This document shows positions 1 to 64,000 of a DNA stretch of 64,000 bases, piece by piece. The stretch is from positions 1 to 64,000 of the forward strand of contig NZ_SVEV01000007.1 of the NCBI RefSeq assembly GCF_015057185.1, read 5' to 3'. The DNA is from Pseudobutyrivibrio sp. (GTDB lineage Bacteria; Bacillota; Clostridia; Lachnospirales; Lachnospiraceae). The position numbers and the translations under genes were made by a program. Within the stretch, counting starts at the first letter, position 1. Every line of letters begins with the position of its first letter. The notes beneath the pieces were generated by a model. That model saw nothing but the letters and a program-made list of their open reading frames with translations, ran no database searches and had not been told where the DNA came from.

Positions 1-78
1 CAGCTATATACTTCCTTGTTACCTAGGCGTATTCGGGACTTTCACCCGTTGGAGCGCGCCCATGGCGCGCAAACCATA
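1..78 (-). mobile_element. Possible 5' end of a group II intron (partial)
   Basis: Read on the minus strand from about position 75, the sequence has a GC-rich hairpin built from GCGCGCC and GGCGCGC, then a short hairpin with the loop GTGAAAGT between ACGG and CCCG, then ACGCCTAGG. A GGGTGAAAGTCCCG-type hairpin near a TTGCGCG or GTGCG start resembles domain I of bacterial group II introns. It lies just downstream of an intrinsic terminator, which is where class C introns usually insert. Only the first ~75 bases are visible and the reverse transcriptase would lie outside, so this is an inference from remembered consensus. Confidence 0.4.
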
Positions 79-105
79 AAAAAGGCGCCGAAATGGCGCC
101 TTTTT
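79..105 (-). terminator. Intrinsic terminator of the beta-helix lipoprotein gene
   Basis: A perfect GGCGCC/GGCGCC stem with a five-base loop is flanked by A and T runs, so it can work in both directions. It lies 12 bases past the stop codon of the lipoprotein gene. Confidence 0.85.
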
Positions 106-116
106 AGACTGTATAT

Positions 117-2120
117 TTATTTTGAATATGATGAAACGGTAATTGTGTATGAGCTTGTGCCTTCTACGTATACTGTGCCGTCTGTACCTACGATAGTAAC
201 TGTGTTGCCATCAGCATCTACGATTGTGCCATGGTTTGTGAGGCTTGTGAGGACTGAATCGCCTGTTACAACCCATTTACTTGTAGAATCGATAGTAAGA
301 TTTGCATAGCCGTCACCACCGTTGCCTGCAGCTGACTCATCATCGATGAATGCACCTGTAAGTACGCTACCATCTGTCATGTCAAAATCAAGTGTTGAGA
401 TTGAATCCCAGATGATGTCACCTTCCATTTCCTGGTTAATTGCTGAGAATGTACACTGAGCTCCGTTTTCTCCTGATGTACCCCAACCACGCTGGTTAGC
501 ATTACCTGTAACCTTGAGGAAGAAATCATTTTCATCAGCATATGTGATGTCCACGTTTTCAAGAACGAAGGTTGACTCTGTGTTTGTTGTATAGAACATG
601 CCACCATTCTTTGCAGTGATTGAACCGCCTGTCATAGAGAATGTTGAGTTACCAACCTCTGAGTCACCTGACATTGACTGATAAAGAATGATGTTCCAAT
701 CGCAATCGTTCTGCTCGCTTGTTGGAATATTTCCTGTTAAATCGCAATCTGTAAGTGTAAGAGAGTTAAGACCCTCGATACATACAGCCTCAGCTCCTGT
801 TGCTGTAAGTGTTGCATTTGAAATAGTAATATCTGCTGTACAGTAAACTGCTGGTGAACCTGAACCGTTTGATGTATATGTACCACCGTCAACTACCATT
901 GTTCCGCCGCCTCTATCTGAACGAATTGCTGCAGAAGAACCACCGTTTGTTGTTACTGTGTTGTTTGTCGCGTAGAGTGTTCCGCCACCTGCTGCATGGA
1001 TACCACCTGATGTATCCTGCTCAGTTGTGATTGTACAATTGTTTACGTATGCAACGCCATCGCCATATGCGAATACGCCAGCACCACCTGCTGAATCTGT
1101 ATCAATTGTTGTGTTCTCAACTGTAAGTGTTCCGCCTGTTGTTAAAAGAGCGGCACCAACTCCGTAAAAGCTAGAATTGTCACCGCCCGTGCTGTCGTCT
1201 GAAGTTTTTGTGATTGTTGAATCAGTTACTGTCACATCACCGTCTGTTACAATGATTGCGCTCTCATCAGTGCCTGTAGAGGCGATTGTCTCGCCATCTA
1301 CAGTTGCATCCTCTGAATACTCGTACATTGCAGAATATACGATATCAGCAGCTGATGTCATGTTTCCTCCTGGCTGACCCATTGCTGAGTCATTGCCACT
1401 GAGGATTTCTACAGATTCTACATTGCCATCTGCATCAAATGTTACTGCTACCTGAGTACCAACAGTAATGCTTGAAAGGGAAACCTCTGCTGCGCCTCCC
1501 ATGTCTGCTGGTGCCTCACCATCTCCTGAAGGTGCTTCACCGCTTGGAGCCTCTCCGTCACCTGATGGAGCTTCGCCGCTTGGAGCCTCTCCACTTGGTG
1601 CTTCGCCGTCACCTGAAGGTGCGCCACCCTCTGGCTTGTCACCTGATGGTGCTTCGCCGTCTGGAGCTGCTGCCATTGTTACATCTTCCTCTACCATTGA
1701 AGTATCTTCTGAATCCTCTGTTGTCTCTTCGTCGGTAGTTTCCTCTGTTGTCTCTTCATCTGTAGTCTCTTCTGTTGTCTCTTCTGTTGTCTCTTCTGTT
1801 GTCTCATCTGTTGACTCTTCTGTGTTAGCATCATCTGGCTTGCTTGGGGCTTCGCCGCCTTCTCCTGACTGACCACCACCCATGCTCATTGTATAGACTG
1901 TATCATCTGTTACAGTAATTTCTGCAGTCTCATCTCCGAGAGTAAGCTCTCCGTCATCGTAGGTTCCTACTGTGATAGTAAATCCATCATCACTTGTTGC
2001 TGTTACCTCACCGTAGATTGTTTCACTTGCATAAGATGTTGTAGAGCTTGATCCACAGGCAATCAATGTGCCACAGGCCAACGCTGCTGCCATCATCAAT
2101 GCAGTAACTCGTTTCTTCAT
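117..2120 (-). CDS. Large secreted beta-helix lipoprotein with Thr/Glu and APSG repeats
   Basis: A 667-residue exported lipoprotein of unknown function. The N-terminus is a signal peptide ending in the lipobox LIAC (Cys22), so it should be anchored to the outer face of the membrane. Residues about 95-146 are a low-complexity TTEE/TDEE repeat and about 150-205 are APSGDGE/APSGE repeats, which look like flexible wall-spanning linkers. From about 255 to 500 the chain has repeated short Thr/Asn/Gly-rich strands, typical of a right-handed parallel beta-helix as seen in adhesins or polysaccharide-active proteins. The start is fixed by GGAGG eight bases upstream. It is single-gene, with its own terminator and divergent from the FliD-like gene. 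Adhesion is a guess. Confidence 0.85.
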   Translation of the reverse strand: MKKRVTALMMAAALACGTLIACGSSSTTSYASETIYGEVTATSDDGFTITVGTYDDGELTLGDETAEITVTDDTVYTMSMGGGQSGEGGEAPSKPDDANTEESTDETTEETTEETTEETTDEETTEETTDEETTEDSEDTSMVEEDVTMAAAPDGEAPSGDKPEGGAPSGDGEAPSGEAPSGEAPSGDGEAPSGEAPSGDGEAPADMGGAAEVSLSSITVGTQVAVTFDADGNVESVEILSGNDSAMGQPGGNMTSAADIVYSAMYEYSEDATVDGETIASTGTDESAIIVTDGDVTVTDSTITKTSDDSTGGDNSSFYGVGAALLTTGGTLTVENTTIDTDSAGGAGVFAYGDGVAYVNNCTITTEQDTSGGIHAAGGGTLYATNNTVTTNGGSSAAIRSDRGGGTMVVDGGTYTSNGSGSPAVYCTADITISNATLTATGAEAVCIEGLNSLTLTDCDLTGNIPTSEQNDCDWNIILYQSMSGDSEVGNSTFSMTGGSITAKNGGMFYTTNTESTFVLENVDITYADENDFFLKVTGNANQRGWGTSGENGAQCTFSAINQEMEGDIIWDSISTLDFDMTDGSVLTGAFIDDESAAGNGGDGYANLTIDSTSKWVVTGDSVLTSLTNHGTIVDADGNTVTIVGTDGTVYVEGTSSYTITVSSYSK

Positions 2121-2457
2121 TTTTTGTCCTCCATATTTTGGTTAATATTTATCGGCGCTCCAACCTCAGCGCCCTACGCATGATATTTAAACACCCCTAT
2201 GTGTCAAAGCAGCGACATATTTGTGATGGGAATGTGTTGAAAAAGGGAAAGTTAAGAGCATTTGAGATGCCTAGGTTGTTTCGTCTCAAATACATCATCT
2301 AGCGAATTATCTGACAACGTGTGCTAAATATAGCGGGTTGTCAAAATACTTGACTTGTGGTAGTATGATAGTAACTATAAATATAGATATCTATGTCCCG
2401 GATTAGACAAAGGATTGTCGAAGGCTCTATATTCAAGGAAGAAAGGAGGGGCGTCTT
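2121..2457. promoter_or_regulatory. Divergent intergenic region with an 8-bp inverted repeat
   Basis: This 337-base gap separates two divergent genes and must hold both promoters. ATTTGAGA at 2260-2267 is repeated inverted (TCTCAAAT) at 2284-2291 with a 16-base spacer, a plausible operator. A weak sigma-28-like arrangement (TAAA at 2378, CCGGAT at 2398) lies upstream of the FliD-like gene. No RNA gene was recognised. Confidence 0.35.
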
Positions 2458-3732
2458 ATGTCACGCATAGATACTGCGTATAATTATTTCATGACTACCT
2501 ATGGCGGAAGCATAGGTTCTAAGTATGAATCTCACAAAAAAAGTGAACTACGCGACACATACAATAAAATAATTAAGGCGAATAAAGAATCCCCTCTGTA
2601 TAAGTTTAATAACACCGAGGATATTGGGCAGTTTGCCATCGACATTAAAGAGAGCGCTAATGCAGTAGCTTTGTCTATTTCTAATCTTGGAGCGGGAAAG
2701 GATGATATTTCTTCTGTTATGGAGAAACGCATCGCCAACTCATCACAGCCTGATTCTGTTGATGTTGTTTATGTTGGGGATTCGGAATCAGAAAGCGATA
2801 GCTTTACAATCGAGGTTGACGCTTTGGCTGAGCCTCAAATTAATAGAGGTAATTTCCTACCTGCAGATGGACATGATTTTGAAGAAGGTCAGTATTCTTT
2901 CGATTTGGATATTCGCAATCATTCATACGAATTCCAGTTTAATGTTAATTCTGGAGAGACTAATTTAAATGTACAGAACAAGCTTGTTAGACTTTTGAAC
3001 ACCTCTGACGTTGGTTTGAATGCGACGCTTCTACCAAATGGCCGCAATGGTAATGCTATTGAGATTACTTCAAAGGCTACTGGTATTTCAGAGAACGAGG
3101 ATTTTTTATTTAATATATCCTCAACTATATCATGGAGAGAGTTGCATACTCTTGGCATTGACAATGTGGTTCAACAGCCTTCAAATTCCAGCTTTAAGCT
3201 TAATGGAAATCCACATGAATCATTGTCTAACACGTTCACTGTCAACAAAGCATTTGAGCTAAATCTCAAGGCTCCTAGCAATGGTATAATCGAGATTGGA
3301 CTTATGAATGACACCGAGGCTCTTTCTAATGGTGTTGATCAGATGCTTAACAGCTACAACGGAATGATTGATGTTGGTCTGAGATATACGGATGCACATC
3401 AGAATCGTACATTATTTAATGAGATTTCTTCCATTGCCAAGAATATGGCAGGTAGATTGTCAGAGATTGGTATCAATGCTGATTCTCTTGGACATCTTTC
3501 TCTTGATAATGTGACACTTTCAGATGCTATTAACAATGGAAATAGAGAAAACACATTTGCCACATTAAATGAACTGAAATCGGCGATTCGTGGAGCTGCC
3601 TCAAAGGCCTCTATTAATCCAATGGCTTACGTTGATAAATCTATTGTAGAATACAAGAATCCTGGAAAGACTTTGGCGGCACCTTACGCAACCAGCCAGT
3701 ACTCAGGAATGATGGTTAATTACGGATTATAA
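2458..3732 (+). CDS. FliD-like (filament cap/hook-associated) orphan protein
   Basis: A 424-residue soluble protein without a signal peptide. The stretch FTIEVDALAEPQ near residue 115 and the beta-rich middle followed by a C-terminal helical part resemble FliD filament-cap proteins, which begin their first domain with a similar strand and end in coiled coil. The canonical FliD start (SGLxSGLDT) is missing and a true fliD is present at 17.6-19.8 kb, so this is a divergent paralogue or a hook-associated protein of another kind. The start has a strong GGAGGGG site. It is monocistronic, ended by a terminator, and lies 10 kb from the flagellar cluster. Function assignment is tentative. Confidence 0.55.
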   Translation: MSRIDTAYNYFMTTYGGSIGSKYESHKKSELRDTYNKIIKANKESPLYKFNNTEDIGQFAIDIKESANAVALSISNLGAGKDDISSVMEKRIANSSQPDSVDVVYVGDSESESDSFTIEVDALAEPQINRGNFLPADGHDFEEGQYSFDLDIRNHSYEFQFNVNSGETNLNVQNKLVRLLNTSDVGLNATLLPNGRNGNAIEITSKATGISENEDFLFNISSTISWRELHTLGIDNVVQQPSNSSFKLNGNPHESLSNTFTVNKAFELNLKAPSNGIIEIGLMNDTEALSNGVDQMLNSYNGMIDVGLRYTDAHQNRTLFNEISSIAKNMAGRLSEIGINADSLGHLSLDNVTLSDAINNGNRENTFATLNELKSAIRGAASKASINPMAYVDKSIVEYKNPGKTLAAPYATSQYSGMMVNYGL

Positions 3733-3747
3733 ATACCAGCAACTCTT

Positions 3748-3773
3748 AGAGCTGAGACAACCTCAGCTCTTTT
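3748..3773 (+). terminator. Terminator after the FliD-like gene
   Basis: AGAGCTGAG pairs perfectly with CTCAGCTCT across a five-base loop and is followed by TTT. It overlaps the stop codon of the convergent MATE gene. Confidence 0.75.
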
Positions 3774-5148
3774 CTAATGCCTCATCAAAACTTAAATCTG
3801 TAAAACTTCTTGGGAAATGCCCACAACTTTTCGCGGCAAGACTCAGATTAAAGAATAGCAGCAGTATTTCAGCTATGGGACTGGCAAACCAGAAGGCGTC
3901 AATTCCGATTGTGTAGCCCAGAACAAGCATTAGAATTGAGTAAAGTACTACTTCCAATAAATAGTTTAGATGGGCATATTTTATAAGACCTATGGTTTCG
4001 TATAGACTACTGAACATATTGTTTATCAAGTAAAAGATAAAGTCAAAGCCGTTAATTATCAAGATTTTTAGGGCAATATCAAAAACTGCCTTACTTTCAC
4101 CTTCTTCTATAAATAGATTCAAGATAGGCCAGGCTGTAAGCATCATGACAACTCCACCAATCAAGGCAATCTTAAGGATGATTTTTGCAACGGTGCTTAT
4201 GTATACATGATATTTTTTCTGGTCTTTAGATCCAAAAGCCATTCCGATAGTAACAAGAACAGCGTAAAAAACAGCCGTTTGTAGAAGTTCTCCAAATTCT
4301 GCTCCTTCACTAAGAGTTACTGCAGCCAAAGCATCTTTATTGCTTATCCTAAGAATAATGCCATTCCTAAGGGCTGCAGACAGAACATAATAGCCCCAAC
4401 AAAGAAGTTCTGGAAGTCCTGTTTTAAGGGCAGACTTTACCCCATCAAATCCAAACATTGGTCGAATATGGTAAAACATAGAAGCTTCATTCTTGTAGCT
4501 GATACTAAGCGCAGCAAGGATAATGGCATCTGATACAACCAAACTAATAACATAACCGCCCCAAATGCCTGCCATAGTAGGTAAAAGCCCAGATATAATA
4601 GCTGTTATAATGAACTGAACAAATATAGTAGAAATTCCCAAAATAACGGTAAATTTTCTTTTTTCATTAAAAAACATATTTGTGAGAAGGATTATAAGAG
4701 TACAAAAGAAAGGACCAGTAAGGGAACCTACAAGGAGAGCATCAGTACTTGCACTTCTAAGATATGCATATTCATCAGTTGCTCCAAGAACCGTAATCAA
4801 TGGTTCATGAAATACCCAACATATCAACGTAAATATTGACAAAATGATAAATCCCCATGTAATACCCGTGCATAAGTGCTTGTGAGCGCTGACATTATCG
4901 TTATTACCAATATCCCTTGCACAAATAGCCTGCACTCCTGCTACAACCCATGCCATTAAAGCCATGACGATTGCGATGAGAGGATATGCTATTCCGAAGG
5001 CAGCAAGTCCATCACTGCCAAGATATCTTGAAATAAAGAAATCAAGCATCATTTCCTGCATAGACTGAACAATGTCTGCTATCAGCATAAATCTGAGAGC
5101 TTTATAGAATATTTTTTTGATTAGCTTTTCTTGATTGGTTGCTGTCAT
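3763..5148 (-). CDS. MATE family efflux transporter
   Basis: A 461-residue integral membrane protein with about twelve hydrophobic segments in two related halves, as in multidrug and toxin extrusion (MATE) proteins that export cationic drugs or metabolites using sodium or proton gradients. The N-terminal half contains a membrane-embedded stretch typical of the family (MLDFFISRYLGSDGLAAFG near residue 33). Length is normal. It starts 11 bases after the stop of the preceding fused MATE gene with an AAAGGA ribosome site, so the two are cotranscribed. The paired MATE arrangement suggests they act on related substrates or as partners; the substrate cannot be read from sequence. Confidence 0.85.
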   Translation of the reverse strand: MTATNQEKLIKKIFYKALRFMLIADIVQSMQEMMLDFFISRYLGSDGLAAFGIAYPLIAIVMALMAWVVAGVQAICARDIGNNDNVSAHKHLCTGITWGFIILSIFTLICWVFHEPLITVLGATDEYAYLRSASTDALLVGSLTGPFFCTLIILLTNMFFNEKRKFTVILGISTIFVQFIITAIISGLLPTMAGIWGGYVISLVVSDAIILAALSISYKNEASMFYHIRPMFGFDGVKSALKTGLPELLCWGYYVLSAALRNGIILRISNKDALAAVTLSEGAEFGELLQTAVFYAVLVTIGMAFGSKDQKKYHVYISTVAKIILKIALIGGVVMMLTAWPILNLFIEEGESKAVFDIALKILIINGFDFIFYLINNMFSSLYETIGLIKYAHLNYLLEVVLYSILMLVLGYTIGIDAFWFASPIAEILLLFFNLSLAAKSCGHFPRSFTDLSFDEALEKS

Positions 5149-5159
5149 ACTGTTCCTTT

Positions 5160-6875
5160 CTATTTTATTTCAAACACATTTCGGTTATAACTAAGCGCCA
5201 GAAAATGCATTTTTCTTGGAGAAATGTTTTCTGCCAGATTCGAGATTATATAGCTTCTAAGGGAGCATAATTTCATATCGCTATCTGTCAAGTCAAAGAT
5301 TATTCCATCGTCCTTGATTATCAATTTTAAACTATCATCCATGAGAATTGAGCACTCTGCAAGAACGAGCTTCTCTGGGTTATTTTCTAGAATCATCATC
5401 AGCGTTTCTTCAATAAGTAACATTACTTTATTGATGATATCTTTGGTATATCCTTTCTCTTCTAAGGCCCTACCAATGTTATCCCTTGTAGTAATCACAT
5501 TTTGGGGATTTAACTCCAGCTCGTAAAAGAGTGATTTTTTAGCAGCTTCTTTGCCTGCAATAAAAAGGGGGTAATTCTCCTTGCCATATCGCATCCACAC
5601 ATACATTACGGAAATCAGGTAGCTGAGAGGCTGAGCCAGCATAATGCCAATCACCATGCCATAAAGACCACCTATCCAGTTACCAATAATGGCCAAGGGA
5701 AGAGCCACAACAACGTCTCTAAGCGCACAGATAAGCACTCCCAAAGGAATTTTGTCCACGATTATGTAATAGGATGAGTCTAGATACAGACGGCAGGTGA
5801 ATATCATACTAAGGGAAAGAATACGTATTTCCGTAACTGCAATATGTGCTGATTGTATGTCTGTAATACCAATAACTTTGATAATGTAGGGTGCAAATAT
5901 CAGTATAAGGCAGGTAACAATCACGCTTTCAACGCGCTCTGTCCATTTTGCATGATGCCATATCTCGTGCACACCTTGGTAATTTTCTTCGCCAAGATAA
6001 ATGCTAAGAATAGGTGAAATGGCTTCTCCAATTCCGTCAAATAGAATCTGAAGCTCTTTTACCAATATGATAACAGAAGCTAAAAATATCATGTTTGAAT
6101 CATAGAAATGCATTACAAGACGATTACAGCAGATGGTAAAGATTGCTATAAACAAATAAGTGCTGGAATCTACAATGCTATATTTTACTATACTTTTAAT
6201 TATTATCGGAGAATAATAAAGATTTAGATGGAGAGAATTACTCTTTTTTGTGAAATGGATAAAAAGAATGCTAAAGGTCACTATAACACTTAAAAAAGAA
6301 GCTAGTCCCAGACCTTCAATGCCTATCAAACGGCACAGAAAGATAGACAAAACAATATTACCAACACCAGATAAAAGCTCTGCTGAAGTGCTTATAACTT
6401 CGTCTCCATCAGCAAAAACCATACCTGAGATAAGAGCATCTAACGGACTTAGCATGATAACGAATTTCATCCACTTAAGATAGCCTCTGGCAAGGTCTAA
6501 AACCTCTGGTTCTGCGTTGTAGAACCTAAGATACATATCACCAAATAGAAATACCAGTAGAAACAGAGCTGCTCCTATGAATATAGTCATCAAAAGCCCT
6601 GTACCAAAGGCTCTGTCAGCTTCTTCTTTCTGGAAAGTGCCTACATGATGAGAATACAGAATGGGAACACCAATAGAAAAAATCAACGCAAAAAAGCTGG
6701 ACAAGGAATACAGGGGCATAACAAGGTTGACGCCGGCAACTCCGCGTTCGCCAAGGACAACACCCGCAACAAAGGTATCTGCCATGACCACAACAGTAAC
6801 AAGCAATGCAGATAATGTCCCTCCAGCTAGCATTGAATAGTATTTTGTTGAAATAAAGGTTTTATTATTTCGCAT
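5160..6875 (-). CDS. MATE transporter fused to a C-terminal HATPase/anti-sigma-like domain
   Basis: A 571-residue protein. Residues 1 to about 440 form a MATE transporter with about twelve membrane segments (MADTFVAGVVLGERG near residue 31). Residues about 450-571 are soluble and resemble GHKL ATPase/anti-sigma-factor domains: a LLIEETLMMILENN helix like the N box, followed by IKDDGI like the G1 box. Such a domain could bind ATP and sense or regulate transport, but this is inference. The ATG has no visible Shine-Dalgarno sequence; instead TATAAT lies six bases upstream, so the mRNA may be leaderless. It is the first gene of a two-MATE operon. Confidence 0.8.
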   Translation of the reverse strand: MRNNKTFISTKYYSMLAGGTLSALLVTVVVMADTFVAGVVLGERGVAGVNLVMPLYSLSSFFALIFSIGVPILYSHHVGTFQKEEADRAFGTGLLMTIFIGAALFLLVFLFGDMYLRFYNAEPEVLDLARGYLKWMKFVIMLSPLDALISGMVFADGDEVISTSAELLSGVGNIVLSIFLCRLIGIEGLGLASFLSVIVTFSILFIHFTKKSNSLHLNLYYSPIIIKSIVKYSIVDSSTYLFIAIFTICCNRLVMHFYDSNMIFLASVIILVKELQILFDGIGEAISPILSIYLGEENYQGVHEIWHHAKWTERVESVIVTCLILIFAPYIIKVIGITDIQSAHIAVTEIRILSLSMIFTCRLYLDSSYYIIVDKIPLGVLICALRDVVVALPLAIIGNWIGGLYGMVIGIMLAQPLSYLISVMYVWMRYGKENYPLFIAGKEAAKKSLFYELELNPQNVITTRDNIGRALEEKGYTKDIINKVMLLIEETLMMILENNPEKLVLAECSILMDDSLKLIIKDDGIIFDLTDSDMKLCSLRSYIISNLAENISPRKMHFLALSYNRNVFEIK

Positions 6876-6881
6876 GTATTT

Positions 6882-6910
6882 ATTATAACACTAAGAATTT
6901 GACGATTAAA
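6882..6910 (-). promoter_or_regulatory. Probable promoter of the MATE operon, leaderless
   Basis: On the minus strand a perfect TATAAT (6882-6887) ends six bases before the ATG at 6875, with TTTAAT 17 bases upstream as a weak -35. Transcription would start at or next to the start codon. Confidence 0.5.
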
Positions 6911-6970
6911 TACATGGCTCAAACTTCCAATATGCAGATGATTTAATCATCAAAAGCGGCAGTCCCATTT

Positions 6971-7969
6971 TTATTTACTGAACTTTTCTTTGATTTGTGG
7001 TCCCACAATCTGAATCATGATCACAATGATGAGGATGATTCCCTTGATTGCGTCATTAATAAGTGAATCCATTTTTAGGGCAACGATGATTTTGTCGATA
7101 ACTGTGTAGGAAAGTGCACCGAAGAAGATTCCGAATACTCGGCCCTTTCCACCTGACATGCTGATACCGCCAAGTACAACGGCTGCGATGGCATACATTT
7201 CGTTGCTGTTACCTGTTGTGGCTGGGTCGCATGAACCGTTCATGGCAATCCAAAGGAATGCAGAAAGGCCAACGAGAATGCCAGTGATAACAAACACTGA
7301 AGTCTTTACAAGATTTACATTGATACCTGCCATTTTAGCACCGTTTTCATTGCTACCGATGGCATAAACTTTTTTACCGAATTTTGTGCTTGTTGTAAGG
7401 TAAACAAAAAGCGCTGTGATGGCAAGAAGAACCACACCTACTGTTGGGATTGTAGCGATTCTGCCGTTTCCAAAATCGTACAGACCTTGGTATGAATCAA
7501 TGTCGCGGGACATTTTGTAAACAGAGCTTCCGCCTCCGATAAGCTCTTTATCCATTTGCTGGCAGAAATACTGGGCAAATGAGCGATAGATAAGCATTGT
7601 TGAAAGTGTAACAATGAAGGCTGGCATTTTGATGTAGCCCACTAAAAGTCCGTTGATAAGACCTGCGAAGGCTCCGAATAAAATGGCAAATAAGAATGTT
7701 AAAAATACGCTACCTGTCACGTTAAAAACAACAACTGCGAATCCTGCATCAAGCGCAAGCATTGAACCAACTGACAAATCAATTTCGCCAGTGAGACAAA
7801 CAAGTCCCATACCAAATGCAATGATTCCTACGATTGCAGAATGTCTAAAGATATTCATAACACCAAGCCATGTAAGGCCATCACTGGTGATTACATATAC
7901 TAAGAATATTAGTAAAAATACAATCACATAGCTGTATTTTCCGATTTGCTTCATTATATTTTTACTCAT
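6971..7969 (-). CDS. Sugar ABC transporter permease (RbsC/XylH type)
   Basis: A 332-residue membrane protein of the BPD_transp_2 family, the channel subunit of sugar ABC importers. It has eight to ten hydrophobic segments and the family stretch LTGEIDLSVGSMLALD near residue 60, and a later AAVVLGGISMSGGKGRVFG stretch. The start codon directly follows the stop of the ATPase gene (TAAATG), with GAGGTGC as ribosome site inside the end of that gene, so translation is coupled. Together with the next two genes it forms a complete importer. Substrate is most likely a monosaccharide such as xylose or ribose, but this is not proven. Confidence 0.9.
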   Translation of the reverse strand: MSKNIMKQIGKYSYVIVFLLIFLVYVITSDGLTWLGVMNIFRHSAIVGIIAFGMGLVCLTGEIDLSVGSMLALDAGFAVVVFNVTGSVFLTFLFAILFGAFAGLINGLLVGYIKMPAFIVTLSTMLIYRSFAQYFCQQMDKELIGGGSSVYKMSRDIDSYQGLYDFGNGRIATIPTVGVVLLAITALFVYLTTSTKFGKKVYAIGSNENGAKMAGINVNLVKTSVFVITGILVGLSAFLWIAMNGSCDPATTGNSNEMYAIAAVVLGGISMSGGKGRVFGIFFGALSYTVIDKIIVALKMDSLINDAIKGIILIIVIMIQIVGPQIKEKFSK

Positions 7970-9466
7970 TTATAGCACCTCTTCTTTCATTGCATTTGTT
8001 GAGTAGAGCATAACCTTTGTCTCTTGGATTTCATCATGCTCTAGAATCTTTTTAATCCTACCGTCATAGAATACCACGCATTTATCTGCTACTCTCTGCA
8101 GCTCTGGTATCTCTAATGTGTTAATGATGATTGTTTTGCCTTCCTGGGCAAATTTTAAAATCAATTTGTAGATTTCCGCTTTGGCTCCTACGTCGATTCC
8201 CTGTGTTGGGTTGTCGAATAAGAGTACCTCTGCGTCTGTGTTAAGCCATCTGGCGATAAAAACTTTTTGCTGATTACCACCGCTGAGAGAAAGGATTGGA
8301 AGGTCCTCACTCTCAGCTTTTATGTTAAGCATTGCTTTGAATTTTGCGTATCTGGACTTTTCCTTGGCCTTTTTAATTGGAAGATGTCTGGCTGAAAGTG
8401 TTTGCTCTGCCAAGTACATATTCTCAAGGATTGTCATGTCTGGTATTACAGAGTTTTCTTTCCTGTTTGGTGGAAGCAATGCGATTTTGTGCTTCATGGC
8501 ATCATGTATTGAGCCTGGTTTTACCTTTTTTCCATTTACGGTAAAGGTACCTGAGGTTGGAGTTAGGCATCCAAACATTGCATGAAGGAGCTCACTGCTA
8601 CCGGCTCCCTGAAGTCCTGTAAGACCGATAATCTGACCCTTTTTAATATCTAAATTAATGTCCTTGAAGCCTGGTCCGCTGTATCCCTTGAGGGAAACTA
8701 CTGTGTCACCAACCTGACGTGGCTCGTAGGTTTCTCCAGAAGAATATGCCTCGCCAACCATAAGCTTTGTGATGGACTCTGGGTCGGTGTCCTGTATTTT
8801 TCCTGTGGCAATGAAGCTACCATTTCGATAAACAGTGTAGCTGTCAGAGATTTTGAAAATCTCAGGCATCTTGTGGGAAATGAAAATAAATGAAATTCCC
8901 TCTGCCTTTAAGCCATTAATGATTGAAAACAGGTGGTCAACCTCGTCGTTATTAAGAGAGGTTGTTGGCTCGTCCAGAATAATGAGCTTTGCATTTTTAA
9001 ATAAAGCCTTTGAAATCTCAAGGAGCTGTTTCTCACTAGGCTTGAGATTTGCAACCACCTCAGTAGGATTAATTGCAACTCCAAGGCGCTCAAACAAATC
9101 CTTTGCTTCCTTTACCATCTTTGATTTATCTAGAGTAATTTTCCCTTTTGTGTATTCTTTCCCAAGGAAAATATTGTCGTATACTGTCAAATCGTTGAAA
9201 AGATTTAGTTCCTGATGAACAAAGGCAATTCCATATTCCTCAGATTCATTTATGGTAATTTTTGTATATTCATGGCCGTCGAAGCTAATGTTTCCCTCAT
9301 CGGCTACATAAACGCCTGTAAGAATATTCATAAGTGTGGATTTTCCGGCGCCATTTTCACCCAGGAGCGCGTGTACCTGGCCCTTCTCAACCTGCAAATC
9401 TACTCCATGGAGAACCTCAACCCCGTTAAAGGATTTTTTGATTCCCTGCATTTTTAGTAGGCTCAT
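7970..9466 (-). CDS. Sugar ABC transporter ATP-binding protein (RbsA/MglA type)
   Basis: A 498-residue protein with two ABC domains in tandem, the usual form for carbohydrate importers of the CUT2 class. Domain 1 has Walker A GENGAGKST (about residue 36), a signature-like LKPSEKQLLEIS and Walker B LIILDEPT. Domain 2 has the degenerate P-loop GLQGAGSSE, signature LSGGNQQK and Walker B LLFDNPTQG. Only the first site is likely to hydrolyse ATP efficiently, as is usual here. The start has GGAGG eight bases upstream. It lies between the binding-protein gene and the permease gene. Confidence 0.93.
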   Translation of the reverse strand: MSLLKMQGIKKSFNGVEVLHGVDLQVEKGQVHALLGENGAGKSTLMNILTGVYVADEGNISFDGHEYTKITINESEEYGIAFVHQELNLFNDLTVYDNIFLGKEYTKGKITLDKSKMVKEAKDLFERLGVAINPTEVVANLKPSEKQLLEISKALFKNAKLIILDEPTTSLNNDEVDHLFSIINGLKAEGISFIFISHKMPEIFKISDSYTVYRNGSFIATGKIQDTDPESITKLMVGEAYSSGETYEPRQVGDTVVSLKGYSGPGFKDINLDIKKGQIIGLTGLQGAGSSELLHAMFGCLTPTSGTFTVNGKKVKPGSIHDAMKHKIALLPPNRKENSVIPDMTILENMYLAEQTLSARHLPIKKAKEKSRYAKFKAMLNIKAESEDLPILSLSGGNQQKVFIARWLNTDAEVLLFDNPTQGIDVGAKAEIYKLILKFAQEGKTIIINTLEIPELQRVADKCVVFYDGRIKKILEHDEIQETKVMLYSTNAMKEEVL

Positions 9467-9488
9467 TATTCTACCTCCAAAATATTTA

Positions 9489-9514
9489 CAGGGCTAGATT
9501 TTCATCCAGCCCTG
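9489..9514 (-). terminator. Intra-operon hairpin between binding protein and ATPase
   Basis: CAGGGCT pairs with AGCCCTG across a 12-base loop, 11 bases after the binding-protein stop. No long T run follows. Such hairpins commonly stabilise or partly terminate the binding-protein transcript so it is made in excess. Confidence 0.6.
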
Positions 9515-9525
9515 CAATCTTCTCA

Positions 9526-10614
9526 TTAATTGAATGAAGGATAATCATTCACGTTTTCACTAGTAACATTTTCGCATGTAATAACATGGTCCTGAGTTAC
9601 ATCCTTGCCATCAAGGTGATCAACCATATCCTGGATAGCTGTCTGAATCATTGATGGGCTATATGTAACTGATACTAAGCCAGAGCACTGATCAGCGATG
9701 TCTGTGTATGTCTCACCTCTGAGTACTGCGTAGAAATCCTCTAATCCGCCGCAGCCTGAGATTGCTGGGCTATTGCTTAAGAATTTTGTCTTTGTAGCTT
9801 CGTCAATTCCGCCACCGTCAAGGGCCTCAAGAATTCCCATTGCAAGCTCATCATCCTCAGCGTAAATCCACTTGATGTCTGCGTTTGAAGCGTCACCTAA
9901 AAGTGTCTCAAATGAGCTCTTTGTATCTGAACGGCTCCAGTTCATAGCACCTGAATATGTGATGCTTGAAAGGTCTGCCTCTGTCCACTTTGCGTCGTCT
10001 GCGATGTACTCACCGTTGTATGCAAGCTCGCCTGTAAGGTACTCTGTGAAGCCCTGGTCACGAAGTGTTGTAACTGAAGACGTATCGCCTTCGTAGATGT
10101 AAACTTCATCTCCTGGCTGAAGGCCAAGTGAAACGTAGTAAGCTGCACATGCTGCACCGATACCTTCGTTGTCACCCTTTACATTTGAAACTGCTGCATC
10201 TGAAACGCCATCGATAATTCTGTCAAATGCTACGTATGGGATGTCAGCATCTACAAGCTGCTGAATTGCTGACTCAACTGTGTCATCGATTGGCTGGATA
10301 ACAACTGCGATATTTGACTCGCCCTTTGAAACGATGTCCTCAATATTTGTAATCTGCTCTGCTGCACTTGCTGAAGTGATAAGCTCTGCAGTGTACTTGC
10401 CACCATCGTTTACCTCTTGGATTTTTTCCTTTGCAAATGTTGCAACAGCACCTGTCCAGCCGTGATCCTCTGGAGCTGTAAGTACATAGATGTGTGTTGC
10501 ATCTGAATTAGCTGCTGAATCGTTAGAGCCCTTAGAACCACAGCCCACCATTGATACAGCCATTGTTGCTGCAAGAAGTGTGCAAAGGCTCTTTCTCAAT
10601 AAACCTTTTCTCAT
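9526..10614 (-). CDS. Sugar ABC transporter substrate-binding lipoprotein
   Basis: A 362-residue periplasmic-binding-protein-like lipoprotein (Peripla_BP_4, RbsB/XylF type). The signal peptide ends in lipobox SMVGC, followed by a Ser/Asn-rich linker. The mature part starts HIYVLTAPEDHGWTG, matching the ligand-contact strand of this family, and later has IAVVIQPIDD and the AVSNVKGDNEG stretch. The true start is the ATG at 10614 with AGGAGG seven bases upstream; a longer frame adds 11 unlikely residues. It is the first gene of the operon with the double ATPase and permease. The ligand is probably a sugar. Confidence 0.9.
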   Translation of the reverse strand: MRKGLLRKSLCTLLAATMAVSMVGCGSKGSNDSAANSDATHIYVLTAPEDHGWTGAVATFAKEKIQEVNDGGKYTAELITSASAAEQITNIEDIVSKGESNIAVVIQPIDDTVESAIQQLVDADIPYVAFDRIIDGVSDAAVSNVKGDNEGIGAACAAYYVSLGLQPGDEVYIYEGDTSSVTTLRDQGFTEYLTGELAYNGEYIADDAKWTEADLSSITYSGAMNWSRSDTKSSFETLLGDASNADIKWIYAEDDELAMGILEALDGGGIDEATKTKFLSNSPAISGCGGLEDFYAVLRGETYTDIADQCSGLVSVTYSPSMIQTAIQDMVDHLDGKDVTQDHVITCENVTSENVNDYPSFN

Positions 10615-10701
10615 AATAAAACCTCCTAGTATATACATAAATAGCAATTTCGTTGCCTTTTCTTAACTTGCTATCATTGTACTTTTCTAGAAGGTCTTCA
10701 A

Positions 10702-10730
10702 ATATCATCTTATTTCATTTTTTTTGTCAA
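10702..10730 (-). promoter_or_regulatory. Possible sigma-A promoter of the sugar ABC operon
   Basis: A perfect TTGACA (10725-10730, minus strand) lies upstream of the binding-protein gene; the -10 is weak (TGATAT, 17-base spacer) inside an A/T-rich stretch. Confidence 0.3.
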
Positions 10731-10752
10731 TTTTTGTTGCACTCTTCTTTTT

Positions 10753-11913
10753 TCAGTGAAGCATAGACAACAAATCATTCAACCTCTTTTCATAGGTGCA
10801 ATTTACCTTCACAAATTCATAGCCCTGGGCAGCGATTTTGTTTCGCTCAGTGTCATGCTTTAGGTAGTAGTCAACTTTTTCATATAAATCACGCTGGTTA
10901 TAATACCAAACCATATGCTTTTCATTTTCAAAAAACATAGGTAGCTCAGCCTGGAAATTGGTAATGCAAAAACCACCGGCTCCAAGGATATCGTATATAC
11001 GAAGTGGTATACCGCTTTTGATATTTGGAATAGTCATGTTTAAATTGATTTTGGAATTTTTGAAAACAAGTGGCATTTCTTCCCAGTAGTCCACGCTTCC
11101 TCGGTAGTTTACGCGGATTAAATCCTGCACGTTTGAATTGGTGTAAATACTCACATCATGGTGCTTTGAAAGCTCTATCAGGATAGAGCGGCGCTGCTTT
11201 TCTGCGATTTTAAACCCAAGGGTTGTAACCGAGAATATGAGATTCAAATCCGATAAGGAGTCCTCTGATTTTTCCAATTCAAAGTAATTTTGTAGCTCCA
11301 TGAGAATTTCCGGAGTTAGCATTCTATCGATGATGTTTATTCCCTGCAAATCCTTTTGGGCTTCCATTGTAGCCTCAAAGTAGCCACGAAGATATTCTGG
11401 CAGGGTGTATTCCATTTTGTCGTAGGAGTTTTTCTCATAGAGAGAGCCTACGAAGCTAATGTTGTTTACATATTTTTCCTGATTTGATGTGTTGGCAAAA
11501 AGATAATCCAGACGGTCTGTATCCACAGCCAACGGCAAATGAAAAATGTTATCCACACCCATGCCCTTGAATTCTTCAACATTTGTTAAATCAAACAGGA
11601 AAATGCGGTTAACATTGTTGAAAACTGATTTGTGATACATGGAAATTAGTGGATTATCGCAGCTCCAGCAGACGTAAAGCAGACCGCACTCTTGGCAAAC
11701 GTTAGAAATTAAAGGGAAATAATTCACTGTAAAGAAAAAGTCGTAGGTGGTGGTTTTGATTTTCTGGCGTAGAAGCTCTGCGAACTCTTCGTCCACATCA
11801 TAATTGAGGAGGTCCTGATAAACCTCCTCAACCTCAAAGCCAAGCTTGATAAATGTGTACTTTATGTCCTTGTAGTTGTAGGCTTTCCACCTATACATTA
11901 AAATTTTTTTCAT
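10753..11913 (-). CDS. Glycosyltransferase (CgeB/DUF3880 type), flagellar locus
   Basis: A 386-residue protein resembling CgeB-like glycosyltransferases: an N-terminal Rossmann-like half beginning KKILMYRWK and a C-terminal GT-B half with SGIPLRIYDILGAGGFC near residue 315, the nucleotide-sugar-binding region of this group. The ATG at 11913 gives a seven-base gap from the upstream glycosyltransferase and avoids an overlapping leader, so it is preferred over a start 54 bases earlier. It follows flagellin and another glycosyltransferase, so it probably adds sugar to flagellin or a cell-surface polymer. The acceptor is inferred only from context. Confidence 0.75.
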   Translation of the reverse strand: MKKILMYRWKAYNYKDIKYTFIKLGFEVEEVYQDLLNYDVDEEFAELLRQKIKTTTYDFFFTVNYFPLISNVCQECGLLYVCWSCDNPLISMYHKSVFNNVNRIFLFDLTNVEEFKGMGVDNIFHLPLAVDTDRLDYLFANTSNQEKYVNNISFVGSLYEKNSYDKMEYTLPEYLRGYFEATMEAQKDLQGINIIDRMLTPEILMELQNYFELEKSEDSLSDLNLIFSVTTLGFKIAEKQRRSILIELSKHHDVSIYTNSNVQDLIRVNYRGSVDYWEEMPLVFKNSKINLNMTIPNIKSGIPLRIYDILGAGGFCITNFQAELPMFFENEKHMVWYYNQRDLYEKVDYYLKHDTERNKIAAQGYEFVKVNCTYEKRLNDLLSMLH

Positions 11914-11920
11914 ACTATAC

Positions 11921-13777
11921 TCAAATATGCAACGAATCAACTCCATATGCGTTACGTATGATTTCAACCAGCTGCTGATAGGTTGCGACGGCTTCGTCGG
12001 TTTTGCCGGCGACGTCCAGGTCTGCGATTTGTTTTAGAAGTGCTTCCTCTAGGTTGTACATCTCCTGGAATTTGACTGGATCATTTGCTTTGGCTTGCCT
12101 TACTTTGATGATGTCGGTGTAGAACTTTGAAAGATTTTTCAGCACCTCGTCCATCATCGGTCTGAGCCCCATAATATTCTTCAAAGAGGTTAGGGCTGCG
12201 GTGGCATTATCCTGAAGTTCAAAAAACTGCTTGATTCCATTTACCAGCTGAACCTCTGTTGGAGTAGCCGAATTGTCTTCCTCCTCGATCCACTGCTGGT
12301 GCAGGTCATACCAAGCGTCTACCAAATCAATATATTCGTTTAGCTTTTCCTGCAGCTCATCAATGGTAGCATATTCTTCGTAGTGGAATGCCCGCTCCAT
12401 CAATCTAATATTAATGAACATGGACATTTCCTTTTTGCCGTCAGTCTGGTTAAATACAGCAAGCAAATTGTTCAGCTGCTCATCGGTTAATTGAGGCGCA
12501 GAATTGTCAATTTCTTTTTGGAGTACGTCTCTGAAACCTGGACGAATAAAGAATTTGTTCAGCACATCTCTGATTTCTCGCTTGTTGCCATACTCGCAGG
12601 CCTTGTCGATAAGTGTTATGACAAATCCGCGGTTGATTCGAACAACAAGAGAATTCCAACTGATTCTGCGGTAGTAGTGGACCAGCGGACCAAAATCATC
12701 ATTTCTCATTCCACAGGTCATAATGTAGCAGTACATCAAGTTGGTGTGCAGTTCGTCGTAGGTATCATTAATGAAAATGCCGCCTTGTACAAACATCTGG
12801 CCACGATCCTTGCCAAATTTTTCATAGATGTCAAAATAATACTGAGCTGCTTTTACGCATTCCTCATTCATGTTTCGGGTGAACATAATTTTGGCTGCAT
12901 AAATAGAAAATTTTGCCTTAGGGATTGGCATTATTTCATCCTTTGCCATCTGCTCATTATATAATTTTAGAATTTCATCGAATTTTTCCTTTGCTTCCAG
13001 GGCGATAACCATTCCAATCATAAATGGTCCGCGATATTGTAAGGATTCTCTTTCTTTGATATCAAAGGAATCGCAATATCCCTTGTGGCATACCTCATAG
13101 AGTCTTTCGAAATCCTTTATGGCTCTAAGCTCCTGGGCTAGCTGGTATGGCCAGCGGAGATTATCTGGCATCTCCTCCCACATCTCCTCTAGTAGTGGGA
13201 TATTTCTCATGGAGTGGGCAATATTATCCTTCTCATCTTTATAAACATATCCAAAGTGTCCTGCTCTAGCATCCATAAACATGGCGTTGCCGAAGGATGG
13301 CTCGATATACTCATGAACCTTGCCAATAAAATGTGTTTCTGGAGTCACGGAGCACATGCGGACCACCTCAATGTCCTCGTATTCTTTTGCTTCGAAATCC
13401 AGATAGTTGCGCTGGAAATAACCTCCAAGATTGTATTCAAGGCATTTAGGATTTTTAAAAAATTCAATTATATATTTGGTATCCAAAAACCACTCGTCAT
13501 CATCGATGAACAAAAACATTTTGCCATTGGCCTGATCAAGCTGGAAATTTCTGGCTGCTGCAAAATCCTTAATCCAGGTAAATTCAAATACCTCATCAGC
13601 GTATTTTTCAATGATTGCTCTGGTTTCTGGTTCGCAGCCTGTGTCAACAACCTGAAGCTCTGAATCTATTGCCTCGCGAATAGGCATAAGAGATTTGAGG
13701 CAGCGCTCAGTAGTTTCTGGTCTGCCACAGCAAAGTAAACCTATTGTAAGTAGTTTCGTTTTTGGCTTATTGTTCAT
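11921..13777 (-). CDS. Family 2 glycosyltransferase with C-terminal helical (TPR-like) region
   Basis: A 618-residue protein. Residues 1 to about 230 are a GT-A fold: TIGLLCCGRPETTERCL, the VVDTG donor-loop strand, and the metal-binding FIDDDEWF at about residue 92, followed by GKVHEYIEP. The remaining ~380 residues are helix-rich and acidic, like tetratricopeptide regions fused to GT2 enzymes. Similar proteins lie beside flagellin genes in Firmicutes and modify filament proteins. It is cotranscribed with the next glycosyltransferase, seven bases downstream. The sugar and target cannot be read from sequence. Confidence 0.8.
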   Translation of the reverse strand: MNNKPKTKLLTIGLLCCGRPETTERCLKSLMPIREAIDSELQVVDTGCEPETRAIIEKYADEVFEFTWIKDFAAARNFQLDQANGKMFLFIDDDEWFLDTKYIIEFFKNPKCLEYNLGGYFQRNYLDFEAKEYEDIEVVRMCSVTPETHFIGKVHEYIEPSFGNAMFMDARAGHFGYVYKDEKDNIAHSMRNIPLLEEMWEEMPDNLRWPYQLAQELRAIKDFERLYEVCHKGYCDSFDIKERESLQYRGPFMIGMVIALEAKEKFDEILKLYNEQMAKDEIMPIPKAKFSIYAAKIMFTRNMNEECVKAAQYYFDIYEKFGKDRGQMFVQGGIFINDTYDELHTNLMYCYIMTCGMRNDDFGPLVHYYRRISWNSLVVRINRGFVITLIDKACEYGNKREIRDVLNKFFIRPGFRDVLQKEIDNSAPQLTDEQLNNLLAVFNQTDGKKEMSMFINIRLMERAFHYEEYATIDELQEKLNEYIDLVDAWYDLHQQWIEEEDNSATPTEVQLVNGIKQFFELQDNATAALTSLKNIMGLRPMMDEVLKNLSKFYTDIIKVRQAKANDPVKFQEMYNLEEALLKQIADLDVAGKTDEAVATYQQLVEIIRNAYGVDSLHI

Positions 13778-13803
13778 ATTGTCCCCGTCCTTTTAATCAG
13801 GAA

Positions 13804-13827
13804 AAGGCTCGTCATCTGACGAGCCTT
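13804..13827 (-). terminator. Bidirectional-looking terminator between flagellar gene and glycosyltransferases
   Basis: AAGGCTCGTC pairs with GACGAGCCTT across ATCT; the minus-strand stem is followed by TTTTCC. It lies 12 bases after the stop of the 13840-14337 gene, and may reduce read-through into the glycosyltransferases. Confidence 0.75.
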
Positions 13828-13839
13828 ACTTTTTAATTA

Positions 13840-14337
13840 TTAATATGTTCCAACTACAAGTGGTCTGTACATTTCCTCACCCTCTGTAAGTCCAGGTACA
13901 TTGCCAAGGCAGCTATCAATCAATCGATTGATTTCCTTGCTAACGATTGCCTTCTCACCTGGTGCATCAACTAATCCTCTGAAGTCGTAAATATCAATAC
14001 TCTTTATTTCTATTATTTTTTCTTCGATGTCCTTAAGAATGTCGGTGAGAACTGTTTCGATATCAATCTTGTGATTAATTACTAAAACTGTGTCATCTAA
14101 GTTCTCACTTATATCGTAAATCATGTTGCAGTATTTTTCAAACTTTTCAACTATCTCTGAGTAATCCATTCCCATGGACTCGAGATATTCTCCAATTACT
14201 AAGGCTTTCTGCTGGCACTCAATCAATACTCTTAAGTCCCCTTGCATGTCGTCTGTCCCGCCATTTGCAAATCTGCTATTTGCTGAGTAAAGCTCCAAAA
14301 CCATTGTTTCCAGTTTGTTTCTTGTAAAATATGCCAT
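13840..14337 (-). CDS. Uncharacterised helical protein of the flagellin locus
   Basis: A 165-residue soluble protein with no signal or membrane segment. It is mostly charged helix (ETMVLELYSANSRF at the start, a coiled-coil-like stretch around 85-125). It does not match a family I can name. Its place directly after flagellin and before the filament glycosyltransferases suggests a flagellin chaperone, assembly or modification helper, but this is context only. The start has GAGGTAAGG eight bases upstream. A weak sigma-28-like TAAA/TCGAAA pair lies in its leader. Confidence 0.7.
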   Translation of the reverse strand: MAYFTRNKLETMVLELYSANSRFANGGTDDMQGDLRVLIECQQKALVIGEYLESMGMDYSEIVEKFEKYCNMIYDISENLDDTVLVINHKIDIETVLTDILKDIEEKIIEIKSIDIYDFRGLVDAPGEKAIVSKEINRLIDSCLGNVPGLTEGEEMYRPLVVGTY

Positions 14338-14427
14338 ATGCCTTACCTCACTTTTTATATCTGAACCCTCTTTCGAGGAGCTGTATTCATTTTTAAGTTG
14401 CTATTTAGTTTTTCTTTTTAAAATCAT

Positions 14428-14451
14428 CCCCACCCCTTTGAAGAGGTGGGG
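14428..14451 (-). terminator. Flagellin terminator
   Basis: CCCCACC pairs with GGTGGGG around a ten-base loop, 68 bases past the flagellin stop; the minus-strand tail is ATGATTTT, so the T run is short. Confidence 0.6.
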
Positions 14452-14518
14452 AGAATCTAATTTTTATGCTAAAAATTCTGCCAAGTAGGAATTGAAAAAT
14501 GTTGATATATTTTCAATT

Positions 14519-16045
14519 CTACTGAAGGAGTGAAAGTACACCCTGTGTAGCCTGATTTGCCTGAGCCAGCATTGACTGTCCTGCCTGCTGTAGGATGTTG
14601 TTCTTGCTGTACTCAACCATTTCATCGGCCATATCTGTATCACGGATACGAGATTCAGCTGCCTCTGTGTTCTCAACTACGTTGTCGAGGTTCTTGATAG
14701 AGTGCTCTAATCTGTTCTGTACGGCACCAAGTTCTGCTCTCTGAGCTGAAACTCTCTGGATTGCATCTGCGATAGCATCAATTGCGTAGGTTGCAATCTT
14801 ACCTGTTGCATCAGATACGTTAAGTCCTGCGATACCGATTGATTTAGCATTCATAGCTTCAAGCTTGATGTTGATCTTGTTTGACATCGCTGCGTCAGCA
14901 CCAACGTGAAGGTTAAGTGTAAGTGCGTTCTGGATGTTTACATAACCCTTGCTCATTGAGAAGCTAACTGTTGTTGATGTAACTTCTTTACCATCGATAG
15001 TCTTTACAACATGTGCTGACTTCCAAATATATGCACCGTTTTCCTGTCCTGGAACTACATCGTATTTAGACTGTGGTGTTGTTGACTTTAATGTATCCAT
15101 TGCAGCTGCGCCATCTGTAGCACCTACTGAAGAAGCTGCCTTAAGCTCGATTGCTACCATTCTGTATGCTGCTGTTGCCTTAATAAGAGTTACGTTAGCA
15201 TCATCAATACCTGTTGACTTGTTGTATGATGTAGAGAATCTAGTTACTTCATTACCATTGTACTTAATTGTTGAACCTGCTGTGATGAGGTTGTTGAGGT
15301 ATGCGTTTGTAACCTTTGCGTTAGCAACGTCTGTTGTATCTGCGATTGTGTATGTCTTTCCGTCGATGGAAATTGTATCACCTGATGTTAAATTCCATGT
15401 ACCAGGATCGTCATCTGTTGCGCCCTTAGTATAAGCTGCGGTTAATAACAATGCTTTTGCTGCTTCGTAGTTGTTTGCAGCACCTATTGTGTACTGTGTT
15501 CCACCGATTGTGTACTTCTCACCAGCTTCAAGGGACTCCATAATAAATGTTGCTCTTGTTGTATTCTGTACAAGTGTTCCATCGAGACCTGCATCATGAG
15601 CGTTGATGTACATTTTTCTAAGTCCTACGTCACCTTTAAGAAGGAATGTCTCGTTGAACTTTGTTGTAGATGCGATACGATCAATTTCCTGTGTAAGCTG
15701 ATTAATTTCGTTTTGGATGTCGTCACGATCTGACTCTGAGTTAGTTCCGTTAGCTGCCTGTACTGCTAACTCGTTCATTCTCTGAAGCATGTCGTGAACT
15801 TCTGTGAGGGCACCTTCAGCTGTCTGTACTGAAGATACACCGTCTGAGGCGTTTGTAGAAGCCTGGGTCAAACCACGAATCTGTTTTCTCATCTTCTCAG
15901 AAATTGAAAGTCCTGCTGCGTCATCGGCTGCTCTATTGATTTTAAATCCAGATGAAAGCTTTTCTGTACTCTTAGACTGAGAATCTGTTGTAATGTTTAG
16001 CGTTCTTGATGAGTTCGCTGCCTGCATGTTATGTTGTACTACCAT
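14519..16045 (-). CDS. fliC: Flagellin
   Basis: The filament subunit, 508 residues. The conserved N-terminal D0/D1 region starts VVQHNMQAANSSRTL and contains LSSGFKINRAADDAAGL; the conserved C-terminal region ends in a NNILQQAGQSMLAQANQ stretch. Both helices pack in the filament core and carry the export signal. The ~200-residue middle is variable, as expected for the surface-exposed domains. The ATG at 16045 has GGAGG seven bases upstream; a longer frame adding MEEFI lacks this site. It has its own sigma-28 promoter, a long leader and a terminator. Nearby glycosyltransferases suggest Ser/Thr modification of the middle domain. Confidence 0.97.
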   Translation of the reverse strand: MVVQHNMQAANSSRTLNITTDSQSKSTEKLSSGFKINRAADDAAGLSISEKMRKQIRGLTQASTNASDGVSSVQTAEGALTEVHDMLQRMNELAVQAANGTNSESDRDDIQNEINQLTQEIDRIASTTKFNETFLLKGDVGLRKMYINAHDAGLDGTLVQNTTRATFIMESLEAGEKYTIGGTQYTIGAANNYEAAKALLLTAAYTKGATDDDPGTWNLTSGDTISIDGKTYTIADTTDVANAKVTNAYLNNLITAGSTIKYNGNEVTRFSTSYNKSTGIDDANVTLIKATAAYRMVAIELKAASSVGATDGAAAMDTLKSTTPQSKYDVVPGQENGAYIWKSAHVVKTIDGKEVTSTTVSFSMSKGYVNIQNALTLNLHVGADAAMSNKINIKLEAMNAKSIGIAGLNVSDATGKIATYAIDAIADAIQRVSAQRAELGAVQNRLEHSIKNLDNVVENTEAAESRIRDTDMADEMVEYSKNNILQQAGQSMLAQANQATQGVLSLLQ

Positions 16046-16199
16046 AATAAATTCCTCCATGAGATTCTGCTAAATCCTTTTAGCATTTAAATCCGTTTTT
16101 TGATAGCCCAACATCCGTGTCTGGCCTTGGTTATTAAATTTGATTTTAAAATAGATTCGAATTCGATTTTGTAAGGTGAAATTGTTCCTTACACCTTAT
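16046..16199 (-). promoter_or_regulatory. Flagellin mRNA leader with GGA motifs and a hairpin
   Basis: From the sigma-28 promoter to the ATG the leader is about 150 bases. GTAAGG and CCTTAC (around 16171-16193) can pair in a hairpin. At least five GGA triplets occur on the minus strand, one in the Shine-Dalgarno. This pattern resembles CsrA-controlled flagellin leaders of Firmicutes. No csrA or fliW gene is in this window, so control by CsrA is inferred. Confidence 0.4.
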
Positions 16200-16226
16200 T
16201 TATCGTTTTTGTGTCCAAAAACTTTA
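16200..16226 (-). promoter_or_regulatory. Sigma-28 (SigD) promoter of flagellin
   Basis: On the minus strand TAAA (16223-16226) is followed after exactly 15 bases by AACGATAA (16200-16207). The known consensus is TAAA-N15-GCCGATAA, so this is a six-of-eight -10 match with perfect -35 and spacing. It sits about 155 bases upstream of the flagellin ATG. Confidence 0.8.
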
Positions 16227-16287
16227 CCCCTTTTTTGAAAAAAGTTTCACAGTGTAACAATTTTCTCATTTTCTAGACAATATAAAA

Positions 16288-16327
16288 AACTCGCAGAACC
16301 CTTGATTTTACTGGGTTTCTGCGAGTT
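16288..16327 (-). terminator. Terminator of the FlgN-like gene
   Basis: AACTCGCAGAA and TTCTGCGAGTT form a long stem with an extra CCC/GGG pairing and a ten-base loop; the minus-strand side is followed by TTTTTTATA. It separates the chaperone gene from the flagellin promoter. Confidence 0.85.
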
Positions 16328-16376
16328 GAAATATTATCTGAAAATTTATCTAATTTTTTATATATTTTTATTAAAA

Positions 16377-16859
16377 TTACTTCTTTTTGTCCAAAAATGC
16401 AGGGTCATTGGCCTTGTTATGGGCCATCATATTTCTATAATATGATGAAACTACGTCACCTGATTTTTTGATTTCTCTGACATCTTTTTTGATGTTTGCA
16501 AAACGTGTTTTGGCATACTCCTTATTTTTATATTCTGTTGCCTCCACATCTGCAGTTAGATCAGAAATCTGTCGAATTAAATCCTGCATGAGACGAATCT
16601 CATCAGCATATGTTTCTCGGTCCTCTTCGATTATGTCCTTTACACGATTGAAAAGTTGCTCGAAGCCCTCATCCAACATAATGATTCTGTCTATCAGCTC
16701 CGATTTCATATTCATGTTGCGCTCCAAATCATCTGGAGTAGTATTTGGATCCTGGAGGATGGCTGCTTGCTCCTTATTTCTTATAAGAAGTACGTTCAGC
16801 ACATCAGCTTTCTTCTCCAAAGATTCTCGCAGCATTACTACATAGTCCATATTTTCCAT
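16377..16859 (-). CDS. FlgN/FliT-like flagellar export chaperone
   Basis: A 160-residue soluble helical protein. It has the length and all-helix heptad pattern of FlgN-type chaperones that escort hook-associated proteins to the flagellar export gate (LRESLEKKADVLNVLL start, MKSELIDRIIMLDEGFEQLF middle, charged lysine tail). Sequence identity to known FlgN is not visible by eye, so the call rests on fold pattern and location between FliS and flagellin. The ATG at 16859 has GGGGG seven bases upstream and is preferred over one four codons earlier. It is ended by a strong terminator. Confidence 0.6.
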   Translation of the reverse strand: MENMDYVVMLRESLEKKADVLNVLLIRNKEQAAILQDPNTTPDDLERNMNMKSELIDRIIMLDEGFEQLFNRVKDIIEEDRETYADEIRLMQDLIRQISDLTADVEATEYKNKEYAKTRFANIKKDVREIKKSGDVVSSYYRNMMAHNKANDPAFLDKKK

Positions 16860-16884
16860 AATAACCCCCATTTTTTAAATAATT

Positions 16885-17094
16885 AACTCCGCTAGTTACG
16901 GTCTCAAGCCTACATATTACTTCCGTTCGCTGACACGCTCACTTCAGTAACATGTAGAGCTTGATACCTACTAGCTCACCTAATTACCTTACCATTCAAC
17001 TGAAACATGCTGACTTCAGCACTATAGAGCTTGATACCTACTAGCTCATCAAATTACTTTACTATTCATCTAAAACATGCTGGCTTTAGCATCA
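16885..17094. repeat. Seventy-bp direct repeat with an inverted upstream partner
   Basis: Copy 1 (16955-17024) and copy 2 (17025-17094) each start TAGAGCTTGATACCTACT and are about 85% identical at a 70-bp period. Each contains a small hairpin (TGCTGA/TCAGCA in copy 1). Upstream, 16887-16918 reads as an inverted version of 16947-16976, so the region can also fold as a ~30-bp stem. It lies between the FliS and FlgN-like genes and codes for nothing recognisable. Confidence 0.75.
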
Positions 17095-17098
17095 ATAA

Positions 17099-17124
17099 AA
17101 AAGCTCCTCATTCGAGGAGCTTTT
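17099..17124 (-). terminator. Terminator of fliS
   Basis: AAAAGCTCCTC pairs perfectly with GAGGAGCTTTT across ATTC, three bases after the fliS stop; A and T runs flank both sides. Confidence 0.88.
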
Positions 17125-17127
17125 ACG

Positions 17128-17538
17128 TTAGCCTGCTATGTCTGTTTGTCCATCAAGCTTTTTTCCGTTTGCGGTAAGCTTCATGACATCCTTCCAAGCA
17201 TCTCGCATTGTACGAAGGTGCTTTAACACCTCCTGCAAGGTTTCTGGATCCTTATCTATCATAGCATGTCTTAAACAGCTCCTAAGATAAGAATATACTG
17301 CATGGAAGTCCTTTGCAACTGGATATTTGTCATCAAGGGTAATTTCGAACTCCTCGATGATTCTATCAGTCTTTCTTATATTGTTGTGAGCCTTTTCAAT
17401 ATCATGGTTCTCACAAGCTACAATTGCTATATTACAAAACTTTATCGCTCCCTCGTACAACATCAAGGTAAGCTCTGCTGGGCTCGCTGTGAGTATTCTA
17501 TTTTTTGCGTAAGCATCATATCCATTCATTGGTGTCAT
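17128..17538 (-). CDS. fliS: Flagellin chaperone FliS
   Basis: A 136-residue cytoplasmic helical-bundle protein that binds the C-terminus of flagellin and stops early polymerisation before export. The family start is clear: NGYDAYAKNRILTASPAELTLMLYEGAIKF. The rest has the usual helices with HDIEKAHNNIRKTDRII and LDDKYPVAKDFHAVYSYL. The ATG at 17538 has GGAGG at the right distance; a longer frame adds 13 unlikely residues. It follows fliD by 58 bases, the usual fliD-fliS order. Confidence 0.95.
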   Translation of the reverse strand: MTPMNGYDAYAKNRILTASPAELTLMLYEGAIKFCNIAIVACENHDIEKAHNNIRKTDRIIEEFEITLDDKYPVAKDFHAVYSYLRSCLRHAMIDKDPETLQEVLKHLRTMRDAWKDVMKLTANGKKLDGQTDIAG

Positions 17539-17596
17539 ATAAATCGCCTCCTGAAAAATCCTTTTATCCACGCCCAATACTTACTCTTTTTATCTA

Positions 17597-19771
17597 TCAT
17601 CCGCCTAACATTGACGTAATTGAAGATGAGTTGCTTTGTAATTGCGCAAGTGCTTTCTCCATTTGAGAAAACTTCTTATAATATGAGTCTTCCATTTCTG
17701 TAACTCTGTCTGCCCATGTTTGAATGAGCTTGTTGTAGTTAGAGTACTCGGAAGCCATTTCCTTATCGTTGTAAACAGTGTAAACAGATTTAACTGATGT
17801 TGACTTCATCTTTTTATCTAAGTCATTGTAAAGACCAGTTGTCATCTGCTTTAAGAATTCGATAACTGTCTCTGGATTCTCGGCAAGAGCTGCACGTAAT
17901 TTTTCCTCATTGCCGGAAGTTTTCGAATCCTCAGAATCGCCGTCAATGTGATAAGCGTAGTTCTCATATTTTGCAGAATTAAGTGTTCCTAGTGTATGAA
18001 TTCCAAAGGTTGACCATGAATAATCAGTACCATTAATGTTGTAGGTCTTCATCATTCCCATGGTCAGTGTGGAAATAATACTGCTAAGACTTGAATCACG
18101 TCTCAAAAGCGAATCTTTAATTTTCTGCTCCCACTTTTCAATCTCTGACTCTGACATCTCAGCCTTTTCATCATCAGTAAGAGGCTCATAGTCCTTTGCA
18201 GAATCAGCATTGTAAAGCTTTTGCATTTCATTAATCAGATTGTTGTAGCTGGTAAGGAAATCCTTTACCTTGTCATACAAGCTATCTGTATCTGACTGGA
18301 CAGTTATACTAATTGGAGAATCCTCTGCCGTAACAGCCATTGCTTCAATTGTAAGACCATTTACAGTGATTGAATTAGTACTTCCTGAGTATTTAACACC
18401 ATTAAGGTAAATCTCAGAGTCCTGACCATCAATTTTTTTAGCAGGATTATTTGTGGTCAAATCCACATTGTTATCTGCTACATTTGTTGCCAAATCAACT
18501 CGATAAAATACGCTATTTGCAAGCTCTAGGTTGTCACTTTGAACCCAGAAATCGCTATATTTATATTTGTCAGAATCAAGGGCGCCATCATTTTTAGCAC
18601 CGAAGTTTTCTTCGATGTACGAAGCCCATTTGCTATTAGTTTCATCTGTCAAAACAGTGTCTATATCTGCCTTTGCTGCCGCAATAGCATTTTCTTTGGC
18701 AGCCTTTTCTTCGTCGGTATCCTCTGACATAGCTTGTGCTTTTGCAAGAGCTACATATTTATCTCTTACTGCATTAATTGCCGAGGTTAATTCCTGTTTT
18801 GTTGCTTCAGCAGCGGCCTCAGTATATGTAGCCTTGCCAAAAATCTCCTTGGCGTAGGTTGTGATATCGTCATCTGTAAGGGATGACCAATCAACACTCT
18901 TGGCATCCATGTATTCTGCTATTTCTTTATAAGCAGGTTCGCTGTCAATTGCATTTTGTGCAGTCGCCTTTGCATCGTCAGAAGAATCCTCGTCGTTAAT
19001 AATATCCTTATATTCTTTGACCTTTTTAAGGATATTCGCAAATCCATCAAGATTGGTAACCACACTACCGTACTGCTTTTTAACTAGGTTGGTACTGGTA
19101 GATGTATTCTTTATAGAATCAATCTCCGAATCTGACAAAAGTCCCAGCTTCATAAGATCTGTAAGACCCTGAGTATTTGCTGCTGATATAGAGAAATCTC
19201 CTGCCTTACCAGATTGTTTTGCGCTGATGTAGAAACGGTGATTTTTCTCATCGAAATTAGCCTCAACCCCTGCATCCTTAAGCTTTCCTACAAACTGGTT
19301 TACGGTCATAGTCATATCCAAATCAATATTTGTGACCTTTGTGCCAGTGCGGACTGTGATTGTACCATGCTTTGCAGAGCCTGATACAATTCCAAGAGTT
19401 GAAAGATTTGACTCGCCGGTAATATTATCAGCGAGCTGTCCACCTGTGACATAAGCTGTTGTAGACAGCTTATTAATCTCAAGTGATTGTGTTCCGTTTA
19501 TGGCTGTACCACTGGCTGTTGCTGTAGCCTTTGTAGAATCGCTAACTGTAGCCTTTTTCAAAGCATAGTTTGAAGAGTAACGCATGTTACCAATTTCGGT
19601 GTACATGCCGTATACCTTGCTATTCAAAGTAGACCAAGCCTCCTGTTTCCAAGAAAGCTTTGTCTGAGCCTTTGTATACTTTTCCTTTTTATAGCTATAA
19701 GCTGATACTAGCGCTCCTACGATAGCCTCAGTATCTAAGCCTGAAGACAAACCTGAAAGTCTAATAGGCAT
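17597..19771 (-). CDS. fliD: Flagellar filament cap protein FliD
   Basis: The cap protein that inserts flagellin at the growing filament tip, 724 residues. The N-terminus PIRLSGLSSGLDTEAIV is the FliD signature and the C-terminus ends in a long helical SYYKKFSQMEKALAQLQ stretch. It is much longer than the usual 450-550 residues because of an Ala/Glu/Lys-rich insertion at about 240-420. That insertion is likely surface-exposed and variable. GGAGG lies eight bases before the ATG. It follows flaG by 16 bases and precedes fliS, so the three genes form one operon. Confidence 0.95.
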   Translation of the reverse strand: MPIRLSGLSSGLDTEAIVGALVSAYSYKKEKYTKAQTKLSWKQEAWSTLNSKVYGMYTEIGNMRYSSNYALKKATVSDSTKATATASGTAINGTQSLEINKLSTTAYVTGGQLADNITGESNLSTLGIVSGSAKHGTITVRTGTKVTNIDLDMTMTVNQFVGKLKDAGVEANFDEKNHRFYISAKQSGKAGDFSISAANTQGLTDLMKLGLLSDSEIDSIKNTSTSTNLVKKQYGSVVTNLDGFANILKKVKEYKDIINDEDSSDDAKATAQNAIDSEPAYKEIAEYMDAKSVDWSSLTDDDITTYAKEIFGKATYTEAAAEATKQELTSAINAVRDKYVALAKAQAMSEDTDEEKAAKENAIAAAKADIDTVLTDETNSKWASYIEENFGAKNDGALDSDKYKYSDFWVQSDNLELANSVFYRVDLATNVADNNVDLTTNNPAKKIDGQDSEIYLNGVKYSGSTNSITVNGLTIEAMAVTAEDSPISITVQSDTDSLYDKVKDFLTSYNNLINEMQKLYNADSAKDYEPLTDDEKAEMSESEIEKWEQKIKDSLLRRDSSLSSIISTLTMGMMKTYNINGTDYSWSTFGIHTLGTLNSAKYENYAYHIDGDSEDSKTSGNEEKLRAALAENPETVIEFLKQMTTGLYNDLDKKMKSTSVKSVYTVYNDKEMASEYSNYNKLIQTWADRVTEMEDSYYKKFSQMEKALAQLQSNSSSITSMLGG

Positions 19772-19787
19772 AAACTACCTCCTATTA

Positions 19788-20210
19788 CTATCTCTTTTCA
19801 TCAACCATTATTCCAGCAAGCTCCCATGCCTTTGCGATGAGGTCGAGAGTTTCCTCTGCTGGAAATTCCTTAATGACTTTTCTGGTTGTTTTATCAACCA
19901 TTTTAATCATTACACGATTTGTGCCTTCGTGAATTCCGAATACTGCCTCAGCATTTCCCTGTGCAGAATTAATTTTGCTGATGGCCTCCTTTAGTGAAGA
20001 GGTTGCCTGTGCGCCGTTACCTTCCTCTTCTTCACCTTGCTGGTCAACTGTAGGGTTTTTATATTCAGACTCGCTGGCGCGAATTTCTTTTGCTGCAGTT
20101 GTAAAATCAACCGGTTTACTTTCCGATACCTGCTGTGCTGGCGCCGTCTTTACTGAACTTCCCTGTCCCTGGTAGTTGCTTACTGCACTACTTACTTCGC
20201 CTATTTTCAT
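19788..20210 (-). CDS. flaG: FlaG family protein
   Basis: A 140-residue protein with a disordered Ser/Gln/Glu-rich first half and the conserved FlaG domain at about 90-140 (NRVMIKMVDKTTRKVIKEFP, then LDLIAKAWELAGIMVDE). FlaG affects filament length in other bacteria and is typically the gene before fliD, as here. GGAGGAAAG lies before the ATG. It appears to be the first gene of the flaG-fliD-fliS operon. Confidence 0.92.
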   Translation of the reverse strand: MKIGEVSSAVSNYQGQGSSVKTAPAQQVSESKPVDFTTAAKEIRASESEYKNPTVDQQGEEEEGNGAQATSSLKEAISKINSAQGNAEAVFGIHEGTNRVMIKMVDKTTRKVIKEFPAEETLDLIAKAWELAGIMVDEKR

Positions 20211-20293
20211 TTTCTTTCCTCCTTACGCCCTAGGGATTGGTCCCATTCCGTTATCCCGTCGGACAATTTACATCCTTGTAATATGGGAAATTT

Positions 20294-20318
20294 TCAAGTA
20301 CTCAGCTGTTGTACTTGA
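20294..20318. promoter_or_regulatory. Perfect inverted repeat upstream of flaG
   Basis: TCAAGTAC (20294-20301) and GTACTTGA (20311-20318) are perfect complements with a nine-base spacer, and a third half-like TTGTACTC follows. It lies about 90 bases upstream of the flaG ATG, so it could be an operator for the flagellar operon. Confidence 0.4.
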
Positions 20319-20451
20319 GTGTTGTACTCAGTGTCGTTTCTTATATTTACCTTAAAAATACACATAGAAAACTTACACCTATACACTTCTATTTTGTTTA
20401 TCGGATGATTGGTTTAAAAGTTTATAGGGGATTATAAAAAATTTTTTTATT

Positions 20452-20823
20452 TTATCGCAGCACAGGGGAGATGGTTGGGAGAATGGAGATTCTGCGATAA
20501 TTTACTGGCCAATCATATTTGAAATTATCGCAACTCAACGAATTTATGCACTCTCACAGACAGTTTGCGATAGCCTATTTCACAAAATGTCTCTATTTTA
20601 TCGCAAACTAACGTAACTATGCCGGATTAAAGACGTCTTGCGATAAAAAATCGCCAAAAATAGCAAATTTTTATCGCAAACCTTCTCACAGCCTGCATTC
20701 TTTCGTTCTGTTGCGATAAAATAATGCCAAATTGGTAGATTTGCTATCGCAAATCCCCTCGCAATCCGCATACTCTCGCAGGCTTGTGATACAAACCTGA
20801 CTAATGCAGCTAAACTTATCGAC
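20452..20823. repeat. Phased array 1: alternating TTATCGCA / TGCGATAA words, 73-bp period
   Basis: TATCGCA occurs at 20453, 20526, 20599, 20672 and 20745; its reverse complement TGCGATA occurs at 20493, 20566, 20639 and 20712 with a one-base variant (TGTGATA) at 20785. Every step within each set is exactly 73 bases, and the two orientations alternate strictly. The DNA between words is strongly diverged, with only traces of common origin (a GCA near the middle and pyrimidine-rich CTC runs). The rest of the 20211-21023 gap holds the flaG leader and A/T-rich DNA upstream of the nuclease gene. Confidence 0.93.
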
Positions 20824-21023
20824 AAATCATTAAATCACAATCACAGCTGTGGGGGATATATTTTATTTTTAGTCAAATTTAACCATGAAATTAATATTCT
20901 AAAATTAATCTTGAAAATGTATTTTTCAAATGATATATTAAATGCACTCTAATAAACATTTTTGTCTTTTTTCTAATGTGATTTCACACATTTTTCCGCT
21001 TTTGTTGATATTAATTTTATAGA

Positions 21024-21809
21024 TTGAAGGGAGTGTCGAGTATAGAAAAATACTATAATTTGAAAATCAGAGCTATCGATAAAGAGATAAAGGAAATCGA
21101 TAGAAAACTTAATAATTTGCCAGCTGGTGAGCTGATGGCGTACACCAATAATGGATCACATAGGTGGTATTATGTGAATAAAGGTGCAAGAAAATATCTA
21201 TCAAGAGGAAATCGTTCGCTTGCCGAGAAGCTTGCATACAAGAAGTATTTATTACTTAGAAAAAATGAGTTACTCGAAGAAAAAAGTAATATAAATCAGC
21301 ACTTGCTTTTATTTGATAAATGCGCTCATGCAGAAATTGAAAAGTTTCTAAATAACTCAAGCTACTTTGAATTATTATCAAAACACATTTGTACAGAGCA
21401 TACTGGATGGATTAATGAGAAGTTTAACACAAATCCATTTTATCCCGAGCAAAGAACCGTACCATGTCCTTCTGGAAATATAGTCCGTTCTAAGTCTGAG
21501 GTTTTCATTGATATGGCTCTTACTCAGCATGGTATTCCATTTAGATATGAGTGCGAACTATTACTTGGAAAACAGGTTTATTACCCAGATTTTACTATCA
21601 AACATCCAGTCACTGGAGAAATAATATATTGGGAACATTTTGGAAAAATGGATGACCCTGAATATGCAAAAGCAGCTTTTAATAAGCTGCGCATTTATCA
21701 TGAGAGTGGACTTATTTTAGGGAAAAATTTGATAGTAACATTTGAAACCAAATCAAATCCATTTACATTCAAAGAAGCTGAAGCAGCTCTAGCTATGATG
21801 AAATTATAA
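21024..21809 (+). CDS. PD-(D/E)XK nuclease-like protein beside array 1
   Basis: A protein of up to 261 residues, no signal or membrane segment. The first ~100 residues are coiled-coil and lysine-rich (KEIKEIDRKLNNL). The C-terminal half carries PD-(D/E)XK-type motifs: SKSEVFI with Glu159, VYYPDFTI with Asp189, and IYWEHFGK with Glu204 and Lys208. This resembles single-domain endonucleases of restriction or mobile-element systems. The longest frame starts at TTG (21024) without a ribosome site. AAGGGAG at 21027-21033 is ideally placed for the AUA codon at 21042, so the start is unusual. It is alone between array 1 and a bidirectional terminator. Confidence 0.7.
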   Translation: MKGVSSIEKYYNLKIRAIDKEIKEIDRKLNNLPAGELMAYTNNGSHRWYYVNKGARKYLSRGNRSLAEKLAYKKYLLLRKNELLEEKSNINQHLLLFDKCAHAEIEKFLNNSSYFELLSKHICTEHTGWINEKFNTNPFYPEQRTVPCPSGNIVRSKSEVFIDMALTQHGIPFRYECELLLGKQVYYPDFTIKHPVTGEIIYWEHFGKMDDPEYAKAAFNKLRIYHESGLILGKNLIVTFETKSNPFTFKEAEAALAMMKL

Positions 21810-21823
21810 TTACAGAACAATAT

Positions 21824-21849
21824 AAAGGTGCGCCGGTAGGCGCACCTTT
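21824..21849. terminator. Bidirectional terminator between nuclease and alcohol dehydrogenase genes
   Basis: AAAGGTGCGCC pairs perfectly with GGCGCACCTTT across GGTA. It lies between two convergent genes and can serve both. Confidence 0.88.
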
Positions 21850-21863
21850 AAAAACAGAGGCTG

Positions 21864-23024
21864 CTAATAGCAACCTCTTAGAATATTTTCAACATCCTCT
21901 TCTGTTAATTTTACATATGCTCTTGATGATATGCCGCTGGTTCTGACAGCTTCCTTTGCCATTAGGTGGAAATTACTGTCGTCGATTCCTACTTGAGACA
22001 GCTTGGATGGCATTTCCAAATCTCCAAGGAACATTCTAAGGCATTCTATACCTTGTTTGGCAGCTAGCATATCATCCTGCTGAGCTACACCAAAGACTTC
22101 TCTAGCATATCTTGCGAAACGATGTTTGTTTTTGTCATCTAATACGTATTCCATCCAAGCTGGCGTTAATATTGCAAGACCTATTCCATGGGTGATGTCA
22201 TAAAACCCACTGAGGACATGCTCTATCGGATGGACGGACCAAGCGCCTCCTTTGCCAACTGTTAATAAATGATTTAACGCTACAGTGCTGGCCCACATGA
22301 GATTAGATCTGGCCTCATAGTTTTCAGGATCATCCATAGCCACTACTGCATACTTTACAACAGTTCTCATGACTGCCTCACTGAGAACATCTGTAATAAA
22401 TGCTTCATCATTAGGCTGAAAATATTGCTCCATCACATGAGACATTATGTCTACCGCACCAGCTGCTGTCTGAATTTTTGGCAATGTATATAAATATGTA
22501 GGGTCGCAAATGGAAAGCCTAGGATATAAGAGAGGCGTATTTATTTCTAGCTTTTCGTTGGTAGCTTCATTTGTAATGACAGCACCACAATTCATTTCTG
22601 AACCTGTTGCACAAATTGTAAGCACCACAGCAAATGGTAAAGCTGCCTTGACCTTGCTTCTATCTAATACCAAGTCCCAAGGATCACCGTCGTAGCAGGC
22701 GGATGCGGCAATATGTTTTGTTGCATCGATTGTGCTTCCACCGCCTACAGCTAAAATAACATCTATGTTATGGTCCTTGCAGAGCTTGGCTCCTTCTCTT
22801 ACCGCAGATACTCTTGGATTTGGTGTAATGCCAGATAGCTCAAAAACTTCAAATCCACTAAGCTGCTTCATAACATCATCATATATTCCGTTTCTTTTTA
22901 TGCTACCACCTCCATATACCAACAACACTCTGTTGCCATATTTATGTAGCTCTTCAGCCAGACATTCTATCTGTCCTTTTCCGAAACGTATGTCAGTAGG
23001 TATTTTAAAAGTAAAATTATTCAT
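21864..23024 (-). CDS. Iron-containing alcohol dehydrogenase
   Basis: A 386-residue enzyme of the Fe-ADH family (YqhD/BdhA branch), which reduces aldehydes with NAD(P)H. Visible motifs are GGGSIKRNG and AVGGGSTIDATKH in the nucleotide-binding half, ATGSEMN, and the metal ligands in AGAVDIMSHVMEQY, HPIEHVLSGFYDITHG. Length is normal. GAGGA lies before the ATG. It is the last gene of the catabolic operon and may remove an aldehyde made by oxidative deamination of an amine; that role is inferred from position. Confidence 0.9.
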   Translation of the reverse strand: MNNFTFKIPTDIRFGKGQIECLAEELHKYGNRVLLVYGGGSIKRNGIYDDVMKQLSGFEVFELSGITPNPRVSAVREGAKLCKDHNIDVILAVGGGSTIDATKHIAASACYDGDPWDLVLDRSKVKAALPFAVVLTICATGSEMNCGAVITNEATNEKLEINTPLLYPRLSICDPTYLYTLPKIQTAAGAVDIMSHVMEQYFQPNDEAFITDVLSEAVMRTVVKYAVVAMDDPENYEARSNLMWASTVALNHLLTVGKGGAWSVHPIEHVLSGFYDITHGIGLAILTPAWMEYVLDDKNKHRFARYAREVFGVAQQDDMLAAKQGIECLRMFLGDLEMPSKLSQVGIDDSNFHLMAKEAVRTSGISSRAYVKLTEEDVENILRGCY

Positions 23025-23041
23025 AATGTATCCTCGCCAAT

Positions 23042-24169
23042 TTAGATCTTAGCTTTATATCTATCGTATCTTAATTCGTCCAGACTCACGTCAGTAACAC
23101 CTGTCGTAATTAATTTTGCTAGTTGTTCACCTACTGCAGGAGCGATTCCAAATCCGTGTCCATTAAAAGCGCAAGCTACATATAAGCCTGGGATTTCATC
23201 TACTTTTCCTATGGATGGGACACCATCTGATGAAGCGTCCATCCAGCCGGCCCAAGTTCTAACTATTTTAGCATTTGCTAAATCTGGGAAATATTTCATG
23301 ATACCTCGACAAATACAAGGTGCTGTCTTTGAGCTGTTTGAAACCATTCCATTATCCTTGTTATATCGCTCAAGGCCCGATGATCCTCCGAAAACAAATG
23401 AACCATGCTTTGTCTGATGACCATAGAAATCCGCTTCTGCTGTACCTAACATCTGATCAAACATATGTGGCTGAGCTTCCGTAACCAAACATTCCAGCAG
23501 AGAATTTGTCATTGGAATATCAATTCCAACACTAGTCAAAATATCTCTTGAGTCAAGCCCTGCTGCAACCAGAACATTTTCTCCTTCGTAAACATTATTT
23601 GGAGTGATTACTTTTCTAATCTTTCCTCTAACTACAGCTAAGCCTCTAACAGGCTCTCCTGAAATAAAAGTTACTCCCATTCGTCTAGCCATTTTGTAAT
23701 AGCCAAGGGTTGTGGTCAGAGGATTGGCATGACCATCAGTTGGGCACCAGCTAGCACAAATCACCTCGTCGCTAAGATATGGGTTAATCTGCCTTACTTC
23801 GTCCCCGTCAATCATTCTTACATCAAGACCAACACCTCGTGCATTGTTTGCCAGCTTAGTCAGAATGTCTCTGTGCTTTTCAGTTTTTCCTAATCTAAGA
23901 TTACCGTCTTGATGATATTCACAATCTACCTCAAGCTCCTCCGATAGGGTTGGCCATAGATTCTTGATTCCATACATAACAAGTGGTAGCTCTCTTACAT
24001 CTCTTCCAGACTGTCTTACGCCACCGCCATTTCTCGAGGAGCCACCATTTCCAATATGGTCTGAGCCTTCAAGAACGATTACATTTCTTCCAAGCTTGGC
24101 AAGATAATATGCAGTTGCACATCCAATGATTCCGCCACCGATAATTATTACCTCTGCTGTTTTTTTCAT
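23042..24169 (-). CDS. FAD-dependent amine/amino-acid oxidoreductase (HcnC-like)
   Basis: A 375-residue DAO-family flavoprotein. It starts with the dinucleotide motif IIGGGIIGCATAYYLAKLG, has SSRNGGGVRQSGRD characteristic of the glycine/D-amino-acid oxidase group, and the C-terminal GLYVACAFNGHGFGIAPAVG. It is the likely substrate-oxidising subunit of a three- or four-part complex related to HcnABC or opine/proline dehydrogenases. It follows the BFD-domain gene by two bases with GGAGG, and precedes the Fe-ADH gene by 17 bases. Substrate unknown. Confidence 0.88.
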   Translation of the reverse strand: MKKTAEVIIIGGGIIGCATAYYLAKLGRNVIVLEGSDHIGNGGSSRNGGGVRQSGRDVRELPLVMYGIKNLWPTLSEELEVDCEYHQDGNLRLGKTEKHRDILTKLANNARGVGLDVRMIDGDEVRQINPYLSDEVICASWCPTDGHANPLTTTLGYYKMARRMGVTFISGEPVRGLAVVRGKIRKVITPNNVYEGENVLVAAGLDSRDILTSVGIDIPMTNSLLECLVTEAQPHMFDQMLGTAEADFYGHQTKHGSFVFGGSSGLERYNKDNGMVSNSSKTAPCICRGIMKYFPDLANAKIVRTWAGWMDASSDGVPSIGKVDEIPGLYVACAFNGHGFGIAPAVGEQLAKLITTGVTDVSLDELRYDRYKAKI

Positions 24170-24171
24170 AT

Positions 24172-24510
24172 TTAATTCGCCTCCTTTTCTTCACATGCCT
24201 CACAGGCGAATATTTTCATTTCTATAGGTCTCATTGGAACACGGCTTGTGGCAGGCTCAAGCTCTGCTGGGCTGATACCAAGTTCTCTTGCCACAATGCC
24301 TTTCACAAGCTTGCTGCAGGTTTGTCCCTGACAAAGGCCCATTCCTGTTCTCAAATATCTTCTGATTTCTGTGAGAGTCCACATTCCATCATGAACTGCC
24401 CTTCTGATTTCACCCTTTGTGATCTCCTCGCATCTGCAAATGAGCATATCGTCGTCATCCATTGGGACAAATGGTCCGATGTCTCTGGTTCTATCGTTTA
24501 CTGAATTCAT
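24172..24510 (-). CDS. BFD-like [2Fe-2S] subunit
   Basis: A 112-residue protein with a bacterioferritin-associated-ferredoxin-like [2Fe-2S] domain: cysteines in LICRCEEIT and in GMGLCQGQTCSKLV give C-x-C and C-x4-C ligands. In related dehydrogenases this domain is fused to the alpha subunit; here it is a separate gene. A short Cys-x2-Cys tail (ACEACEE) follows. GGAGATTAGG lies before the ATG. It sits between the two flavoprotein genes and probably transfers electrons between them. Confidence 0.88.
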   Translation of the reverse strand: MNSVNDRTRDIGPFVPMDDDDMLICRCEEITKGEIRRAVHDGMWTLTEIRRYLRTGMGLCQGQTCSKLVKGIVARELGISPAELEPATSRVPMRPIEMKIFACEACEEKEAN

Positions 24511-24529
24511 ATCCTAATCTCCTTTCAAT

Positions 24530-26107
24530 TTAAGCAAACTTAATAAATCTCGCCTTCATTGCGTACTCCTTAGGCACTCTTATTGTCAAAAGATTAGTTT
24601 TGTCAAAGGCCTTGCTGGTTTTGATTGAAACAACCTCTGCCGCACAAACTGGCTTGCCGTCTCGTCCAAGTGCTGTTCCTTTTTTGCCTTCCTCTGGAAG
24701 TGGCAAAAATTCGTATGGCAATGTGACAGTTGCTGTTCCATCTCCACAGTCCTCATCCACTAGGAAAATTGCCTGTCCTGAGCAAGATGCTACGCACATG
24801 CCACAATTAATACACTGGCTTCCGTCCACTACAATAGGAAGAGAAGTAATATTGTTTCCTATAGAAATGCACCCTTTTTTACATGCATCCTGGCAAGGGT
24901 TGCAAGGAATATTCTGGGTACATTCCATTACTGGATGAATACCTACTTTATGTGTCACTCCAGGGAATCTTTCGATTTCATCATCAGCTACAAATCCCTT
25001 TTTGAGAAGATTGTTTGAAATATCGATTCCCTCTTCTGTTTTTTCTATAGCTTTGCCTCTATTCTTTGGAGCAAACATTCCCTGTCGAAGGCCATCTAAA
25101 GCCGCTGTCAATTCAGTTAGCTCTTTATCTCTTGATGTCTCATCTGTATAACCTAGGTACTCTGCTGCAACTACTCCAGCCATTCTGCCTTCGATCATTG
25201 CTGAACTGGCCTCCTCAATTCCGCTAACATCACCAGCTACAAATATTCCAGGGATTGATGTACGACCATATTCATCGCAGATTGGCACTTGTCCGCCGCG
25301 CTTTGGATTGTCTTCCATTTCACAGCCTGCCATTTTTAATAACTGACTCATAGGGGAAAGGCCAACTGCCAAGCAAATAGTGTCCACGTCAAAATGTTTT
25401 TCTGTTCCTGGAATAAATTTAAACTTATCATCAACTTTGGCAATTGCTACGCCTGTGACGTACTCATCACCTTCTGCTTCAACAATTGTGTGGGAAAGGT
25501 AAAATGGTACACCGCATCTAGCCACCTTGGCTGCATGGACACCATAACCACCTACTCTAGGTGCGGCATCTACAAGAGCCACAACATCACATCCACACTG
25601 CATTAGCTGAAACGAAACAACAAGTCCAACATTTCCAGAGCCTAGCATTAAGATCTTTTTGCCTGGCTGTATTCCGTGTAAGTTCATCATTGTTTGTGCT
25701 GCGCCGGCGCCGATTACGCCAGGAAGTGTCCAGCCCTTAAAGGTAACCATATTTTCTGCAGCACCTGTTGCAATAATGATGGAATCACCCTTGAAATGAT
25801 TTACCTCTTCACCAATTTTAACAACCACTTCCTTGTCCTGATAGAGGCCAATTACTGTAGCGTTCAAAACTACCTGTACCCCAACCTTATCTGCCTCATC
25901 TAGAAGTTGCTGACCAATTACAAATCCTCTGACCTTTGCCCTGTGTTCCTTGGAACCAAAAAATTTATGTATCTGTTTAAAAAGCTGACCGCCTGGTTTC
26001 TCATTCTCATCAAAAACAACTACCTTAAGTCCTCTTTTTGCCGCCTCAATTGCTGCTGATAATCCTGAAGGACCTGCTCCAACTACTATCAAATCGTATC
26101 TTCTCAT
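24530..26107 (-). CDS. FAD/NAD(P) oxidoreductase with ferredoxin domain (HcnB-like)
   Basis: A 525-residue electron-transfer subunit. Residues 1 to about 330 are a two-dinucleotide-binding fold (VVGAGPSGLSAAIEAAKRG, second GSGNVGLVVS, then IPGIFVAGDVSGIEEAS). Residues about 395-460 hold cysteine clusters CNPCQDACKKG and CINCGMCVASCSG, suited to two [4Fe-4S] centres. Such alpha subunits pass electrons from the substrate flavin to an acceptor. Fusion of ferredoxin clusters suits an anaerobe that would use ferredoxin or a similar acceptor instead of oxygen. GGAGATAGG precedes the ATG. Confidence 0.9.
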   Translation of the reverse strand: MRRYDLIVVGAGPSGLSAAIEAAKRGLKVVVFDENEKPGGQLFKQIHKFFGSKEHRAKVRGFVIGQQLLDEADKVGVQVVLNATVIGLYQDKEVVVKIGEEVNHFKGDSIIIATGAAENMVTFKGWTLPGVIGAGAAQTMMNLHGIQPGKKILMLGSGNVGLVVSFQLMQCGCDVVALVDAAPRVGGYGVHAAKVARCGVPFYLSHTIVEAEGDEYVTGVAIAKVDDKFKFIPGTEKHFDVDTICLAVGLSPMSQLLKMAGCEMEDNPKRGGQVPICDEYGRTSIPGIFVAGDVSGIEEASSAMIEGRMAGVVAAEYLGYTDETSRDKELTELTAALDGLRQGMFAPKNRGKAIEKTEEGIDISNNLLKKGFVADDEIERFPGVTHKVGIHPVMECTQNIPCNPCQDACKKGCISIGNNITSLPIVVDGSQCINCGMCVASCSGQAIFLVDEDCGDGTATVTLPYEFLPLPEEGKKGTALGRDGKPVCAAEVVSIKTSKAFDKTNLLTIRVPKEYAMKARFIKFA

Positions 26108-26135
26108 AGCCTATCTCCTTTTACATTTAATTTTC

Positions 26136-26453
26136 CTAAAAGGGTTTATCGCTTACGCCATATTGTGTTTTTACATCCATACCTGCCTTTAAAGGAGTGA
26201 TGCATGTTCTTACATTTGGAACTCCATCTACAACCATTACGCAATCTGTACATCTACCAATGGCGCAAAAAATTCCTCTAGGCTTATGCTCCTTTGCCGT
26301 GTATCTATGAACCATCAAGCCTGCCGCCTTAAGAGCTGCTGCAATTGGTTCCCCCTCATATCCTTCAACCTTTTTTCCATCAAATGAAAAGCTAACTAAC
26401 TTTCCTTTTTCCTGAACACCTAAAATTGGATGCTCTTTAATTCTCTCTGCCAT
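26136..26453 (-). CDS. Small [2Fe-2S] ferredoxin subunit (HcnA-like)
   Basis: A 105-residue protein of the Fer2_4 type. The ligands are CAIGRCTDC plus a later Cys in VRTC, i.e. C-x4-C-x2-C-x11-C, the pattern of HcnA and sarcosine oxidase small iron-sulfur modules. VEGYEGEPIAAALKAAG is the typical lead-in. It precedes the HcnB-like subunit, in the usual HcnA-HcnB-HcnC order. GGAGGCG lies before the ATG. Confidence 0.92.
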   Translation of the reverse strand: MAERIKEHPILGVQEKGKLVSFSFDGKKVEGYEGEPIAAALKAAGLMVHRYTAKEHKPRGIFCAIGRCTDCVMVVDGVPNVRTCITPLKAGMDVKTQYGVSDKPF

Positions 26454-26470
26454 ATTTACGCCTCCATTAA

Positions 26471-27604
26471 CTATGCTAAATTAGGTTTTTCCCAAAGATT
26501 AAGGGTTGTTCCAATTCCTAGCTTGATTGCCTTCTCATAACATTTCTTTCCCCATGCCACATCTTCAACTGGCATTCCACCTACCGAAAATACGATAATA
26601 TCCTCATCACTTTCTCGGCCTTTTCTCTTACCGTAAATAATATCTCCCAAGTCAATCATCTCATCTTTATCAATAATTCCATCGTGAATCATATCTGTGA
26701 ACTTGGAACCAATGATATTGTTTGCTCCAAATGATGGATAGGGAAACTCCTCAGCCCAGGCCTCATAAAGCATTGTGTTATCAACTACCAGCTTGCAATC
26801 CTTCATTTCATCTGAATCCATATCGAAGCAGCTAAGTCCAATAATTAAAGCACCGGGCTTTACCCATTCTTTCTTTACAAATGGATATGTGGATGGATCT
26901 GTGTTACCTGAATTTGCAAATGAGATAACATCTGTATCTCTTACTAATTCTTCAACAGTATCAACAGCCTCAACCTTTTTCACATCTGGATACTCCGCCT
27001 TTACGTATTCGACAAATTTATCTAACGAAGCTCTTCCTCTTCCTTTAACCTTAATTTCTCCAATATCCTTGCAAACTGCCATGATAGCTGCTAAGGAAGT
27101 CTTTCCCATTACTCCAGGCCCGCAGATACCACAAACCTTTGCATCCTTTCTAGCTAAGTATTTAGCTCCTACACCAGGTATTGCACCAGTTCTATATGCA
27201 CTAAGTAGGTTTGCTGACATGAGAGCAAGTGGAGCTCCGGTATCTTTGTCATTTAACATTAAAGTAAGAATTGATCTAGGAAGTCCTTTTTGTCTATTTG
27301 CTGTATTGCTGCCGTACCACTTCATTCCCATTAAATCTATGGAGCCACCGATGTAGGCAGGCATAGCCATGAATCTTCTGTCATCGCCCTCATCAAGGGG
27401 CATATTAGGAAAAGGTGACTCCTTTGGAAATGAAACCTGACTGCCATGGGAATTGTGATTCTCTCCGCCCATCACGTAATCCCCAACGGATAAGCACTTC
27501 ACTACTTCCTCCATGGTATCAATGCAGTTTGGCATGTCCTTCACCCCTGCTTTAATCATGTCCTCCTCAGATAAATACAAAAAATCTATTCTTGGATAAT
27601 CCAT
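26471..27604 (-). CDS. Ornithine cyclodeaminase/mu-crystallin family enzyme 1
   Basis: A 377-residue Rossmann-fold enzyme. The OCD family reduces ketimines or deaminates ornithine and related amino acids with NAD(P)H. Visible features are FLYLSEEDMIKAG at the start, MSANLLSAYRTGAIPGVGAKYLA, the nucleotide-binding GICGPGVMGKTSLA and VISFANSG. It is longer than the classical ~330-residue enzymes, like a subgroup often annotated as tyramine-oxidase subunit B. It has its own promoter and a hairpin before it. In context it could reduce an imine made by the HcnABC-like complex. Confidence 0.88.
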   Translation of the reverse strand: MDYPRIDFLYLSEEDMIKAGVKDMPNCIDTMEEVVKCLSVGDYVMGGENHNSHGSQVSFPKESPFPNMPLDEGDDRRFMAMPAYIGGSIDLMGMKWYGSNTANRQKGLPRSILTLMLNDKDTGAPLALMSANLLSAYRTGAIPGVGAKYLARKDAKVCGICGPGVMGKTSLAAIMAVCKDIGEIKVKGRGRASLDKFVEYVKAEYPDVKKVEAVDTVEELVRDTDVISFANSGNTDPSTYPFVKKEWVKPGALIIGLSCFDMDSDEMKDCKLVVDNTMLYEAWAEEFPYPSFGANNIIGSKFTDMIHDGIIDKDEMIDLGDIIYGKRKGRESDEDIIVFSVGGMPVEDVAWGKKCYEKAIKLGIGTTLNLWEKPNLA

Positions 27605-27634
27605 GTCATCACCTCCAGCTATATAAAATAAAAA

Positions 27635-27669
27635 AAAGCAACGGAACTGTTTCGCAGCTCCATTGCTTT
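27635..27669 (-). terminator. Strong terminator hairpin directly upstream of the OCD1 gene
   Basis: On the minus strand AAAGCAATGGAGCTG folds back onto CAGTTCCGTTGCTTT and is followed by eight T. It ends about 30 bases before the OCD1 start codon and begins within a few bases of the expected start of transcription from the promoter at 27679-27707. It may end the upstream operon, act as an attenuator or protect the 5' end. Confidence 0.85.
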
Positions 27670-27678
27670 GTTGTACTT

Positions 27679-27707
27679 ACTATAACTCCATAGTACTACT
27701 TCTACAA
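27679..27707 (-). promoter_or_regulatory. Promoter of the OCD1-HcnABC-ADH operon
   Basis: On the minus strand TTGTAG (27702-27707), a 17-base spacer and TATAGT (27679-27684). The spacer carries GGAG next to the -10 as in the promoter at 33257. An exact 15-bp motif shared with that promoter lies upstream at 27749-27763. Confidence 0.6.
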
Positions 27708-27748
27708 TTACTCCTTTTTACCTTCTTTTTACTTATATTTAATTACAT

Positions 27749-27763
27749 ATACTACTTTTGGGT
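27749..27763. promoter_or_regulatory. Shared 15-bp operator candidate, copy 2
   Basis: ATACTACTTTTGGGT here is the exact reverse complement of 33310-33324. It ends at the stop codon of the OCD2 gene and lies about 42 bases upstream of the -35 of the next promoter. Confidence 0.55.
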
Positions 27764-28920
27764 TATTTCATATACGGCTGGTGCCATAGATTTAAACTCT
27801 GCCCTACCCCCTTGGATAATGCCTTTTGGTAACAATCATAGCCCCATGATAAGTCCTCTAATGCCATGCCACCGATTGAACACATTACTATCTCGTCTTT
27901 GTCCTTACGTCCTGGTGCCTTCCCCATGACAATGTCACTGAGATTTACCACCTGCTCTCTTGGGATTACCCCTGTTTCCACAAGATGTACGAAGTGAATT
28001 CCCATTATCACCCATTCTCGTTTTTTTCCAAACTCATCAACAGGTCCTCTAGCCTTAAAATTGCTTAAGTATTTTTCGTACATTCCATAGTTGTCCACCA
28101 CCATGGTTGTATTTAGAAAATCTTCGTATTTGCGATATAGGAATGAGCCCATGCTGAAAACTGTGGTCCCCTTTTTGAACCATTCTAGCTTGAACTCCTC
28201 CATATTTTCTTTTGTAACGGACATGGCCTCTGAAACCACATCTGCATCTCGACATGCCTCTTCTAAGCTACTACAGATTTCCACTTCCTCTATTTGTGGA
28301 TATGTTTCTTCTATAAATTCTTTCATTGCCAAGGCTGTTTTAGAATGAACAGAGCTTCCTCTAAGCTTTATCTTTTTTATCTTTGGCAGCACCTCCATGT
28401 AACACATCAATGCGCATTTATTAATTACACCTGGACCAATAAGCGATAACACTTCTGAATCCTTATTGGCTAAATATGTAGCTGCCATTGCTGGCATTGC
28501 TCCTGTTCTCATGGCGGAAAGCAAATTGGCCGACATAATAGCCTTTGGTGCTCCTGTATCTACATCAGATAAAGTAACTGTCAAAATGGATCTAGGCAAT
28601 CCAAGAGATGAATTGTGACTATTGGAGCCATAGTATTTCTGCCCTGCAATGTGGAACCTTCCCCCTAAGTATGCTGGCATTGCCATAAATCGTCTATCAG
28701 GACCATCATCTAGCGGAAAGCCTTCTATGTCAGATTTCTGAGGAAAATTCATTTGAAGACCATGCTCATTTGCTTTAGGTCCACCCAACAAATAATCGTG
28801 AATTCCAAATAGATACATAGTATCCCGCATTGTTTCGATACATCTAGAAGCGTCTAACACACCTGACGCGATCATATCTTCTTCATTCAAATATAAAAAA
28901 TCTATATTAGGGTAACTCAT
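27763..28920 (-). CDS. Ornithine cyclodeaminase/mu-crystallin family enzyme 2
   Basis: A 385-residue paralogue of the next gene (FLYLNEEDMIASG, MSANLLSAMRTGAMPAMAATYLA, SLIGPGVINKCALM). The nucleotide loop GPGVIN replaces GPGVMG, so cofactor binding could differ. The ATG at 28920 has GGGAGG; a longer frame overlaps the binding-protein gene and is unlikely. It is cotranscribed with PotABCD, whereas the other copy has its own promoter, so the two may act at different steps or on different imines. Confidence 0.88.
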   Translation of the reverse strand: MSYPNIDFLYLNEEDMIASGVLDASRCIETMRDTMYLFGIHDYLLGGPKANEHGLQMNFPQKSDIEGFPLDDGPDRRFMAMPAYLGGRFHIAGQKYYGSNSHNSSLGLPRSILTVTLSDVDTGAPKAIMSANLLSAMRTGAMPAMAATYLANKDSEVLSLIGPGVINKCALMCYMEVLPKIKKIKLRGSSVHSKTALAMKEFIEETYPQIEEVEICSSLEEACRDADVVSEAMSVTKENMEEFKLEWFKKGTTVFSMGSFLYRKYEDFLNTTMVVDNYGMYEKYLSNFKARGPVDEFGKKREWVIMGIHFVHLVETGVIPREQVVNLSDIVMGKAPGRKDKDEIVMCSIGGMALEDLSWGYDCYQKALSKGVGQSLNLWHQPYMK

Positions 28921-28931
28921 AGTCTGCCTCC

Positions 28932-29981
28932 CTATTCCTTCAGTTTTGTCCACATATCATCATAGATAGCCAGAGTATCTGTATCTAAATAGGATAGAAA
29001 TTCTCCACTGGAAATGACTTCAGCAGGAACATTTTTTGCTTCATTTGCAATATAATCGTCCCCCATCAACTCAACTGCTGATGTATTTGGACATAGATAA
29101 GGAAAATCCTGAATATTCAGCATTGCTGCATCGGTAGACAGCATGTAATTAATAAATTTCATTGCATTATCGTAGTTCTTTGCTCCCTTTGGAACGCACC
29201 AGTTATCCAAGAAAACATAGGCGCCTTCGGAAGGATAAACAAGTTCGATATCAGGATTTTCATCCATTGAAAGTGCTACCTCTGCTGACCAAATCATACC
29301 TACTGTGCAATCACCTGAAATTAATGCTGACTTTGGTGAATCCGAATCATATAGTTTAATGTTATCTTTTAGGGACAGCAGCTTTTCCTCAACCTGCGCA
29401 AGGGTTTCTGGATCAGTCTCATTCATGGAAAGTCCCATGGCTCTTTCTGTCATACCGATTACTGCACGGTAATCATCCAAAACCACAATCTGGTCCTTTA
29501 GACTCTCATCAAACAAATCCGCATATGAAGTTATTTCTTTATCAACTTTTGAGGTGTTTACTGCTATGCAGGCTACACCGCCTTCGTATGGAACTGAATA
29601 TACATTTCCTGGATCAAAGGATTCATCCAGATACGCCTCATCTATATTTGATAGATTTGACAGCGCGTCTTTATCAAGTGCCTCTAATTTATCCTGCGCA
29701 ATCAAGTATTCCACAGCATAATCACTAGGAAGGACTATGTCGTAGGTTCCTTCAGATTCTGATTTAAGCTTCGCAAGCATGTCTTCATTTGAAGAATATG
29801 TTGAAACGTTTACCTTGATACCATATTCTTCCTCGAAGCTTTCAATAGCTGATTCGGAAACATATTCAGTCCAGATAAAAATATTTAACTCTCCATTTTC
29901 TGCTGTTTCCTTCCCTCCGCAGCCTACAAACGAAGTAATACACAATGTCGCTGTTAATAATAATGCAAGCTTTCTTTTCAT
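28932..29981 (-). CDS. potD: Polyamine-type ABC substrate-binding lipoprotein PotD
   Basis: A 349-residue lipoprotein with lipobox SFVGC. The mature part starts LNIFIWTEYVSESAIESFE, the strand and aromatic ligand box of PotD/PotF family proteins, and later has YDIVLPSDYAVEYLI and NVYSVPYEGGVACIAVN. It should capture spermidine, putrescine or a related amine outside the membrane. Its ATG overlaps the potC stop (ATGA), so it is translationally coupled. The ligand may be something other than a classical polyamine, given the OCD and oxidase genes. Confidence 0.9.
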   Translation of the reverse strand: MKRKLALLLTATLCITSFVGCGGKETAENGELNIFIWTEYVSESAIESFEEEYGIKVNVSTYSSNEDMLAKLKSESEGTYDIVLPSDYAVEYLIAQDKLEALDKDALSNLSNIDEAYLDESFDPGNVYSVPYEGGVACIAVNTSKVDKEITSYADLFDESLKDQIVVLDDYRAVIGMTERAMGLSMNETDPETLAQVEEKLLSLKDNIKLYDSDSPKSALISGDCTVGMIWSAEVALSMDENPDIELVYPSEGAYVFLDNWCVPKGAKNYDNAMKFINYMLSTDAAMLNIQDFPYLCPNTSAVELMGDDYIANEAKNVPAEVISSGEFLSYLDTDTLAIYDDMWTKLKE

Positions 29982-30784
29982 ACGCCGTATCCTCCTTTTC
30001 TTCTTTTGAAAATGTTCCCCTGAGTTAACACAACAAATGCTATGGTCGCAAGTAAGATTAATGTTGATAGTGCATTAACATCTGGAGAAACTCCACTTTT
30101 TACACTTTCCATAACCTTGAGGGGATATGTCTTGGTTTGTCCATAAACAAAATAGCTTATGATTACATCATCTATTGATAATGTAAAAGCAAGAAGGGCA
30201 CCTCCTAGGATTCCTGGCGCGAGAATTGGCAAAGTAATTTCAAAAAATGTTTTGAATCGATTTGCCCCAAGATCTAATGATGCCTCCTCGATGGAATTGT
30301 CATATCCAGCAAGTCTTGCTCTTACATTAAATATTACAAAGGGAATGCAAAAGGTTACATGAGCGAGAATAAGCGTAAGCATTCCCCTTGGAATATTTAC
30401 ATTGGAAAAAATAGTAAGTAAGGAAATACCAAGTACTATTTCCGGAATCACGACTGGAATATATAAAAGACCATCAATCAAACCTTTTCCCTTGAATTTG
30501 TATCTATACATTCCGATAGCTCCCAATGTGCCAATGATTGTTGCCAGGATTGTGCTAGTTATGGCAATTACCATGGTGTTGGAAATAGCTTCTAAAAGTG
30601 AACTGTTATCCCAGAGCTTTACATACCAGTCAAAGGTAAAACCTTTCCAGCTCATATAGGGCTTTGATGTTGTTGCGTTAAAGGAATTCACAACAATAAC
30701 TGATATAGGCAGGAACAAAAACAGATATACTAATGTACAAAACCCAATTCTAAAGTTCTTTAATCTCTTCTTTTTTCTCTCCAT
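29978..30784 (-). CDS. potC: Polyamine-type ABC permease PotC
   Basis: A 268-residue permease with six membrane segments. The inner-membrane-loop motif for ATPase contact is EEASLDLGANRFKTFFEITLPILAPG near residue 175. It is the second permease of the PotABCD importer, 12 bases after potB, with GGGAG before the ATG, and overlaps potD by four bases. Confidence 0.92.
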   Translation of the reverse strand: MERKKKRLKNFRIGFCTLVYLFLFLPISVIVVNSFNATTSKPYMSWKGFTFDWYVKLWDNSSLLEAISNTMVIAITSTILATIIGTLGAIGMYRYKFKGKGLIDGLLYIPVVIPEIVLGISLLTIFSNVNIPRGMLTLILAHVTFCIPFVIFNVRARLAGYDNSIEEASLDLGANRFKTFFEITLPILAPGILGGALLAFTLSIDDVIISYFVYGQTKTYPLKVMESVKSGVSPDVNALSTLILLATIAFVVLTQGNIFKRRKGGYGV

Positions 30785-30796
30785 ACAAAACTCCCT

Positions 30797-31672
30797 TTAT
30801 ACTCCAAGCGCATCCATGTCTCCACCAAGTTTTTGATATATTTTTACAAGCACCAGGGTGACAATAATCAGGATAATTGATAGGGCTGCCCCCAGTGGCC
30901 AGTTGTTGCCACTTTGGAACTGTCTCTCAATCAGATTTCCAATTACGTCTGAGTTTCCACCGCCGAGAATATCTGCAACGAAGAAATATCCAAGGCATGG
31001 TATAAACACCATCAGACTTCCTGAAAAAATTCCGCTTGATGTGAGAGGCAATATTACTTTAAAAAATGTAGATACAGGTCGCGCCCCCAAATCTGCAGAA
31101 GCCTCTAATAATGTTCCATCTAATTTTTCTATTGCTGTGTACAATGGCAAAATCATAAATGGAATCAGGCAGTAGACCATACCCAGTACAGTGGTTCCGT
31201 TTTTATATAAAAGATCCAATGGCTCAGAAATGATATTTAAAGCCATAAGAGCCGAGTTGAGCCATCCACTTGTTCCAAGAAAGGTTCTCCAGCCATAAAT
31301 TCTAATAAGTGAGTTGGTCCAAAAGGGAATAATGACTAGCATGTACAGAATCTTTTTCCTCTTACTTTTTGTTCTTGCTATGAAATATGAAAATGGATAG
31401 CCAATCAAAATACACATTACAGTTGTTAAGAATGCAATCAATAAAGATTGACCATAGATTTTAATGTAATCAGAATTCGCTAACCTACCATAATTAGAAA
31501 GAGTGAAATCTGAAGTGAGATTATAATATTCATCAATAGAGCAAAAACTCATAACTGCTACATAAATCAGGGGAACAGCCACAAGCAGCAGCATTATTAC
31601 TGCCACAGGACCAACCATAATCATGGCCGGTAGTGCATTTGCTCTAAATTTATGATTTATCTTTCCTGCCAT
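30797..31672 (-). CDS. potB: Polyamine-type ABC permease PotB
   Basis: A 291-residue permease with six membrane segments and the contact loop LLEASADLGARPVSTFFKVILPLTSSG near residue 195. The ATG at 31672 is better spaced from GGGGG than the one six bases earlier. It lies between potA and potC, in the usual A-B-C-D order. Confidence 0.92.
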   Translation of the reverse strand: MAGKINHKFRANALPAMIMVGPVAVIMLLLVAVPLIYVAVMSFCSIDEYYNLTSDFTLSNYGRLANSDYIKIYGQSLLIAFLTTVMCILIGYPFSYFIARTKSKRKKILYMLVIIPFWTNSLIRIYGWRTFLGTSGWLNSALMALNIISEPLDLLYKNGTTVLGMVYCLIPFMILPLYTAIEKLDGTLLEASADLGARPVSTFFKVILPLTSSGIFSGSLMVFIPCLGYFFVADILGGGNSDVIGNLIERQFQSGNNWPLGAALSIILIIVTLVLVKIYQKLGGDMDALGV

Positions 31673-31686
31673 AATCATCCCCCTTT

Positions 31687-32796
31687 TTAAGCCAACTGAA
31701 TATTATTTAACGCTTCGAATATGTAATAGCTTTCGTTATGAATAAGCACTGCGTCCTCTACGTTCCAATATGGGTAGCATTTGCTACCAATTTCTGGCAA
31801 ATCCTGTCCTGCCAATCGCTCTATTTTTAGTTCATTACCATTAGGTAAAACCACGATGCATTTCAACACCGAGCCTACATATACGTAATCCTTTACCTGA
31901 GCTACCAACTCAAAGCCTTCAACCTTTTCCTTTGAAAACTTCATTTTCTCAGGTCTTACTGAAATTGTTGCGTATTCTAATAATTTAAAATCTGAAGGAC
32001 AGCTAACAGATACTGCTCCATTTTCCAATGTTATAGTTGCTACACCATCATTTATGCTTGTGATGCATCCATCATATATATTTGTCTCACCAATAAATGT
32101 GGCAACGAACTTGGTTGTTGGATGCTCATATATTTCTGTTGGAGTAGCCAATTGATCAATTACACCATCATGCATTACTGCAATTCTGTCACTCATAGTC
32201 AATGCTTCTTCCTGGTCATGGGTTACGTAAATGAACGTAATGTTAAGCTTTTTCTGCAAGCGCTTTAGCTCCAACTGCATTTGTTTCCTAAGCTTTAAAT
32301 CCAAGGCTCCCAGTGGTTCGTCTAAAAGAAGCACCTTTGGTCTATTAATCAAGGCTCTTGCTATTGCAACCCTTTGTTTTTGTCCACCTGATAATTGAGA
32401 AGGATATCTCTTTTCAAAACCATTAAGCTGCACCAGCTCCATCATTTTAAGGACTCTTTCTTTGATTTCTGCCTTAGGTACTTTTTTCATTTTTAGTCCA
32501 TAGGCAATATTGTCGAAAATGGTCATATGTGGAAACAATGCATATGATTGAAATACCGTATTTACGTTCCTTTCATATGGCTCTTTATCCTCTACCTTTT
32601 CTCCTTCTACAGTTATAGTTCCTGTAGTTGGTTCCTCAAATCCGGCAATCATCCTAAGGGTGGTGGTTTTTCCGCATCCAGATGAGCCAAGCAGTGTTAA
32701 GAATTCTCCTTCATCAACTGTCAGGTTCAAATCTCTTACTACCTTATTGGAACCATATATTTTATTAACTCCCTCTATCTCAACAATTTTTCCCAT
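31687..32796 (-). CDS. potA: Polyamine-type ABC ATPase PotA
   Basis: A 369-residue ATPase: Walker A LGSSGCGKTTTLRMI, Q loop VFQSYALFPHM, signature LSGGQKQRVAIARAL, Walker B VLLLDEPLGALD and H loop YVTHDQEEAL. The C-terminal ~120 residues form a TOBE regulatory domain (ISVRPEKMKFS). It powers the PotBC permease. It is preceded by the PII-like gene with 16 bases between and GAGGT before the ATG. Confidence 0.95.
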   Translation of the reverse strand: MGKIVEIEGVNKIYGSNKVVRDLNLTVDEGEFLTLLGSSGCGKTTTLRMIAGFEEPTTGTITVEGEKVEDKEPYERNVNTVFQSYALFPHMTIFDNIAYGLKMKKVPKAEIKERVLKMMELVQLNGFEKRYPSQLSGGQKQRVAIARALINRPKVLLLDEPLGALDLKLRKQMQLELKRLQKKLNITFIYVTHDQEEALTMSDRIAVMHDGVIDQLATPTEIYEHPTTKFVATFIGETNIYDGCITSINDGVATITLENGAVSVSCPSDFKLLEYATISVRPEKMKFSKEKVEGFELVAQVKDYVYVGSVLKCIVVLPNGNELKIERLAGQDLPEIGSKCYPYWNVEDAVLIHNESYYIFEALNNIQLA

Positions 32797-32812
32797 AAAG
32801 CTACCTCGGTCG

Positions 32813-33169
32813 TTATAATGCTTTCAATCCACGTTCTCCAGTACGAATTCTTACAACGTCTACTACGTCTTTAATAAAGATCTTTCCATCTCCCACATGA
32901 TCTGTCGCGCAGGTTTCTCTGACCTTTTCAATAATGGTTTCCATCTCAGTGTCTTCAACCACAACCTCTACTTTCACTTTTGGCAATAGATTGATTGTTG
33001 TTTTAAAACCCTTAAACTCATTAACTGCCCCCTCTACCGTTGTGATTCCCTTTTGTGTACCACAGCCCATAACAGTTGAAAGGGTCATACCGCCGCAATT
33101 TACTTCATCCAAAATCTGCTTAATTTCTTCAAGCTTTTCTGGTCTAATTACTATCTCTAATTCTTTCAT
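32813..33169 (-). CDS. PII-like nitrogen regulatory protein
   Basis: A 118-residue PII (GlnB/GlnK) family trimer subunit that senses 2-oxoglutarate and adenylates. It has the start MKELEIVIRPEKLEEIKQIL and the C-terminal VGDGKIFIKDVVDVVRIRTGERG. The T-loop, around VEGAVNEFKGFKT, lacks the usual uridylylated tyrosine context, so control is probably by ligand only. It is the first gene of the PotABCD operon rather than next to amtB, so it may control this ABC importer; that is inferred. AAGGAGGGCG precedes the ATG. Confidence 0.9.
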   Translation of the reverse strand: MKELEIVIRPEKLEEIKQILDEVNCGGMTLSTVMGCGTQKGITTVEGAVNEFKGFKTTINLLPKVKVEVVVEDTEMETIIEKVRETCATDHVGDGKIFIKDVVDVVRIRTGERGLKAL

Positions 33170-33194
33170 GTATTCGCCCTCCTTAATAAATCAC

Positions 33195-33226
33195 AAAGGG
33201 GCCTATCCGAATGGATAAGCCCCTTT
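33195..33226 (-). terminator. Leader hairpin before the PII/Pot operon
   Basis: AAAGGGGC pairs with GCCCCTTT with further TATCC/GGATA pairing and a GAAT loop. It lies 26 bases before the PII start and downstream of the promoter at 33257. The T run is weak, so it may be an attenuator or an mRNA 5' stabiliser rather than a full terminator. Confidence 0.6.
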
Positions 33227-33256
33227 GCTTGGTTTCGTCATTTATTTGTTTGTTAG

Positions 33257-33285
33257 AATATACTCCAAAAGTAACTCTACTTCAA
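33257..33285 (-). promoter_or_regulatory. Promoter of the PII-PotABCD operon
   Basis: On the minus strand TTGAAG (33280-33285), a 17-base spacer and TATATT (33257-33262). The spacer contains TACTTTTGGAG, which resembles the separate shared motif at 33310-33324. Confidence 0.6.
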
Positions 33286-33309
33286 TTAACATTTTTTACC
33301 ATAAATATT

Positions 33310-33324
33310 ACCCAAAAGTAGTAT
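33310..33324. promoter_or_regulatory. Shared 15-bp operator candidate, copy 1
   Basis: ACCCAAAAGTAGTAT, about 25 bases upstream of the -35 at 33285. An exact inverted copy lies at 27749-27763 before the OCD1 promoter. The LuxR-type gene next door is the obvious candidate binder. Confidence 0.55.
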
Positions 33325-33340
33325 TTATCATTCTGGAGTT

Positions 33341-34090
33341 CTATTCGTATTCTTTCACAAGCTTAAATAATTGTACTCTGCTATTGATACCAAGCTTTCT
33401 GTAAATATTTAATATATGTTTTTTTAACGTATTTGCGGTAATCATTTTTTCATCGCATATAACCGAATTGTCCTTACCTTCCATCAGAAGCTTTAGAATT
33501 TCTCCCTCACGCTTTGTTAATTCATATTCATTTACCGCCTCTGAGACAGTGTGTTTTCTCAGGCCTGTATCATTATTTTTCGTATATTGTTCTAGTCGGT
33601 ATGCCATATGCTCCTTTAGCATGTCCAGCACAAAAATGTCGTCATAGTGAAAGTTTTCTTTGCCGATGGTCCTATAAAAGGTAATAGCCCCAAGGAATTT
33701 CTTATGTCTTGCAATTACCATCTGCAGGGCATAATGCCAATTATTAGGTTTATACACTTTTTTATAATAATCGGTTTCGATTCGAGCCTCGTCAGAAATG
33801 ATGTCGGTTTCACGATAAATAAGTGTCTTTCCACTTGCAACAATTCCTCGACTGTAATCTATGTCCTCGTATTCAGCAGATAAATCCACATCACAATTAT
33901 AGGTTACAGGATTACACAATAGCTTGCCTTCTTCCTGGGCGGCCATATAAAAATCTGCGCTGTCAAAATCGATTATCATTTTCAGTTCTTCCAGTAGGCT
34001 TTCACGCATTTCATTGAAATTAACCGTGGTATATATCTTGTAAATAATGTTGTTTAAAATAATCCAATCGTTAGTCTCTAGTTTTTTCAT
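33341..34090 (-). CDS. LuxR-family transcriptional regulator with GAF-like sensor
   Basis: A 249-residue regulator. Residues about 15-170 look like a GAF-type ligand-sensing domain (DFDSADFYMAAQEEG), and residues about 185-249 are a LuxR helix-turn-helix: LTKREGEILKLLMEGKDNSVI and ITANTLKKHILNIYRKLGI. It lies upstream of the Pot operon on the same strand with its own GGGAGG ribosome site. It probably activates the two promoters carrying the shared 15-bp motif, in response to a small molecule; both points are inferred. Confidence 0.88.
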   Translation of the reverse strand: MKKLETNDWIILNNIIYKIYTTVNFNEMRESLLEELKMIIDFDSADFYMAAQEEGKLLCNPVTYNCDVDLSAEYEDIDYSRGIVASGKTLIYRETDIISDEARIETDYYKKVYKPNNWHYALQMVIARHKKFLGAITFYRTIGKENFHYDDIFVLDMLKEHMAYRLEQYTKNNDTGLRKHTVSEAVNEYELTKREGEILKLLMEGKDNSVICDEKMITANTLKKHILNIYRKLGINSRVQLFKLVKEYE

Positions 34091-34120
34091 ATGGTCACCT
34101 ACCTCCCAAATTATGTGTCC

Positions 34121-36037
34121 TTATATCTCGTCCAACTCTTTAATCCATAGGGATACTGCTGCATCACTTGGCATTCTAAAATCTCCCCTTGGCGACAGTG
34201 TAACTGTACCTACTTTTGGCCCATCCGGCATGCAACTACGTTTAAATTGTTGCGTAAAGAATCTCCAATAAAATTTCTTGAGCCATTTTAGTATTGTCTC
34301 TGAACTATAGTCTTCTTTAAAGCTGTTTTCAGCCAAACGATATATCTTTCTCGGCGAAAATCCAAATCTTAGCATGTAATACAAGAAATAATCATGAAGC
34401 TCATATGGTCCTACCAAAGCTTCTGTTTTTTGTGAGATACTACCATCTTCTTCAGGCGGCAATAGCTCTGGGCTCACTGGTGTATCAAGTATATCTTTCA
34501 GCGTATCGCTGAGAATTCCTTTGGTTTTGTTTGCTTCATAATTTACAAGCCATCTAACCAAAGTCTTTGGAATTGATGCATTCACTGCATACATTGACAT
34601 ATGGTCCCCATTATATGTGGCCCAACCAAGAGCCAATTCTGATAAGTCACCAGTTCCAATGACTATTCCGCCAAGCATATTTGCCTTGTCCATGAGAATC
34701 TGAGTACGTTCCCTGGCTTGACCATTTTCATATGTTACATCATGATTGCTGATGTCTTGTCCAATATCTTCAAAATGCTGACTTACACTAGCTTTAATAT
34801 TTATTTCTTCTAGTGTTGCTCCGTAAGCCTCAGCCAACCTGCAGGCATTTGTATATGTCCTGTCAGTAGTTCCAAAGCAAGGCATAGTGATGCAATGAAT
34901 TCCACTTTTATCAAGTTCCAAATGCTCAAAGGCATGCACCGTAACTATAAGTGCCAGGGTGGAGTCCAAACCGCCAGACAATCCAATAACCACATTTTTG
35001 CAGCCAATGTGCTTTAATCTTGTAACAAGACCTATAGCCTGCATTGTAAGTATTTCCTCGCAGCGCTCATTTAAATCGCTTTTTTCCAATGGAACAAAGG
35101 GCGTTTTGGATGGAATGTAATCCAGACATGTATTTTCTATCTTTAGAGAAAAACAAGACTCAGTGGTTTTGCAATCCGTATTTACGGTAAATGTATTCAT
35201 TCTTCTTCGCTCATGGGCAAGTTTATCTACATCGACGTCCGCAATTATCAAATCATTTTTAAAGGCCTTTGATTCGTTTATTATTGCACCATTTTCTGCA
35301 ATAATATTATGTCCCGCAAACACCATGTCCTGTGTTGATTCCCCAACACCTGCATCTGCATATGCATATGCGCAAAGCAAGCTACCGGATTTTACTCTGA
35401 TGAGATTTCTTCTATAGCTGGCTTTGCCTATCACTTCGTCACTTGCTGACAGGTTAAATATAATAGTGGCCCCTCTTTTTGCCAGCCCAACGGAAGGTGT
35501 ATCTGGCACCCACAAGTCCTCACATATTTCTATTCCAAATTTTAAATTCTGTAATTCTTCACAAGCAAATAAGTGATTTAGTAATAGTTTTGTACTTCCA
35601 GCTCTTCCAAAGCTGATTTCTTCATCCAGCTCCTTATCCGCCGGAGTGAAATGTCTCAGTTCATAGAATTCACTATAATTAGGAATATATTTTTTTGCTG
35701 TGGCTCCAATAACCTTTCCGTCCTTAATTACAGCTGCTATATTGTACAGTTTATTTTTTACTTGGTAGGGCAGCCCAACAATGGAAACAATATCTAAAAG
35801 TGCTGTATCTTCTGCTATTTTTTCTACTGCCTCTATTGCACCGTTTAACAGAATATCCTGTAAAAATAAGTCTCCGCATGTATACCCAGTTATGGATAAT
35901 TCAGGGAAACAAATTATCTTTACACCAAAGTTGTTGGCTTGTTTAATTTGTTCAATAATTTTTTTTGCGTTAAAATCCACATCTGCCACCTTCAAATCAG
36001 GTGTTGCACATGCAATTTTTATAAATCCATCCTTCAT
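34121..36037 (-). CDS. nadE: Glutamine-dependent NAD+ synthetase
   Basis: A 638-residue two-domain enzyme that makes NAD from deamido-NAD, ATP and glutamine. The N-terminal nitrilase-fold glutaminase has the Glu of FPELSITGYTCGD, the Lys of GATAKKYIPNYSEF and the Cys of FGIEICEDLW. The C-terminal synthetase has the PP-loop VIGLSGGLDSTLALI and GTGDLSELALGWATYNGDHM. Length is standard for bacterial NadE of this type. It precedes the LuxR gene by 30 bases and is not obviously related to the neighbouring operons in function. Confidence 0.96.
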   Translation of the reverse strand: MKDGFIKIACATPDLKVADVDFNAKKIIEQIKQANNFGVKIICFPELSITGYTCGDLFLQDILLNGAIEAVEKIAEDTALLDIVSIVGLPYQVKNKLYNIAAVIKDGKVIGATAKKYIPNYSEFYELRHFTPADKELDEEISFGRAGSTKLLLNHLFACEELQNLKFGIEICEDLWVPDTPSVGLAKRGATIIFNLSASDEVIGKASYRRNLIRVKSGSLLCAYAYADAGVGESTQDMVFAGHNIIAENGAIINESKAFKNDLIIADVDVDKLAHERRRMNTFTVNTDCKTTESCFSLKIENTCLDYIPSKTPFVPLEKSDLNERCEEILTMQAIGLVTRLKHIGCKNVVIGLSGGLDSTLALIVTVHAFEHLELDKSGIHCITMPCFGTTDRTYTNACRLAEAYGATLEEINIKASVSQHFEDIGQDISNHDVTYENGQARERTQILMDKANMLGGIVIGTGDLSELALGWATYNGDHMSMYAVNASIPKTLVRWLVNYEANKTKGILSDTLKDILDTPVSPELLPPEEDGSISQKTEALVGPYELHDYFLYYMLRFGFSPRKIYRLAENSFKEDYSSETILKWLKKFYWRFFTQQFKRSCMPDGPKVGTVTLSPRGDFRMPSDAAVSLWIKELDEI

Positions 36038-36074
36038 TTTTTACTTCCTATTTCGTGACTTCTTTCAAACAAAA

Positions 36075-36105
36075 AAGGCGCCTGCTAATAATTAGCAGAC
36101 GCCTT
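36075..36105 (-). terminator. Terminator of the DUF362 gene
   Basis: AAGGCG and CGCCTT with CTGCTAA/TTAGCAG form a long stem with a short loop, followed on the minus strand by TTTTTTG. Confidence 0.85.
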
Positions 36106-36185
36106 CGTCTTTGTTAAACTTTACAACTTTTCTTTTAATAATTCAAGATTCATTACCTTAGAACTTCTTGAGGTCAAATTCAGGC

Positions 36186-37073
36186 TTACAGTTCAATTAA
36201 TTCGTACTCAAGACTACCAACTCCCAGCTTTGCTGCAGTTTCTGGTGTGTGCTCACCGTTTCTTGTGGTAACGCGCTCTAGGAAATGGTCGCGGCCCACA
36301 TCCTTTGATGCGTAAACCAAATCGAGGCAAGCTCTGTCAATAGCTACTGGGTCGAGGCTGGCAAGAATACCAATATCCTTGAGGCATGGGTCCTCTGCCA
36401 CCGCACAACAATCGCAGTCAACTGACATATTTGCCATTACATTTATAAAGGCAATATTTTTTCCAAAATGGTCCACAACTGCAGATGCGGCCTCAGCCAT
36501 ACTTTCAAGGAAAGCGTCCTGCTCAGGCAAATCCGTCCATACAACATCCTGCTGGCTAGCCTGATCATATTTTCCTGCTGAATGGATTTTTACCTTGCCG
36601 GCACAGGAAGCACAGCCGATTGAAAGCTGCTTTAATGCTCCACCGTAGCCGCCCATTGGGTGTCCCTTGAAATGAGAAAGTACAAGCATGGAATCATAGT
36701 TAAGGAAATTCTTGCCCATGATATCTGTTTTTAAATGGGTGCCATTTTTTACTGGAATCTCAATATCAGGTCCCTCTGCATCCATCAGATCCACGTCGAA
36801 ATATTCATTCCAGCCATGTCTTTTCAATAATTTAATATGTTTATCTGTGTAATTTCTCTCGCCCTCGTAGGCTGTGTTGCACTCAACAATAGTGCCATTT
36901 ACATGTTCTACCATTGGTTTCCAAAAGGCTGGCTTGAGGTAATTCTGATTGCCCTCCTCGCCAGAGTGAACCTTGACAGCCACCTTGCCTGGTAGAGAAA
37001 TGCCAAGTTTATCGTACATTTTTACAACTGCTTCAGCTGTAACATCTTTGATAAAGCAAACTTTAGAAGCCAT
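36186..37073 (-). CDS. DUF362 family protein
   Basis: A 295-residue protein of the DUF362 family, often found with ferredoxin domains. Here there is no classical CxxCxxC ferredoxin but two cysteine groups (SIGCASCAGK and DCDCCAVAEDPC). The start is VCFIKDVTAEAVVKMYD. A soluble redox-linked protein is likely; the reaction is unknown. GGAGGGG precedes the ATG and a strong terminator ends it, so it is monocistronic. Confidence 0.85.
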   Translation of the reverse strand: MASKVCFIKDVTAEAVVKMYDKLGISLPGKVAVKVHSGEEGNQNYLKPAFWKPMVEHVNGTIVECNTAYEGERNYTDKHIKLLKRHGWNEYFDVDLMDAEGPDIEIPVKNGTHLKTDIMGKNFLNYDSMLVLSHFKGHPMGGYGGALKQLSIGCASCAGKVKIHSAGKYDQASQQDVVWTDLPEQDAFLESMAEAASAVVDHFGKNIAFINVMANMSVDCDCCAVAEDPCLKDIGILASLDPVAIDRACLDLVYASKDVGRDHFLERVTTRNGEHTPETAAKLGVGSLEYELIEL

Positions 37074-37158
37074 AAATCCCCTCCTTTGCTATAGGTACAT
37101 TGTATTATCTTTTTTATGTAAAAATCAATTAAAGAATTTTGTTTGAAAGCTGGTAACG

Positions 37159-37189
37159 AAAAAGTACCACGGGAATCCGCGGCACTTTT
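37159..37189 (-). terminator. Terminator of the SPFH gene
   Basis: AAAAAGTACCACGG pairs imperfectly with CCGCGGCACTTTT; the minus-strand side ends in TTTTTCG. It lies just past the SPFH stop. Confidence 0.7.
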
Positions 37190-37202
37190 AGCTATTCATT
37201 TA

Positions 37203-38222
37203 TTATTTAGTTGGTTCGAAATCTACATGAGACTGTGCAAAGTGCTTTGTTGTAGCGCCTTTGTCAGAGTCACTGCAGCAAGGGTCATCCTTCTTTGGTG
37301 CAGACTGCTTTGGAGCTGTGGTATCTACAGGTGTGTTGTTGCCAAATCCAAGCATCTCTGTTTTGAATGTAAGGTCTGATGCAGCACCGGCAAGCTCTGT
37401 AGGAACAACAATTTTTGTAGCACGACCATCCCCAAGCTTCTCAAGTGCTTCAAGCTTTTTAATGAGGAGAACTCGCTCGTCCATATTTGCAGCCTTGAGC
37501 ATTTCGATACCCTTTGCCTCTGCCTCATATACAAGTCGGATAGACTCAGCCTGACCTGTTGCACGTGCGATAGCAGCATCTCTCTCAGCCTCAGCCTTTA
37601 AAACGAGAGCCTGCTTGTCACCCTCTGCTCTAGTGATAGAAGCCTGCTTGTGACCTTCCGCCTCGAGAAGAGTCTCTCGACGATCACGCTCAGCCTTCAT
37701 CTGTTTCTCCATTGAACGCTGAATCTCTTCAGGTGGAATAATATTTTTAAGCTCCACACGGCCTACCTTGATACCCCATGGGTCAGTAGCCTCGTCAAGG
37801 ATAACGCGCATCTTTGAATTGATGTTGTCGCGAGATGTAAGTGTCTGATCAAGCTCCAACTCACCAACCAAGTTACGAAGTGTAGTTGCTGTAAGATTCT
37901 CAAGTGCAAGGATTGGGCGCTCAGCACCATAAGCGTAAAGCTTTGGATCCTGAACCTTGAAGTAAACTACTGTATCGATTTTCATGATAACGTTATCCTT
38001 AGTGATAACATCCTGTGGTGGAAAATCTGCAACCTGCTCCTTCAATGAAACACGCTTTGCAACGCGATCAATAAATGGGATGATTACGTGGAAACCTGGC
38101 ACTAAAGTGTTGTGATACTTTCCAAGTCTCTCAATTACGAATACGTATCCCTGAGGTACAATGCGGATACCAAATCCAATTACAACTAAAAGAATCGCTA
38201 ATAAGGCAATTATAAATTCCAT
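37203..38222 (-). CDS. SPFH/Band 7 membrane protein (QmcA/stomatin type)
   Basis: A 339-residue protein with one N-terminal membrane segment (residues about 3-22), then an SPFH domain (YVFVIERLGKYHNTLVPGFHVIIPF, FPPQDVITKDNVIMKID) and an Ala/Glu coiled coil at about 185-270 (ERDRRETLLEAEGHKQ). Such proteins form oligomeric rings that organise membranes and help proteases or quality control. The C-terminal tail has a Cys-Cys-Ser motif and is low complexity. GGGAGGAC precedes the ATG. Not in an operon. Confidence 0.92.
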   Translation of the reverse strand: MEFIIALLAILLVVIGFGIRIVPQGYVFVIERLGKYHNTLVPGFHVIIPFIDRVAKRVSLKEQVADFPPQDVITKDNVIMKIDTVVYFKVQDPKLYAYGAERPILALENLTATTLRNLVGELELDQTLTSRDNINSKMRVILDEATDPWGIKVGRVELKNIIPPEEIQRSMEKQMKAERDRRETLLEAEGHKQASITRAEGDKQALVLKAEAERDAAIARATGQAESIRLVYEAEAKGIEMLKAANMDERVLLIKKLEALEKLGDGRATKIVVPTELAGAASDLTFKTEMLGFGNNTPVDTTAPKQSAPKKDDPCCSDSDKGATTKHFAQSHVDFEPTK

Positions 38223-38280
38223 AAAATGTCCTCCCTTGTGTATAAAAACATCTATTACGTTTATTGTAGTCTATTAGGGA

Positions 38281-39201
38281 TTATGTTGCATCATGTTTTT
38301 TCTTCCAAGCGTACCACCCCATTACTGGTATTCCATTAAGCTCCAACAAATAATACAAGTCTTCTTTATTAAGTATATTGTCATCAACAGATATTCTTAT
38401 TTTCTTTTTCGAATCTTTAAAACATAGACTCAGAATGTCTATTCTCACACCTCGACCATGGAATTCTCTTAAAATCGCTTTATCAAATTCATGCCAGCTA
38501 TATTTTTCCCTAGGGAATAATAGTCCCTGCCAAATGTATTCTTCATTTATGTAAACAAAGCTTCTGTTGAACCACCAAATAATTGCTATGGCGAGAATAC
38601 TAAATATACAGTACATAATTATTTCTGAAAGCTCATATTCCGCCCTTGCCACATGATCTCTAGCGCCAAATATCACGCCAACTAAAATGATAATAGCTAG
38701 AGCAAAACAGATAAATCGAAATAGCAGCGCATACCATTTTGGTCTAACCGTAATATGCCCTTTATTTCTCATTCTTGCGAAAATAACATCATCCGAAAAA
38801 TGAATGCTGTTTTCACTCAATTTTTCAACAAATGCTCTCTTACCTGTGGGAATGATAGCCTTTTTATCATCATGCTCAATTATCGTCCCTACAAAATCCA
38901 CACTATAAATGCTTGTCACAGCGGATTTTTCAAATTCAGTACATCTGCCAAGCTTTTTGATAGTTATTATCTTGTCATCAGTATCCAAGCTGTAAAAGAA
39001 CCATCTTGCAAACTGCAGAAGCATAAGCAGGATTACTACGGATAGGAATTTCACGTATCCAATATCGAAAAACATTCCTTTCTGGATAACATCTACACGA
39101 ATATAGCTAACCACCATAGCCACCAAAAATAGTGCAATTCCAAGATATATTAAGCCAACAATTTTTCCAGTGATATGACACTTTTTATTTACTTTTTTCA
39201 A
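38281..39201 (-). CDS. Four-segment membrane protein of unknown function
   Basis: A 306-residue protein with two pairs of membrane segments (about 15-32 and 48-70, then about 163-185 and 198-215). Each pair is followed by a beta-rich soluble stretch (TDDKIITIKKLGR and EEYIWQGLLFPREKYSW), so the protein looks like an internal duplication with PH-like loops. It starts at TTG (39201), with GAGGT eight bases upstream inside the end of the SGNH gene. The stop of that gene is two bases away, so translation is coupled. No family is assigned. Confidence 0.75.
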   Translation of the reverse strand: MKKVNKKCHITGKIVGLIYLGIALFLVAMVVSYIRVDVIQKGMFFDIGYVKFLSVVILLMLLQFARWFFYSLDTDDKIITIKKLGRCTEFEKSAVTSIYSVDFVGTIIEHDDKKAIIPTGKRAFVEKLSENSIHFSDDVIFARMRNKGHITVRPKWYALLFRFICFALAIIILVGVIFGARDHVARAEYELSEIIMYCIFSILAIAIIWWFNRSFVYINEEYIWQGLLFPREKYSWHEFDKAILREFHGRGVRIDILSLCFKDSKKKIRISVDDNILNKEDLYYLLELNGIPVMGWYAWKKKHDAT

Positions 39202-39203
39202 AT

Positions 39204-39899
39204 CTAAATAACCTCTATGATTCTTTCTCTAATCATTGCTGCTACATGCTCAGAGATTGTGATCGTCTCTTCGTCCATGTTTGTTTTTACATGATTCCAG
39301 TTATTATCAGGCGTTGTGAAATCGAATGCTTTCAGGAAACTGTCGCTTGGAAGTTTGTCTGTTATTGTTTTTGTGATGGTCATTGCAACAAGGTAATCTC
39401 CGATTGGAGATGCATGGGTGCCATCCTTATAGTACAAATCAATTTCTGAGTCGTTTAGGATTTCCTTTTGAACAGCGCTCCAAATTTCACCAATTGGTGC
39501 GATTTTTACATTCTCGTCGGTGGCGATTTTTCTGTATCTGCGATTCATTTCTGCCTGATTCTCCGGTTTCTTCTTTTCAGCCCAGGTTTCGAATATTACA
39601 GGAGCTGTACCGACTTGTTTGCAGAGTTCGATAATCTCGTGAGTATACTTGATAGTGTCCTCGAAATCTGTCAGTGGGTGGGCGCATTCTTGGATGACGC
39701 AATAGTCATAATGACCATGTAGAATGTTGAATCTCTCTGAGAAGTATTCCTCTTTCATGTGCCATTTCAATGATTTCCCTGAATAGGCAAGCATGAACAC
39801 CTGGGTTTGCTCGCCTGTAGCGTTTTCTATCATTTGTCTAGTGAGCTCCGGCATGTCATTCATATATGTGTGGCTGTTGCCTATAAATAATATCTTCAT
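39204..39899 (-). CDS. SGNH-like hydrolase
   Basis: A 231-residue cytoplasmic protein resembling SGNH/GDSL esterases: block I ILFIGNSHTYMNDMP with the nucleophile Ser near residue 9, and block V DGTHASPIGDYL with the Asp/His pair near 170. It has no signal peptide, so it would act inside the cell, for example as a deacetylase or esterase. The ATG at 39899 is better placed after GGTGG than a TTG one codon earlier. It is coupled to the membrane protein gene downstream; array 2 lies upstream. Confidence 0.8.
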   Translation of the reverse strand: MKILFIGNSHTYMNDMPELTRQMIENATGEQTQVFMLAYSGKSLKWHMKEEYFSERFNILHGHYDYCVIQECAHPLTDFEDTIKYTHEIIELCKQVGTAPVIFETWAEKKKPENQAEMNRRYRKIATDENVKIAPIGEIWSAVQKEILNDSEIDLYYKDGTHASPIGDYLVAMTITKTITDKLPSDSFLKAFDFTTPDNNWNHVKTNMDEETITISEHVAAMIRERIIEVI

Positions 39900-39952
39900 C
39901 AATTAATCCACCTATATTTTCTAGTGATATTTTAACTGAAATATACACGGCA

Positions 39953-40731
39953 GACACGAAGATTTAATGTTCTTTCATTTCTTCATGTCGATTTGTGGTC
40001 CGGCTGACACGTGAATACGCTGTTCTCTCTATTCTTCGTGTCATCTGGCGCTCCAGTGGACACGTAAATGCACTGTTTTCTCTATTCTTCGTGTCATCTG
40101 GCGTCCCAGCAGACACGTAGATTCTCTGTTTTCTCAATCTCTCGTGTTGATTTAACGCTCCCTAGGCACGCAAATGTACCGCTTCCTCATTCCTTCGTGT
40201 CTGGTTTCAGTTTAATAAACACGTAGATTCAATGTCTTCTTAATTTTACGTGTCATTTTGCAATCTAACAAGCACGATAATCCGCTGGTTTCTCATTTCT
40301 TCGTGTCAATTTGAAGTCTGGCAAACACGAAAATTCACCGCTTCCTCTATTCTTCGTGCCAAACTCCATCACAACGGACACGTAATTTTACTACATCCTC
40401 ACTTCTTCGTGTCATTTAGCGCCCCGGCGGACACGTAAATGCGCTCGTCTCTCTGTTCTTCGTGTCAATTGACGCTCCAGCGGACACGTATATGCGCTGT
40501 TCTCTCTGTTCTTCGTGTCATTTACCGCTCCAGTGGACACGTAAATGCGCTCGTCTCTCTGTTCTTCGTGTCATTTGACGCCCCAGCAGACACGTAGATG
40601 CGTTGTTCTCTCTGTTCTTCGTGTCATCTGGCGCTCCGGCGGACACGTAGATTTACACTTCTCTCACTTCTTCGTGTCATTTGACACCCCAGCGGACACG
40701 TAGATGTGCTGTTCTCTCTGTTCTTCGTGTC
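39953..40731. repeat. Phased array 2: alternating GACACG / CGTGTC words, 53-bp period, 15 units
   Basis: GACACG-type words start at 39953 and recur every 53 bases up to 40695 (15 positions; 40165, 40218, 40271 and 40324 carry one or two changes). CGTGTC-type words start at 39984 and recur every 53 bases up to 40726 (15 positions; the first is CATGTC). Word-to-word distances alternate 31 and 22. Inside, TTCTT before CGTGTC and TA(A/G)AT after GACACG are also kept, and some units add a nested CTGG/CCAG. No gene is in it. It lies in the 1.07-kb gene-free stretch 39900-40965. Confidence 0.95.
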
Positions 40732-40740
40732 AATCCACCA

Positions 40741-40950
40741 TCCAGAGGCTCCTGCCTCCTCTAGAACCTGTGGCTCCCGCCACAGTCCCAGTTTCAAACC
40801 TGCTTGGCTATCCCATATCAGTAAGCTGGCGCAGAGTCAAGAGGCGAAGCGCCGCAAGGCCTTGCTCTTGACGCAAGTCAGCTGCTGATATGCTGTAGCT
40901 AGCAGGTTAAAACTGGATTCCAGTTTTTCTGAGGAAAAACAGGAATCTAT
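40741..40950. other. Highly folded intergenic element (129-bp palindrome plus three hairpins)
   Basis: Directly after array 2: hairpin GAGGC/GCCTC (40745-40758), hairpin CTGTGGC/GCCACAG (40768-40785), then an imperfect palindrome from CCAGTTT (40788) to AAACTGG (40916) whose arms share CATATCAG/CTGATATG and GTCAAGAG/CTCTTGAC, and a last hairpin at 40915-40947 with TTTTTC/GAAAAA. This could be a structured RNA or a miniature palindromic mobile element; no family is recognised. Confidence 0.65.
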
Positions 40951-40965
40951 GCCATACTTCACTCC

Positions 40966-41598
40966 CTACTTCTCTATTACCACTACCCCAGAGCAGTAGC
41001 TCTTTGGTACATACTTAATTCCTGGGAAATGTGCCTTCAATTCATCAACTACAAAATAGATTTCATCCTCATCCCAGCGCAGACCTTCGCCAACTTCGCA
41101 TTGCTCAAGCATTTCACGTGTTTCAAAGGCAACATCACCAAATAGAATCTTTCCACCATCATTTAGCAAGCCAAGAAGCTCCTTTATAAACACTACCTTC
41201 TGCTCATCGTTCAAATGATGAATAGAATAAGTGCCAACGATGAAATCATATTTCTGTTCACAAAGCTCAGGCACGAGCCCTTGGGTGATATCCCCCTGAT
41301 AAAGCTTGGCTTCTGGCATCTTCTCTTGTGCAAGCTCAATCATACGCGAAGAGAAATCCTGACCGTAAACATCGCACCCCTGCTCATAAAGCTTAGAGGT
41401 GAGAGTCGCTGTGCCAAAACCAATATCAAGAACTGCACTTCTATCAGTAGCATCTTTCTGCTTCGACCTAATCACTTCATAAATATATCCCAGCACATCT
41501 TTATAACCAGCAAATGGATAGACATTGCTCTCCTCTGATAATCCAACCGACTTATCATATCCATCCGCCCATAAATCAAAGCCTTTGTTATCTAACAT
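40966..41598 (-). CDS. Class I SAM-dependent methyltransferase
   Basis: A 210-residue Rossmann methyltransferase. Motif I is AVLDIGFGTATLTSKL, followed by YGQDFSSRMIELA and FIVGTYSIHHLND in later motifs, as in small-molecule methyltransferases of the Methyltransf_25 group. The ATG at 41598 has GGAGG. The 3' end adjoins the folded element at 40741-40950. The substrate is unknown. Confidence 0.88.
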   Translation of the reverse strand: MLDNKGFDLWADGYDKSVGLSEESNVYPFAGYKDVLGYIYEVIRSKQKDATDRSAVLDIGFGTATLTSKLYEQGCDVYGQDFSSRMIELAQEKMPEAKLYQGDITQGLVPELCEQKYDFIVGTYSIHHLNDEQKVVFIKELLGLLNDGGKILFGDVAFETREMLEQCEVGEGLRWDEDEIYFVVDELKAHFPGIKYVPKSYCSGVVVIEK

Positions 41599-41769
41599 AT
41601 TCTGCCTCCTCATTGTTGTCTTTTATGTATCAAATAAACTTTATCAATTCACATTCGCAAAGTAAATCTATATTACACTATATAAATATTTTTATAACTA
41701 CCTCCCTTCAAAACATGCCCTCGTAGCTCATGATTATACTAAGGACTTCGATTATCCCATAACGCAAAA

Positions 41770-41800
41770 AATCCCACCAGTGCCGCTCACTGATGGGATT
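41770..41800 (-). terminator. Terminator of coaBC
   Basis: AATCCCACCAGTG pairs with CACTGATGGGATT across CCGCT, with A and T runs on the sides. Confidence 0.85.
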
Positions 41801-41805
41801 GTCTT

Positions 41806-42996
41806 TTATTTATCTAAAATTGTATCAAATATAGCGTTTGCTACGTCATCCTTTGACATGATAGGTAATTCCCAGCTTTCGTCCTTCATAATCAACGTTA
41901 CTACATTAGTATCCGTTCCGAACCCTGCCCCCTTAGTACGAAGATTATTCGCTACAATCATGTCTACATTCTTTCTTTCAAGCTTGGATTTGGAATTCTC
42001 AAGCATGTTCTCTGTCTCCATTGAGAAGCCACAGATGAACTGACCTTCCTTTTTGTGTGCTCCAAGATATGAAAGAATATCCTCTGTTCGCTCAAGCTCG
42101 ATGCTTGATTGCTCCCCGTCCTTTTTCTTGATTTTCTCAGCTGCAACAGTCTTTGGTCGATAGTCAGCTACTGCTGCGCTCTTTATAATGATATCGCACT
42201 CCCCGGCCCTTGATTTAACAGCCTCTGCCATTTCTGCAGCGCTACGAACATTTACCACCTCAACAAACATTGGTGGCTCTATAGCAACGGGACCTGAAAC
42301 TAATGTAACCTCCGCGCCTCGCTCCATAGCAGCCTTGGCAATGGCATAACCCATTTTTCCAGTGCTGTGATTGGTGATGTAGCGAACAGGGTCAATAGCT
42401 TCCTCAGTAGGTCCAGCTGTGACTAACACCCTTTTTCCATTCAAATCATGTTCGTGTGCCAACTCCCTAAGGATATATTGAAGCAATACTTCAGGCTCAG
42501 GCATCTTTCCTGCACCTGTATCCCCACATGCTAAATATCCGCTGGCAGGCTCTATTATTTCAAAGCCATATTTTTTTAAAGTTTCAAGATTGTCCTGAAC
42601 AATAGGATTTGTAAACATATTTGTATTCATAGCTGGGCTAACTAGCTTTTTGCATTTAGCTGCTAGAATAGTTGTTGTGAGCATATCGTCTGCGATGCCA
42701 TGGGCCATCTTGCCAATGACATTGGCGCTGGCAGGTGCCACCATAAAAATGTCTGCACGCTTTGCCAATGCTACATGCTCAACGTTAAATTGAAAATTCC
42801 TATCAAATGTATCAACAAGACACTTATTCGATGTTAATGTCTCGAAGGTAATAGGATTTATAAAATTGGTGGCGTTTTTTGTCATGATTACATTAACGTC
42901 TGCTCCAAGCTTTACCAGTGCTGACGCCAATGATGCAGTTTTATATGCTGCGATAGAGCCTGTTACTCCAAGAACTACGCATTTACCTTTTAACAT
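41806..42996 (-). CDS. coaBC: CoaBC: phosphopantothenoylcysteine decarboxylase / phosphopantothenate-cysteine ligase
   Basis: A 396-residue bifunctional enzyme in coenzyme A synthesis. The CoaC flavin half starts VLGVTGSIAAYKTASL and has the catalytic-Cys stretch LACGDTGAGKMPEP near residue 158. The CoaB half starts KRVLVTAGPTEEAIDPVRYI and has KSAAVADYRP. The ATG at 42996 has GGAGG; a longer frame adds six unlikely residues. It is followed on the minus strand by its terminator, and the ECF transporter gene is upstream. Confidence 0.96.
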   Translation of the reverse strand: MLKGKCVVLGVTGSIAAYKTASLASALVKLGADVNVIMTKNATNFINPITFETLTSNKCLVDTFDRNFQFNVEHVALAKRADIFMVAPASANVIGKMAHGIADDMLTTTILAAKCKKLVSPAMNTNMFTNPIVQDNLETLKKYGFEIIEPASGYLACGDTGAGKMPEPEVLLQYILRELAHEHDLNGKRVLVTAGPTEEAIDPVRYITNHSTGKMGYAIAKAAMERGAEVTLVSGPVAIEPPMFVEVVNVRSAAEMAEAVKSRAGECDIIIKSAAVADYRPKTVAAEKIKKKDGEQSSIELERTEDILSYLGAHKKEGQFICGFSMETENMLENSKSKLERKNVDMIVANNLRTKGAGFGTDTNVVTLIMKDESWELPIMSKDDVANAIFDTILDK

Positions 42997-43073
42997 AATT
43001 ACCTCCGAAACCATTTTTCATATCAATTAATGATTGCTGTCATCTTATTCTCACTTACTTTAATAGGGCTTTC

Positions 43074-43994
43074 TTATAAAGCCATCTGTTTATCTGTATC
43101 CTGTGCTGATACTGCCTTGATTTTCATTTCATTGCCTGAATATACTCCAGCAGGCTTAATCTTATCAAGAACAATACCTACAAGATAAACGATAATTGCG
43201 CCAACTACAGCCTCAATTACACCATTAAAGCTGATAACGCCAGCAATCATTGTCATAAGTGCATCTGGATCTACACCAACAGCCTCTGCGTATGGAATTC
43301 TGTAGAATACATAGATGCTTCCCATAACAAGAAGTGTATTTGTCATAGCGCCTGAAATACCTGCTGTGACAAAAGCAAGTGTCTTTGCATTTTTATTCAT
43401 AAATAAATACTCGATAGCTGCAAATACTACAACACCAAGGACTGCACCAATTACCTTTGCTACTGTTGCTGAGAATCCTACGTTTCCTTCACCAACCATC
43501 TTATTTAAAAAGGCATATACGCCAAATCCGATGATAAATGAAATCACTGCGTTTATGATTGAACCATAAACAGCTTTCTTCTCAGAAGAAATAGCCTTTT
43601 TGATTCCGATGTACACAAAGTATGGTACAACGCCAATGAGGATTCTAGGTACTACTGGAATGAATGTACTCTTGAGCACGATTGCGATTGTCTCCCCAAT
43701 AGAATCATGTGGAAGCATCTGAAAAGCTGCAACTGGTGAAAATACGAATGCTGATAATGATCCGCCAGCTACAGAGCTCTTGTACAAACTAGTAAGTCCA
43801 AATACTCCGCCAAGGAATCCGCCCTTCTTTGGTCCTAAGAATAATGAACCAAGAATAACTGGGATATGAAGTGTTGTTGCATTAATAACTACGAGTGGAA
43901 TATATCCGAGTGGTGTGAATGCCATAACGATAATAATGGCCATGAATAACGCTGTGAGCACGAGCTCATAGGTCTTAGAATTTTTGCTTTGCAT
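43074..43994 (-). CDS. ECF transporter S component, probably pantothenate (PanT-like)
   Basis: A 306-residue membrane protein with the S-component start TYELVLTALFMAIIIVMAFTP and about six to eight segments, with an extra C-terminal part. S components bind one vitamin and pair with a shared energising module (EcfAAT), which is not in this window. Its neighbour is coaBC, so pantothenate is the likely vitamin; this is inferred from context. The ATG at 43994 has AGGAGG; a longer frame adds nine residues. Confidence 0.82.
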   Translation of the reverse strand: MQSKNSKTYELVLTALFMAIIIVMAFTPLGYIPLVVINATTLHIPVILGSLFLGPKKGGFLGGVFGLTSLYKSSVAGGSLSAFVFSPVAAFQMLPHDSIGETIAIVLKSTFIPVVPRILIGVVPYFVYIGIKKAISSEKKAVYGSIINAVISFIIGFGVYAFLNKMVGEGNVGFSATVAKVIGAVLGVVVFAAIEYLFMNKNAKTLAFVTAGISGAMTNTLLVMGSIYVFYRIPYAEAVGVDPDALMTMIAGVISFNGVIEAVVGAIIVYLVGIVLDKIKPAGVYSGNEMKIKAVSAQDTDKQMAL

Positions 43995-44144
43995 ATTGTT
44001 CCTCCTTTTGGTAGAAGCCACTATGGGTCTCCTCCTGCTAAAAACATAGCAAGCGTTAATAATTTAACAGCAATTGCATTCTATCATTAATTATCGGATT
44101 CAACAACTAATTTCTTATGCATGCACGCAAAAATATTCTACAAA

Positions 44145-45707
44145 TTATTCCACTACCTTTAGGTAACTACTAACACAATAGAGCACCTGGCCCTCGTATT
44201 CTACTCGTGACCAGCCGTATTCGTTATTGATGCCTGTACGAGGAATGTTTGTACCAGCGTAGAGTGTGGCCACAACCACAGAATCCTCGTCTGTAACGCT
44301 TGGTTTAGAGCGAAGATTTACCATTTCTTTTGCGGTGACAGTATCGCTGACATCTGTAAACTTAGTCCTAAATCCAGAGGTTGTCGTCTCTGTAGTTTGT
44401 GTAGTGCTTTCAGTTGTCTGGGCTGGCGCACTTATGTCTGTGGTCAAATAGCTGGACACTGCATAATACGTTGCTCCATTGTAAACAACGCGAGACCAGC
44501 CGCTTGTGCTGACACCGGTGCGTGTAGCAGTCTGTCCATTCATTAGGGTGACCATTACTGTGCTGTCTGCTCCCTGGCTAGGTATGTCTCTAAGGTTAGT
44601 CTGGCTCTTGGCAGTTACTGTCTCATTCACCTCGGTGAAATTCATAAGTACCTCAATATCAGCAGTTGCATCTTCTCTCTCCGAGGTATCCTGAGCTGTG
44701 GCGGTTCCATCGTATCCAAAGTAGGCAACGTCCACATCTACCTTTTGTCTAATACCAGCTACTGTGCCCTGGTTAGTGTATTGCCACATGGCGCACTTTC
44801 CATCGTAGGCTGGACCATTTGCAATGTTGCTAGTGTCCTGATTGTACCATGCCATCCAGATTTTATAGCTTTGCTCCAGGGTGCTTGTTTTCCATTTTGC
44901 ATCACCTGCCAATTCATTTTTTGATGCATAAAACATAGGAGTATAGCCCTTTGCGCTGACTTCATTTAAAAAGGCTATGGCGATGTTACTTCTTTCATCT
45001 ACAGACAATCCATACTGTCTGCTGGTGCTATTCTCAAAGCCCTCGCAATTAAATCCCACTGGATATGTGATGGAATACTGAGAAATAATGTCTGCAACCC
45101 AATCAGCCTCAGCGACTGCTTCATCGGTTGTAATCGCTGTTGAGAAAAAGTAAGCCCCAACTTTTATGCCGTTTTTCTCAGCTTCCTGCATGTTGTATTT
45201 TGCATTTGAATCTTCTTTGATTTCTCCTGTGCTAGAATCTCTGTATCCCACACGAATCATTGCAAAATCAATTCCAGAGCTGGCAACCTGAGCCCAGTCT
45301 ATAGTGCCCTGAAATCTTGAAACGTCGATTCCGTAGGTAACAGAAGAATTCTCTCCTGCGCCACTGGCTACCAAGTCAGAAACCTCGAGAGCCTCTCCCG
45401 ATTCAACTGTCACAGTAATCTGTGGATCTGTCTGACTGTCCTCGTCATCTACGACAACTTCTATAGTGGCATCCTCGTCCGCTGTATCCTCTATAGACTC
45501 ATCTGTTGTGGTTTCCTCTGCAGCTTTCGTTTCGTCACTCTTTGGTGAGACTAATTTTTTCACCAAAATAAGTCCTCCAACCAATATGACAATTACGGCT
45601 ACCATCATACTGCCAAGGATTATTCGTCTCTTGATAATTTGCTTTTTTCTTCTTTTATGTCTTCTCTGAGACCTAAGTTTTTCTATATCATCATATTCCC
45701 TTTTCAT
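44145..45707 (-). CDS. GH25 family lysozyme with SH3-like repeats, membrane-anchored
   Basis: A 520-residue protein with a lysine/arginine-rich cytoplasmic start, one membrane segment (about 31-51), a Thr/Glu/Asp-rich linker, a GH25 domain (VTYGIDVSRFQGTIDW to DVDVAYFGYDG, about 125-320) and two SH3b-like repeats (VTAKSQTNLRDIPS and VTAKEMVNLRSKPS). GH25 muramidases cleave peptidoglycan. In the strand that normally ends DxE, this protein reads VGFNCEGFE, so the Asp of the usual pair is Asn while the Glu is kept. Activity may be lowered or altered. The ATG at 45707 is the better-spaced of two. Confidence 0.88.
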   Translation of the reverse strand: MKREYDDIEKLRSQRRHKRRKKQIIKRRIILGSMMVAVIVILVGGLILVKKLVSPKSDETKAAEETTTDESIEDTADEDATIEVVVDDEDSQTDPQITVTVESGEALEVSDLVASGAGENSSVTYGIDVSRFQGTIDWAQVASSGIDFAMIRVGYRDSSTGEIKEDSNAKYNMQEAEKNGIKVGAYFFSTAITTDEAVAEADWVADIISQYSITYPVGFNCEGFENSTSRQYGLSVDERSNIAIAFLNEVSAKGYTPMFYASKNELAGDAKWKTSTLEQSYKIWMAWYNQDTSNIANGPAYDGKCAMWQYTNQGTVAGIRQKVDVDVAYFGYDGTATAQDTSEREDATADIEVLMNFTEVNETVTAKSQTNLRDIPSQGADSTVMVTLMNGQTATRTGVSTSGWSRVVYNGATYYAVSSYLTTDISAPAQTTESTTQTTETTTSGFRTKFTDVSDTVTAKEMVNLRSKPSVTDEDSVVVATLYAGTNIPRTGINNEYGWSRVEYEGQVLYCVSSYLKVVE

Positions 45708-46075
45708 ATGCATTCTCCCTACAGAAATACCATTAACGTATTTACGAATAATTATAATCCTAATGCACTCAAATTAAAATAGATAGCATGGGTAAGCGTC
45801 TTTTCAAGAATGAACTTTTTTACAAAGTGTTTTTCAGTAAAAGGACACTTTGCAAAGAGCATCCGTGCCACCCTAAGGATGGTTATGCCTTAATCATATC
45901 TTTACTCATCTTTCTTTGATTACATAATTTTGAGGTAAAAAAATAGCACCCTACTTTTTAAGTGCATTTCTAAGCCTGTACAATTTTGCAAAGCTGTTTT
46001 CTGTAGGTGGACACCCTATTATTCTATAAGCTTTGTATATCACAGTGTCCACCTACCATAAAACAGCTCTGCAGT
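45708..46075. repeat. Gap with two inverted repeats
   Basis: This 368-base gap holds CAAAGTGT/ACACTTTG (45823-45852) with nested TTTT/AAAA, and a longer imperfect inverted repeat 45987-46073 (arms with GTAGGTGGACAC and GTGTCCACCTAC, extended by GCTGTTTT/AAAACAGC). The second ends three bases from the chemoreceptor stop and lacks a clear T run on the minus strand. The rest is A/T rich and would contain the lysozyme promoter. Confidence 0.7.
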
Positions 46076-48088
46076 TTATTTAAAGAATTCCATTTCGTGA
46101 TTCAATCTCTCAGCAACATCTCTTAAATTGCTTGCAGAATCCGCAAGACTCGTTACAGTAGCTGATAACTCCTGCACTGATGCACCAGTTGTTTCTGATG
46201 ATGCTGCATTCTCTTCTGAAATTGCAGAAAGTGAAGACATTGCATCTGATACCACGTCGTTGGACTTGACACAAGTAGTTGCACCGATGGATATACGTTT
46301 AACCCCAAGAACTGTCTCCTCGATATCGGAAAGCATTCCATTTACAGAGCTAAGGGTCTCACCTAATGCCTCTTGCTGCTCGATGTTGCCTTGCTTTACA
46401 AGTCCAGCTGCTGCAACGGCTTCCTCTGCCTCCTGTAGGAGAACATCCATAACCTGTCTGATTTCCTGAGCCATATTCTCTGAATCATCTGCAAGCTTTC
46501 TGATTTCCTCGGCAACTACAGCAAATCCCTTACCAGCCTCACCTGCTCTTGCCGCCTCAATAGAAGCATTAAGAGAAAGTAAATTGGTCTGGGCAGCGAT
46601 TCCTGAAATGCCTTCAACTCTTTCGTTAATATCTGATACTGCCTTTTGTGTAGCGCCAATTGTTCTAGCTATTTCCTCAATCTTGGCCGTCATCTCGCTA
46701 GATGAATCCTGAAGATTTGACAGAGACTTGCTTGATGCCTCAGATGCTTCTTTCATTTTCGCAGCCAACTCTTCCATGTCGTCTGTTGAGCTTTGAACAC
46801 TACCAACTGCATCTGTGATTCGACCAACGTTTTCTGCAGCCTGCTGGATTTCGTCTGCCTGCTGAGCTGCACCAGTAGCGATTTCTTGGACAGCACTAGA
46901 CACACCTTCTGTTGTAGCGGCAATTTGTGAAGCCGTATCCGATAGCTCCTCCGAAGAATCTCCAACCGTAATCGCCGATGTCTTAATATGTCCAACAATC
47001 TCATCCAGCTTCTCAATAACAGAATTTGAACTTCGTACTATCTCACCAACTTCATCTTTTCGTTTTGTATAGCCTTCTATCTTTTTAAATCCGCCATCAG
47101 CCAATTCAGCTAGAGAATCATTTACTGCATGAATAGGATTTGCAAAACTGTTTGCCAGAAGTACCGAAATGATTGCAACAATAATAAGTAATACAACACC
47201 GATGCCAATTACAATGAACGCAGATTTTCTAGCGTCCGACATAATTAATTCTTCTTTTTTTGCCACACAAATGGTAAATCCCGATACCGTATTCTTTGCA
47301 TAGGAAAGATACGTTGGATATCCTGCAGCTGTTGATTGATATGATCCCTCTATATCATCACTATTCATGTAAGGTGATGCGCTAAAATTTGCAACCTCAT
47401 CCCCTGCGTTAATCTCGTACTGAGAATGAGCAACCATGTCACCATTTCTGTCTACAAGGAAGCCCTCGTCACATTCTGCCTCTAAAATCAAATGAAAATC
47501 GTTAACGTTATAATTTCTATGAACAGTTCCTATAACTTTATTGGTTTCAGGATCAAAAACAGGTGCAGCCATAGAAATACTTCTAATACCTGTAGATGAG
47601 CTTTCAATAACATTTGAAATAGAAAACTGCCCGCTCATTGCCTCTTGGAAATACTCGCGTTCGCTTATATCCACTAACGCTCCATCATCATCTCTTATTT
47701 TCATCATACCATCGGCACCAGTAAGTACAAGCACATTCCCATCATCCAAATATTCATCGATGGACTGCATCTGCGCCTTTAATTCATTTAAATCTACTTC
47801 CTCGCCCTTCATATAAGCGATTACTGTTGGAGACTCAGCAAAAGACGTAATAGAAGCCTCATTATTGGTAAAAACAGCTCCTATTGCTGCTTCTACATAC
47901 CATGCCTGCCACTCCAAGCTGTCTACCGCATCTGCAACTGCTTTTGTAGTGGATGTGTAATAGCTTATTGACACTGCTATAACAAGTGGTATTGCTGCAA
48001 CTAAAAGCATAGCTACAATAAGCTTTGTCTTAATACTATCCTTTAAACTAATAGTACTCTTCTTTTGGCTGTTTTGCTTCTTTCCCAT
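46076..48088 (-). CDS. Methyl-accepting chemotaxis protein with dCache-like sensor
   Basis: A 670-residue chemoreceptor: membrane segment near residues 20-42, an extracellular dCache-like ligand domain (about 45-295), a second membrane segment (about 300-325), HAMP (about 325-380) and a cytoplasmic signalling domain whose hairpin tip is [34 protein letters not shown]. It should pass signals to CheA and so to the flagella encoded elsewhere. The ATG at 48088 has AGGAGG; a longer frame adds 15 residues. Monocistronic, with a terminator-like hairpin before it belonging to the TIR gene. Ligand unknown. Confidence 0.95.
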
Positions 48089-48141
48089 AATCTCTTTACC
48101 TCCTATTGCAGATATATATTTCCAATATTCCACAAATTAAA

Positions 48142-48192
48142 AAATTTGATGACTCCTTAATCCTAATATTAGTCTAAGGAATCATCAAATTT
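48142..48192 (-). terminator. Terminator of the TIR-propeller gene
   Basis: AAATTTGATGA and TCATCAAATTT with an inner TCCTTA/TAAGGA pairing form a long stem; the minus-strand side is followed by TTTTTTAATT. Confidence 0.8.
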
Positions 48193-48230
48193 GTGCTAAC
48201 TATGTGAAAAAAATAGTAAAAAAATGTTAC

Positions 48231-51200
48231 TTATTCAACGCCGATACCATAAAGTAGCTTTTGCTCGTCCCCAAGCTCCTGGTCACCATAGCGTCTGTGG
48301 GCTTCTTCTAGCAGCTCCTCTGCATCCTTGTAATGGAAAATCAAAATCTCTGAGCCAGTACCGCTGATTATCAATCCCTTTTCAGGCACGAAAATTCTAC
48401 CGCTGTCAATGTAAGCCAACAGTCCTACTGCATTTTCATCAATCAAATACATGTCCCTAGTAGTTGTAACAGCAAGTACTCCTGTTGCCTCGTCATAATC
48501 TGTACGTCGGATTTTTGAAGTAATGGCATCTGACACAAGAACCATTTGCTCATCTTCTATATCGTAAATACGGAAGTAATTGTTGGATGACTGGGTGTAG
48601 ATATATTTCCCGTCGTCGGAAAAGCTCATATAGCCATCTACGTCCGCTATGTAATCAAAGCTGGTTTCCTCTTTTTCTGTATCAATATTGATAATTCTAA
48701 GTGTATTATCATCACAGTTAAGAGCCATGTATTTATCATCAGGGCTAACCTCAAAGGAAATAATCTCATAGTCCAAATCTATGGTTTGTTCTGTATCATC
48801 AGCAAGATTTTCTATTCGGATTGTCCCGTGCTCGTCAACTGTGTAAACCATGTCTCCCGTAGATGAAACACTGCATAGAGCAATGTCCGTTGAAAGCTCC
48901 TTATGGTGGCAAAGCTCCCTAGTCTCTAAGTCGTATACATCAACAAAATCATAGCTGAAAACTGCAACATACTTTTTGTTTTCTGAAATTGACTCACCAA
49001 CTTCCTCTGCACCGTGAACGTCAATCTCCATCACGTCCTTCTTTTGTTTCTCAACAGAATAGAAAACAAATTTATAGTCTACAGTTGGGACGAATAAAGT
49101 GTCATTATCAATAAACTGAATTCCAGTGAAAAATGTGGTTTGAGTGGTAAAAGTGCCAACCTCATTATAACTATTTGTATCGTATATCGTGTAAAGAATT
49201 TCCTCTGAATCTTCCTCTGGGCTAGAGGCAATCATGTAGTATTCTCCATCAGGGCTGCACACACCGTCCTTGCTATGGCCATCGATAGTGATGCATTTGT
49301 CATAACGCTGCATGTCGTCACTGTAGTACACTCTCACCTCTGAGTCGGAATCTCCACAGACTGCAAGTCGAGTCTCGGTAAATCCAAACCTTGTCACTTC
49401 ATTTGCAATAGTCTGCTCATAAAATGGATTGGTCAGCCCCTGGGAATAGGTGTAGGTACGGAAATTGCCTGATAGGGTCATCAATACAAGATTCTCTCCG
49501 CCTGTGAGAATCTGGCTGATATATGAATCTGAATTAACCTGATCTAATAATTCTCCAGTCCTATTATCAACGATATAAATTTTGCGCCCCGCTGAAATAG
49601 CTGATAATGTAAATGTCTCAGAGCTGCCATCATCAAATGGCTCTATCTGGTAGCTACCATCTATGTAGTCTGTGACGTAATAGTCCAGCTTAGTTGACCA
49701 CTGGGCGGCGCCGTCCACCAGGTTGAAGTACTGTACTGTTGCTGAAATAACATCACCGTTTATATCTTCGTCTTGAGAAGCTGATGTAACCATTAATCCA
49801 TAGCTATCTGTAAAGGCAAAACCCATAGAAATAGTGGCTTCTTTTTCAACAGGAAGCTTTCTGTAGTTGCTCTCTTCAAGTGGGCAATAAACAGATACGT
49901 AATTGTCAACGTCAGAGGCAACCAAGTGCCCTACCGCAATTACGGAACCTGTTGTATCAAATGTGACTACATCCGAGTAAGGTGCTTCTGTCTCACTATG
50001 ATATATTGCCTGCTCAGTTCCATCTACTGGATTGAGAATGGCTATAGTATCTGGATAATAGTCTTCTCCATTTTGAGCATATTCCAAGACTACGCAGTTT
50101 TTGTATTCTGATACAGCTGCTCCAAGCAAATATTGTTCAGGCTGATATTCATATACCATTTCACCGCTATTGTCATAGCCTCTGACTGCATCATCGTATA
50201 TTACACAAACGGTAGAGGCATCATCAGTTAAGCAAATATCAAGGACTTCTGTTTTAATGCCGTTATTTATTTCAGCCTGAATCTCATAGAGCATCTTACC
50301 CCTGTTTAGATTCCACACGTAAACATTTCCATTGGCATCCAAAATGGCAATGATATCTGACTCGCTTGTGGTGCAAATTTTTTCTACCGCATAATCGGTA
50401 TGAATCAAGGTATCGTTGGCAAGCATTGTGGATTTATCGTAAACACCAAGTGCCATGGAAAGAGCGTACAAGGACTCAGGAACCAATGGGCGCTCTCCGT
50501 CCTTTGGCATTCCCTCCATTGCAATCAATGCTGCGGTTTTAGTGTCACCTGTCTCGAAAACATCCTGAGACTTGGCGGCCAAAACCTTAGATTCGTTAAT
50601 AAGCTTTTGCTGATATTCCTCATTTATACGTGCAAAATTGTAAGCAGAAAATGTTGCAAATGCTAAGCTGACTGCTGCAACTCCAAGAACAATAGACATG
50701 TTTCGCTTTATCTGGCGCTCGCGCTGGCGTTGTCTCAGGTCATCAAACTCAACGCCTATGATGGCGGCAGCAACACGCAAAATTTCTACCTTGAGCTTTT
50801 TATCTACTTCTTTTTTTGTGGCGCCGCGGACATCTGCTGCAAGTGGCTCTACCTTGCGACCTTCCTCGTCAGTTAATAGCTGTGGTGGAAAGGATTCCTC
50901 CGGTTCTCCATCCACCAGCACTGGCAGAATCTTTTTCCTACCGTGAATTTTGATGAAGGTGTCGATTTCCTTCATTACCCATTTGCTCTCCTTGGTCTCT
51001 GGAGAACAAATTACAACAAGGAAATCTGACACTAAAAGAGCAGCCTCAATGTTGATGCCTAAATCGCCAACAACAGGAAGCTCCTCCTGGTCTCTAAATA
51101 CTCTATTTATTTTCTTTCTGCCAAGCTCCTTTTGCAATTTTCTAGGAATCCTGACAGTCTCCAAGCCCTTATGTACTTTCTTAGCCACATACATATCCCG

Positions 51201-51245
51201 CTCCAAATGCCTGTAGCTAATGAATGCATCGTATTTCATAATCAT
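48231..51245 (-). CDS. TIR-domain / transmembrane / beta-propeller protein
   Basis: A 1004-residue protein. Residues 1 to about 140 are a TIR domain (KYDAFISYRHLERD, VFRDQEELPVVGDLG, VVICSPETKESKWVMKEID). The Glu in WVMKEID matches the catalytic Glu of NAD-cleaving bacterial TIRs. A membrane segment is at about 183-207 (VLGVAAVSLAFATFSAYNFA). The remaining ~750 residues are a WD40-like or other beta-propeller. This resembles TIR-WD40 proteins linked to immunity or signalling in bacteria. Its neighbours are not known defence genes. The start is weak: ATGATTATG with little ribosome site. Confidence 0.85.
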   Translation of the reverse strand: MIMKYDAFISYRHLERDMYVAKKVHKGLETVRIPRKLQKELGRKKINRVFRDQEELPVVGDLGINIEAALLVSDFLVVICSPETKESKWVMKEIDTFIKIHGRKKILPVLVDGEPEESFPPQLLTDEEGRKVEPLAADVRGATKKEVDKKLKVEILRVAAAIIGVEFDDLRQRQRERQIKRNMSIVLGVAAVSLAFATFSAYNFARINEEYQQKLINESKVLAAKSQDVFETGDTKTAALIAMEGMPKDGERPLVPESLYALSMALGVYDKSTMLANDTLIHTDYAVEKICTTSESDIIAILDANGNVYVWNLNRGKMLYEIQAEINNGIKTEVLDICLTDDASTVCVIYDDAVRGYDNSGEMVYEYQPEQYLLGAAVSEYKNCVVLEYAQNGEDYYPDTIAILNPVDGTEQAIYHSETEAPYSDVVTFDTTGSVIAVGHLVASDVDNYVSVYCPLEESNYRKLPVEKEATISMGFAFTDSYGLMVTSASQDEDINGDVISATVQYFNLVDGAAQWSTKLDYYVTDYIDGSYQIEPFDDGSSETFTLSAISAGRKIYIVDNRTGELLDQVNSDSYISQILTGGENLVLMTLSGNFRTYTYSQGLTNPFYEQTIANEVTRFGFTETRLAVCGDSDSEVRVYYSDDMQRYDKCITIDGHSKDGVCSPDGEYYMIASSPEEDSEEILYTIYDTNSYNEVGTFTTQTTFFTGIQFIDNDTLFVPTVDYKFVFYSVEKQKKDVMEIDVHGAEEVGESISENKKYVAVFSYDFVDVYDLETRELCHHKELSTDIALCSVSSTGDMVYTVDEHGTIRIENLADDTEQTIDLDYEIISFEVSPDDKYMALNCDDNTLRIINIDTEKEETSFDYIADVDGYMSFSDDGKYIYTQSSNNYFRIYDIEDEQMVLVSDAITSKIRRTDYDEATGVLAVTTTRDMYLIDENAVGLLAYIDSGRIFVPEKGLIISGTGSEILIFHYKDAEELLEEAHRRYGDQELGDEQKLLYGIGVE

Positions 51246-51414
51246 TATCCCAATTATATAAAAATATTTAACTACATTATCTATAAAATGGGGATGTTGG
51301 ACAAGAGTGAATTTCTGTTATATTCTTCTTGCAGCCACGATACTAAAGTATTATAATACTACTCAGCAACTTGGGTATTTATATCGCAAATACCATTACT
51401 GGAAGGAATTTACT

Positions 51415-52317
51415 ATGAAAGACAAATGTACTAAAATACACAAATATATTACCTTTGTAGGTTCATTGATGGCTATAGGTTTTATAATTTCATTTATATT
51501 ATTTATGTTATGTTTATGCTACATAACCGAAGCTGAGACCGTTGAAGAATCATCGATGTATGTTTGTATATACATTTTCATTCCCATGATTTGTTTGGGA
51601 ATATACTATCTGGGAAATGAATTTATAAAAAAGGGCAGAGCAAGATTCGCAAATGAAGTGATAACACCGATACTAAAGAACTATTTACCACGTGCCACCT
51701 TTGAGGCATATCAATCTGATTCCATCTTAGGAGATTTTGTAGCATTAGATTTGGTAAAAACTGCTGCCTATCCTAGAGTGACAAATTATTTTAAATCCAA
51801 CGATAAAAATGAAGTAGAGTCATTTTCACTATTTTGTAAAACTGGCGGTAAACATAAGCACATTGTTTACGAAGGCACACAGATTGTATTTAAGCATGAT
51901 TTAAAAGTTGATGGGGTTGTTCGTATCTTATGTTCAAATCCAATTATTGGCAGCTACGAATCAACCTTTGTTCCTAAACAGTGTGATGTAACCCCTACGA
52001 AAATCGATACTGGAATTTTTAAATTGGATGATAATTTTGAAATATATGCAAGCGATGCTCACTCGGGATTTTATGTTTTGAATTCTTGTGTAATCGAAAA
52101 GCTAATTGAAATGCGTGAGATGTTTGGAGAATATGCCCTTGCTATTACTCCACGCTATATTTTTATATCTTTGAAGGGATTGGATCGATTTATCCACGTT
52201 CCAGATTGTACAAGTGATATGACTGAGGAGTATCTAATAAATACCCGTAAGCAATTTCTTGATATGTATGATGCGATACTGACTATTAAATACACCATTT
52301 CGCATTCGAATAATTAG
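51415..52317 (+). CDS. DUF3137 family membrane protein
   Basis: A 300-residue protein with two N-terminal membrane segments (about 13-36 and 48-66) and a C-terminal soluble part (VVRILCSNPIIGSYESTFVPKQC, DNFEIYASDAHSGFYVLN) matching DUF3137. The ATG at 51415 has GGAAGG and is preferred over a frame 36 codons longer. It is followed by LemA, a known pairing in Firmicutes; both may be parts of an envelope system. It is divergent from the TIR gene. Confidence 0.85.
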   Translation: MKDKCTKIHKYITFVGSLMAIGFIISFILFMLCLCYITEAETVEESSMYVCIYIFIPMICLGIYYLGNEFIKKGRARFANEVITPILKNYLPRATFEAYQSDSILGDFVALDLVKTAAYPRVTNYFKSNDKNEVESFSLFCKTGGKHKHIVYEGTQIVFKHDLKVDGVVRILCSNPIIGSYESTFVPKQCDVTPTKIDTGIFKLDDNFEIYASDAHSGFYVLNSCVIEKLIEMREMFGEYALAITPRYIFISLKGLDRFIHVPDCTSDMTEEYLINTRKQFLDMYDAILTIKYTISHSNN

Positions 52318-52382
52318 GATTATAGGAAGCCACGACCAATCAGTCAGAGCTTTTATATTAACAACAAAGGAGATTAATAAAA

Positions 52383-52928
52383 ATGAATTTAGTAGGAATT
52401 GTAGGAATAATTATTGTAGCTGTATTAGTATTTGTAGGTTGGATTGTAAGTGTATACAACTCAATCATCGTAAAACAGCAGGCTCTCGATGAGGCCAAAG
52501 CAGATGTTGAAGTATACATGGTAAAGCGCTACGACGTGATTATGAACAGCTACAAGATTGCAAAGCAATACATGGACCATGAGAATGCTGTATTTACCCA
52601 ACTGTCTCAAATCAGATCTGGTATGTCGATTTCTGAATTGGGTCAGCAAGGTAAGCTTCAGAATAATGCCAGCAAGGCAATCTGGGGAATTGTTGAGAGT
52701 TATCCTGAGCTGAAATCAAATGAAATTGTTCTCAAGCTTCAGACTCAGCTGGAAGACCAGAATGAACACTATGCTGCTTCAAAACGTTTATATAACTCAA
52801 ATGTAAACCTTTACAATCAGTACATCCTCACCATGCCTAACAACATTATTGTCAACTGCTTCGGCGCCTCAAAGGCTGATTATTTTAATGATGACACTGC
52901 AGATTCAAAGAGGAATGTAGCTATTTAA
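52383..52928 (+). CDS. lemA: LemA family protein
   Basis: A 181-residue protein with an N-terminal membrane segment (VGIVGIIIVAVLVFVGWIV) and the LemA helical bundle beginning YNSIIVKQQALDEAKADVEVYMVKRYDVI. The function of LemA is unclear; it is often beside DUF3137 or peptidase genes. AAAGGAG lies before the ATG. Its stop overlaps the convergent gene by eight bases. Confidence 0.92.
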   Translation: MNLVGIVGIIIVAVLVFVGWIVSVYNSIIVKQQALDEAKADVEVYMVKRYDVIMNSYKIAKQYMDHENAVFTQLSQIRSGMSISELGQQGKLQNNASKAIWGIVESYPELKSNEIVLKLQTQLEDQNEHYAASKRLYNSNVNLYNQYILTMPNNIIVNCFGASKADYFNDDTADSKRNVAI

Positions 52929-53388
52929 TATCTTCATTTAACACGCTGCAGATTTCGATACACTTATCGTAATGCGCAGCTAAGTTTTCTTTTGATATAA
53001 AATGATCTACTATTTTGTCGTACTTGATTTTTTCGTTCTTTTGAAAAAGAGATGTAGTATCCATTAAGTCAAAATTGGTGTCACAAGTCACGCCTATGCA
53101 TTCTTTAAATTGAATGTCTTTTTTATTTTTTTGTATGATGCAGGTGTCACGTAAAGTCACATCCAAGGCGTCTTCATCAACCTTGCTGACTATTACTGTG
53201 GCCTCATTGTTTTCAATTTTGTATGATTCCGATGGCTCAACTTTGACTACATATCTATCTAGTTCTATTCCTTCCTGAGTACGCTTAACATAAATCTCTA
53301 AATCAGGTTGTTTAATAAGAAATTCCCTGTTGTCAAAAGTAATTACGTCTCCATCTATTTCTTTAAACTTTTCATCTAATTTTTTCAT
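52921..53388 (-). CDS. Hypothetical soluble protein at the edge of the effector locus
   Basis: A 155-residue protein without signal or membrane segment. It is acidic, with beta-rich first two-thirds (GDVITFDNREFLIKQPDLEIYVKR) and a helical tail (YDKIVDHFISKENLAAHYDKCIEIC). No family recognised. It lies at the downstream end of the minus-strand effector and immunity block, so it may be an orphan immunity protein; this is only a guess. Confidence 0.7.
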   Translation of the reverse strand: MKKLDEKFKEIDGDVITFDNREFLIKQPDLEIYVKRTQEGIELDRYVVKVEPSESYKIENNEATVIVSKVDEDALDVTLRDTCIIQKNKKDIQFKECIGVTCDTNFDLMDTTSLFQKNEKIKYDKIVDHFISKENLAAHYDKCIEICSVLNEDIK

Positions 53389-53425
53389 TCATTATCTCTC
53401 TTTTATATTTTCCTGTTGATTCCAA

Positions 53426-53475
53426 TCTCACAATAACATCTGCAATCTCGCCTAAAAAGGACCCGATTTTTCCTT
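53426..53475 (-). pseudogene. Fragment of a WXG-motif partner gene
   Basis: These 50 bases are identical to 60167-60216, an internal part of the intact WXG-motif gene at 60098-60475. Only this piece remains, joined at TCCTT to the flank of the lipoprotein gene that starts at 53482. It shows that a second effector cassette once stood here. Confidence 0.8.
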
Positions 53476-53481
53476 GCTATC

Positions 53482-54177
53482 CTAGTCATTCTGTAAATGA
53501 ATCTCAATCGGGTCGCCTTCGGCTCCATATCCTGATCTGAAATATGTCAATCCCTTTCCCTTGGTCCATTCATACTCAGAATAAAATCCACTTTCGGTTA
53601 ATGTATTACTTAATAAGCACCTACATGTATCACCATCATTTGTTATCGTCACTTTCTGTCCATCAATATTTTGCTCGATATCTGCTGAACAGATTATGTT
53701 GCCACTTTCCACAAATTCATCCACAGTTGGTATGTCTGTTCTATCAAACAATACATAGATAGCCTCATCTGTTACATAGAAGGTTCCGAGATTAAATCTA
53801 TCGCTAGTTTCCCAATAGTATCTGCCAGGACAATCATCATAGTTTATGTTTACCGAGTATACGTTACCATCTTCATATGAATCTAGCTCTTTTACTACAA
53901 CCGACACATCGGATACATCCTCATACAAGAATTCTGTAACGTTATATGTGTACTCATTATTTTCTTCATTAAAAAAATAATCTTTATAAGAACCTGTCAA
54001 ATTATCGTCTGTATCCTCTGTATCTTCTGGCACTTCCTGTTCAACGTGAGATTCTTCTTCCTGAACAGTATTTTGCTCACTCTCTACCATATTTGTTTCA
54101 TTTTTTTCTTCTGCCGCACATCCACAAATGGTCAAGGAAATTATGCAACTTATCAACATTAGTTTTCTTTTCTTCAT
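53482..54177 (-). CDS. Lipoprotein, putative immunity protein
   Basis: A 231-residue lipoprotein with lipobox TICGC, a Glu/Asp-rich linker (about 30-60) and a beta-rich domain with DDCPGRYYWETSDRFNLG and a C-terminal WTKGKGLTYFRSGYGAEG. It has no relation I can name. A recombined copy of its last ~30 codons lies at 60777-60867. Its place among T7SS-style genes and its anchoring outside the membrane fit an immunity role, as in lipoprotein immunity proteins of LXG systems. Confidence 0.8.
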   Translation of the reverse strand: MKKRKLMLISCIISLTICGCAAEEKNETNMVESEQNTVQEEESHVEQEVPEDTEDTDDNLTGSYKDYFFNEENNEYTYNVTEFLYEDVSDVSVVVKELDSYEDGNVYSVNINYDDCPGRYYWETSDRFNLGTFYVTDEAIYVLFDRTDIPTVDEFVESGNIICSADIEQNIDGQKVTITNDGDTCRCLLSNTLTESGFYSEYEWTKGKGLTYFRSGYGAEGDPIEIHLQND

Positions 54178-54192
54178 CGTTTTCCCTTGTAG

Positions 54193-54255
54193 TCATCTAA
54201 GTTTCTTTAATCCTGATTCCATACTTTGAATTATAGGCTGGATTCTATTTTTCAT
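54193..54255 (-). pseudogene. Remnant of the small membrane protein gene
   Basis: A 20-codon frame beginning MKNRIQPIIQ, identical in its first ten codons and ribosome site to the gene at 61625-61894, then running into unrelated sequence and a stop. The repeat covers about 78 bases (54228-54305 and 61866-61945) with a single visible change. Confidence 0.7.
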
Positions 54256-54276
54256 AATCACTACCTCTTTATGATT

Positions 54277-54651
54277 CTATCTCTCAAAAATATATGTCTG
54301 AAAATCTATACCAATTTCGATATTGGGGTTATCTTCTAACCCTGTATATGCCATGCCGCCAAAGTCAAATATCTGTACTAACTTGTCATCTTCGTTATAT
54401 AAATAGTATGTATATCTAGTACCGCTTGTTACGTAGTATTCCTTATACAATGGTCTACCACTATTATCATAAAATAGTTCACCTGAAGAATTATACGTGC
54501 CATATTTTTCTGCATCCATAGTGTATTCTACTTTTACAATCTCATCATTCTCATCTTTTGAATATGTTTTATCTTGATAATCTAATAGGGGTTTTATCAA
54601 ATCTAATTTTTCATATTCTGAACCATCTAAGGAGCTAATTGAATCAAACAC
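54277..54651 (-). CDS. Small acidic protein, possible N-terminally truncated immunity gene
   Basis: A 124-residue frame starting at GTG with GAAGGTG as ribosome site. It is beta-rich, with repeats of Tyr (TRYTYYLYNEDDKLVQIFDFG) and no signal peptide. Upstream sequence stays open in the same frame past the GTG, overlapping the end of the previous gene, so it may be a 5'-truncated or fused gene. A shorter deleted copy of its 3' end is at 61916-62011. Confidence 0.55.
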   Translation of the reverse strand: MFDSISSLDGSEYEKLDLIKPLLDYQDKTYSKDENDEIVKVEYTMDAEKYGTYNSSGELFYDNSGRPLYKEYYVTSGTRYTYYLYNEDDKLVQIFDFGGMAYTGLEDNPNIEIGIDFQTYIFER

Positions 54652-54689
54652 TGAATCACCTTCTTTGGATGCATCAAACTGAGCCTCTT

Positions 54690-55154
54690 CTATAGCTTCG
54701 CAGGAAGAATAGTCAATCCGTATGCATATTTCGGAAAATCCGCTTCTCCTACCTTGAATAAAAAAACTACTTCATATTCATTATCATTTGTTCCAAGATA
54801 TACTTTTACCCTAGATTCCTCAATTACTTCCTGATTATCAGATTCAGGAAAAAAGTATGTTAAGAAAACTTCCTGTTCTGTTTCATCATGTACCAGTGTA
54901 CCCATACCTTTTTGTAATGATGAATCATCATTTAAATTATAGGAATCTGATAAATCTATGTACTTAATTTCACCTTCGTTTTCTGCCTTTTCATATTTAT
55001 CTTCATCCGACTTTTCTTTTGGTTCTTCAAAATATTCTTGGATTTTCTCAGTATTATCACTCTCACCATCTAGATAGGGAAATATATATATGAGCAGTCC
55101 CACCAAAACAATAATTATTGAACATATAATTAGTACTATCTTATTCTTATTCAT
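54690..55154 (-). CDS. Membrane-anchored small protein, putative immunity protein
   Basis: A 154-residue protein with one N-terminal membrane segment (IVLIICSIIIVLVGLLIYIF), an acidic linker and a beta-rich domain (KYIDLSDSYNLNDDSSLQKG, EVFLTYFFPESDNQ). No family recognised. It follows a remnant of another gene at 55187-55260. Confidence 0.75.
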   Translation of the reverse strand: MNKNKIVLIICSIIIVLVGLLIYIFPYLDGESDNTEKIQEYFEEPKEKSDEDKYEKAENEGEIKYIDLSDSYNLNDDSSLQKGMGTLVHDETEQEVFLTYFFPESDNQEVIEESRVKVYLGTNDNEYEVVFLFKVGEADFPKYAYGLTILPAKL

Positions 55155-55186
55155 CTACTCTCTTTGTTCCCTCCGTAGTAATACAG

Positions 55187-55260
55187 CTCTATCATTGATT
55201 CAAACTCCAAAGAAACAATTTCATCTACAAACTTTTGCATTAGATAACGCTATGGAATCT
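55187..55260 (-). pseudogene. Remnant of the 3' end of a paralogue of the 55888 gene
   Basis: This segment repeats 55854-55929 with four changes. In the same frame as the 55888 gene it encodes SIALSNAKVCR and a stop, against DYITLSNAKVCR in the intact copy. An in-frame stop lies just upstream, so nothing longer is left. Directly upstream, a GTG frame encodes 18 residues ending DEIDKMIQ, perhaps another scrap. Confidence 0.65.
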
Positions 55261-55337
55261 ACTGGATCATCTTATCGATTTCATCAATTGTAAATTCTTC
55301 TGTAATAGCGCTCACTTCTTCTTATTTTTATTGATTA

Positions 55338-55862
55338 TTATTCTTTGACAGATTTCCACTCTTCTAGTGCATCAACTACATCTTGGTAATCCATCCTGCG
55401 ATATACATGAGGATATCCATTATCCATTAGATATTCGTTGAATTGGTCGCCATATTCCATAACAATGTCGCTGCCACCATGCCAAAACCAAGAAACATAT
55501 TTTTCTATATTCTCAGGACATGAAAGAATTAAAGGCTGTCCATCTTCAGCAAATTCATTTCCTAGATATTCAACCACTTCATCTACAGTAACAACGTAAT
55601 CAGATTGAGATTCATTAAAAGCCTCTAAATCTACAACAACTTCTTGCAATTTTAAATCATCTACACCATGAAAATAATATGACTCTGCATCATTACTCAA
55701 ATGAAATGCTTTATTCTGGTATTTGTATAAAACTTCAAGTTCATCTTGGTCTTTTGTTTCTTGAGCTATCTTTGTATGCCAGTATATCGCTATAAGTGAT
55801 ACTCCTATCAATATTGTTAAAATAATAGTTATTAAAGATTCTTTTTTCATTTGCTCTATCAT
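55338..55862 (-). CDS. Membrane-anchored protein, putative immunity protein
   Basis: A 174-residue protein with one membrane segment (ITIILTILIGVSLIAIYWH, about 10-28) and an acidic globular part (PENIEKYVSWFWHGGSDIVMEYG, C-terminal DYQDVVDALEEWKS). The start at 55862 follows GGAG and the stop of the upstream gene at 55888; a longer frame starting at 55907 is a shadow of that gene's end. The anchor and context suggest immunity, but there is no homologue evidence. Confidence 0.75.
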   Translation of the reverse strand: MIEQMKKESLITIILTILIGVSLIAIYWHTKIAQETKDQDELEVLYKYQNKAFHLSNDAESYYFHGVDDLKLQEVVVDLEAFNESQSDYVVTVDEVVEYLGNEFAEDGQPLILSCPENIEKYVSWFWHGGSDIVMEYGDQFNEYLMDNGYPHVYRRMDYQDVVDALEEWKSVKE

Positions 55863-55887
55863 TGATTTAAACTCCAAAGAAACAATT

Positions 55888-56619
55888 TCATCTACAAACT
55901 TTTGCATTAGATAACGTTATGTAATCTAATGGGTCCCAATAGCTCGCCTCAATTTGTACTTTTGTATCAACATATTGGTCAATATCTGAATCATCTGTAA
56001 ACATAACCCTGATTCTGTTTACATTATCATTGTGATTATTCTCTTCAACTAAATAATATGTCGAACCACCGTATATATTTTCTTTTATTAAATATGCGCT
56101 TATTGAAAAACTAGTATTTTTATAAAGCAACTCACACTTTTCATAAAAGGCATTAACGTCGATGTATTCTGCATTCTCATCACGTGCAGATAAATTCTTA
56201 CTAGTGCTATCATAAAGTTCAAGTCCATAGCAGTAGTTTTGGTCTTCATCTTTCGTGCAGCTCATATCTCCTTGCACAAATACTTCCTGGCCTACATCCA
56301 AAGATTCTATGCTTTTTGTCGTATAGACATTTATTACATAATCACCTTTTTCATCTCCAACTGTAATATTATGCTCATCTTTTATTTCAGCTACATACCC
56401 ATGTACAGAAACACCCTTATAGTATCTGTACAGATCATTATTAAACTGCCTATATTCTTCAATTGTGCAATCTGTATCGTTTCCTAAATATTTATCAATA
56501 TTAGTAACATCCGAATTATTATCCTCTTTATTTACTTCTGAAATTACTGATGTACTTATCATTTTTGCTATAAAGATTCCTAAAAACAAAACCACTACTA
56601 GCAAATATACTTTTTTCAT
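55888..56619 (-). CDS. Membrane-anchored protein with OB-like repeats, unknown
   Basis: A 243-residue protein with one membrane segment (VYLLVVVLFLGIFIAKMI) and two related beta-rich parts (HGYVAEIKDEHNITVGDEKG... and SISAYLIKENIYGGSTYYLVEE...), each followed by DVGQEVFVQG-like or DTKVQIEAS. This could be a duplicated OB fold like those in DUF-type immunity proteins. The ATG at 56619 has GGAG; a longer frame adds nine residues. A paralogous 3' remnant is at 55187-55260. Confidence 0.75.
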   Translation of the reverse strand: MKKVYLLVVVLFLGIFIAKMISTSVISEVNKEDNNSDVTNIDKYLGNDTDCTIEEYRQFNNDLYRYYKGVSVHGYVAEIKDEHNITVGDEKGDYVINVYTTKSIESLDVGQEVFVQGDMSCTKDEDQNYCYGLELYDSTSKNLSARDENAEYIDVNAFYEKCELLYKNTSFSISAYLIKENIYGGSTYYLVEENNHNDNVNRIRVMFTDDSDIDQYVDTKVQIEASYWDPLDYITLSNAKVCR

Positions 56620-56695
56620 ACCATTCTCCGTAGCCTTACAATTCATACAAACACTGAATTGGGTCCTTTCAGACCGTAATCACATGTCATGTATA

Positions 56696-57604
56696 CTATT
56701 CCTGGTATACTATCCCGTCAGCCGACTCTGTCTTCTGTTGAAGATCAGCTTCCTCATCTTCTGTCATTACCCTAAAATCAACACCGTTTTCCTTGCAGAA
56801 TTGCTCTATATATGAGCCCTCGGGTGCTACTAATGTTCCTTCAATATATTCAGGGTCTAATCCGTCAACCTCATTCGTTCCAAATAATACTTCTGTATCC
56901 TTTCGTATAACTAAATCTGCACATTCCACAGTGTCTGAAATATATATTCGTTTTACATCCGCACTTACTCCTGGGTAGATACTCCAAGTGAACTGTTTTA
57001 CTCCCTCTGGTATAACAATTTCATCAGGCTGACCATTATAGAATAGTAAGACTCCATCCCCCACAACATAATACTGGTCAGACGAATGATTTTTCTCAAA
57101 GGCTGTATCTGGAAATGCGTTAAATGTAATGTAAGTTACTCCCTGTGGTATAGTTACATCTTCCAAAGCCTTTGCTCCAAAAAAGGCACAGGACATATTT
57201 TCGAGACTATCTGGAAAAGTAATATTAGAAATATTCTCACATTCTGTAATAAAGCCATTTACCTTTGTAGTACCTTCTTCAAATACCACCTCTTTTAGGT
57301 TTTCATTTCCAGTAATATCAATGTACTCAATTTCTTTTGGTATAATGATTTTTTCAATGGTTGCTGTATCGTAAATATCTGATACTGCTTTGACTCTAAA
57401 TCCAAGTATTTCTGTTGGAATTGTTATTTCCTGAGAATTCCCACGATATTCCCTTAAGTGAACCTTCTTTTCTGATGGAACGAACATGCATTTATAGTCA
57501 CCTATCCAAATACCTCCATTTACGGCCTTATAGGCTATCAATCCAACTGCCACAAATCCAGCAACTAGGACAACGCAGATTCCAATTAAAATATTCTTTC
57601 TCAT
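56696..57604 (-). CDS. Leucine-rich-repeat (BspA-like) membrane-anchored protein
   Basis: A 302-residue protein with an N-terminal membrane segment (ILIGICVVLVAGFVAVGLIAY) and BspA-type LRR_5 repeats (EITIPTEILGFRVKAVSDIY, NISNITFPDSLENMSCAFFG, DVTIPQGVTYITFNAFPD). These domains often bind proteins or polysaccharides. It is directly after the large putative effector gene on the same strand, 15 bases downstream, so it may be its immunity or accessory protein. AGGAG precedes the ATG. Confidence 0.8.
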   Translation of the reverse strand: MRKNILIGICVVLVAGFVAVGLIAYKAVNGGIWIGDYKCMFVPSEKKVHLREYRGNSQEITIPTEILGFRVKAVSDIYDTATIEKIIIPKEIEYIDITGNENLKEVVFEEGTTKVNGFITECENISNITFPDSLENMSCAFFGAKALEDVTIPQGVTYITFNAFPDTAFEKNHSSDQYYVVGDGVLLFYNGQPDEIVIPEGVKQFTWSIYPGVSADVKRIYISDTVECADLVIRKDTEVLFGTNEVDGLDPEYIEGTLVAPEGSYIEQFCKENGVDFRVMTEDEEADLQQKTESADGIVYQE

Positions 57605-57618
57605 AAGTAAATCTCCTA

Positions 57619-60072
57619 TTATATATGCAACATCACTTCAATCTGAGTCTCTATATGAGTTGCATTTGCCTTTCCATCAAGCTCTTCAAAACACTCAGCT
57701 AATAGATCCGTTGGAATATCAGCAAGCGATTCATAAGTTGTTCTACTTTCACAGTTTGCCCCGTAAAGAATCGTATTACATGCTTTTTTTATGTCGTAAT
57801 TACTGTATTTTCCAGCCAATCCACCACTAATCTTATCAACTATACCATCCTTATCATTGTTATATGATTTTAGATATTCCTCCACTATATCATCTACATG
57901 ATCATCTCCGACATATAAAGCAGAAATTCCTTCATCATCCCACTGTCTAATAAGCTTTATAGTATCAAAGTCATTTAGCTTAACATAATATCCTTCTTTA
58001 TCATCATTAGTCTCATATTTTTCTACAGAATAGAAAGTGCATGCGCCTTGAATCTTTCCATATTTTTCTATTTGCTCTTCTAGCTCTTCCATTTTTTCAT
58101 TGTAATCTTTGATTGCTGAATACAATGACGAACCAACACCGGCAGGATTTGCTAACTTATCTACATCCCCTAATAAATCACCAGCATTTTCTCCTGCTGC
58201 ATCAACGGCACCACCAGCCATATCACCATCCGCTGCTGCCTCTAAAATATCCTTGGTTATTTCCAAACCTTTACCTGCTGGTTCGCAGAATACACCTATA
58301 ATGCCAATGGTCGAATCTAATAATAAATCCTGCTCTGCCTTTTCTTTCTTTTCATTTAGGTTGCCTATTTCAGTTGAGCAAATGGCATTAGCTCCAGCAG
58401 AGCCTTGTCTATCCGCCTTTAAATCTATCTTGACAGTATTTGTCTCTATTGTTGGAGTATAATCGCCTCCATAATTAATCATGCCACTGTGGCCTGTCTG
58501 AGTCACCTTAATAGAATCATATGATAAGTAAATTACATCATCATTTGTAAAATCGAAATCTCCATAATCAGCACTTGTTCCAGTTACTTTTATTTCTGTT
58601 CCATCATCAAAACATCCTAACGAATCACAATATCCGCATATTGTAAACAATACAAGTTCATTATGATTTGCTATGTCCAGCTTACGCTCTAGTTTGCTCA
58701 CAGCATCTGCATCATTAAGGTCAACTTCCCACGCACTTGTTACATAAGCATCTGCTGCCATGCTACTGCCAACTGCCAAAAATTCAATGTACTCTTCATT
58801 TCCCCATCCACCATATTGTGTACTGTTTAATGCTGCATTAATAAATGTAAAGTATTCTTCATAACCACTTGATTTGTATTTGTCATCTGCCAATGCAATT
58901 AAGTGGTTACCTGCTATAAGCTGAACATTGCTGCTCAGCTTGCTTGGATCGACATCAAATACCTCTTCATATTTTCCATCCGATTTAAATAATCCATCTA
59001 AAAAGTCAACATCGGCAGAACTTGTCGCCTGACAGTAGAGAGTTATTAAATTCTGCCTCTGTTCTTCCTTAGTAGAGCCTTCTAGCAATGCGTATTCATG
59101 ATCAAAACAACCAGGGTTTTCTTTTTCCCAGTAATCAATGCATCTTCCTGTTCTATCTTCATCAGTAAAGCATAAAATTTCTGCTTTTCCATCATTCTCT
59201 GTATTTTCGAAAGTAAATACTACTCCAACTCCATTGATTTTAATATCTAAGCATGCAAGTCCAGCATCATAGTCATAATCTGTTCTCTGTAGAGGCGCTA
59301 ACGCATTCAAATATACTAATGCTCTACTGTCACTAGACATGTAGCCTTTGAGTTCATTCATCAGTTCACTATTGAATACATTCCCTTCCGTTGCTCCTGG
59401 GCCATTTGCTATATACATCAAAATAGTTTCTACTCTAGCTTCTGCATTAGCACACTTCTTATTTGAAAGATGACCATCGATGTATTCAATGTCTTTTTCT
59501 GCGATTCTTGATAATGCCTTTTTTGTAATTTCGACATCCACATCTCCATCTGACCAGTTATTAAACCAATCAAAATCAGAGGAATAAAGTCCACTTAGGT
59601 CTTCGCCATAAGTCTTTAATAAGCGAATTATTTCATTGTCTACGGCTTCATCACCAGTCAAGTAATCTGCATATTTTTTTCTAAGTTCTTCATCTGTCAG
59701 GCTGCTTTTAGATAAAACCTGTGCCCCATTAGTAACTATTTTTTTAACTAAATACTTAACATTAGTAGTAGTTTTTGAAACTGCTGAATTTGTATCTATA
59801 CCACCTGACACAGATTTTGCAGAACAATTAATATTCCTCTGTATCCCCCTCATAGAAGGCACCAATGCATTGCACACAAAGGTCCTATAATCCTTTGTGA
59901 GGTCAATCATGGTGCTGCTGTCATTGGCAAGTTTCATCATGCAATCTGTGCCAATAGCTTTAGACTGGATTGTTAATGGTGTCTCGTCAAATACTAAATC
60001 GGCGCCATTGCTTTCTATTGAATTAATCAATCCCGTTACAACTTTGTTGTTTAAAAATAATTCGTCTTTCAT
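57619..60072 (-). CDS. Large putative T7SS-type effector
   Basis: An 817-residue protein. The N-terminal ~120 residues are helical (DELFLNNKVVTGLINSIESNG, with WXG-like placement after small partners), the middle (about 150-540) is mixed, and a Gly/Ala-rich helical stretch near 620-680 (EITKDILEAAADGDMAGGAV) may insert in or cross a membrane. The last ~100 residues, after a GACTFYSVEKYETND linker, are variable-looking and could be the toxic domain. It follows the EsaB-like and WXG-motif genes. The start at 60072 has GGAAGAG; the longer frame is unlikely. Substrate target unknown. Confidence 0.7.
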   Translation of the reverse strand: MKDELFLNNKVVTGLINSIESNGADLVFDETPLTIQSKAIGTDCMMKLANDSSTMIDLTKDYRTFVCNALVPSMRGIQRNINCSAKSVSGGIDTNSAVSKTTTNVKYLVKKIVTNGAQVLSKSSLTDEELRKKYADYLTGDEAVDNEIIRLLKTYGEDLSGLYSSDFDWFNNWSDGDVDVEITKKALSRIAEKDIEYIDGHLSNKKCANAEARVETILMYIANGPGATEGNVFNSELMNELKGYMSSDSRALVYLNALAPLQRTDYDYDAGLACLDIKINGVGVVFTFENTENDGKAEILCFTDEDRTGRCIDYWEKENPGCFDHEYALLEGSTKEEQRQNLITLYCQATSSADVDFLDGLFKSDGKYEEVFDVDPSKLSSNVQLIAGNHLIALADDKYKSSGYEEYFTFINAALNSTQYGGWGNEEYIEFLAVGSSMAADAYVTSAWEVDLNDADAVSKLERKLDIANHNELVLFTICGYCDSLGCFDDGTEIKVTGTSADYGDFDFTNDDVIYLSYDSIKVTQTGHSGMINYGGDYTPTIETNTVKIDLKADRQGSAGANAICSTEIGNLNEKKEKAEQDLLLDSTIGIIGVFCEPAGKGLEITKDILEAAADGDMAGGAVDAAGENAGDLLGDVDKLANPAGVGSSLYSAIKDYNEKMEELEEQIEKYGKIQGACTFYSVEKYETNDDKEGYYVKLNDFDTIKLIRQWDDEGISALYVGDDHVDDIVEEYLKSYNNDKDGIVDKISGGLAGKYSNYDIKKACNTILYGANCESRTTYESLADIPTDLLAECFEELDGKANATHIETQIEVMLHI

Positions 60073-60097
60073 TACTCTTCCTTTTCTCCGCGTTATG

Positions 60098-60475
60098 TTA
60101 AACTGCTGCAAGCTCTCTCTCTAAAGATGAAATTTCATTTTCTAGTCGATTGATAACACCATCAATTCTCACAATAACATCTGCAATCTCGCCTAAAAAG
60201 GACCCGATTTTTCCTTCCAGTGTCTTTTTTCTTATTTCACCGTCTTCCTGAAGTTGACCGGTCCAATGGGAAATATCAAAGGTGGCAGTAAGGTCATAGT
60301 TTTTCTTGGGAATGAGAACATCATCTTCTACTCTGGCGCATTCTCTCCTAAACTCTCCCTTATACTGATTTAGTCTGTTTATCTTGTTTCGTCTTTCAGC
60401 GATTTGCCCGCGTAAATACTGGCGACGTGCTTCTCTTGCTCGCTCTCTTGCCTCTTCCTCTGCTCTAGATGACAT
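60098..60475 (-). CDS. WXG-motif coiled-coil partner protein
   Basis: A 125-residue all-helical protein: a charged Arg/Glu helix (residues 2-30), a Trp-x-Gly turn in FDISHWTGQLQEDG (about 72), then a second long helix (VDGVINRLENEISSLERELAA). The helix-WXG-helix form fits ESX/YwqH-like partners of T7SS effectors. Its stop lies 25 bases before the effector start. GGAGAATG precedes its ATG. A 50-base piece of a paralogue is at 53426-53475. Confidence 0.8.
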   Translation of the reverse strand: MSSRAEEEARERAREARRQYLRGQIAERRNKINRLNQYKGEFRRECARVEDDVLIPKKNYDLTATFDISHWTGQLQEDGEIRKKTLEGKIGSFLGEIADVIVRIDGVINRLENEISSLERELAAV

Positions 60476-60513
60476 TTTTCATTCTCCTTTTCTTTTAAAC
60501 GATTACTCCCTAA

Positions 60514-60753
60514 TTATTTACAGTAGATAATAGAACCATTTCTTACTCCGAATTCGTCGAGTAGGTTATCCCCACGCAGCAACCCTATGGGATTTTCCAT
60601 TCGAAGGAAACATTGATCTGGATTATCCATGTCTATTCCAAGATTAAATGCCTGAGATACACCGTAAATAAACTCATTTGCCGTGATGTTAACCGGTGTC
60701 TCTAGGTCATAGCTTCCGTTGTTTAATTTTAGAATTACAATTGCTTTTTCCAT
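60514..60753 (-). CDS. YukD/EsaB-like ubiquitin-fold protein
   Basis: A 79-residue protein with the beta-grasp pattern of YukD/EsaB (AIVILKLNNGSYDLETPVNI, FIYGVSQAFNLGI, GNLLDEFGVRNGSIIYCK). EsaB is a cytoplasmic part or regulator of type VIIb secretion. It precedes the WXG-motif protein by 38 bases, which gives a secretion context to the whole block. The secretion ATPase EssC is not in this window. GGAGTC precedes the ATG. Confidence 0.8.
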   Translation of the reverse strand: MEKAIVILKLNNGSYDLETPVNITANEFIYGVSQAFNLGIDMDNPDQCFLRMENPIGLLRGDNLLDEFGVRNGSIIYCK

Positions 60754-60776
60754 AGTTCTGACTCCTTGCTATCCTA

Positions 60777-60867
60777 GTCATTCTGTAATTGAATCTCAAT
60801 CGGGTCACCTTCGGCTCCATATCCTGACCTGAAATATGTCAATCCCTTTCCCTTGATCCATTCATAC
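60777..60867 (-). pseudogene. 3' remnant of the 53482 lipoprotein gene
   Basis: About 30 codons (ending IEIQLQND and a stop) are nearly identical to the last codons of the intact gene at 53482-54177, including YFRSGYGAEGDPIEI. The 5' part is missing, so it is a fragment between the EsaB-like gene and the next lipoprotein. Confidence 0.8.
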
Positions 60868-60871
60868 AATT

Positions 60872-61594
60872 CTACTGCTGGACAAATTCGCCATTTTGGA
60901 ATATATACTTATATTCCTCTCCATCATATTCTCCTACAATGCACTTATTATCATTATCTACTTGATAATTTGGTATTTCCTCAAATGACTTCGTATATAC
61001 GTATTCTCCATCGACATACACATATGCGCAATGTACTTCTGTTCCAGATGCCCCCTGATGTCCTAATGAAATGACAATGTCATTTTCTCCATCAAACGTA
61101 ACATCTTCAAAATACGCCGTGAAATCACATGCATCACATACATATCTATCAGAATCTATCGGATCATTTTTAGAAGGATAATCAACTTTAAAATATTTAA
61201 CACCATCTGAAGATTTTATGAAGAAATAATCTTCTAAGTGACTATACTCATCGTCTATCTCCTCAGTGCGACCTACAGCAATCCTGTATACGGATTGATT
61301 ATCATCAATCCACTGTCCATACTCAACAATTCTATCTGAGTCTAAAAGTAATACATCCTTTATGCATATATTGATTTCTTCATCATCTGAATAATAATTA
61401 TTAGAATTTGAATCATTCTGATTTTCTTTTTCTTCATAATTATTATCCGACTCAATTTCATTTACATTATCTTGTGATACTTCCACATCTTCTTTGTTGT
61501 TACTAGTGTTCCCTTCTTTATTCGAACAACCAACTAATAAAAGCAGCACTCCAGTCATAACAACCTGAAAAATTATCTTTTTTCGTAATAACAT
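60872..61594 (-). CDS. Lipoprotein with shared N-terminal cassette, A
   Basis: A 240-residue lipoprotein with signal FQVVMTGVLLLLVGC. The first ~48 residues are almost identical to those of the 62014 gene, after which the sequences differ completely. The C-terminal domain has SDGVKYFKVDYPSKNDP and CDACDFTAYFEDVTFDGEND, a calcium-bowl-like acidic strand. It is probably an immunity lipoprotein whose N-terminus has been exchanged or duplicated. AAAGGAG precedes the ATG. Confidence 0.8.
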   Translation of the reverse strand: MLLRKKIIFQVVMTGVLLLLVGCSNKEGNTSNNKEDVEVSQDNVNEIESDNNYEEKENQNDSNSNNYYSDDEEINICIKDVLLLDSDRIVEYGQWIDDNQSVYRIAVGRTEEIDDEYSHLEDYFFIKSSDGVKYFKVDYPSKNDPIDSDRYVCDACDFTAYFEDVTFDGENDIVISLGHQGASGTEVHCAYVYVDGEYVYTKSFEEIPNYQVDNDNKCIVGEYDGEEYKYIFQNGEFVQQ

Positions 61595-61624
61595 AAATTT
61601 CTCCTTTATACTATCGTCTCTTTA

Positions 61625-61894
61625 CTATGTCTGTTTCTTATGAAGCCTAATCGTATATACGATAGTAATAACAAGGCATATAAACCATATAACAAAAAAT
61701 ATAAATTCAAATGCTATAAAACTGAGTAGTACATCTACAAATGCATTAAAACCATAAATCTTTTCATCACTATTGAATCCATGATATGTTCCATTAAAAA
61801 ATGCAATTATGCAATGCTCCATTACATAGGCCACTGGGACAATTGTGATAATCCACAGTAAACCTTGAATTATAGGCTGGATTCTGTTTTTCAT
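61625..61894 (-). CDS. Small two-segment membrane protein
   Basis: An 89-residue protein with two membrane segments (about 9-29 and 56-84; FIAFEFIFFVIWFICLVITIV). It resembles small immunity or anchoring proteins by size only. AGAGG lies eight bases before the ATG. A truncated copy of its start is at 54193-54255. Confidence 0.7.
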   Translation of the reverse strand: MKNRIQPIIQGLLWIITIVPVAYVMEHCIIAFFNGTYHGFNSDEKIYGFNAFVDVLLSFIAFEFIFFVIWFICLVITIVYTIRLHKKQT

Positions 61895-61915
61895 AATCAC
61901 TACCTCTTTATGATT

Positions 61916-62011
61916 CTATCTCTCAAAAATATATGTCTGAAAATCAAAAACCGGACATGGACCAATATTAGTACCGCTTGTTACGTAGTATTCCTTATAC
62001 AATGGTCTACC
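61916..62011 (-). pseudogene. Deleted copy of the 54277 gene
   Basis: A 31-codon in-frame piece: GRPLYKEYYVTSGT from the middle joined, after a short unrelated bridge, to DFQTYIFER and the stop. Both ends are nearly identical to the gene at 54277-54651, and ~37 codons between them are lost. Confidence 0.8.
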
Positions 62012-62013
62012 TT

Positions 62014-62928
62014 TTAAAGTTTAATTTTCAAAAAATCCCTTATTTCCTCTATTGATAGTGTTACCTTAATATCTCCCCCTATATCATCTGAGATATCTAG
62101 ACCACCCATGACAAAATATACGTTTTCATCATCTATATAAAAACCAAATTTTTTATAGTAATACTTTTTTACAAATTCTTCTTCATTTTCAAAATAATTC
62201 TTTATATCGTTTTCTAAATCGACTTCAGACCTAAATGATACATCTGAGAATTCACTTTTAATCTTACTACTGAGAATACTGTATAGATTGTCATTCAAAT
62301 CAATAACATCTTCAATCTCATAAATACTTCCATCCATAGGGTTGATATTATATGTATCAATCTCATATTTTGGATGGTACCTATATATCTCCACATGAGT
62401 AATAGTTTCGATAGAGATAATAGATGAATCCGAGCGCGAGATATCTGCTGATATCTCGATTGAATATGGTTTTTCTGGCAAAGTTGATAAATCTGCGCAT
62501 TGATTTATAGAATCTTTAAAGTCATCAACATTCGTTACAGCTTCATTTTTTATAATTTCATTAACATTTTCTAGTGCGCTACTGAGCCCAGCATATTCTT
62601 CGCTAGCTACCGTTATAGTTGGATATTCACAACTATATAAACCTTCATAAGCCTCTTCTGGATTTATACTGTTTACGTCAACAGATAAACTTATTTCTTC
62701 AGGCTCAACTACATCTTCGTCTGATACGGATACATCTTCAGTTGGATTCTGATTGTCTTGTACTGCTTCGTTTATATGTTTATTTTCAATTTCATTTACA
62801 TTATCTTGTGATACTTCCACATCTTCTTTGTTGTTACTAGTTTTCCCTTCTTTATTCGAACACCCAACTAATAAAAGTAGCACTCCAGTCATAACAACCT
62901 GAAAAATTATCTTGTTTCGTAATAACAT
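62014..62928 (-). CDS. Lipoprotein with shared N-terminal cassette and DUF3298-like domain, B
   Basis: A 304-residue lipoprotein. The first ~48 residues match lipoprotein A at 60872-61594. The C-terminal ~200 residues (YSCEYPTITVASEEYAG, KYEIDTYNINPMDGSIYEIEDV, KKFGFYIDDENVYFVM) resemble DUF3298/RsiV-like domains, which bind lysozyme or other ligands in some proteins. An immunity function is possible. AAAGGA precedes the ATG. Confidence 0.75.
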   Translation of the reverse strand: MLLRNKIIFQVVMTGVLLLLVGCSNKEGKTSNNKEDVEVSQDNVNEIENKHINEAVQDNQNPTEDVSVSDEDVVEPEEISLSVDVNSINPEEAYEGLYSCEYPTITVASEEYAGLSSALENVNEIIKNEAVTNVDDFKDSINQCADLSTLPEKPYSIEISADISRSDSSIISIETITHVEIYRYHPKYEIDTYNINPMDGSIYEIEDVIDLNDNLYSILSSKIKSEFSDVSFRSEVDLENDIKNYFENEEEFVKKYYYKKFGFYIDDENVYFVMGGLDISDDIGGDIKVTLSIEEIRDFLKIKL

Positions 62929-62990
62929 AAATTTATCCTTTATACTTATTTACTAACCTCTGTTATCGATGCACCATTTTTGTAACAGAC

Positions 62991-63689
62991 CTATTCCTCA
63001 AATACATCAAAAGTCTTTACACTATATCCATCAAAACAACTGTATTCATTCTTTACTAATGTAACGTTTGCTTTCTCTGTACTATTGTCTGATATATTAA
63101 AATCTGCTTCTATAACAATTTCTTCTTCATCTGAAATAACTTTATAAGATGCCAACTCTGCATATACAAACCCACTTGAACAATCATTTACGTCAACCTC
63201 ATAGTCGTCATCTATACTCTGAAATTCAACATAATTTCCTGATAGTGAATACTGTATATATTCTATTTGCTGTTTGTTTATGATACCTTCACTTTTGTCT
63301 AGGCTTTCGTATATATAGTCGAAACAAAACCAAGAATTTTGACAAAAATTCTTTATAAATGCGGATTCATCCTCGGCCTCCATTGTCTCATCTGAATTAT
63401 AATGCTTATAATAAATTGCCATGTTCTCTAGCAACAATTGAAGATTATTATCCACTTCAAACTCCGTGGAATACACATATTTTTCTATTTCTAAATCTGC
63501 AAACAAATCTAAATTGGTAGCTTTATTGTCCTCTGCTTTTTTGTCTTCACTTTTTTGTACTGATTCATCTGTATGACTTTTTATTTCTTCTTTTTCATTT
63601 CTCTGGTTTTCACTAGCATTATTAAAAGCACATCCTACCAGTAATGTACATGTAACTATCATTGTTAATATTTTCTTTATTTTTCCCAT
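62991..63689 (-). CDS. Lipoprotein, putative immunity protein
   Basis: A 232-residue lipoprotein with lipobox TLLVGC, a Lys/Glu/Asp-rich linker (about 22-60), helical and beta parts (LQLLLENMAIYYKHY, WFCFDYIYESLDKSEG). It follows the effector tail at 63699-64000 by nine bases, so it is the natural immunity candidate for that effector. No family is recognised. AGGAGAG precedes the ATG. Confidence 0.8.
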   Translation of the reverse strand: MGKIKKILTMIVTCTLLVGCAFNNASENQRNEKEEIKSHTDESVQKSEDKKAEDNKATNLDLFADLEIEKYVYSTEFEVDNNLQLLLENMAIYYKHYNSDETMEAEDESAFIKNFCQNSWFCFDYIYESLDKSEGIINKQQIEYIQYSLSGNYVEFQSIDDDYEVDVNDCSSGFVYAELASYKVISDEEEIVIEADFNISDNSTEKANVTLVKNEYSCFDGYSVKTFDVFEE

Positions 63690-63698
63690 TCTTCTCTC

Positions 63699-64000
63699 CT
63701 ACATATCAATGTGACCCACAATTTGCGCTTTTGTTACATGATTTCCTTCAAGGTTTAACTCTGAAGTATACTCTGTTGCACTGTAGTATTTGTCTCCATT
63801 ATCTTTATATTTCCAACCTGCCACCATAAACTCACAGGCGTTTATTGCTATAGATGTATTATTATTTCTTAAATATCCATGACCATAATCATCATTCTGC
63901 ACTTGTCCAACAGATAATTCATCATGTGGGTGATGTGTATATTTAACATCAAGAACTATAAAATTAAAATCACTTCCATCTTCTAAAAATACTTTTACTA
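63699..64000 (-). CDS. C-terminal part of a putative effector (runs off the window)
   Basis: The frame is open to the window edge on the minus strand; the visible ~100 residues are a C-terminal domain (VLDVKYTHHPHDELSVGQVQ, CEFMVAGWKYKDNGDKYYS). It is likely the toxic or target-binding end of an effector with immunity gene 62991-63689 behind it. A start at 63902 would be internal. No family is recognised. Confidence 0.6.
   Translation of the reverse strand, partial: VKVFLEDGSDFNFIVLDVKYTHHPHDELSVGQVQNDDYGHGYLRNNNTSIAINACEFMVAGWKYKDNGDKYYSATEYTSELNLEGNHVTKAQIVGHIDM

Follow-up and report, generated by a model that had tools for sequence, protein, structure and literature searches.

Helically phased arrays of inverted words associated with a family of putative nucleases in Pseudobutyrivibrio and other Clostridia

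Two phased arrays and a nuclease gene in one genomic window

The window, i.e., the entire 64,000-nucleotide stretch of Pseudobutyrivibrio sp. DNA analysed here (contig NZ_SVEV01000007.1), contains only two arrays of alternating inverted words above the threshold of our scan, one built of GACACG and the other of TATCGCA words (Table 1). The TATCGCA array is followed by a nuclease gene which has retained the motifs RSKSE, PDF and WEHFG and, judging by its position, is the putative cognate partner of this array. The cognate nuclease of the GACACG array lies on a different contig of the same genome (G000:C44:69034-69816, G000 being the own genome). Two further stretches of the window, 1509-1823 and 16955-17091, are unrelated tandem repeats (short-period repeats and two copies of a 70-bp unit, respectively).

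Table 1. Arrays, nuclease gene and hairpin element of the window
Feature	Position	Strand	Description
Orphan array	39953..40731	.	15 dyads GACACG-N25-CGTGTC at 53-bp steps, without adjoining nuclease gene
Second window array	20453..20751	.	TATCGCA and TGCGATA words in alternation, nine in total, at spacings of 40 and 33 (73-bp period)
Nuclease paralog	21024..21809	+	261 aa counted from the frame-opening TTG; start putative
Hairpin element, right end of the orphan array	40745..40945	.	Long imperfect stem at about 40788-40915, small hairpins on both sides

The GACACG array was described in the initial annotation as 15 units at exact 53-bp steps, and the description is accurate: GACACG-type words start at 39953+53n and CGTGTC-type words at 39984+53n, all units being in phase up to the final word, which ends at 40731. 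The phase is kept in the four units with an altered GACACG that had already been pointed out (GGCACG, AACACG, AGCACG and AACACG) and also in three of the 15 units with an altered CGTGTC (CATGTC, CGTGTT and CGTGCC). Comparison of the words with the DNA between them, proposed at the same time, yielded a mean pairwise identity across the 15 units of 0.917 for the words versus 0.664 for the N25 and 0.491 for the N16 stretches, and the value for the words was equalled by none of 20000 random sets of 12 columns. The units are partly homogenised, with a 106-bp higher-order repeat. A CRISPR array was considered and rejected, given that the constant part comprises only the 6-bp words and the intervening stretches in the window are related to one another, as the above identities indicate. 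The search of region 38500-42500 against Rfam returned one sub-threshold match, to RAGATH-30 (18.9 bits versus the gathering score of 59.5; E 3.1), and no family matching the arrays or the nuclease was found in Rfam, Pfam or NCBIfam.

The own genome (3.25 Mb, 62 contigs) carries three GACACG arrays, the other two being located on contigs C42 and C44. Both share the words and the 53-bp phase of the window array, whereas their spacers are unrelated, and the one on C44 is the only array of the three that directly adjoins a nuclease gene. Genome-wide, the pattern GACACG-N25-CGTGTC-N16-GACACG is found 22 times in forward and 20 times in reverse orientation, compared to zero for the backwards control pattern; a lone GACACG dyad with one mismatch (G000:C60:9374-9410, L049) is the sole dyad with at most one mismatch outside the three arrays. 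Among relatives, where the initial annotation proposed to look for such arrays, the pattern is present in 7 of the 29 genomes of the genus and the control in none. Scanning a collection of genome contigs with the exact pattern recovered 34 stretches, 30 of which come from records assigned to Lachnospiraceae, Butyrivibrio, Pseudobutyrivibrio or Clostridiales; the remaining four are single matches in unrelated bacteria, by our estimate no more than expected by chance. A phage origin was rejected, as the exact array pattern was present in no viral contig, and the viral scan with the window nuclease gave 14 pattern stretches but no relative. At the loci examined, neighbouring words form inward pairs 31 bp apart (139 cases) and outward pairs separated by 22 bp (108) or 31 bp (23). 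In the metagenome-assembled genome Tb.RUG.144 (L007, L012, L015, L020, L022, L030 and L031), many GACACG arrays have steps that alternate between 53 and 62 bp, the outward spacing alternating between 22 and 31 bp. Strain ACV-2 (G021) carries array segments that are 93-97% identical on three contigs.

Nuclease genes are associated with paralog-specific, helically phased arrays

The array-associated nucleases are proteins of ~265 aa, in which an N-terminal helical arm bearing a three-stranded sheet precedes a C-terminal domain with the fold and catalytic motif of PD-(D/E)XK nucleases, the third motif being E-H-x-G, without the lysine usual at this place. Residues E158, P188-D189 and E204 are invariant in 72 non-redundant nucleases, which have 16 invariant residues in total. 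Four members of the family had no match above the Pfam cut-offs, two had none in NCBIfam, and Foldseek returned no match at E≤0.001; a PDB profile search yielded a weak match to a phage endonuclease (E 0.04). Long-helix proteins, e.g., prefoldin and Rad50, dominate the entries of the structure comparison that cover the N-terminal part, and they speak neither for nor against the integrase-arm-like fold that we suspect for this part from the helix-sheet-helix order. The C-terminal nuclease domain matches the candidate defence proteins PDC-S68 of PADLOC (E 7.8e-29 for P0001); however, the PDC-S68 models span about 1200 residues, of which the family matches only the last ~125 positions, with the arm in place of the rest. 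Other PD-(D/E)XK enzymes, including Bax1, the Vsr-like 3hrl and Hjc, are not described with a cognate array, and a common fold is no proof of function.

The family is represented in 28 of the 29 genomes of the genus, with 1-11 copies each (genus search), and in 52 of 150 genomes of a Lachnospiraceae sample (34-row profile search). With the same profile, it was detected in 23 of 291 genomes of the class sample, seven of these from the same taxonomic family, including the own genome, and in the phylum sample in 7 of 299, two of them from outside the class, where the nuclease domain resides in longer reading frames.

The nuclease genes are preceded by arrays. In 79 upstream regions (up to 1 kb), an array was called in 66 and a phased inverted-word array, i.e., one with same-orientation spacings of mostly whole helical turns, in 59, leaving 20 regions without a phased array under this strict rule. 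With the same caller, 7 of 78 downstream regions contained an array, three of them phased (these three look true), and none of the 79 sequences shuffled by permuting two-base blocks contained a phased array. The 79 regions, which include orthologs from related genomes and hence are not independent, correspond to 93 loci minus 12 removed by name (11 duplicates or twins, and L089, which overlaps L091) and two with less than 250 bp of upstream sequence; a paralog of G002 (C14:232131) lies outside the locus set. The same selection of loci underlies the analyses of spacing, word pairs, ortholog conservation and promoter placement given below. An earlier set, which included the duplicates, gave at score 6 arrays in 61/90 upstream, 8/90 downstream and 1/90 shuffled regions. 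In 66 regions selected by a score of at least 8, the array consists of a median of 10.5 words and its 3' end is located a median of 40 bp before the start codon. In the same 66 regions, promoter placement was tried and rejected as an account of the arrays, a promoter score of at least 9.5 being reached in 11 regions versus 14 shuffled ones. In many genomes of the family, the contig tends to end no more than a few hundred bases 5' of the nuclease gene (e.g., G101:C17, G037:C103 and G049:C4), as would happen had assembly failed in the upstream array.

Arrays next to the nuclease genes are also found beyond the genus. By eye, from the printed spacings, clear upstream arrays with new words were recognized for 11 of the 29 loci that come from other genera of the family, some of these loci having little upstream sequence (L153, L154, L159, L161, L165, L166, L167, L169, L170, L174 and L178), and at 6 of 16 loci in other families (L187, L189, L190, L193, L194 and L195), with periods of 52-54, 62-64, 73-75 and 83 bp. 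At L195, from family f18 of the class, an AACGCC array with spacings of 36 and 47 bp has a period of 83 bp, equal to eight helical turns.

The words differ between paralogs and also between species at one locus. The repertoire includes GACACG, ACACGCA, CCACGTA, GGTAGTA, GATAGTA, GGCAGTA, GGATGCA, CCCGTAA, TACGGAA, AACTGTA, AGTGGTA, GACTATA, ACTTAAC, TATCGCA and TTGACAA. At nine syntenic loci located behind the same gene, which we take to be GMP-synthase-like, the word is, depending on the genome, GGATGCA, CCCGTAA, AACTGTA, TACGGAA or CATCCCA. Relatives of the 261-aa nuclease encoded next to the C44 array abut GACACG-type arrays at four further loci (L005, L009, L020 and L027). When the C-terminal part of the nuclease was accounted for, word similarity correlated with the N-terminal part, the correlation being small (0.111; reached in 0 of 500 permutations), and the corresponding value for the C-terminal part, given the N-terminal part, was 0.045 (54 of 500 permutations).

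Despite the unrelated words, the spacing is quantised. In a set of 66 called arrays of many words (a different choice from the 66 regions scoring at least 8), same-orientation spacings cluster at multiples of 10.4 bp, the best period in the range of 8 to 14 (R=0.70; 203 array-distance votes), and the clustering persists when the 49-55 bp class is removed (R=0.63; 116 votes). Peaks are observed at 52-53, 62-63, 72-73, 94 and 104-105 bp, with fewer spacings at 84-85 and 115. Of the two spacings that alternate in an array, one varies by no more than 3 bp in 49 of 55 arrays; deviations of the other from its mode are mostly of 1-2 or 9-11 bp, as would be expected for dimers on fixed dyads connected by linkers of whole turns. 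The clustering at 10.4 bp, together with the conservation of the words over the spacers, strongly supports the proposal of the initial annotation that the spacing is under selection for helical phasing of a protein.

Among arrays next to nuclease genes, the words are better conserved than the spacers in five of six close ortholog pairs and equally conserved in the sixth (0.943 and 0.945). The alignment is poor for three distant pairs, with word/spacer identities of 0.495/0.436, 0.350/0.555 and 0.610/0.465, in the second case owing to a change of the word.

Orphan arrays and the hairpin element

Arrays located away from nuclease genes carry mostly words of a nuclease encoded in the same genome, which is the case for 9 of 11 genome-word pairs examined (three in G002, two in G005 and one each in G000, G019, G027 and G028), with one of the matching arrays in G005 lying downstream of its nuclease; orphan words without a matching nuclease are found in G003 and G012. 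The genome G003 is closely related to G002; at the syntenic locus it has neither the GACACG nuclease nor the accompanying array, but it retains two orphan GACACG arrays. Eight nuclease-like hits are present in G003, and GACACG was found at none of the seven whose flanks were examined. Where orphan arrays of G003 have a syntenic counterpart in G002, identity is 84/84 and 100/108 in the words versus 193/271 and 197/353 in the rest, with flanks 89-96% identical. Given that the spacers differ more than the flanks, the array units are apparently renewed while the frame stays the same, and the conservation of the words may reflect an older constraint as well. One GACACG orphan array of G003 (L140, G003:C1:588000-602000) is interrupted at about 6430-9380 by an insertion element, present as two copies in tandem, whose reading frame is integrase-like and which we read as IS3-like.

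On its right, the window array is followed by the hairpin element (DNA fold z = -8.6), which matches no Rfam family and has relatives in 10 of the 29 genomes of the genus. In G002 and G003, these relatives are found next to GACACG arrays, several of which have one on either side, the two being inverted relative to each other; relatives also border a GATAGTA array. Among 16 further places with the hairpin, eight have clear arrays by eye, made of AAGTATT, ATGCATC, CATCCCA, GGTAGTA (four places) or TGATAAA words, four have a few TTATCAA-type words before the contig end and four have no array. Among the loci compared, the long hairpin is found beside orphan arrays only. The 35-bp tail of the hairpin (about 40916-40950 in the window), without the rest, occurs at the nuclease loci L048/L050/L080 (one place), L053 and L060. 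The element was not detected in strain ACV-2, which has the most similar array copies.

Possible nature of the arrays

As an alternative, RNA hairpins had been suggested to account for the phase of the window array, an explanation that is weakened by several results. Were the repeats transcribed into hairpins by which the nuclease is bound or guided, as in type III toxin-antitoxin systems, which we consider very unlikely, a repeat array upstream of the nuclease gene would be expected, and, as RNA, either strand of the window array indeed folds better than its shuffles (z -6.9 and -5.6, from 20 shuffles per strand). However, inverted words alone lower the folding energy. Among 146 phased dyads, all seven word pairs altered on both sides keep complementarity, but such changes are also expected if both half-sites follow one protein, and 53 pairs are altered on one side only. 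Furthermore, the excess of pairing extends past the word by only two positions (0.682 versus 0.584 and 0.608 in within-array shuffles), in a test on dyads with at most one mismatch, a choice that hides compensated pairs; the count of 146 dyads lifts this limit. When the quantisation at 10.4 bp is also considered, an interpretation at the level of DNA is by far preferable. As to known type III systems (ToxIN, CptIN and TenpIN), their toxins are described as endoribonucleases and their repeats as acting in the form of RNA (PMC5086642). The present pairs resemble them in that repeats private to each pair lie directly upstream of the nuclease gene (59/79 regions) but differ in the DNA-type nuclease fold, the inverted words, the helical spacing and the presence of arrays away from nuclease genes, and no ToxN/CptN/TenpN-type endoribonuclease was among the Pfam, NCBIfam and PADLOC hits. 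That the arrays are neutral tandem repeats, i.e., products of duplication without function, appears extremely improbable. The partial homogenisation of the units would fit, and G002 and G003 indeed lack the window array at the syntenic position, an absence which the initial annotation would have taken as a sign of a recent neutral repeat. This conclusion does not follow, however, because both genomes carry arrays of the same kind elsewhere, and duplication alone does not account for three arrays in one genome that share words and phase but have unrelated spacers, for the conservation of words beyond that of spacers or for quantised spacing over unrelated words.

Among the alternatives that retain a protein bound to DNA, we consider it unlikely that the array is a decoy in an addiction or immunity module, in which the nuclease would be harmful unless soaked up by its array, orphans would serve as a spare antidote allowing safe loss of the module and divergence of the words would block cross-neutralisation by paralogs. 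The tight linkage of gene and array, the private words, the invariant catalytic residues and the situation in G003, which lost or lacks the nuclease and its array and kept the orphans, are compatible with such a function. By contrast, the words are not depleted in ~100 kb of the own genome, where GACACG was seen 7 times versus 9.2 expected and TATCGC, CCACGT and others are not clearly depleted either, and the hairpin ends of the orphans would be left unexplained. Still less probable is a regulatory or chromosome-organising role, whereby the proteins would repress their own gene or structure the chromosome, with cleavage being secondary: the short distance between array and start codon and the presence of arrays at conserved chromosomal loci are in its favour, but it has no need for invariant nuclease motifs, and the promoter scan did not exceed shuffles. 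A type II restriction-modification system is disfavoured, as the recognition words are not clearly depleted in these ~100 kb and no other gene family is found at more than 9 of 73 loci; the commonest after the nuclease reaches this number by shared synteny, and no third gene beside the arrays was recognized.

Taken by itself, the array is quite probably, judging from the sequence patterns, a platform on which the cognate nuclease would land in the form of dimers. The nuclease dimer would read the two half-sites of each dyad, held at a rigid spacing of about three turns, and neighbouring dimers would sit on the same face of the DNA, given that the other spacing varies in steps of about one turn. 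The paralog-specific array of alternating inverted words normally abuts the 5' end of the nuclease gene, and an occupied array would keep the gene in check and retain the enzyme. Orphan arrays, often hairpin-ended, would spread with the help of the cognate nuclease in a REPIN/RAYT-like manner. No insertion event of an orphan array was seen, and mobility driven by the nuclease is suggested by analogy; that the hairpin-ended orphans are satellites spread in trans is a plausible proposal, if somewhat short of probable. As a whole, we lean towards the view that the window array is an orphan member of a two-part system consisting of arrays bound by nuclease dimers and of trans-dispersed satellites.

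Arrays of protein-binding sites in helical register beside the gene of the binding protein are familiar from iterons and plasmid partition sites, but the present arrays are chromosomal, occur several per genome, have words that follow the paralog and are paired with a nuclease. The closest parallel might be RAYTs and REPINs, described as tyrosine transposases and scattered doublets, respectively, the latter thought to depend on RAYTs, with dispersal in trans having been proposed (PMC3116915). Similar to these, an enzyme gene is tied to its own inverted-word repeats, with further intergenic copies and several pairs per genome. Here, however, the enzyme is a PD-(D/E)XK nuclease, no transposase family being among the Pfam hits at E≤1 of four family members, and the doublets form helically phased arrays; unlike REPINs, the GACACG dyads of the own genome (at most one mismatch) are all inside the three arrays except for the one on C60. 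The phased arrays of gut and rumen Clostridia, each matched to its own nuclease gene, look like an undescribed kind of genetic element. We found no publication on such arrays, although preprints and most subscription papers were outside the search, so that an earlier description is possible. It is conceivable, albeit rather doubtful, that they represent a new class of elements in Clostridia in which nucleases are kept in check by, and co-evolve with, their own phased DNA array acting as a DNA antitoxin, and hairpin-ended satellites spreading in trans free the host from the module.

If the nuclease reads the words, one small family would provide dozens of protein-DNA specificity pairs at shared loci, with the target multiplied beside the gene, and thus good material for learning how DNA specificity changes. 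The arrays would then also constitute bacterial satellite-like DNA with an evident protein partner and with helical phasing conserved across unrelated words.
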